Source: Sporomusaceae bacterium
Lineage (GTDB): Bacteria > Bacillota_C > Negativicutes > Sporomusales_B > UBA7701
Assembly: GCA_022839045.1 (NCBI GenBank)
Contig: JALHDI010000118.1
Span: 1 to 18,083, forward strand
Direction: 5' to 3'
Length of the DNA: 18,083 nucleotides
Part shown: positions 1 through 18,083 of the stretch, one piece after another
Numbering within the stretch: position 1 is the first letter of the stretch
Layout of the letters: each line of letters starts with the position of its first letter
Program-made: the position numbers and the translations under genes
Notes under the pieces: model-generated
The model's database searches: none
Seen by the model: only the letters and a program-made list of their open reading frames with translations
What the model was told of the DNA's origin: nothing

Positions 1-73
1 GCTCCTCGAGTAGGACTCGAACCTACAACCCCGCGGTTAACAGCCGCGTGCTCTACCATTGAGCTATCGAGGA
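1..73 (-). tRNA. tRNA-Asn (anticodon GTT)
   Basis: On the minus strand a full cloverleaf can be read: acceptor arm TCCTCGA pairing with TCGAGGA, D-arm AGCTCAATGGTAGAGC, anticodon arm GCGGCTGTTAACCGC with GTT in the loop, and T-arm GTAGGTTCGAGTCCTAC. The 5' end is at 73 and the discriminator G at 2. Base 1 reads C on this strand and could begin an encoded CCA tail, but the window stops there. A consensus promoter lies a few bases upstream, so this is probably the first gene of a tRNA transcript that continues beyond the left edge. Confidence 0.96.
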
Positions 74-85
74 ACAACGTAGATT

Positions 86-115
86 ATTATATCCCATCGG
101 GCATTGACCTGTCAA
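86..115 (-). promoter_or_regulatory. Sigma-A promoter of the tRNA-Asn transcript
   Basis: On the minus strand TTGACA (115-110) and TATAAT (91-86) are separated by 18 nt. Both hexamers match the sigma-A consensus perfectly. Predicted initiation is near 79, six bases before the mature tRNA. The -35 element almost touches the stop codon of the upstream dehydrogenase, so the tRNA need not depend on readthrough from that gene. Confidence 0.85.
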
Positions 116-116
116 G

Positions 117-1094
117 CTATTTACGCGCCTCGGGGTTGAGGCAGTTGGGCGGGAGCTCGCTCCGCAGCACGGCCAGGATGTTGCGGCAGGCCATGCGGGC
201 TATGCCTGTACGGCATTCGAGCGTGGCGCTGCCGACATGGGGGGCAAGGACGACATTGTCGAGCCGCAGCAGGCCGGGTTCGACCTGCGGCTCCTGCTCG
301 AACACGTCGAGGCCGGCGCCGGCGATCGTGCGCGCCTCCAAGGCGGCGACCAGCGCCTTTTCGTCCACCACCGGGCCGCGGGCCGTGTTGACGAGGACGG
401 CCGTCTTCTTCATCATCGCCAGCTCGGGGGCGCCGATCAGGTGGCGGGTCTGCTCGGTAAGCGGCACGTGGAGGGAAACGAAGTCGGCTTCGCGGAGGAG
501 GGTGGTCAACGGGACGAACCGGCCGCCGGTGGCTTTTTCGAAGTCAGGCTTGGGAGAATTGGCGGTATACAAAATGTCCATATTAAAGCCAAGAGCGCGC
601 TTGGCCATCGCCAGGCCGATGCGCCCGCCGCCGACGATGCCCAGCGTCGTGCCGGAAACGTCGCAGCCCAGCATGAAGAGCGGCCCCCAGCTTTTCCACC
701 GCCCCGCCCGCACCAGGCGGTCGCATTCGCCCAGCCGGCGGGCGGCGGCCAGCAGCAACGCCCAAGCAAGATCGGCGGTCGCGTCGGTCACCACGTCGGG
801 CGTGTTGGTGACCCAAATGCCGTGGGCTGTGGCGGCGGTTACGTCGATATTGTTGTAGCCCACGCCGAAGTTGGCGACGACGCGGCAGGTAGGGGCGGCG
901 GCAACGCACACCGCCTCGTCGATGCGGTCGCCCACGGCCAGTATCGCGTCGCTGCCCCGGACGGCGGCCAGGAGTTCCTCGCGGCTAAACGCCTCGTCTT
1001 CGGCCGGCCGGATTAGCCGGCATTTTTCCGCCAGCGTGTCGGTGAACGCGTCCGGCAGCCAGCGGCTAAGTACAACGGTTGCTTTGTCCATCAT
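117..1094 (-). CDS. D-isomer-specific 2-hydroxyacid dehydrogenase (glyoxylate/hydroxypyruvate reductase-like)
   Basis: This is a cytosolic NAD(P)H-dependent dehydrogenase that would interconvert a 2-keto acid and its D-2-hydroxy acid. In the 325-residue product the Rossmann motif GGGRIG is at residues 155-160. The catalytic Arg (NTARGP, R239), Glu (DVFEQEP, E268) and His (LAPHVGS, H286) are all present, and the length is normal for the family. The reading frame opens at a GTG at 1100, but that codon lies inside the Shine-Dalgarno AAAGGAGGTGAT, so ATG 1094 or ATG 1091 is the real start; 1091 has slightly better spacing (8 nt). The gene is monocistronic and divergent from the M29 peptidase. The substrate (glyoxylate, hydroxypyruvate or a larger keto acid) cannot be fixed from sequence. 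A distant paralogue lies at 13721-14710. Confidence 0.93.
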   Translation of the reverse strand: MMDKATVVLSRWLPDAFTDTLAEKCRLIRPAEDEAFSREELLAAVRGSDAILAVGDRIDEAVCVAAAPTCRVVANFGVGYNNIDVTAATAHGIWVTNTPDVVTDATADLAWALLLAAARRLGECDRLVRAGRWKSWGPLFMLGCDVSGTTLGIVGGGRIGLAMAKRALGFNMDILYTANSPKPDFEKATGGRFVPLTTLLREADFVSLHVPLTEQTRHLIGAPELAMMKKTAVLVNTARGPVVDEKALVAALEARTIAGAGLDVFEQEPQVEPGLLRLDNVVLAPHVGSATLECRTGIARMACRNILAVLRSELPPNCLNPEARK

Positions 1095-1109
1095 AATCAC
1101 CTCCTTTCC

Positions 1110-1138
1110 ATTGTACCAAAAGCGGCCATCCCAGCCAA
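1110..1138 (-). promoter_or_regulatory. Probable sigma-A promoter with a very short leader
   Basis: On the minus strand TTGGCT (1138-1133), a 17-nt spacer and TACAAT (1115-1110) form a good sigma-A match. TGG immediately before the -10 gives an extended -10 element. Predicted initiation near 1103 would fall inside the Shine-Dalgarno (1107-1100), leaving a leader of only about 9-12 nt. Confidence 0.5.
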
Positions 1139-1153
1139 CTTCTTCTTCGCGGC

Positions 1154-1178
1154 AGGATAAGGGAGTGAAAGAGTAAAT
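1154..1178 (+). promoter_or_regulatory. Possible sigma-H-like promoter for the M29 peptidase
   Basis: AGGATAA (1154-1160), 11 nt, then AGTAAAT (1172-1178) resembles the Bacillus sigma-H pattern (AGGAWWW, 11-12 nt, RnnGAAT) with one mismatch. It lies about 50 bp upstream of the peptidase start in the divergent intergenic region. No convincing sigma-A promoter was found here on this strand. This is a weak, motif-only call. Confidence 0.25.
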
Positions 1179-1231
1179 ATTATAGAGAAAGGCCGTTTAG
1201 AAGTCCCCAGATGCAGCAAGGAGGAATACTA

Positions 1232-2344
1232 ATGGATCCCCGCATCATCACGCTCGCCCATAACCTCATCCACTACTCCGCCGCCCTCGCTCCGGGCGAA
1301 AAACTACTCATCGAGACGGTCGACGGGGCTCTCCCGCTCGCCAAGGCACTCGTCGACGAGGCCTACCACGCCGGCGCCGTCCCCTTCCTCAGCCTCAAGA
1401 GCAGCCAGCTCCTCCGCGCCCTCCTCCGCGGCGCCGCGTCAGAGCAGCTTGCCTTAGCCGGCGAATGGGAGGCGGCGCGCATGAAGGCGATGGACGCTTA
1501 TATCGCCATAAGGGCCAGCGACAATATCAGCGAGATGGCCGACGTTCCCGCCGACAGGCTGCAGCTTTACCAACAGAACTGGGTCAAGCCCGTCCACCTC
1601 GACATCCGCGTACCCAATACCAAGTGGTGCGTTCTCCGCTACCCGGGCCCCTCCATGGCCCAACTGGCCGCGATGAGCACCGAAGCGTTCGAGGATTTCT
1701 ATTTCCGCGTCTGCACCCTCGACTACGCCAAAATGGCCGTGGCCATGGATCCCCTGATCGCCCTCCTCGGGCGCACAGACCGGGTGAGGATAACCGGTCC
1801 GGGCACCGATCTCGCCTTCTCCGTCCGCGGCATCGCGGCCGTCAAATGCGCCGGCCGCCGCAACATCCCCGACGGCGAGGTGTACACCGCGCCGGTGAGG
1901 GACTCCGTCAACGGCGTTATCAGCTATAACACCCCCGCCGTCTACCAGGGCTTCACTTATGAGAACATCCGCCTCGAATTCCGGGACGGCAAAATCGTCG
2001 GCGCGACCGCCAACGACAGCGAAAAAATCAACAAAGTCTTGGACACCGATGACGGCGCCCGCTACATCGGCGAATTCGCCCTCGGCGTCAACCCCTATAT
2101 CGAACGGCCGATGAAGGACACCCTCTTCGACGAAAAAATCAGCGGCTCCTTCCACTTCACTCCCGGCAACGCTTACGAAAAAGCCTTCAACGGCAATAAA
2201 TCCGCCATCCACTGGGATTTGGTCTGCATCCAAACCCCGGCTTACGGCGGCGGCGAAATCCGTTTCGACAACATGCTGGTCCGCAGGGACGGCCGATTCG
2301 TGCCCGAGGAGCTGCAAGGGCTAAACCCGGAAAACCTTACATAG
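1232..2344 (+). CDS. M29-family aminopeptidase (thermophilic metalloprotease family)
   Basis: This is a 370-residue cytosolic metallo-aminopeptidase of the AmpS/AmpT/PepS type, which removes N-terminal residues from peptides. The C-terminal half carries the expected metal-ligand segments: GEFALGVN, then the SGSFHFTPGNAY region, then SAIHWDLV. These supply the Glu and His ligands and the HxD-type ligand pair. The N-terminal half is the usual GEKLLIET-type domain. An upstream in-frame ATG at 1211 overlaps the ribosome-binding site AAGGAGG (1218-1224), so ATG 1232, seven nucleotides downstream of it, is the better start. The gene stands alone and ends 21 nt before a terminator shared with speE. 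The family assignment is firm; peptide specificity is unknown. Confidence 0.93.
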   Translation: MDPRIITLAHNLIHYSAALAPGEKLLIETVDGALPLAKALVDEAYHAGAVPFLSLKSSQLLRALLRGAASEQLALAGEWEAARMKAMDAYIAIRASDNISEMADVPADRLQLYQQNWVKPVHLDIRVPNTKWCVLRYPGPSMAQLAAMSTEAFEDFYFRVCTLDYAKMAVAMDPLIALLGRTDRVRITGPGTDLAFSVRGIAAVKCAGRRNIPDGEVYTAPVRDSVNGVISYNTPAVYQGFTYENIRLEFRDGKIVGATANDSEKINKVLDTDDGARYIGEFALGVNPYIERPMKDTLFDEKISGSFHFTPGNAYEKAFNGNKSAIHWDLVCIQTPAYGGGEIRFDNMLVRRDGRFVPEELQGLNPENLT

Positions 2345-2365
2345 GCGGCCGTTGATAAGTAAACT

Positions 2366-2396
2366 AAAAGCTGCCGGCTGATAGCCGGCAGCTTTT
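2366..2396. terminator. Bidirectional Rho-independent terminator
   Basis: AAAAGCTGCCGGC (2366-2378), loop TGATA, then GCCGGCAGCTTTT (2384-2396): a perfect 13-bp stem with A and T runs on opposite flanks. It serves the convergent M29 peptidase and speE, whose stop codon begins at 2400, only 4 nt away. Confidence 0.9.
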
Positions 2397-2397
2397 G

Positions 2398-3231
2398 CTA
2401 TTTGAACAGTTCCTGGATGAACGTCGGCAGCGCGAAGGCGCTCTTCTGGAGCTCCCTGTTCCAGTAACGGGTTTTAAGGTCGGGGAGCTTGGCCGTATCG
2501 ACGGCCAGCGGGTCGTGCTTCTTGGAGCCGATGGTGAAGCAGTGGGTGCCGCCCGGGTAGAGGGGGATCTGAGCCAGATAGGTTCTGGTGATCGGGAAGA
2601 GGGCTTCGATATCCTTTCTGAGGCGCTTAAGAAGCGGCTGGTGATAAAAGGGCGACTCGGTCTGCTGCACGAACAGGCCATCAGCCTTGAGCGCCTTGAA
2701 GCAGTCGGCGTAGAATTTGCCGGTGAACAGCCCTTCCCCCGGCCCGATCGGGTCGGAGCAGTCGACGATGATGACATCATACATATCCGTGGCCTGAGCC
2801 ATATGGTCGATGCCGTCGCCGATCTTCAGGCGGAACTTGTCATTGCCGTTTATCAGCACGGTGCTAATCTCCGGCAAGAACTTCTTGCACACCTCGACGA
2901 CCGCCCCGTCGATCTCCACCATCTCCACCCGTTCCACTCCGGGATGGCGGACGACCTCCCGCGCCGTGCCGCCGTCGCCCCCGCCGATGATGAGCACGTT
3001 CCGGGGATTGGGATGGACGAACATCGGTACATGGGCGATCATCTCGTGATAGATGAACTCGTCGAAGATGCTGGTCTGAAAAACGCCGTCCAGCGCCAGC
3101 ATGCGGCCGAACTCGAACGTATCCAGCACGGCGATTTCCTGGAAATCGGACTTGCCCATGTAGAGCGTCTCCTTGACCCTGGCGCTCAGGCTCAGGTCCT
3201 TGGTCTGGAATTCGCTGTACCACAGTTCCAT
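2398..3231 (-). CDS. speE: Spermidine synthase (polyamine aminopropyltransferase)
   Basis: It transfers the aminopropyl group of decarboxylated S-adenosylmethionine to putrescine, giving spermidine, in the cytosol. The 277-residue protein has the N-terminal beta domain followed by a Rossmann methyltransferase-like fold. GGGDGGTAREV at about residues 83-93 is the dcSAM-binding glycine loop, EID near 106-108 binds the nucleoside, and VDCSDPIGP (156-164) carries the catalytic Asp. YHEM at 61-64 is also typical. Length is normal for bacterial SpeE. ATG 3231 is preceded by GAGGAGG with about 10 nt spacing. No speB, speA or speD neighbour is present, so the pathway genes must be elsewhere. Confidence 0.97.
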   Translation of the reverse strand: MELWYSEFQTKDLSLSARVKETLYMGKSDFQEIAVLDTFEFGRMLALDGVFQTSIFDEFIYHEMIAHVPMFVHPNPRNVLIIGGGDGGTAREVVRHPGVERVEMVEIDGAVVEVCKKFLPEISTVLINGNDKFRLKIGDGIDHMAQATDMYDVIIVDCSDPIGPGEGLFTGKFYADCFKALKADGLFVQQTESPFYHQPLLKRLRKDIEALFPITRTYLAQIPLYPGGTHCFTIGSKKHDPLAVDTAKLPDLKTRYWNRELQKSAFALPTFIQELFK

Positions 3232-3411
3232 GTGCAGAAGCCTCCTCGAAATATTCTCTCTGTAGCTTGCTCCGTACTGTTAAATTTAGCATAATTTGCT
3301 GTCTGGGGAAAGAGCTTGGCAAAAAAATCTCCATCCTTCCTTCTCCGCTTTATTGTTGCCATTAAACCGTTTTCGTACCCGCAGGGTCAGTTTTGGGACC
3401 CTTTCTCCCGA

Positions 3412-3440
3412 GCATCAAATCCCTATTTTTGCGCATAATA
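3412..3440 (+). promoter_or_regulatory. Probable sigma-G (forespore) promoter of the germinant-receptor operon
   Basis: GCATC (3412-3416), 17 nt, then CATAATA (3434-3440) fits the forespore pattern GHATR, 17-18 nt, CATNHTA, with the last -35 base mismatched. It lies 27 bp upstream of the first germination gene. Bacillus ger operons are classically sigma-G transcribed, so position and motif agree. The call rests on motif and context only. Confidence 0.5.
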
Positions 3441-3467
3441 GCTTAAGTAACCAAGCGAGGTAATATT

Positions 3468-5336
3468 ATGCCGGAGATTTCCCCCGTCAGTGCTTGGCGG
3501 CGCCTCAAAAACCTCATCGACTACACTCCCCCGGCCGACCCCGACCCCTTCGTCCTCGATGAGGACCGTCCCTTCGACACGGGGCATCCTCCCATGGAGG
3601 ATGCCGGCGCGACGGCAGCCGCCCGCGGACACCTCGCCGCCATGGTAGACTTTGGGCGGCGCCTCGAAATTTTCATGGCAAAAACACAAGCTGCCCTCCG
3701 TGACAGAACCCTCACCGCCGACATTCAGCGGTACCGTACCGAGTTGACAGCCCTCGAACGGCAGTGGTCCCACCTCGCTCCCGTCTTCTTCGCCTACCAG
3801 CACAGCCAGGATCCCGGCGACGCAGGTATCCACACCAGTCTCACCGAAAACCGCCGCACCCTCGAGGAGATATACCGCCTGCCCCGCAATAAGGATCTTA
3901 TCATACGCGATTTCGAGGTGGGCGGGGACGACCCGGCCGCCGCCCTGCTCGTCTACATGGAAGGCCTCGTCGACGGCACCAAACTAGACCGCTTCGTCCT
4001 CGCTCCCCTCATGTCCGCCACCGGCCCCCTCTATGACGGCGATACCATCGACCTCCTCATGAAGCGCACCATCCCCAACGGCCAGGTCCGCCGCATAAAT
4101 ACCTTCAAGGATCTCCAGGACGGCGTCAACATTGGCGATACCGTCCTCATCGTCGACGGCCTCGCCGATGCCGTCGTCATCGAGACCAAAGGCTGGGAGC
4201 ACCGCGGCGTCGACGCCCCCAAGACCGAGCAAACCGTCCGCGGCTCCCTCGCCGCCTTCAGCGAAAATCTCCGCGTCAACACCGGCCTCGTCCGCTCCAT
4301 GCTCCACAGCAGCGACCTCGTTACCGAGCTCATCAAGATCGGCAGCCGCGGTCGGCTCAACTGCGCCTTCATGTACATCGACTCCATCGCCAATCCCACG
4401 CTGGTAGCCGAGGTCCGCCGCCGTCTGCAGGGTATCGAAACCGACTATATCGCCGACTCCGCCGAACTCGCCCAGTTTATCGAGGATTCCCCAACCATCC
4501 TCTTTCCCCAGACCCTCTCCACCGAGCGGCCCGACCGCGTCGTCACCCATCTTACCGAAGGTCGCGTCGCCCTCATCCTTGAGGGCAACCCGTTCGCCCA
4601 AATCCTCCCCGTCTCCTTCTTCAGCTTCTTCCACTCCGCCGAGGACTTTAGCGTCAAATCCGGCATCGCCAACTTCATGCGCGTCCTCCGCCTCTTCGGC
4701 GCCCTCATCTCCACCGTCCTCCCCTCTCTCTACCTGGCCCTCAGCTACTTCCACCCCGAGGCCATACCCTCCGAGCTCCTCCTCGCCGTCGCCGGTTCGC
4801 GCGAGAACGTCCCCTTCCCCGCCTGGTTCGAAGTCCTGGTGATGGAGATTTCCTTCGAGCTCGTCCGCGAGGCCGGTGTCCGCATTCCCGGCCTCCTCGC
4901 CTCTACCATCGGCATCGTCGGCGCCATCATCCTCGGCCAAGCCGCCGTCGCCGCCCGTATCGTCAGTCCCATCGTCGTCGTCCTCGTCGCCATCACCGGC
5001 CTGGCCTCGTTCACCATTCCCGAGTACCGCATGTCCTCCGCCGTGCGCATCATCCGCTTCATCCTCTTTATCGTCGCCACCACCTTCGGGCTGGTCGGCA
5101 TCGCCATGGCCCTCCTCGCTCTCGCCGCCCTCCTCTGCGGCATGAAATCTTTTGGCATGCCCTACCTCGTTCCCATTGCCCCCCGTACGATCGCCAACTA
5201 TGACGTCGTCCTGCGCGGCCAAGTCTACAGCCAGGAGCAGCGCCCCGACGCCCTCGGCACCAAGGACCGCCGCCGCCAGCCCGCCGTCAGCCGCGCCTGG
5301 ACCAAGGAGCCGCCGGAAGAGGAGGGAGAGCAGTGA
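3468..5336 (+). CDS. GerA-family spore germinant receptor, A subunit, with N-terminal extension
   Basis: This is the A subunit of a nutrient germinant receptor in the spore inner membrane. The core, about residues 123-570, follows Bacillus GerAA closely: VLIVDG at 226-231, KGWEHRGVDAPKTEQTVRG at 241-259, ERPDRV at 353-358, SRENVPFPAWFE at 444-455 and EISFELVREAGVRIP at 460-474. Four to five hydrophobic helices follow (about 409-428, 476-497, 501-517, 527-559), then a charged cytosolic tail. The protein has 622 residues, against roughly 480-545 for B. subtilis homologues. The excess is mostly an N-terminal segment of about 120 residues with a Pro/Asp-rich part (20-45) and a probable helical part (50-110). 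ATG 3468 follows GCGAGG with 7 nt spacing. The stop overlaps the next start (GTGA), so translation is probably coupled. The germinant cannot be predicted. Confidence 0.95.
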   Translation: MPEISPVSAWRRLKNLIDYTPPADPDPFVLDEDRPFDTGHPPMEDAGATAAARGHLAAMVDFGRRLEIFMAKTQAALRDRTLTADIQRYRTELTALERQWSHLAPVFFAYQHSQDPGDAGIHTSLTENRRTLEEIYRLPRNKDLIIRDFEVGGDDPAAALLVYMEGLVDGTKLDRFVLAPLMSATGPLYDGDTIDLLMKRTIPNGQVRRINTFKDLQDGVNIGDTVLIVDGLADAVVIETKGWEHRGVDAPKTEQTVRGSLAAFSENLRVNTGLVRSMLHSSDLVTELIKIGSRGRLNCAFMYIDSIANPTLVAEVRRRLQGIETDYIADSAELAQFIEDSPTILFPQTLSTERPDRVVTHLTEGRVALILEGNPFAQILPVSFFSFFHSAEDFSVKSGIANFMRVLRLFGALISTVLPSLYLALSYFHPEAIPSELLLAVAGSRENVPFPAWFEVLVMEISFELVREAGVRIPGLLASTIGIVGAIILGQAAVAARIVSPIVVVLVAITGLASFTIPEYRMSSAVRIIRFILFIVATTFGLVGIAMALLALAALLCGMKSFGMPYLVPIAPRTIANYDVVLRGQVYSQEQRPDALGTKDRRRQPAVSRAWTKEPPEEEGEQ

Positions 5337-6361
5337 ACTACCGCAGCGGCCGCATGGGCATGGCCGAAGGCATCGGCCTCGCCTACTCCATTTCTTTCCC
5401 CCTCGTTTTTCTCGCCACCCCGGCTATCGTATCCGAGAACGCCGGCCCCTTCAGCTGGGTCACCCCCCTCCTTGGCAGCCTTGCCGCCGGCACCCTCCTC
5501 TGGATTCTCCAGTCCCTCCTCGCCCGCTACGGCGGCGATCTCTTCACCCTCACCCAACGCCTGCTGGGGCGGCTGGCCGTTTATCCCCTCGGCCTATTCT
5601 ACCTCTTCGCTTTCTTTGCCACCGCCAGCCTGTGGACCCGCCAGTTCGCCGAGAACACCCTTCTCACCGCCCTGCCCCAGGCCGAGTTCAACACCATCAT
5701 CCTCGTCTACGGCCTCGCCGCCATACTCCTCGTCTACCTCGGCATCGAGGCTATGACCCGCGTCACCTTCCTCATCCTCCCCTTCGCCGTCGCCGGCCTT
5801 CTCCTCGTCTTCGCCGGCCTCAGCCCGGAGATGCGGCCACTCTACCTCTTCCCCCTCCTTGGCAACGGCCTCCCCTCCCTCCTCCAGCCCACCTTGCTTT
5901 TCGTCGGCGGCAGTGCGCCGACCGTTCTCCTCATGCTCCTCGCCCCCGCCTTCCAGAACGCCAGAACCATCCAGGCGGCGATAATCTTCGGCTTCGGCGG
6001 CAGCGCCTTCATCCGCAGCGCCGCCAACGCCGTCTTTGTCATGACCTTCGGCGCCGCCATCGCCGCCGAGAAGACCCTCCCCTTCTACGAGATGGCCCGC
6101 CTCATCTACATCAACAGATACATGCAGCGCTTCGAATCTCTCTTTATCCTCCTCTGGGTCATGGCCGGCGTCCTCGGCATCGCCGCCTGCCTCTACGGCG
6201 CCCTCTACACCCTCGCCCGCCTCTTCCGCCTCCCCACCCCCAAGCCCCTTCTCCTCGTCCTATCCCTGGGGACAACGCTCTTCACCGACATCCTCGCCCC
6301 CGGCTTCGCCCTCACCGTGCTCGCCCTGCTCGTCGGCGCCTGGTTCAAAGGGAGGCGATAG
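5333..6361 (+). CDS. Spore germination permease, B subunit (GerAB/GerKB family)
   Basis: This is the B subunit of the germinant receptor, an APC-superfamily membrane protein that binds the small-molecule germinant in characterised Bacillus receptors. The 342 residues are almost entirely hydrophobic, with about ten predicted helices. Family hallmarks include the opening GMAEGIGLAYSISFPLVF and the late segment INRYMQRFESLFILLWVM (about residues 264-281), matching the conserved ER.E..F...W motif region. The GTG start at 5333 overlaps the A-subunit stop and is preceded by GGAGGGAGAG. Length is slightly below the usual 360-370 residues. The C subunit follows after a single nucleotide. Confidence 0.94.
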   Translation: MNYRSGRMGMAEGIGLAYSISFPLVFLATPAIVSENAGPFSWVTPLLGSLAAGTLLWILQSLLARYGGDLFTLTQRLLGRLAVYPLGLFYLFAFFATASLWTRQFAENTLLTALPQAEFNTIILVYGLAAILLVYLGIEAMTRVTFLILPFAVAGLLLVFAGLSPEMRPLYLFPLLGNGLPSLLQPTLLFVGGSAPTVLLMLLAPAFQNARTIQAAIIFGFGGSAFIRSAANAVFVMTFGAAIAAEKTLPFYEMARLIYINRYMQRFESLFILLWVMAGVLGIAACLYGALYTLARLFRLPTPKPLLLVLSLGTTLFTDILAPGFALTVLALLVGAWFKGRR

Positions 6362-6362
6362 C

Positions 6363-7610
6363 ATGCGAACGGCATTGATTCTTATCCTCCTGGCCTGCCT
6401 GCTCACCGCCGGCTGCAACGGCGCCAAGGAGACCGACGAGGTCGCCTGGGTCGTCAGCATAGGCATCGACAGGGCCGGCGACGGCGACCTCCTCGTCACC
6501 TACCGCATGGCCAACACGGCCGTCCTGGCCGCCGGCGACAGCGGCGGCGCCGCCGGCAAGGAACCGTCCACCGTCATGACCGTTAAAGCCCCCTCCCTCG
6601 CCGAGGCCCGCAACCTCCTCAACGCCTCCATATCCCGCAACGTCAGTCTCACCCACATCACCGCCTTCGTCATCGGCGAAGACCTCGCCCGTGCCGGCGT
6701 CGAGGACCTCATCAGTCCTCTTCTGCGTTTCCGGGAGTTTCGCGGTTCCACCTTCTTAATTGTCGTCCACGGCGCCAAAGTCAGCGACATCTTCAAGGCC
6801 AACAAACCGCCTATCGAAACCCTCATCTCCCGCTGGGTGCAGAACTACATGCGCAGCTACGACGAAGCCTCCTACTTTCTCCCCCTCACCCTCCACCAGT
6901 TTTACACCCGCCTCAAGGCCAGCAGCGGCGCCCCCCTCGCCGTCAGCTACGGCCTCAACCCTTCCACCGCCTCCGACCGCAGCGCCGCCGACCAGCCTAA
7001 CAGCAAAGTCAATACCTACCTGCCCGGCGCTCTGCCCCGCCAGGGCGGCAACCCCACCGAATTCGCCGGCACGGCGGTATTCAAGGAGGATAAACTGGTC
7101 GGTTTCCTCGATACCGGCGAGACCCGCGCCCTCGCCATCCTCCTCGATAAATTCCCCCAGGGCTTCGTCACCGTCACCGACCCCCTCGCCCCCCAGAGTC
7201 AGATCAACGTCAGGCTCCGCAACGGCCGCGCCCCAAAAATCGCCGTCGATATCGGCGGCGACCGCCCCGTCGTCAGCATCGACGTCTTCCTCGAGGGCGA
7301 TATCACCGCCATCCCCTCCGGCATCGCCTATGAACAGGAAGAGTTCCTGCACTTGCTGGAAACGCAGATATCAAACACAATCAACGAGCAAATACTTAAC
7401 ATGCTCGTCCGCACCCAGGGCTGGGACGCCGACGTCGCCGACTTCGGCTACTACATCAGGCCCAAGTTTCTGACCAGGGCCGACATGTGGCAGTACGGCT
7501 GGGAAAAACGCTTCCCCCAGGCCGCCTTTAACATCGTCGTCAACACAGAGCTCCGCCGCACCGGCCTCCTCCGCAAGACCCGGGAGATCAGAAGGGAGCC
7601 CGACCAGTGA
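6363..7610 (+). CDS. Ger(x)C-family germination lipoprotein, C subunit
   Basis: This is the lipoprotein subunit of the germinant receptor, anchored on the outer face of the spore inner membrane. A short signal peptide ends in the lipobox LTAGC with the lipidated Cys at residue 18. It is followed by the typical opening DEVAWVVSIGIDRAGDGDLL. The 415-residue length and the C-terminal part (EQEEFLHLLETQISNTINEQ, then WDADVADFGYYIR) fit the GerAC fold, where residues near Trp-Asp-Asp/Gly are conserved. ATG 6363 follows GGGAGG (6350-6355), which lies inside the end of the B gene. The stop overlaps the GTG of the next small gene by 4 nt. Confidence 0.95.
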   Translation: MRTALILILLACLLTAGCNGAKETDEVAWVVSIGIDRAGDGDLLVTYRMANTAVLAAGDSGGAAGKEPSTVMTVKAPSLAEARNLLNASISRNVSLTHITAFVIGEDLARAGVEDLISPLLRFREFRGSTFLIVVHGAKVSDIFKANKPPIETLISRWVQNYMRSYDEASYFLPLTLHQFYTRLKASSGAPLAVSYGLNPSTASDRSAADQPNSKVNTYLPGALPRQGGNPTEFAGTAVFKEDKLVGFLDTGETRALAILLDKFPQGFVTVTDPLAPQSQINVRLRNGRAPKIAVDIGGDRPVVSIDVFLEGDITAIPSGIAYEQEEFLHLLETQISNTINEQILNMLVRTQGWDADVADFGYYIRPKFLTRADMWQYGWEKRFPQAAFNIVVNTELRRTGLLRKTREIRREPDQ

Positions 7611-7768
7611 TTATCATCATCCTCGTCGCCCTCGTCGCCGCCGCCCATGCCTATATGTTCGGCCGCTGGCTCTTCTTACACGGCAACAAGGCCGGCGCCC
7701 TCGTCGTCTATATCATCGCCGTCACCTGCGTCGCCCTGCCCGTCTACCGCTTCCTAACCGAGCCTTGA
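7607..7768 (+). CDS. Small two-helix membrane protein, probable germinant-receptor D-type subunit
   Basis: This is a 53-residue protein read from GTG 7607, overlapping the C-subunit stop (GTGA), with AAGGGAG at 7592-7598 giving 8 nt spacing. The product has two hydrophobic helices, about residues 2-17 (IIIILVALVAAAHAYM) and 30-47 (GALVVYIIAVTCVALPVY), joined by a short polar loop with RW and HGNK. Known biology: some Bacillus ger operons carry a D gene for a protein of roughly 55-80 residues with two membrane spans that modulates germination. Position as the fourth coupled cistron, size and topology all match that class. I infer function from context; no sequence identity to a named D protein was established. 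The terminator begins 11 nt after the stop. Confidence 0.75.
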   Translation: MIIIILVALVAAAHAYMFGRWLFLHGNKAGALVVYIIAVTCVALPVYRFLTEP

Positions 7769-7779
7769 TGCTACGAGGG

Positions 7780-7822
7780 AATAAACAAAAACGGCGGGCT
7801 CTCGCCCGCCGTTCAGTTTATT
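7780..7822. terminator. Bidirectional terminator between the ger operon and the YitT gene
   Basis: AACGGCGGGC (7790-7799), loop TCTC, then GCCCGCCGTT (7804-7813). The stem can be extended by AATAAAC (7780-7786) with GTTTATT (7816-7822), and A/T-rich flanks serve both directions. It closes the germination operon and the convergent YitT-family gene. Confidence 0.88.
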
Positions 7823-7829
7823 CAAGCAG

Positions 7830-8714
7830 CTAATCCTCTTCGCCGCTACGGTACTTCGGCAAACTGAACCCGTGGCCCAGCACCTCGACGGCATCCTGCA
7901 CTATCATCAAGGCGTGCGAGTCGATCGCGTCCACGATCGGCTTGATTTTGGCCATCTGGGTCAGCGTCACGACGACGAACACCACTTTTTTGTCCTCGCG
8001 GGTGAAGGCTCCCTGCCCCTTGATGAACGTTACCCCCCGCCCCACCTCATTCATTATCGCCGCCGCGATCTCATCGCTGCAATCAGAGACAATCAGCACC
8101 GTCTTCTTGGTATTGAAGCCGGCGATTACCTTATCGACTATCATCGCGCTCATATACATCGCGATCAGGGTGAACATCGCCGGCTTGGCGCCGAACAGGA
8201 AGGCGGCCACCGTCATCAGGGCGGCGTTGATACCCAGCATGACGTGACCGGCGTTGAAAGCAAAGTATTTTTTCACCAGCACCACGACTATGTCTGTGCC
8301 TCCCAGGCTGCCGTTCACGCGGAAAACGATTCCCGACCCGATGCCCGAAACGATGCCGCCGAAGACGGCTGACAGCAGCGTGTCGTCGACCGCCGGCTTT
8401 GCGGCGAGAAAACTGGTGGCGTCGATGGCGACGGTGAATGTGACCAGACCGTAGAGGGCGCACAGGAAATACGCCCTGTCCATGAAGCGGTACGCGGCGT
8501 AAAAGAGGGGGATGTTGAAAATGGCGATCATCAGGCCGATCGGCCAATCGGCCAGGTAATGAAGGATCATGGCGATCCCGGCGATGCCCCCGCTCAGCAG
8601 GAAGTGCGGCACGAAAAAAGCGTTGATGGCGATACCGCAGATAAAACCGCCGATGCCGGTAAACACGTACCGCGTCGCCTCACGGTGCCAATCTACCTTG
8701 GCCGTAAACTGCAT
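7830..8714 (-). CDS. YitT-family membrane protein (YitT domain plus DUF2179)
   Basis: A 294-residue integral membrane protein of unknown biochemical role. Five to six hydrophobic segments cover about residues 15-200; the recognisable YitT part includes GIAINAFFVPHFLLSGGIAG, then GIGSGIVFRVNGSLGGTDI. They are followed by a soluble C-terminal DUF2179-type domain with the segment RGVTFIKGQGAFTREDKKV and then VVVTLTQMAKIK. B. subtilis YitT/YpjC/YqfU have the same layout and about 280-290 residues. The frame stays open upstream to 8939, but ATG 8714 with GGAGG seven nucleotides before it and a promoter at 8764-8792 sets the start. The first residues (MQFTAKVDWHREATRY) are the usual cytosolic lead into helix 1. 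Some family members are linked to ion or compatible-solute homeostasis; no substrate is implied here. Confidence 0.93.
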   Translation of the reverse strand: MQFTAKVDWHREATRYVFTGIGGFICGIAINAFFVPHFLLSGGIAGIAMILHYLADWPIGLMIAIFNIPLFYAAYRFMDRAYFLCALYGLVTFTVAIDATSFLAAKPAVDDTLLSAVFGGIVSGIGSGIVFRVNGSLGGTDIVVVLVKKYFAFNAGHVMLGINAALMTVAAFLFGAKPAMFTLIAMYMSAMIVDKVIAGFNTKKTVLIVSDCSDEIAAAIMNEVGRGVTFIKGQGAFTREDKKVVFVVVTLTQMAKIKPIVDAIDSHALMIVQDAVEVLGHGFSLPKYRSGEED

Positions 8715-8763
8715 GCTGCTTCCTCCAAAAGGTCTTTTTCGGCTGGTCTCCCAACCGACTTTT

Positions 8764-8792
8764 ATTATATAGGGTGTCCCCGCCGCACGCAA
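8764..8792 (-). promoter_or_regulatory. Sigma-A promoter of the YitT-family gene
   Basis: Minus strand TTGCGT (8792-8787), exactly 17 nt, TATAAT (8769-8764). Initiation is predicted near 8757, giving a leader of about 43 nt. The leader contains a small dyad, GGTTGG-GAGA-CCAGCC, before the ribosome-binding site. Confidence 0.75.
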
Positions 8793-8843
8793 TAACCGTA
8801 ACAGAAGATGAAAACCCGCACGTGACCCTCCCCTGAAACGCGC

Positions 8844-8965
8844 GAGGCTGGCTAGAAAGTTCCAGCTGCCAGGCGCCCTGAGCACGCGCCGCGCCGCGTA
8901 CTCGGAACGTACGCAAGCCAGCGCCCGCAAGGGCAACACCGCAGATGGACTTTATAGCCAGCCTC
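8844..8965. repeat. 122-bp palindromic intergenic element
   Basis: The left arm at 8844-8869 and the right arm at 8941-8965 are near-perfect inverted copies. Reading GAGGCTGGCTA inward from each side, 25 of 26 positions align with two mismatches and one single-base bulge. Nested inside are GCGTAC (8896-8901) with GTACGC (8909-8914) at the centre, GCCC-GCAA-GGGC, and CAGG-CGC-CCTG. On the minus strand the order CTGCGGTGTTG, then GCGTACG, then GCGCCTGGCAG recalls a type of dispersed intergenic palindrome I associate with several anaerobe genomes, but I cannot verify that. No protein is encoded. It sits between the YitT promoter and the end of the HdrD-like gene. A MITE-like or REP-like element, or a large terminator-like RNA hairpin, would both fit. 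Confidence 0.7.
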
Positions 8966-8978
8966 CAAAGTACTGAGT

Positions 8979-10557
8979 CTAAAATTCGTCTTCCCAGGAA
9001 ACGAACGGCTTCTCGACATCCACCATCGCGTTCACCATCAGCTCGACAAGGCCGCCGTAGATGATGTTGTACTTGTCGCGGAAGCCGTAGTATTCCATGA
9101 GGGCGTCGCGGGCCGCGCCCTTGCAGTTCGAGCACGGGGCGCAGTAATATTTCGGGATGGCGGGGTCGAGGCAGTCCTTAAACACCTCCAGCACCTGCTT
9201 GGCCTTCATGCGTGATGCCACGCCGTCCCGCCATTCCGGGAAATTCATCGAATTCATCACCGCGAAGCCGCTGCCGCCGCCGCAGCAATAGTTCATCACC
9301 CCGGCGTTCGGCATCTCGCGGAACATCCCCGGCGGCGTGATCGCCTTGAGGACGTTGCGCTGCGGCGTAACGATGCCCATCAGGCGGACCATGTTGCACG
9401 GGTCGTGGAGCGTCACCGGGAAATTGTTCTTGCTCGGGTCGAACTTGATCGCCCCGCTGGTCACGATCTGCTCCAGAAGCGGCAGGCAGCCCTCGCGGGG
9501 GATGGCCAGGTCGCCCACGCACACCCGGTCGGCGATCTCCACCAGCGCCTTGGTAGCATGACCGCACTCGCCGACCACAATCCGCCGCACCCCCAGCCTC
9601 TTGGCCGCCTGCACCTGGGCAACGGCAACGCGGGCGAACTGGAAGTCGTCGTACCATGTGCCGTAGTTGACCCCTTCGTAACCCATCGATTCGCTCGACA
9701 GCGTCCAGTCGATGCCGGCGGCGTCGCTCGGGCCAGGATACGTACTCCCCGGCGTTATGGATGAGAAGGATGTCGGCGCCCTTTTTGTCGATCGGTATCT
9801 TGATCCTGCGGCCGATTCTCTCCTCAATGTCGTCTTCGATGAACTCGATGGTGTCGAGGAACGCGGCCGGCGTCATGCCGGTCGACGATCCGGTCTGCAG
9901 GTGGCGCATCGTGCCGCCCTTATGCACGCCCTCGGAAGCGATCCCCAGCTCCTGGCTGAATATTTTCCGCAGTTCGCGGTTCATCAGGCCGTTGTCCACC
10001 CCCACCGGGCAGGTGGCGGCGCAGCGGCGGCAGATGGTACAGCGGTAAGTCAGCTCGGCCAGGCGATAAATCGTTCGCCAGTTGAGCTCGACATCGGCGC
10101 CGACGAAGCCGCCCAGCAGCCGCCCCTCGGGGGTGAAATAGCGCTGGTACAGCTTGCGCAGCAGCTCGGAACGGTAATTGGGGCGGTATATGTCCTGGCG
10201 GCCGCTCTCGACGTAAATGGGGCAGGCCTCGTTGCAGGTGTTGCAGCGCACGCAGTAGTCGGTGCTCAGCGAGGTCGGCTGCATGAACGTCCAGTTGTTC
10301 TCCCTGGTGAACAACTTCTCCAGGCCGCGCAGGAACTTGTTGACAAGCTCCTCCTCCGCCTCCTTGCTCGCCGGCGGCGTCAGGGCGAGAGCCGAAAAAC
10401 CGTCGAGGGAAAGATCGTACTTCTCCTTCCAGTCCGGCTTGGCCGGCTTGAAAGCCTTCTCCTCGTGGCCGGGGACCGGGTCCAGGTCGGCCGTCGTCAG
10501 CGGGCACAGCGCCTCGGCCGGTTTGGCGATATCCTTCAGACGTACTTTATGCTTCAT
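8979..10557 (-). pseudogene. HdrD/DsrK-like iron-sulfur electron-transfer protein, frameshifted
   Basis: The intact relative would be a membrane-associated iron-sulfur protein of the heterodisulfide-reductase D type that exchanges electrons with the neighbouring membrane cytochrome. The N-terminal part (10557 to about 9727) has two 4Fe-4S motifs, CVRCNTCNEACP (Cys 102, 105, 108, 112) and CTICRRCAATCP (Cys 173, 176, 179, 183). The C-terminal part, in another frame, has the CCG-domain elements HDPCNMVR, NYCCGGGSG and CAPCSNC. The frame breaks at about 9715-9730, after SWPE and before DAAGIDW. Relatives as I remember them have roughly ten more residues between these motifs, which would mean a short deletion rather than a one-base error. 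ATG 10557 follows the cytochrome gene by 3 nt. The break may be real, an assembly error, or (less likely) programmed. Confidence 0.85.
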
Positions 10558-10560
10558 AAC

Positions 10561-11505
10561 CTACTTTCCCTCCTCCTTCGGCTTGGCCGGATTGGTTACC
10601 GCCTGCTCCAGCCAGGAGCCACCGGACTTCAGGTGGGGAGCGGACCACTCCGCCTTGTAATGCAGATAGCCACCGATCGTCTTGTCGAGGCCGCCGCCGG
10701 CGACGAGCGGCTCGTCGTCCCACATGATATTATGGTAGAAGAAATACTTGGCGGCAAAATGCAGCATGCGGCTGAAAGGCAGATAAATGAGGAAAATGCC
10801 GAACAGCAGCGCCTCCAGCGTCATCAGTGGCGGCAGGGCCACCGGCTTGAAGGCGTACAGCGACGCGGCGTAGCCGCGGGCGAGGACGAAAGAGGGGTCC
10901 TCGGCCAGCCATGCGGCCAGCCCCACGCCGAACAGGGCGATGAGCAGATAGAGATTGAGGAAGGTCACCGGCGACGAATAGTCCTTGAGATTCTCGTCCG
11001 TATAGCGCATCCACAGCAGCCCCAGGCAGCCGACCAGGCCGAGCACGAGGCCGCCCGCCCCTACGATCACCGTCGCGGCGTTCACCGCCTGGGCCCAAAA
11101 AATCGTCGACGCGCCGGAAATCTTCAGCCCGCTGAACAGTTCCACCAACGCGCCGAACTTGACTAGCCCTATCCAGGCGATGATGAAATAAAAACCGGCA
11201 TGCATCGGGTAGGAAAAATTCCACATCTTGCGGTTATAAAGAAAGGTCCGCTTGAGGAGGAGGATCTCCTCCGCCATCTCCTTCAGCTCATACCCGAGAT
11301 GAACGGGGCGGGGCTGCTTCCAGAACTCCGGCTTTTGAAAAACCGATCCCGCCGGCCCCTCGTGGGCGATCGGGTAAAGATCCCACCTGAGATGGCGGGG
11401 CATCGAAGCGATGGCGATAACCTTCTTCAGAGTAGCGACGACAAAGACGATGACGGCCAGATACATGAACGGGCCGGCGATCAGCCAGCCAAAGGTGTCA
11501 CCCAT
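10561..11505 (-). CDS. NarI/DsrM-like membrane cytochrome b subunit
   Basis: A 314-residue polytopic membrane protein resembling the gamma subunit of respiratory nitrate reductase and the DsrM/HmeC membrane subunits. Such proteins pass electrons between quinones and an iron-sulfur partner through heme b. Five or six hydrophobic helices are visible (about residues 5-27, 100-125, 138-165, 182-202 and 228-247). Candidate heme ligands lie in YPMHAGFY and in RMLHFAAKYFFYH. The HdrD-like gene follows directly, the usual two-gene order for DsrMK/HmeCD-type modules. ATG 11505 has only a weak G-rich ribosome-binding site (GGGGGGA). If the partner gene is really broken, this subunit may be orphaned. 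The physiological donor and acceptor are unknown. Confidence 0.85.
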   Translation of the reverse strand: MGDTFGWLIAGPFMYLAVIVFVVATLKKVIAIASMPRHLRWDLYPIAHEGPAGSVFQKPEFWKQPRPVHLGYELKEMAEEILLLKRTFLYNRKMWNFSYPMHAGFYFIIAWIGLVKFGALVELFSGLKISGASTIFWAQAVNAATVIVGAGGLVLGLVGCLGLLWMRYTDENLKDYSSPVTFLNLYLLIALFGVGLAAWLAEDPSFVLARGYAASLYAFKPVALPPLMTLEALLFGIFLIYLPFSRMLHFAAKYFFYHNIMWDDEPLVAGGGLDKTIGGYLHYKAEWSAPHLKSGGSWLEQAVTNPAKPKEEGK

Positions 11506-11540
11506 AGGCGTAGTCCCCCCGTGTAGATTATTTCACTTCA

Positions 11541-11568
11541 ATTGTAGCAGACTGACCCCGGACTTCAT
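11541..11568 (-). promoter_or_regulatory. Probable promoter of the cytochrome/iron-sulfur pair, poor -35
   Basis: Minus strand TGC followed by TACAAT (11546-11541) gives an extended -10. The best -35 candidate is a weak ATGAAG (11568-11563) at 16 nt. Initiation is predicted near 11534, about 29 nt before the start codon. A weak -35 combined with an activator-like dyad just upstream suggests dependence on a regulator. Confidence 0.45.
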
Positions 11569-11569
11569 A

Positions 11570-11585
11570 TGTGGTTTTTGTCACA
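11570..11585. promoter_or_regulatory. CRP/FNR-family-like operator dyad
   Basis: TGTGG-TTTTTG-TCACA matches the CRP-type dyad TGTGA-N6-TCACA with one mismatch. Its centre (11577.5) is about 43 bp upstream of the predicted start of the minus-strand redox transcript, close to the class II activator position of -41.5. It also overlaps the -35 of the divergent promoter for the EVE gene. Motif-based inference only. Confidence 0.35.
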
Positions 11586-11608
11586 AACTCATAGAGGAAA
11601 GTTATAAC
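11578..11608 (+). promoter_or_regulatory. Possible sigma-A promoter of the EVE-domain gene
   Basis: TTGTCA (11578-11583) and TTATAA (11602-11607) are 18 nt apart; taking TATAAC (11603-11608) gives 19 nt. Initiation near 11615 would place the strong hairpin at 11636-11670 inside the leader. Confidence 0.4.
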
Positions 11609-11635
11609 CTGATAAGCAATGAGTTCAGGAAAATC

Positions 11636-11670
11636 CGCGCAGCCGCCGGCAGGTTGCCGGCGGCTGCGCG
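11636..11670. other. Perfect 16-bp hairpin in the leader of the EVE gene
   Basis: The arms at 11636-11651 and 11655-11670 are exact inverted copies (CGCGCAGCCGCCGGCA and its complement) around a 3-nt loop, GGT. On the plus strand no T run follows, so it is not a classical terminator for transcription toward the EVE gene. On the minus strand only GATTTT follows. It could be an attenuator, a processing or stability element, or a pause site. Confidence 0.75.
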
Positions 11671-11708
11671 GGGAATACTATCGGCAGAGAAAAGCGGAGG
11701 TGGTGACG

Positions 11709-12122
11709 GTGGCTTTCTGGCTGATGAAAACCGAGCCCGACGAATTCGGCTACGACGACCTTGGCCGCCTGGGGCGCGACCGCTGGAACGGGGTGCGCAA
11801 TTTCCGCGCCCTCGCCCACATGCGGCAAATGGCGGCCGGCGACCTAGTTTTCATCTATCACACCGGCAAGGAGAAGGCCATCGTCGGCGTCGCCGAGGTT
11901 GTTGCTCCCGCATATCCTGACCCGGCCGGCGACGACAAGCGCTTCGTGGTCGTTGACGTGGCTCCGCGCTACCGCCTCCGGCGGCCGGTTACGCTACGGG
12001 AGGTCAAAAGCGATCCAGCCTTCGCTTCCTGGGAATTGGCCCGCCTCCCCCGCCTGTCGGTTATGCCCGTGCCGCCGCAACTTTGGCGTCAGATACTCGA
12101 CATGGCGCAGGAAAATATCTGA
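11709..12122 (+). CDS. EVE domain-containing protein
   Basis: A 137-residue single-domain protein. It opens with AFWLMKTEPDEFGYDDL and continues with WNGVRNFRALAHMRQM, GDLVFIYHTG and IVGVAEVV, the standard EVE-domain order. EVE is a PUA-like fold that binds modified bases in DNA or RNA; stand-alone bacterial members have no settled physiological role. The frame is open from 11619, but the leader hairpin and codon context argue against the longer forms. GTG 11709 sits 8 nt after GGAGG (11696-11700), whereas GTG 11703 is too close, and the resulting MAFWLMKTEP start matches the family. Monocistronic, followed by a strong terminator. Confidence 0.92.
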   Translation: MAFWLMKTEPDEFGYDDLGRLGRDRWNGVRNFRALAHMRQMAAGDLVFIYHTGKEKAIVGVAEVVAPAYPDPAGDDKRFVVVDVAPRYRLRRPVTLREVKSDPAFASWELARLPRLSVMPVPPQLWRQILDMAQENI

Positions 12123-12130
12123 TGGCATGC

Positions 12131-12158
12131 AAAACCCGGGGGGAGCCCCCCGGGTTTT
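12131..12158. terminator. Bidirectional terminator after the EVE gene
   Basis: AAAACCCGGGGG (12131-12142) pairs with CCCCCGGGTTTT (12147-12158) around a 4-base loop: a 12-bp stem flanked by A and T runs. It can end both the EVE transcript and the minus-strand chemoreceptor remnant, whose stop is at 12187-12189. Confidence 0.9.
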
Positions 12159-12186
12159 GGTTCTGCACGCCGTCTATGGTAAAAAT

Positions 12187-13073
12187 CTAGACCTTGAACC
12201 TTGTCACCGCCGCCTGCTGTTCGCCCGCCATGTTGGCAAGTTCCCGGCTGGACGAGGCGATTTTCTCCAGCGACGCCGACTGTTCCTCGGTCGTCGTCGA
12301 CGCCGTCTGGGCCAGGCCATCGTATCCTTACTGATAACTCTGATCCCCGCGACTGCCCTGACCGTCTGATCGCTGTCGCGTATCAGGCGGCTGGCCGCGG
12401 TCGAAATCTCTCCGGCGCGGCCGGATACTTCTTCCGCAAGCCGGATTATGCTATAGAACGCTTCCCCGGCGGCATTAACCATCCGGGCGCCTGCGCCAAC
12501 TTCCCTGGTACCGTTCTCCATCGCCGCCACCACCTGCTGGGTGTCGGACTGGATCGTACCGATCAGGGCGGTTATCTGCCCGGCGGCCTGCTCCGATTGC
12601 CCGGCCAGCTTCCGCACCTCCTCCGCCACCACCGCGAAGCCCGTCCCTGCTCGCCGGCCCGGGCAGCCTCGATGGCGGCGTTCAAGGCAAGCAGGTTGGT
12701 CTGGCCGGCGATGCTGTCGCCTCTCTTTTCCTCGTGGGTACGGGCGATTGCGACGCCCTTTTCGTCGGTGACGGTGGCGCAATCAAGCTTGGCTTCCTTA
12801 ATAAGAGGCGCAAGCCCCCGCATGACGACGGCGGCGTCTTTGCCCTCGAGCGCCCTGACAAGCTCGGAATGCTTAACGAAGCCGGCGCCGTAATCGGCGG
12901 CCTCTTTCTTATATTATAGGTCTCCAGCAGGCTGTTCAAACCTTCCATGCCTCGCACGGCGTTTTGCTCGTAAGTCTTCTCCATGCTGGCGGAGAAGTAG
13001 TAAACGGCGCAACAACGATAAGCAGGACGATGTATGCCGACGATCTCCCCTTTATCCCGAGCGATCGCCCCAT
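12187..13073 (-). pseudogene. Decayed methyl-accepting chemotaxis protein (deletion plus frameshifts)
   Basis: An intact relative would be a membrane chemoreceptor signalling to CheA/CheW. Read on the minus strand, the pieces are: a start (MGRSLGIKG) with a first membrane helix (SAYIVLLIVVA); a Cache-like sensor piece (MEKTYEQNAVRGMEGLNSLL, then GLAPLIKEAKLDCATVTDEK, ending RTHEEKRGDSIAGQ); the signalling hairpin tip (AGQTNLLALNAAIEAARAGE, FAVVAEEVRKLAGQSEQAAG); and the C-terminal methylation helix (TTTEEQSASLEKIASSSREL) ending at 12187. The sensor is joined straight to the hairpin tip, so helix 2, HAMP and the first half of the signalling domain are missing. The frame changes four times, each a net loss of one base modulo three; one is clearly GGGG reduced to GGG near 12640. 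Non-functional as it stands. Confidence 0.88.
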
Positions 13074-13090
13074 GCTGATGCGCCTCTTTC

Positions 13091-13131
13091 TGTGAAATTG
13101 TTAACACAGTATAAATTTCACAGCTGTGTTA
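13091..13131. promoter_or_regulatory. Interleaved operator-like dyads upstream of the chemoreceptor remnant
   Basis: Two inverted repeats overlap: TGTGAAATT (13091-13099) with AATTTCACA (13114-13122), and TAACACAG (13102-13109) with CTGTGTTA (13124-13131). TGTGAA-ATTG-TTAACA (13091-13106) also resembles a Rex-type or CRP-type site with one half-site mismatch. They lie immediately upstream of the remnant's start at 13073. Probably a regulator-binding region; the regulator is unknown. Confidence 0.4.
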
Positions 13132-13157
13132 TCGGCGAATTACGCAAAAATTCGCAC

Positions 13158-13187
13158 AAAAAGGACGCCCTCTGGTTAGGGGGCGTC
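13158..13187 (-). terminator. Rho-independent terminator of the GlsB-like gene
   Basis: On the minus strand GACGCCC (13187-13181), a 10-nt loop, GGGCGTC (13170-13164), then C and TTTTT. The stem starts 19 nt after the stop codon of the GlsB/YeaQ-family gene. Confidence 0.8.
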
Positions 13188-13206
13188 TTTGCGGCAGAAA
13201 CTCGGA

Positions 13207-13476
13207 CTATTTGCTGGCTGTCGCCCGCGTCTTGGTAAACAGCCTCAGCACCCACAGGAAGAGCAGGGCTCCGACGGTACTGGTTATGATGGCTCCGATC
13301 ATGCCGTAGGCCGTAATACCCAAAAGGCCGAACACGAAGCCGCCCACCAGGGCGCCTACGACGCCTACCGCCATATCGCCCCACAGGCCGAATCCTCCCC
13401 CGCGGAAAATCTGGCCGGCAAGCCAGCCGGCGACGACGCCGATAATCAGGAACCATACTATTTGACTGAAATCCAC
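13207..13476 (-). CDS. GlsB/YeaQ/YmgE-family small membrane protein (transglycosylase-associated)
   Basis: An 89-residue, glycine-rich membrane protein with three hydrophobic helices (about residues 4-20, 34-52 and 56-78). The family signature is visible as IVWFLIIGVVAGWLAGQI, then a Gly-rich turn (RGGGFGLWGDMAVGVVGALV), then GGFVFGLLG. Family members are induced by envelope or general stress in several bacteria; the molecular activity is unknown, and the name transglycosylase-associated is historical. The GTG start at 13476 follows AAAGGAGTGG. A small dyad CACCAA-AAG-TTGGTG (13501-13515) lies just upstream and may sit in the leader or act as an operator. The gene has its own terminator. Confidence 0.93.
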   Translation of the reverse strand: MDFSQIVWFLIIGVVAGWLAGQIFRGGGFGLWGDMAVGVVGALVGGFVFGLLGITAYGMIGAIITSTVGALLFLWVLRLFTKTRATASK

Positions 13477-13617
13477 TTATTTTCCACTCCTTTCATCAAT
13501 CACCAAAAGTTGGTGCCGCACCCATAATATTGCCTGTTTATTCGCCTTTTATACAAAATGGGCCTCAATTCGCATGCCTGACTCTACGGGGGGAATATTT
13601 TCTCAGTCAGCCACGGA

Positions 13618-13667
13618 GGGTAAACAGCTCCGGCGGAGAATAAAAACAGAGCGGAAACTGTTTACCC
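13618..13667 (+). other. Leader dyad upstream of the SerA-like gene
   Basis: GGGTAAACAG (13618-13627) is an exact inverted copy of CTGTTTACCC (13658-13667). The 30-nt interval contains a smaller hairpin, CTCC-GGC-GGAG. The structure ends about 53 bp before the GTG start at 13721. It matches no riboswitch I can recognise (no T-box GGGTGG motif, for example). It may be an operator or a regulatory leader hairpin. Confidence 0.5.
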
Positions 13668-13720
13668 CTTCCATCGCAGCGGAAAGTCCGCCAGGTAAAG
13701 CGAAAGCGGGAGGTAGCTAC

Positions 13721-14710
13721 GTGAATATTATCGTGACGGAAAGAATCGCCGAGGTCGGAATATATTACCTCAGAGAAAATGGGTTTTCCGTCGAGGCTTG
13801 CCTCGGTATATCCCAGGGCGAACTCCTCAAGGTCATTCATCGCTATGACGGCCTAATCGTCCGCAGCGTCACCCGGGTGGACGAAGAACTGCTCGCGAAA
13901 GCGAAAAAGCTGAAAATCGTCGGGCGGGCGGGAAACGGCCTCGACAATATCGACCTGCCGGCCTGTACTCTCCGGGGCATACCGGTTGTAAATACCCCGG
14001 CCGCCAACGCCATGTCGACGGCCGAACTGGCCGTCGGCCTCATCTTCGCCGTCTTTCGCAACATCCCCCAGGCTTACCGCGCGGGGAAAGCCAAGGATTT
14101 CCGGCGCGTCGTCTATTTCGGCCAAGAGCTGCACGGCAAGACGGCCGGCATCATAGGCCTCGGCCGCATAGGCTCCCTCGTGGCGGCAAAACTCAAGGCC
14201 CTGGGCCTCAAAATTGTCGCCTTCGACCCACATATTGAAGAAGCCCGTTTCGAGGAGCTGGAGGTGGAAAAATGCGCTACCCTGGCGGATCTCCTCCGTC
14301 GGGCCGACGTTATCACTCTCCACGTTCCCAAGACGCCGGAAACAACCGACCTCATCGGCGCTCCGGAGCTCGATCTGTGCAAGCCCGGGATGAGGATCGT
14401 CAGCACTTCCCGCGCCGGCATCGTTAACGAGCGGGCCCTCCATGCGGCCCTGCGCAGTGCTCATGTAGCCGCCGCCGGGCTCGATATCCTTGACCCGGAG
14501 CCGGATTTCGAAGCCGCGCCCGGCGAGCAGGACTACCGGCACCCGCTGCTGGAACTCGACAACGCCATTATCACCCCGCATATGGGAGGATCGACCGAGG
14601 AAGCCGAACACACCATCAGTATGACTCTCGCCCGCTTGGTGACAAAGGCCTTTACCGGCCAGCCCATAACCGCGGCGAACAATATCACCCTCCTGCCCAC
14701 CGGCCGCTAA
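13721..14710 (+). CDS. SerA-like D-isomer-specific 2-hydroxyacid dehydrogenase (short, no ACT domain)
   Basis: A 329-residue NAD-dependent dehydrogenase of the phosphoglycerate-dehydrogenase branch. Sequence shows GNGLDNIDL (71-79), the Rossmann loop GLGRIG (146-151) with the NAD-discriminating Asp in AFDP (169), catalytic R231 (TSRAGI), E260 (DPEPD) and H287 (ITPHMGGS). Phosphoglycerate dehydrogenases that feed serine synthesis often carry a C-terminal ACT or ASB regulatory domain; here the protein ends soon after the substrate-domain return, so no such domain exists. The frame is open from 13574, but GTG 13721 follows GGGAGGT at 6-7 nt and starts the expected NIIVTERIAEVG strand. Substrate could be 3-phosphoglycerate or another hydroxy acid. 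Stand-alone, ending in a terminator shared with tcdA. Confidence 0.92.
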   Translation: MNIIVTERIAEVGIYYLRENGFSVEACLGISQGELLKVIHRYDGLIVRSVTRVDEELLAKAKKLKIVGRAGNGLDNIDLPACTLRGIPVVNTPAANAMSTAELAVGLIFAVFRNIPQAYRAGKAKDFRRVVYFGQELHGKTAGIIGLGRIGSLVAAKLKALGLKIVAFDPHIEEARFEELEVEKCATLADLLRRADVITLHVPKTPETTDLIGAPELDLCKPGMRIVSTSRAGIVNERALHAALRSAHVAAAGLDILDPEPDFEAAPGEQDYRHPLLELDNAIITPHMGGSTEEAEHTISMTLARLVTKAFTGQPITAANNITLLPTGR

Positions 14711-14730
14711 AACCAAATACAAAATGAAAA

Positions 14731-14759
14731 GGCACCGCCCGCGCGGTGCCTGAGTTTTT
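14731..14759. terminator. Terminator between the SerA-like gene and tcdA
   Basis: GGCACCGC (14731-14738), loop CCGC, GCGGTGCC (14743-14750), then TGAG and TTTTT. AAAA (14727-14730) precedes the stem, so it can also act for the convergent tcdA transcript. Confidence 0.85.
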
Positions 14760-14760
14760 A

Positions 14761-15528
14761 TCAACCTATTCCCTCGTAATGGATCAAATCCTTCACAACC
14801 TCCCCCGCCAGTATCAACCCCGCCACTGAGGGGACAAACGCGATGCTGCCCGGTATCTGGCGTCTGGTCGTGCATTTCCGGGCGGTGCCCGGCGGGCAGA
14901 CACACCCGGTGGCGCAGCTCGATTCTTCGCTTTCCCGGGGCGCGACCGGCTTTTCCCGCGAATATACAACCTTAAGGGCATCGATGCCGCGGCGTTTCAG
15001 CTCGTAACGCATCACCTTCGCCAGCGGGCAGACGGAGGTGCTAAAAATATCCGCGACCTCGAATTTCGTCGGGTCGAGTTTGTTGCCCGCTCCCATGCTG
15101 CTGATGATGGGGATGTTGCGTTCCGAGGCCTTCACGACAAGGTCAATCTTGGCTGTCACGGTATCGACGGCGTCAATGATATAGTCGTAGTCGTCGGCGA
15201 TGAGCTCCGCCGCTGTCTCGGGCAGGTAAAACTTCTGGTGCACGGTGACCTGGGCGTCGGGATTGATCGCCAGCACCCTGTCCCGCATCACCTCTACCTT
15301 CGGCTTGCCGATCGTCTTAGTGGTTGCGTGGAGCTGCCGATTCAAATTTGTCAGGCAGATACAGTCGTCGTCGACGAGAACCAGTTTGCCGACCCCGCAG
15401 CGTACCAGTCCTTCGACCGCGAACGAGCCCACCCCGCCGACGCCGAAAATCGCCACCTTTTTCGTCGCCAGCAGGGCCAGCGCCGCCGGTCCGACGAGCA
15501 ATTCCATCCGGGAAAAACGGTGCAGCAT
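14761..15528 (-). CDS. tcdA: tRNA threonylcarbamoyladenosine dehydratase (TcdA/CsdL, ThiF/E1-like)
   Basis: This ATP-dependent enzyme cyclises t6A37 of ANN-decoding tRNAs to ct6A. The 255-residue protein has the E1-like nucleotide-binding loop FGVGGVGSFAVEGLVRCG at about residues 28-45, VDDD near 52-55, NLNRQLHA near 61-68 and the DAVDTVTAK segment near 120. A late Cys-rich stretch (SSCATGCVCPP, then KC) is typical of the TcdA/YgdL group and may bind metal. The closing part, GSIAFVPSVAGLILAGEVV, is the family's usual end. A TTG opens the frame at 15546, but ATG 15528, preceded by AAGGGTGGGG, is the better start. A sulfur-carrier E1 (ThiF/MoeB) is less likely given the length and these motifs. 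Confidence 0.93.
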   Translation of the reverse strand: MLHRFSRMELLVGPAALALLATKKVAIFGVGGVGSFAVEGLVRCGVGKLVLVDDDCICLTNLNRQLHATTKTIGKPKVEVMRDRVLAINPDAQVTVHQKFYLPETAAELIADDYDYIIDAVDTVTAKIDLVVKASERNIPIISSMGAGNKLDPTKFEVADIFSTSVCPLAKVMRYELKRRGIDALKVVYSREKPVAPRESEESSCATGCVCPPGTARKCTTRRQIPGSIAFVPSVAGLILAGEVVKDLIHYEGIG

Positions 15529-15636
15529 AACCCCACCCTTTCGCAAAAACCATTGTCTTTAAAGTATCCTTTACTATACGAAAATACACCGGGCATTGCC
15601 TTAATACCTTCCGGAGGGTGCCGGCAAAGTTAGGGA

Positions 15637-15654
15637 CCTCCGCTTTTGCGGAGG
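15637..15654 (-). terminator. Hairpin after the DUF2935 gene, probable terminator
   Basis: CCTCCGC (15637-15643), TTTT loop, GCGGAGG (15648-15654), beginning 5 nt after the DUF2935 stop. On the minus strand no clean T run follows (TCCCTAACTTT), so termination efficiency is uncertain. Confidence 0.5.
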
Positions 15655-15659
15655 CCCCA

Positions 15660-16496
15660 TCAATCGTCCTCATCTTCCTCTTCATCCTGCGCCTCGTCGT
15701 CCTGGAGGAGACATCGGCGAATGAGTTCGAGCACGGCCAGACAATGCTCGCCCTCGCGGCGGATATGGTCAGCCAGCAGCGGAGGGATAACCGTGGCCGC
15801 CGTACAGCGGGCGACCAGACTTTCCGCCGTGGCGATAAAAGCGGCAGCTTCCCCGACAGCCACTTTGAGGTCCTTTTCAAACCGGACGAGTTCGTTATTC
15901 GGTCGGTAATGCCAAAGCATACTGGCAAGATCGCGGGCCTGAAGGCTCAGGACGTCGAATTTCTCTCCCAAAACCTTGGCCTGCGCGACGAGGGCCCGTT
16001 CCGACGGGTCGATAAGGTCGCGAATGAACTTGATATGATCGGCGGTGCCGCGCACCCAGAAAATACTCTCGCTTACCATCGCGTCCACCGGAAACGCCAT
16101 CCCGCAGCCGGTGATTTTTTTCAGCAGTTTCCGGAAATAGAAGGCTTCACGGGACAAATGATCGACGAAAAGCGGGTAAAGCCAGCTGCCGCACAGCCGG
16201 CAATCCACGAGCAAGTGAAGAATATGCCGCTTGAAGACGAAAAACTTCCCGACCGCCATCGTCGTCAAGGCAACAAGGTGGGAGAATTCACCCTCCGGCG
16301 TAGCCTTGGCGAGGCGGTCCTCAAGATCGCCGAAAACGGCAGAGAATTTCTGCGCCTCAGCCTTCAGTTCGCCTTCCGCGCCCGGAAGCCCGAGATCGAT
16401 AAACAGCGCATGATCGCGCATTGTTCCCAGCCAGAAAGTCACTTCCGCCAAGGACGGGGGCGGGAAAGGCTTGACGCCGCGGCAGAAAATATCCAT
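15660..16496 (-). CDS. DUF2935 domain-containing protein, internally duplicated helical bundle
   Basis: A 278-residue soluble all-helical protein of unknown function. It contains two copies of a DUF2935-like unit: EVTFWLGTMRDHALFI (18-33) matches ESIFWVRGTADHIKFI (143-158), and PLFVDHLSREAFYF (108-121) matches PLLADHIRREGEHCL (238-252). The repeated His and Glu positions on amphipathic helices suggest a metal-binding four-helix bundle in each half, as expected for this ferritin/hemerythrin-like fold; metal binding is inference. The C terminus is a very acidic tail (residues 266-278, almost all Asp/Glu). ATG 16496 follows GAGGGG. Sporulation sigma-factor-like CATAAAATA lies at 16534-16526, but TATAGT overlaps it, so regulation is unclear. 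The gene lies between tcdA and the Nramp-like gene with no obvious functional link to either. Confidence 0.9.
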   Translation of the reverse strand: MDIFCRGVKPFPPPSLAEVTFWLGTMRDHALFIDLGLPGAEGELKAEAQKFSAVFGDLEDRLAKATPEGEFSHLVALTTMAVGKFFVFKRHILHLLVDCRLCGSWLYPLFVDHLSREAFYFRKLLKKITGCGMAFPVDAMVSESIFWVRGTADHIKFIRDLIDPSERALVAQAKVLGEKFDVLSLQARDLASMLWHYRPNNELVRFEKDLKVAVGEAAAFIATAESLVARCTAATVIPPLLADHIRREGEHCLAVLELIRRCLLQDDEAQDEEEDEDD

Positions 16497-16580
16497 ACTT
16501 ACCCCTCATTCTTCTCGTTTTACTATATTTTATGTCATTCCCCCCCAGGTGTGCCCCGACTGGCTTCGTCGCCGACCAAA

Positions 16581-16614
16581 AAGGAGACATGAAGCTTACG
16601 CTTCATGTCTCCTT
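16581..16614 (-). terminator. Terminator of the Nramp-like gene
   Basis: AAGGAGACATGAAGC (16581-16595) and its exact 15-bp complement (16600-16614) around the loop TTAC. On the minus strand the stem is followed by TTTTT when the stem's own last Ts are counted. It lies 27 nt after the transporter stop. Confidence 0.9.
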
Positions 16615-16640
16615 GAACGTTGTCCGGTCTGTGTCGGACG

Positions 16641-17915
16641 CTACAATCCCAGGCGGCCGAACAGCCATTCCACCAAGTCGGGCGCCACCGTCGCAACGAG
16701 CAACAGGACGGTGAGGACGATTATCAGACCGGCGAACGCCCATGCCACCAGATTATAAAGGGGCGAGTTGCGGTACTTGCCCATGATCTTGGCATTGCTG
16801 GCGATGAGCACCATGAAGATGAGCACCGGCACGAGCAGAATGCCGTTTACCACCTGGGTGGTCAGCATCACGTGGTAAAGAGACAATCCCGGCCACAGCA
16901 CCAGCACGGCGCTCAAAACGATGATGGCGGTATAGAGGCCGAAGAATACCGGCGCCTCTTTGTAAGACTTGCTGATGCCCCGCTCGAAGCCGAAAGCCTC
17001 GCAGATGGCGTAGGAAGTGCTTAGCGGCAGGATGAAGGCCGCGAGCATCGACGCGCCGAACAGGCCGAAGGCGAACAGGAAGGATGCGTATTTGCCGGCC
17101 AGCGGTTCGAGGGCGATCGCCGCATCGGCGGCCGTTTCGATGGGGATATTGTTGACATGGAGGGTGGCGGCGGTCGCCACCACGATGAAGAAGGCGATTA
17201 AACCGGTAAAGAAAGCGCCGACGAGCACGTCCCAGCGTGTGTATGCATACGTTTTGGCGGATATTCCCTTATCGACGATCGTCGCCTGGACATAAAACTG
17301 CCCCCAGGGCGTGATCGTCGTGCCGATGATGCCAATTACCATCAGCAAGTACCCCGGATCGTGCGAAAAGGTGGGCGGCGTGGCCGCTGCGGCCATAACC
17401 TCCCGCCACGGGGGGTCGACGATAAATCCGGAAATGACGTAGCTGAAAAAGGTAAGACAGAGAGCGAAGAACACTTTCTCGATCCGCGAGTAATTGGCCT
17501 TCAGCACCAGCCGCCACACGATAAAAGCGATTACCGGCACCGCGATATAGCGGCTGATCCCGAATATCTCGAAGCTCGTGGCAATACCGGAAAACTCCGA
17601 TACGGTCGTGCCGATGTTGGCCACCATCAGCACCGTCATGGCGAAGAAGGTCCATTTCACTCCGTACCGCTCGCGGATGAGGTCGGATAGGCCGCGGCCG
17701 GTCACCGCTCCCGTGCGGGCGGAGATCTCCTGGACGACGGTCAGCACGAGGATGCTGATGAACAGTACGAACAGCAGGCTATAACCGTACTTGGCCCCGG
17801 CCGCGGAATAGGTGGCGATGCCGCCGGCGTCGTTGTCAGCGAAAGCGGTGATTATCCCCGGGCCCATGACGGCAAGGAAAAGAACAAGTCTCTCCTTCAT
17901 TTTCTTTATATCCAC
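16641..17915 (-). CDS. Nramp-superfamily divalent cation transporter, NRAMP-related Mg2+ transporter-like
   Basis: A 424-residue, 11-helix LeuT-fold transporter in the cytoplasmic membrane. The opening MGPGIITAFADNDAGGIATY aligns with the Nramp helix-1 motif, but DPGN reads DAGG (29-32): the Asp is kept and the Asn is lost. Helix 6 reads IGTTITPWGQ (197-206) where Mn/Fe transporters have IGATVMPH: Ala becomes Thr199, the metal-ligand Met becomes Thr202, and His becomes Trp204. Loss of the soft Met ligand is a trait of NRAMP-related magnesium transporters, and the M-box riboswitch in the leader supports Mg2+ as substrate. GTG 17915 follows AAGGAGG with 8 nt spacing; an internal ATG at 17900 lacks such a site. 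A plain MntH annotation would therefore probably be misleading. Fold certain, substrate inferred. Confidence 0.93.
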   Translation of the reverse strand: MDIKKMKERLVLFLAVMGPGIITAFADNDAGGIATYSAAGAKYGYSLLFVLFISILVLTVVQEISARTGAVTGRGLSDLIRERYGVKWTFFAMTVLMVANIGTTVSEFSGIATSFEIFGISRYIAVPVIAFIVWRLVLKANYSRIEKVFFALCLTFFSYVISGFIVDPPWREVMAAAATPPTFSHDPGYLLMVIGIIGTTITPWGQFYVQATIVDKGISAKTYAYTRWDVLVGAFFTGLIAFFIVVATAATLHVNNIPIETAADAAIALEPLAGKYASFLFAFGLFGASMLAAFILPLSTSYAICEAFGFERGISKSYKEAPVFFGLYTAIIVLSAVLVLWPGLSLYHVMLTTQVVNGILLVPVLIFMVLIASNAKIMGKYRNSPLYNLVAWAFAGLIIVLTVLLLVATVAPDLVEWLFGRLGL

Positions 17916-17939
17916 GCCGGCCGCCTCCTTCCGTCGAAA

Positions 17940-17969
17940 AGAAAGACCTTCCCTGCGGAAGGTCTTTCT
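17940..17969 (-). terminator. Riboswitch-controlled terminator upstream of the Nramp-like gene
   Basis: On the minus strand AGAAAGACCTTCC (17969-17957), loop GCAG, GGAAGGTCTTTCT (17952-17940), then TTTCG: a perfect 13-bp stem with a T-rich end, 10 nt before the ribosome-binding site. Its 5' arm (GACCTTCC, 17964-17957) can instead pair with GGAAGGTC (17993-17986), which directly follows the M-box core. That alternative is an 8-bp antiterminator. Confidence 0.85.
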
Positions 17970-17985
17970 GGGTTGATAAAAGTGC

Positions 17986-18083
17986 GACCTTCCCTACTCG
18001 TCGAGTTTTAGCACTGCATAACGTAGAGCACACTCCTCAGCCACATTAGGTAGAACCTTACGCCGGTAATACCTGTTATACCC
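17986..18083 (-). promoter_or_regulatory. M-box (ykoK) Mg2+ riboswitch, 3' part; 5' part beyond the window
   Basis: The minus strand contains the conserved 3' core of the M-box in the right order: GGGTATAACAG, then GCGTAAGGT, TAATGTGGCTG, and finally ATGCAGTGCTAAAACTC followed by GACGAG. The B. subtilis mgtE M-box as I recall it has GGGTCAACAG, ACATAAGGT, TTAATGCAGCTG and ATACAGTGCTAAAGCTC at the same positions. The full element is about 165 nt, so its 5' strand of P1 and first conserved segments lie to the right of 18083. Expected behaviour: high Mg2+ stabilises the fold, locks up the 3' P1 strand and lets the terminator at 17940-17969 form, turning the transporter off. Confidence 0.92.

Follow-up and report, generated by a model that had tools for sequence, protein, structure and literature searches.

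An Nramp-related transporter gene under an M-box riboswitch, very probably encoding a Mg2+ importer, in a Sporomusaceae bacterium

The pairing of an M-box riboswitch with an NrmT-type transporter is already published, having been described in 2014 (PMC4072509). The accessible text of that work, by Shin et al. 2014, reports Nramp-related genes that are preceded by an M-box, most of them from Clostridia and Deltaproteobacteria. Mg2+ uptake was shown by complementation, the class was named NrmT, and a MgtE-N-like gene (in the following, the partner gene) was placed beside most of its members. In the case of C. acetobutylicum, Ca_c0685 and Ca_c3329 are described there as M-box-controlled, with uptake of Mg2+ (for Ca_c3329 only at higher Mg2+). 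In the case of Acidobacterium capsulatum, the NrmT has no riboswitch and is described as behaving mainly like a Mn2+ transporter. A structural view is given by Ramanadane et al. 2022 (PMC8806188), in whose accessible text the structure of EleNRMT is presented together with transport of Mg2+ and Mn2+, not of Ca2+, and without H+ coupling. The NRMT signature is defined there as DxxG-TxxA/T, the T224A mutant was left without detectable Mg2+ transport, and the helix-6b histidine positions are occupied by Trp and Asn. A literature search for ‘M-box riboswitch’ together with ‘Negativicutes’ found no paper for that particular pair of terms.

The locus described here was compared with these systems within the window, i.e. 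the whole stretch of 18,083 nucleotides that was analysed. It is a one-gene unit, in which an M-box riboswitch is followed by nrmT. Its features are the following:

16641..17915, minus strand: nrmT (Nramp-related Mg2+ transporter, NRMT), 424 aa, GTG start, from the ORF, family matches and the tree.
17820..17831, minus strand: codons of the helix 1 metal site, D29-A-G-G32 (DxxG), by alignment to D55..G58 of EleNRMT.
17304..17321, minus strand: codons of the helix 6 metal site, T199-T-I-T202-P-W204 (TxxT-P-W), by alignment to T224..A227-P-W229 of EleNRMT.
17986..18083, minus strand: 3' part of the M-box aptamer RF00380 (model positions 71-169 of 169), 65.8 bits, the 5' part lying beyond the window edge.
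17986..17993, minus strand: 5' strand of the antiterminator, GGAAGGTC, overlapping the 3' strand of the aptamer closing helix (17994-17990).
17957..17964, minus strand: 3' strand of the antiterminator, GACCTTCC, which doubles as part of the terminator 5' arm.
17940..17969, minus strand: intrinsic terminator with a 13-bp stem (17969-17957 with 17952-17940), loop GCAG and a T-rich tail.
17924..17932, minus strand: ribosome-binding site GGAAGGAGG ahead of the GTG start, by direct sequence reading.
16582..16613, minus strand: hairpin AGGAGACATGAAGC-GTAA-GCTTCATGTCTCCT followed by a T run, just 3' of nrmT, by direct sequence reading.

The last of these, which was absent among the terminator-like sites listed by the terminator scan, is a probable terminator that would leave nrmT as a single-gene transcript. 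The next gene on the same strand encodes a DUF2935 protein and is followed by one for a ThiF-family protein (ORFs and Pfam). Elsewhere on the minus strand of the window, at 8979-10557, a FeS/CCG-domain reductase-like gene is split across two overlapping frames, with Fer4_8 in one and CCG in the other, by either a frameshift or a sequencing error. At 12204-13107 a chemotaxis-receptor-like gene (identified by eye) lies in several overlapping short frames, perhaps another frameshift. In the related locus L221 an open frame is found at the position of this gene and reaches the end of the stretch compared.

The product of nrmT matches the Pfam Nramp family with 323.7 bits. Among the NCBIfam models, it scores 74.3 with the generic Nramp model (cut-off 50) and 151.3 with the MntH model, whose cut-off is 430. 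EleNRMT, from Eggerthella lenta (PDB 7qia and others), was the best match among solved structures with 391 bits, the runner-up reaching 93. Identity to EleNRMT amounts to 47.5% over 406 columns, versus 25.9% to DraNramp, 25.1% to BfraNramp and 23-26% to the four canonical Nramps compared.

The first-pass annotation of this DNA had stated that the protein lacks the transition-metal signature of Nramps, and the alignments bear this out. The canonical motifs DPGN and A/CxxM-P-H are absent from the window protein; D29-A-G-G32 (DAGG) replaces the former and T199-T-I-T202-P-W204 (TTITPW) replaces A-x-x-M-P-H. The site residues D29, G32, E107, T199, T202, W204 and Q354 correspond to D55, G58, E133, T224, A227, W229 and Q379 of EleNRMT, with identity at 6 of the 7 positions compared (the shared D, G, E, T, W and Q). 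The exception, T202 versus A227, makes the window protein TxxT where EleNRMT is TxxA, and lies inside the published A/T range, so that the NRMT signature is present in D29/G32 and T199/T202. The conserved Gln of helix 10 is kept as Q354. Both proton-pathway histidines of helix 6b are lost, with W204 and V209 at their positions (V209 by direct reading), the second of which is Asn in the accessible description of EleNRMT. T199 is the residue to watch, because its EleNRMT equivalent is the one altered in T224A. With canonical Nramp/MntH proteins such as DraNramp and BfraNramp, the window protein shares the Pfam family and the Asp, Glu and Gln of the site; it differs from them by its identity of about 25%, by the replaced DPGN and AxxMPH motifs and by its clade.

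This last point was obtained from a wider set of sequences. A contig scan with six peptide patterns gave 185 relatives, and the analysis was continued with the best 80 of them; these are therefore close relatives and not the whole family. L053 has no full ORF and was excluded from the protein counts, leaving 79 loci with a readable gene. The signature DxxG-Txx(T/A/S) was found in all 79 readable loci among the best 80 of 185, with T in 67, A in 9 and S in 3. In a 96-row tree, made by a quick search with SH-aLRT support only and with EleNRMT and DraNramp on long branches, the canonical Nramps (15 rows, support 100) separate from the NRMTs (81 rows, support 100). Both the window protein and EleNRMT fall on the NRMT side, and the placement suggested by the earlier annotation as a check thus puts the window protein outside the canonical MntH clade. 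It groups with L001 and L002 (3 rows, support 97), then with L003 (99), and the clade of seven around it (97) consists of the window, L001, L002, L003, L004, L006 and L014. The tree omits L102, L103, L109 and L110 (no metal site), L106 (a duplicate), L096 (translation too long), the paralogue fragments L101 and L108 and duplicates of known nrmT genes among L081-L110; 5 of 35 Nramp matches had no locus.

Rfam scans detected an upstream M-box in 52 of the best 80 loci of 185. TxxT genes were found with an M-box in 48 cases and without in 16, the contig being too short in 3; the corresponding numbers are 4, 4 and 1 for TxxA and 0, 3 and 0 for TxxS. TxxT versus TxxA was rejected as a marker of M-box control, as each of the two types occurs with and without an M-box.

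Some further variation was observed in this set. Positions matching E133/W229 of EleNRMT read E/W in 63 of the 79 loci, D/Y in 10, E/Y in 3, N/W in 2 and Q/W in 1, so that they tend toward joint change, D/Y being one group of mostly Clostridia. Three Thermogemmatispora genes carry TxxS, outside the published A/T; no M-box was found and no partner recognised at these loci. A gene for a TerC-family membrane protein lies upstream of the M-box and nrmT in L001, L002, L006, L014, L221 and L222, identified by Pfam for L001 and L002 and by a similar N-terminus for the other loci.

Regarding the leader, the first-pass annotation had recognised the conserved 3' core of an M-box and proposed a search with the Rfam model. 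This search (cmscan) confirmed it, with RF00380 matching at 18083-17986 (minus strand) with 65.8 bits against a gathering score of 44 and an E value of 1.5e-12. The 98 aptamer bases inside the window agree with the RF00380 consensus. With the M-box (ykoK leader) the window shares the 3' core and a terminator-type platform, and no difference was noticed in the visible part. The 5' half lies past the window edge, and a complete aptamer was seen in relatives only. Two of these, G048 and G046, belong to the family of G001, encode proteins 96% and 94% identical to the window nrmT product, and were aligned with the window by blastn over about 4.9 kb. Both have a complete aptamer directly upstream of nrmT (L216, 164.5 bits, and L217, 162.8 bits, respectively), and full-length aptamers are found at the same place in L001 (164.5 bits), L002 (165.1 bits) and L003 (164.3 bits). 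Over the aptamer stretch, the window sequence is almost the same as that of kin whose aptamers are complete (L001, L002, G048). Just 5' of the aptamer, six aligned relatives show a promoter-like TTGACC (TTGATC in L014) and then TATAAT, and G048 likewise has a TTGACC/TATAAT-type promoter. A chance RNA match was rejected on the basis of the window score and the complete aptamers in relatives; altogether, neither the protein signal nor the M-box signal is plausibly due to chance.

Other forms of the aptamer were also found among the relatives. In Pelosinus (L007, L008, L013) a tandem pair of M-box aptamers lies upstream of the operon of partner and nrmT. Shortened or poor M-boxes were seen in L014 (3805-3927, 68.2 bits, with the aptamer middle missing in the alignment) and in L022 (2350-2502, 48.5 bits), reflecting either assembly error or a real loss of sensing.

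After the aptamer, GGAAGGTC (17993-17986) is complementary to GACCTTCC (17964-17957) within the terminator 5' arm, forming an 8-bp antiterminator. Because GACCTTCC belongs to this arm, terminator and antiterminator are mutually exclusive. Judged from the sequence, aptamer and expression platform of the window leader thus compete with each other. Similar hairpins are present in aligned relatives. In the leaders of the window's clade plus the two nearest genomes, a terminator was found in 8 of 9, all 8 with an antiterminator of 8-9 pairs. Over all leaders tried, a terminator was found in 13 of 15 by a simple rule whose script missed L217 and L008, though hairpins are visible there by eye. An antiterminator of at least 7 pairs accompanied it in 11 of these 13, L058 and L012 having only 5 and 2 pairs, respectively. 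When the 17-base aptamer tail was shuffled 2000 times, an antiterminator equal to that of the window arose in 0.4% of cases. The same test on 12 other leaders with a terminator gave 0.5% to 56%, and the antiterminator argument therefore rests on recurrence and not on single values.

With its 13-bp terminator and the 8-bp antiterminator that competes with it, both following the aptamer, the window leader is most naturally read as an M-box switch of the usual kind, which would turn the gene off at high Mg2+, Mg2+ being the ion presumably sensed. At high cytoplasmic Mg2+ the aptamer would close and hold the strand GGAA(GGUC), the terminator hairpin would form and transcription would stop. At low Mg2+ this strand would pair with the terminator 5' arm instead, and nrmT would be read. 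NrmT would then import Mg2+ as its main ion through a widened site formed by Asp29, Thr199 and Gln354, with no Asn and no Met. The hydration shell would probably be partly kept and H+ coupling absent, as reported for EleNRMT. The parts of this scheme taken directly from sequence are the family, the site residues, the aptamer (its 3' half in the window, the whole in kin), the terminator and the antiterminator.

Other metal routes were looked for in kin genomes, which are mostly MAGs. Canonical Nramps with DPGN and AxxMPH are present in five of six (G001, G002, G004, G005 and G006), and Mn/Fe uptake therefore has other candidates there. In G003 no Nramp match besides its nrmT was found, so that a wider role for NrmT is possible in this genome. 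CorA homologues occur in all 12 genomes searched (G001-G006, G009, G010, G012 and G046-G048), and nrmT need therefore not be the sole Mg2+ route. In the same set, MgtE was above the cut-off in none of the 12 and MgtA in one (G048). The nrmT M-box was the only M-box found in five of the six genomes G001-G006, G003 having a second.

Taken together, the best explanation, which we consider highly likely, is an M-box-switched Mg2+ importer of the NRMT family encoded as a one-gene unit; the protein itself is very probably a Mg2+ importer from this already described family. The alternative of a normal MntH-type Mn2+/Fe2+ transporter in which some residues have drifted is, as a family placement, refuted by the MntH model score, the site residues and the tree. 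Canonical MntH was rejected on these grounds together with the low identity to canonical Nramps, about half of that to EleNRMT, and the conservation of the signature in every readable relative. The Pfam match, the passing generic NCBIfam score and the names given to relatives speak for it, and we assign it practically no probability. Indeed, for some of the 120 best relatives listed the sources give ‘Divalent metal cation transporter MntH’ or ‘Mn2+/Fe2+ NRAMP family transporter’ as the name, yet the window protein stays far under the cut-off of the MntH model, and the earlier warning against a default MntH annotation was a fair one.

A different question is whether a protein of the NRMT clade could mainly take up Mn2+, or several divalent ions, with the M-box only tying its expression to Mg2+ status. 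EleNRMT carries both Mg2+ and Mn2+ (PMC8806188, accessible text), and the A. capsulatum NrmT fully rescued a Mn2+ defect but needed low millimolar Mg2+ to rescue a Mg2+ defect (PMC4072509, accessible text); the single Nramp match of G003 fits this as well. However, the same source describes the A. capsulatum gene as lacking an M-box, and the M-box-controlled NrmTs of C. acetobutylicum as giving Mg2+ uptake and no complementation of a Mn2+ transport defect. As separate canonical Nramps are also present in five of the six kin genomes, we regard a mainly Mn2+-transporting or mixed role as quite unlikely. Regarding the switch, the fit of the 98 visible bases to the consensus and the near-identical stretch in kin with full aptamers argue against an M-box that has lost its response to Mg2+ through decay or retuning. 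The poor aptamers of L014 and L022 suggest that loss may happen, and the aptamer 5' half of the window lies beyond its edge; a decayed M-box here is nevertheless very improbable. What the first-pass annotation observed is confirmed, and its interpretation as a Mg2+ importer under an M-box is very probably correct.

In comparison with the C. acetobutylicum NrmTs, for which Mg2+ import is shown in the accessible text of PMC4072509, the window gene is likewise Nramp-related and under an M-box. As compared by description, the Ca_c0685 operon has a split MgtE-N-like gene, whereas the window has nothing between M-box and nrmT. No gene-sized ORF was found in this interval, and MgtE_N was absent from the ten window proteins scanned with Pfam. 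The MgtE_N-like neighbour is a common NRMT trait that is not strictly defining, and it is absent at the window. A partner-sized ORF (401-474 aa) lies just upstream of nrmT in 65 of the 79 readable loci (best 80 of 185), as called by ORF length and position. Five ORFs of such size were set aside, L048 and L063 being other proteins by Pfam and L052, L066 and L073 judged by eye; the ORF of L079, which was counted, is placed on a very long branch and is perhaps not a true partner. Two upstream ORFs were scanned with Pfam, and both (that of L008 and that of L005, a locus on a contig too short to show an M-box) consist of PRC, MgtE_N and CBS. In 44 of the 52 M-box loci a partner-sized ORF separates the M-box from the gene; in the other eight (L001-L004, L006, L014, L043 and L058) there is none. 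Together with the window, the latter occupy three separate places in the tree.

A search for MgtE_N covered 12, 33 and 3 genomes (48), ten of them with a partnerless M-box-nrmT locus (G001-G008, G046 and G048). In nine of these ten, an unlinked protein of the PRC-MgtE_N-CBS type is encoded elsewhere; in G003 no such MgtE_N protein was found, though nrmT is present. Four of the nine (G002, G004, G007 and G008) consist of PRC, MgtE_N and CBS by Pfam, and the other five were assigned by their MgtE_N match and similar N-termini. Among the genomes with an operon partner (G009-G045), a sign of a further partner-type gene was seen in one of 37 (G029). These partner counts are not independent, because the genomes are related and mostly MAGs. 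In two further genomes, G033 and G035, a second MgtE_N match has an ORF start without the PRC part and resembles MgtE itself (by eye).

The case of G029 is L167, where positions 1779-3465 hold an M-box, mgtC (Pfam) and then, at the contig end, the start of the further PRC-MgtE_N-type gene (by eye). Possibly, the sensor-like protein may thus also travel with MgtC. In L127-L131, L224, L225 and L226 a standalone PRC-MgtE_N-CBS-type protein is encoded in an era/ybeY-type neighbourhood (by eye), and in L128 this unlinked gene adjoins a CNNM/CorC gene (Pfam).

The unlinked proteins of G001, G002, G004, G005 and G006 form a clade of their own (support 99), and the operon partners of Sporomusaceae and Desulfosporosinus lie within a separate 38-row clade (99). 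A relocated operon partner was therefore rejected for the window's clade, the unlinked proteins falling outside the clade that holds operon partners. Clostridium pascui (G008; L058, L133) presents a different picture: nrmT and the PRC-MgtE_N-CBS partner lie on separate contigs, each with its own M-box. This partner is sister to that of L059 (100), i.e. a relocated operon gene. A third M-box in C. pascui precedes a full MgtE.

As a tentative idea, which we find doubtful, NRMTs may need a cytoplasmic PRC-MgtE_N-CBS sensor as a gate, the window clade having lost the operon sensor and a distant copy, found in kin next to a CNNM/CorC-type gene, acting in trans. For this speaks the contrast between nine of ten partnerless genomes, from three tree places, and one of the 37 whose operon has kept the partner, as well as the split of nrmT and partner in C. 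pascui, both preceded by an M-box. Against it, G047 has the protein but no nrmT match at E 1e-50, and G003 shows the reverse. If the idea were true, one sensor would couple Mg2+ import by an NRMT and CNNM-type transport.

A second M-box was also observed in related genomes, upstream of a two-gene ABC operon. The first gene of this operon encodes a double permease of 580 aa with distant similarity to nitrate/taurine permeases, the second an ATPase that carries AAA_assoc_C as its C-terminal domain. The permease was searched at E 1e-50 in 300 genomes from the class of G041, which is a Propionispira, so that the class is presumably Negativicutes; at most 4 candidates were scored per genome. It was found in 24 of the 300 genomes, and the exact motif GPSGSGKST follows it in 21 of the 24 loci. 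A same-strand M-box lies upstream in 17 of the 24 (L193, L194, L176, L195-L201, L204-L206, L208, L209, L213 and L215), at 122-196 bases from the permease start in 16 and at 541 in L215, where the permease is partial. Low scores were obtained in L195 (79.1 bits) and L199 (101.3 bits). In the two Propionispira genomes G041 and G042, the only M-box found is the one at the ABC operon and not at nrmT. Literature searches combining M-box, ykoK or magnesium riboswitch with ABC transporter found no description of such a pairing in the text they gave access to, and the Mg2+ importers that the accessible text of PMC4072509 names do not include ABC transporters. The pairing of M-box and ABC operon looks newer than that of M-box and nrmT and may be worth a separate study.

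In conclusion, the known picture of Mg2+ import is unchanged by this locus, and the partnerless operon, a modest variation on a known class, is the only unusual point found. The locus is a case of a riboswitch revealing the substrate of a transporter whose relatives carry misleading database names (MntH, Mn2+/Fe2+ transporter). It also documents M-box-nrmT without the MgtE-N-like partner in a lineage close to Sporomusaceae, and this natural separation of nrmT and partner makes the question of the partner's role testable.
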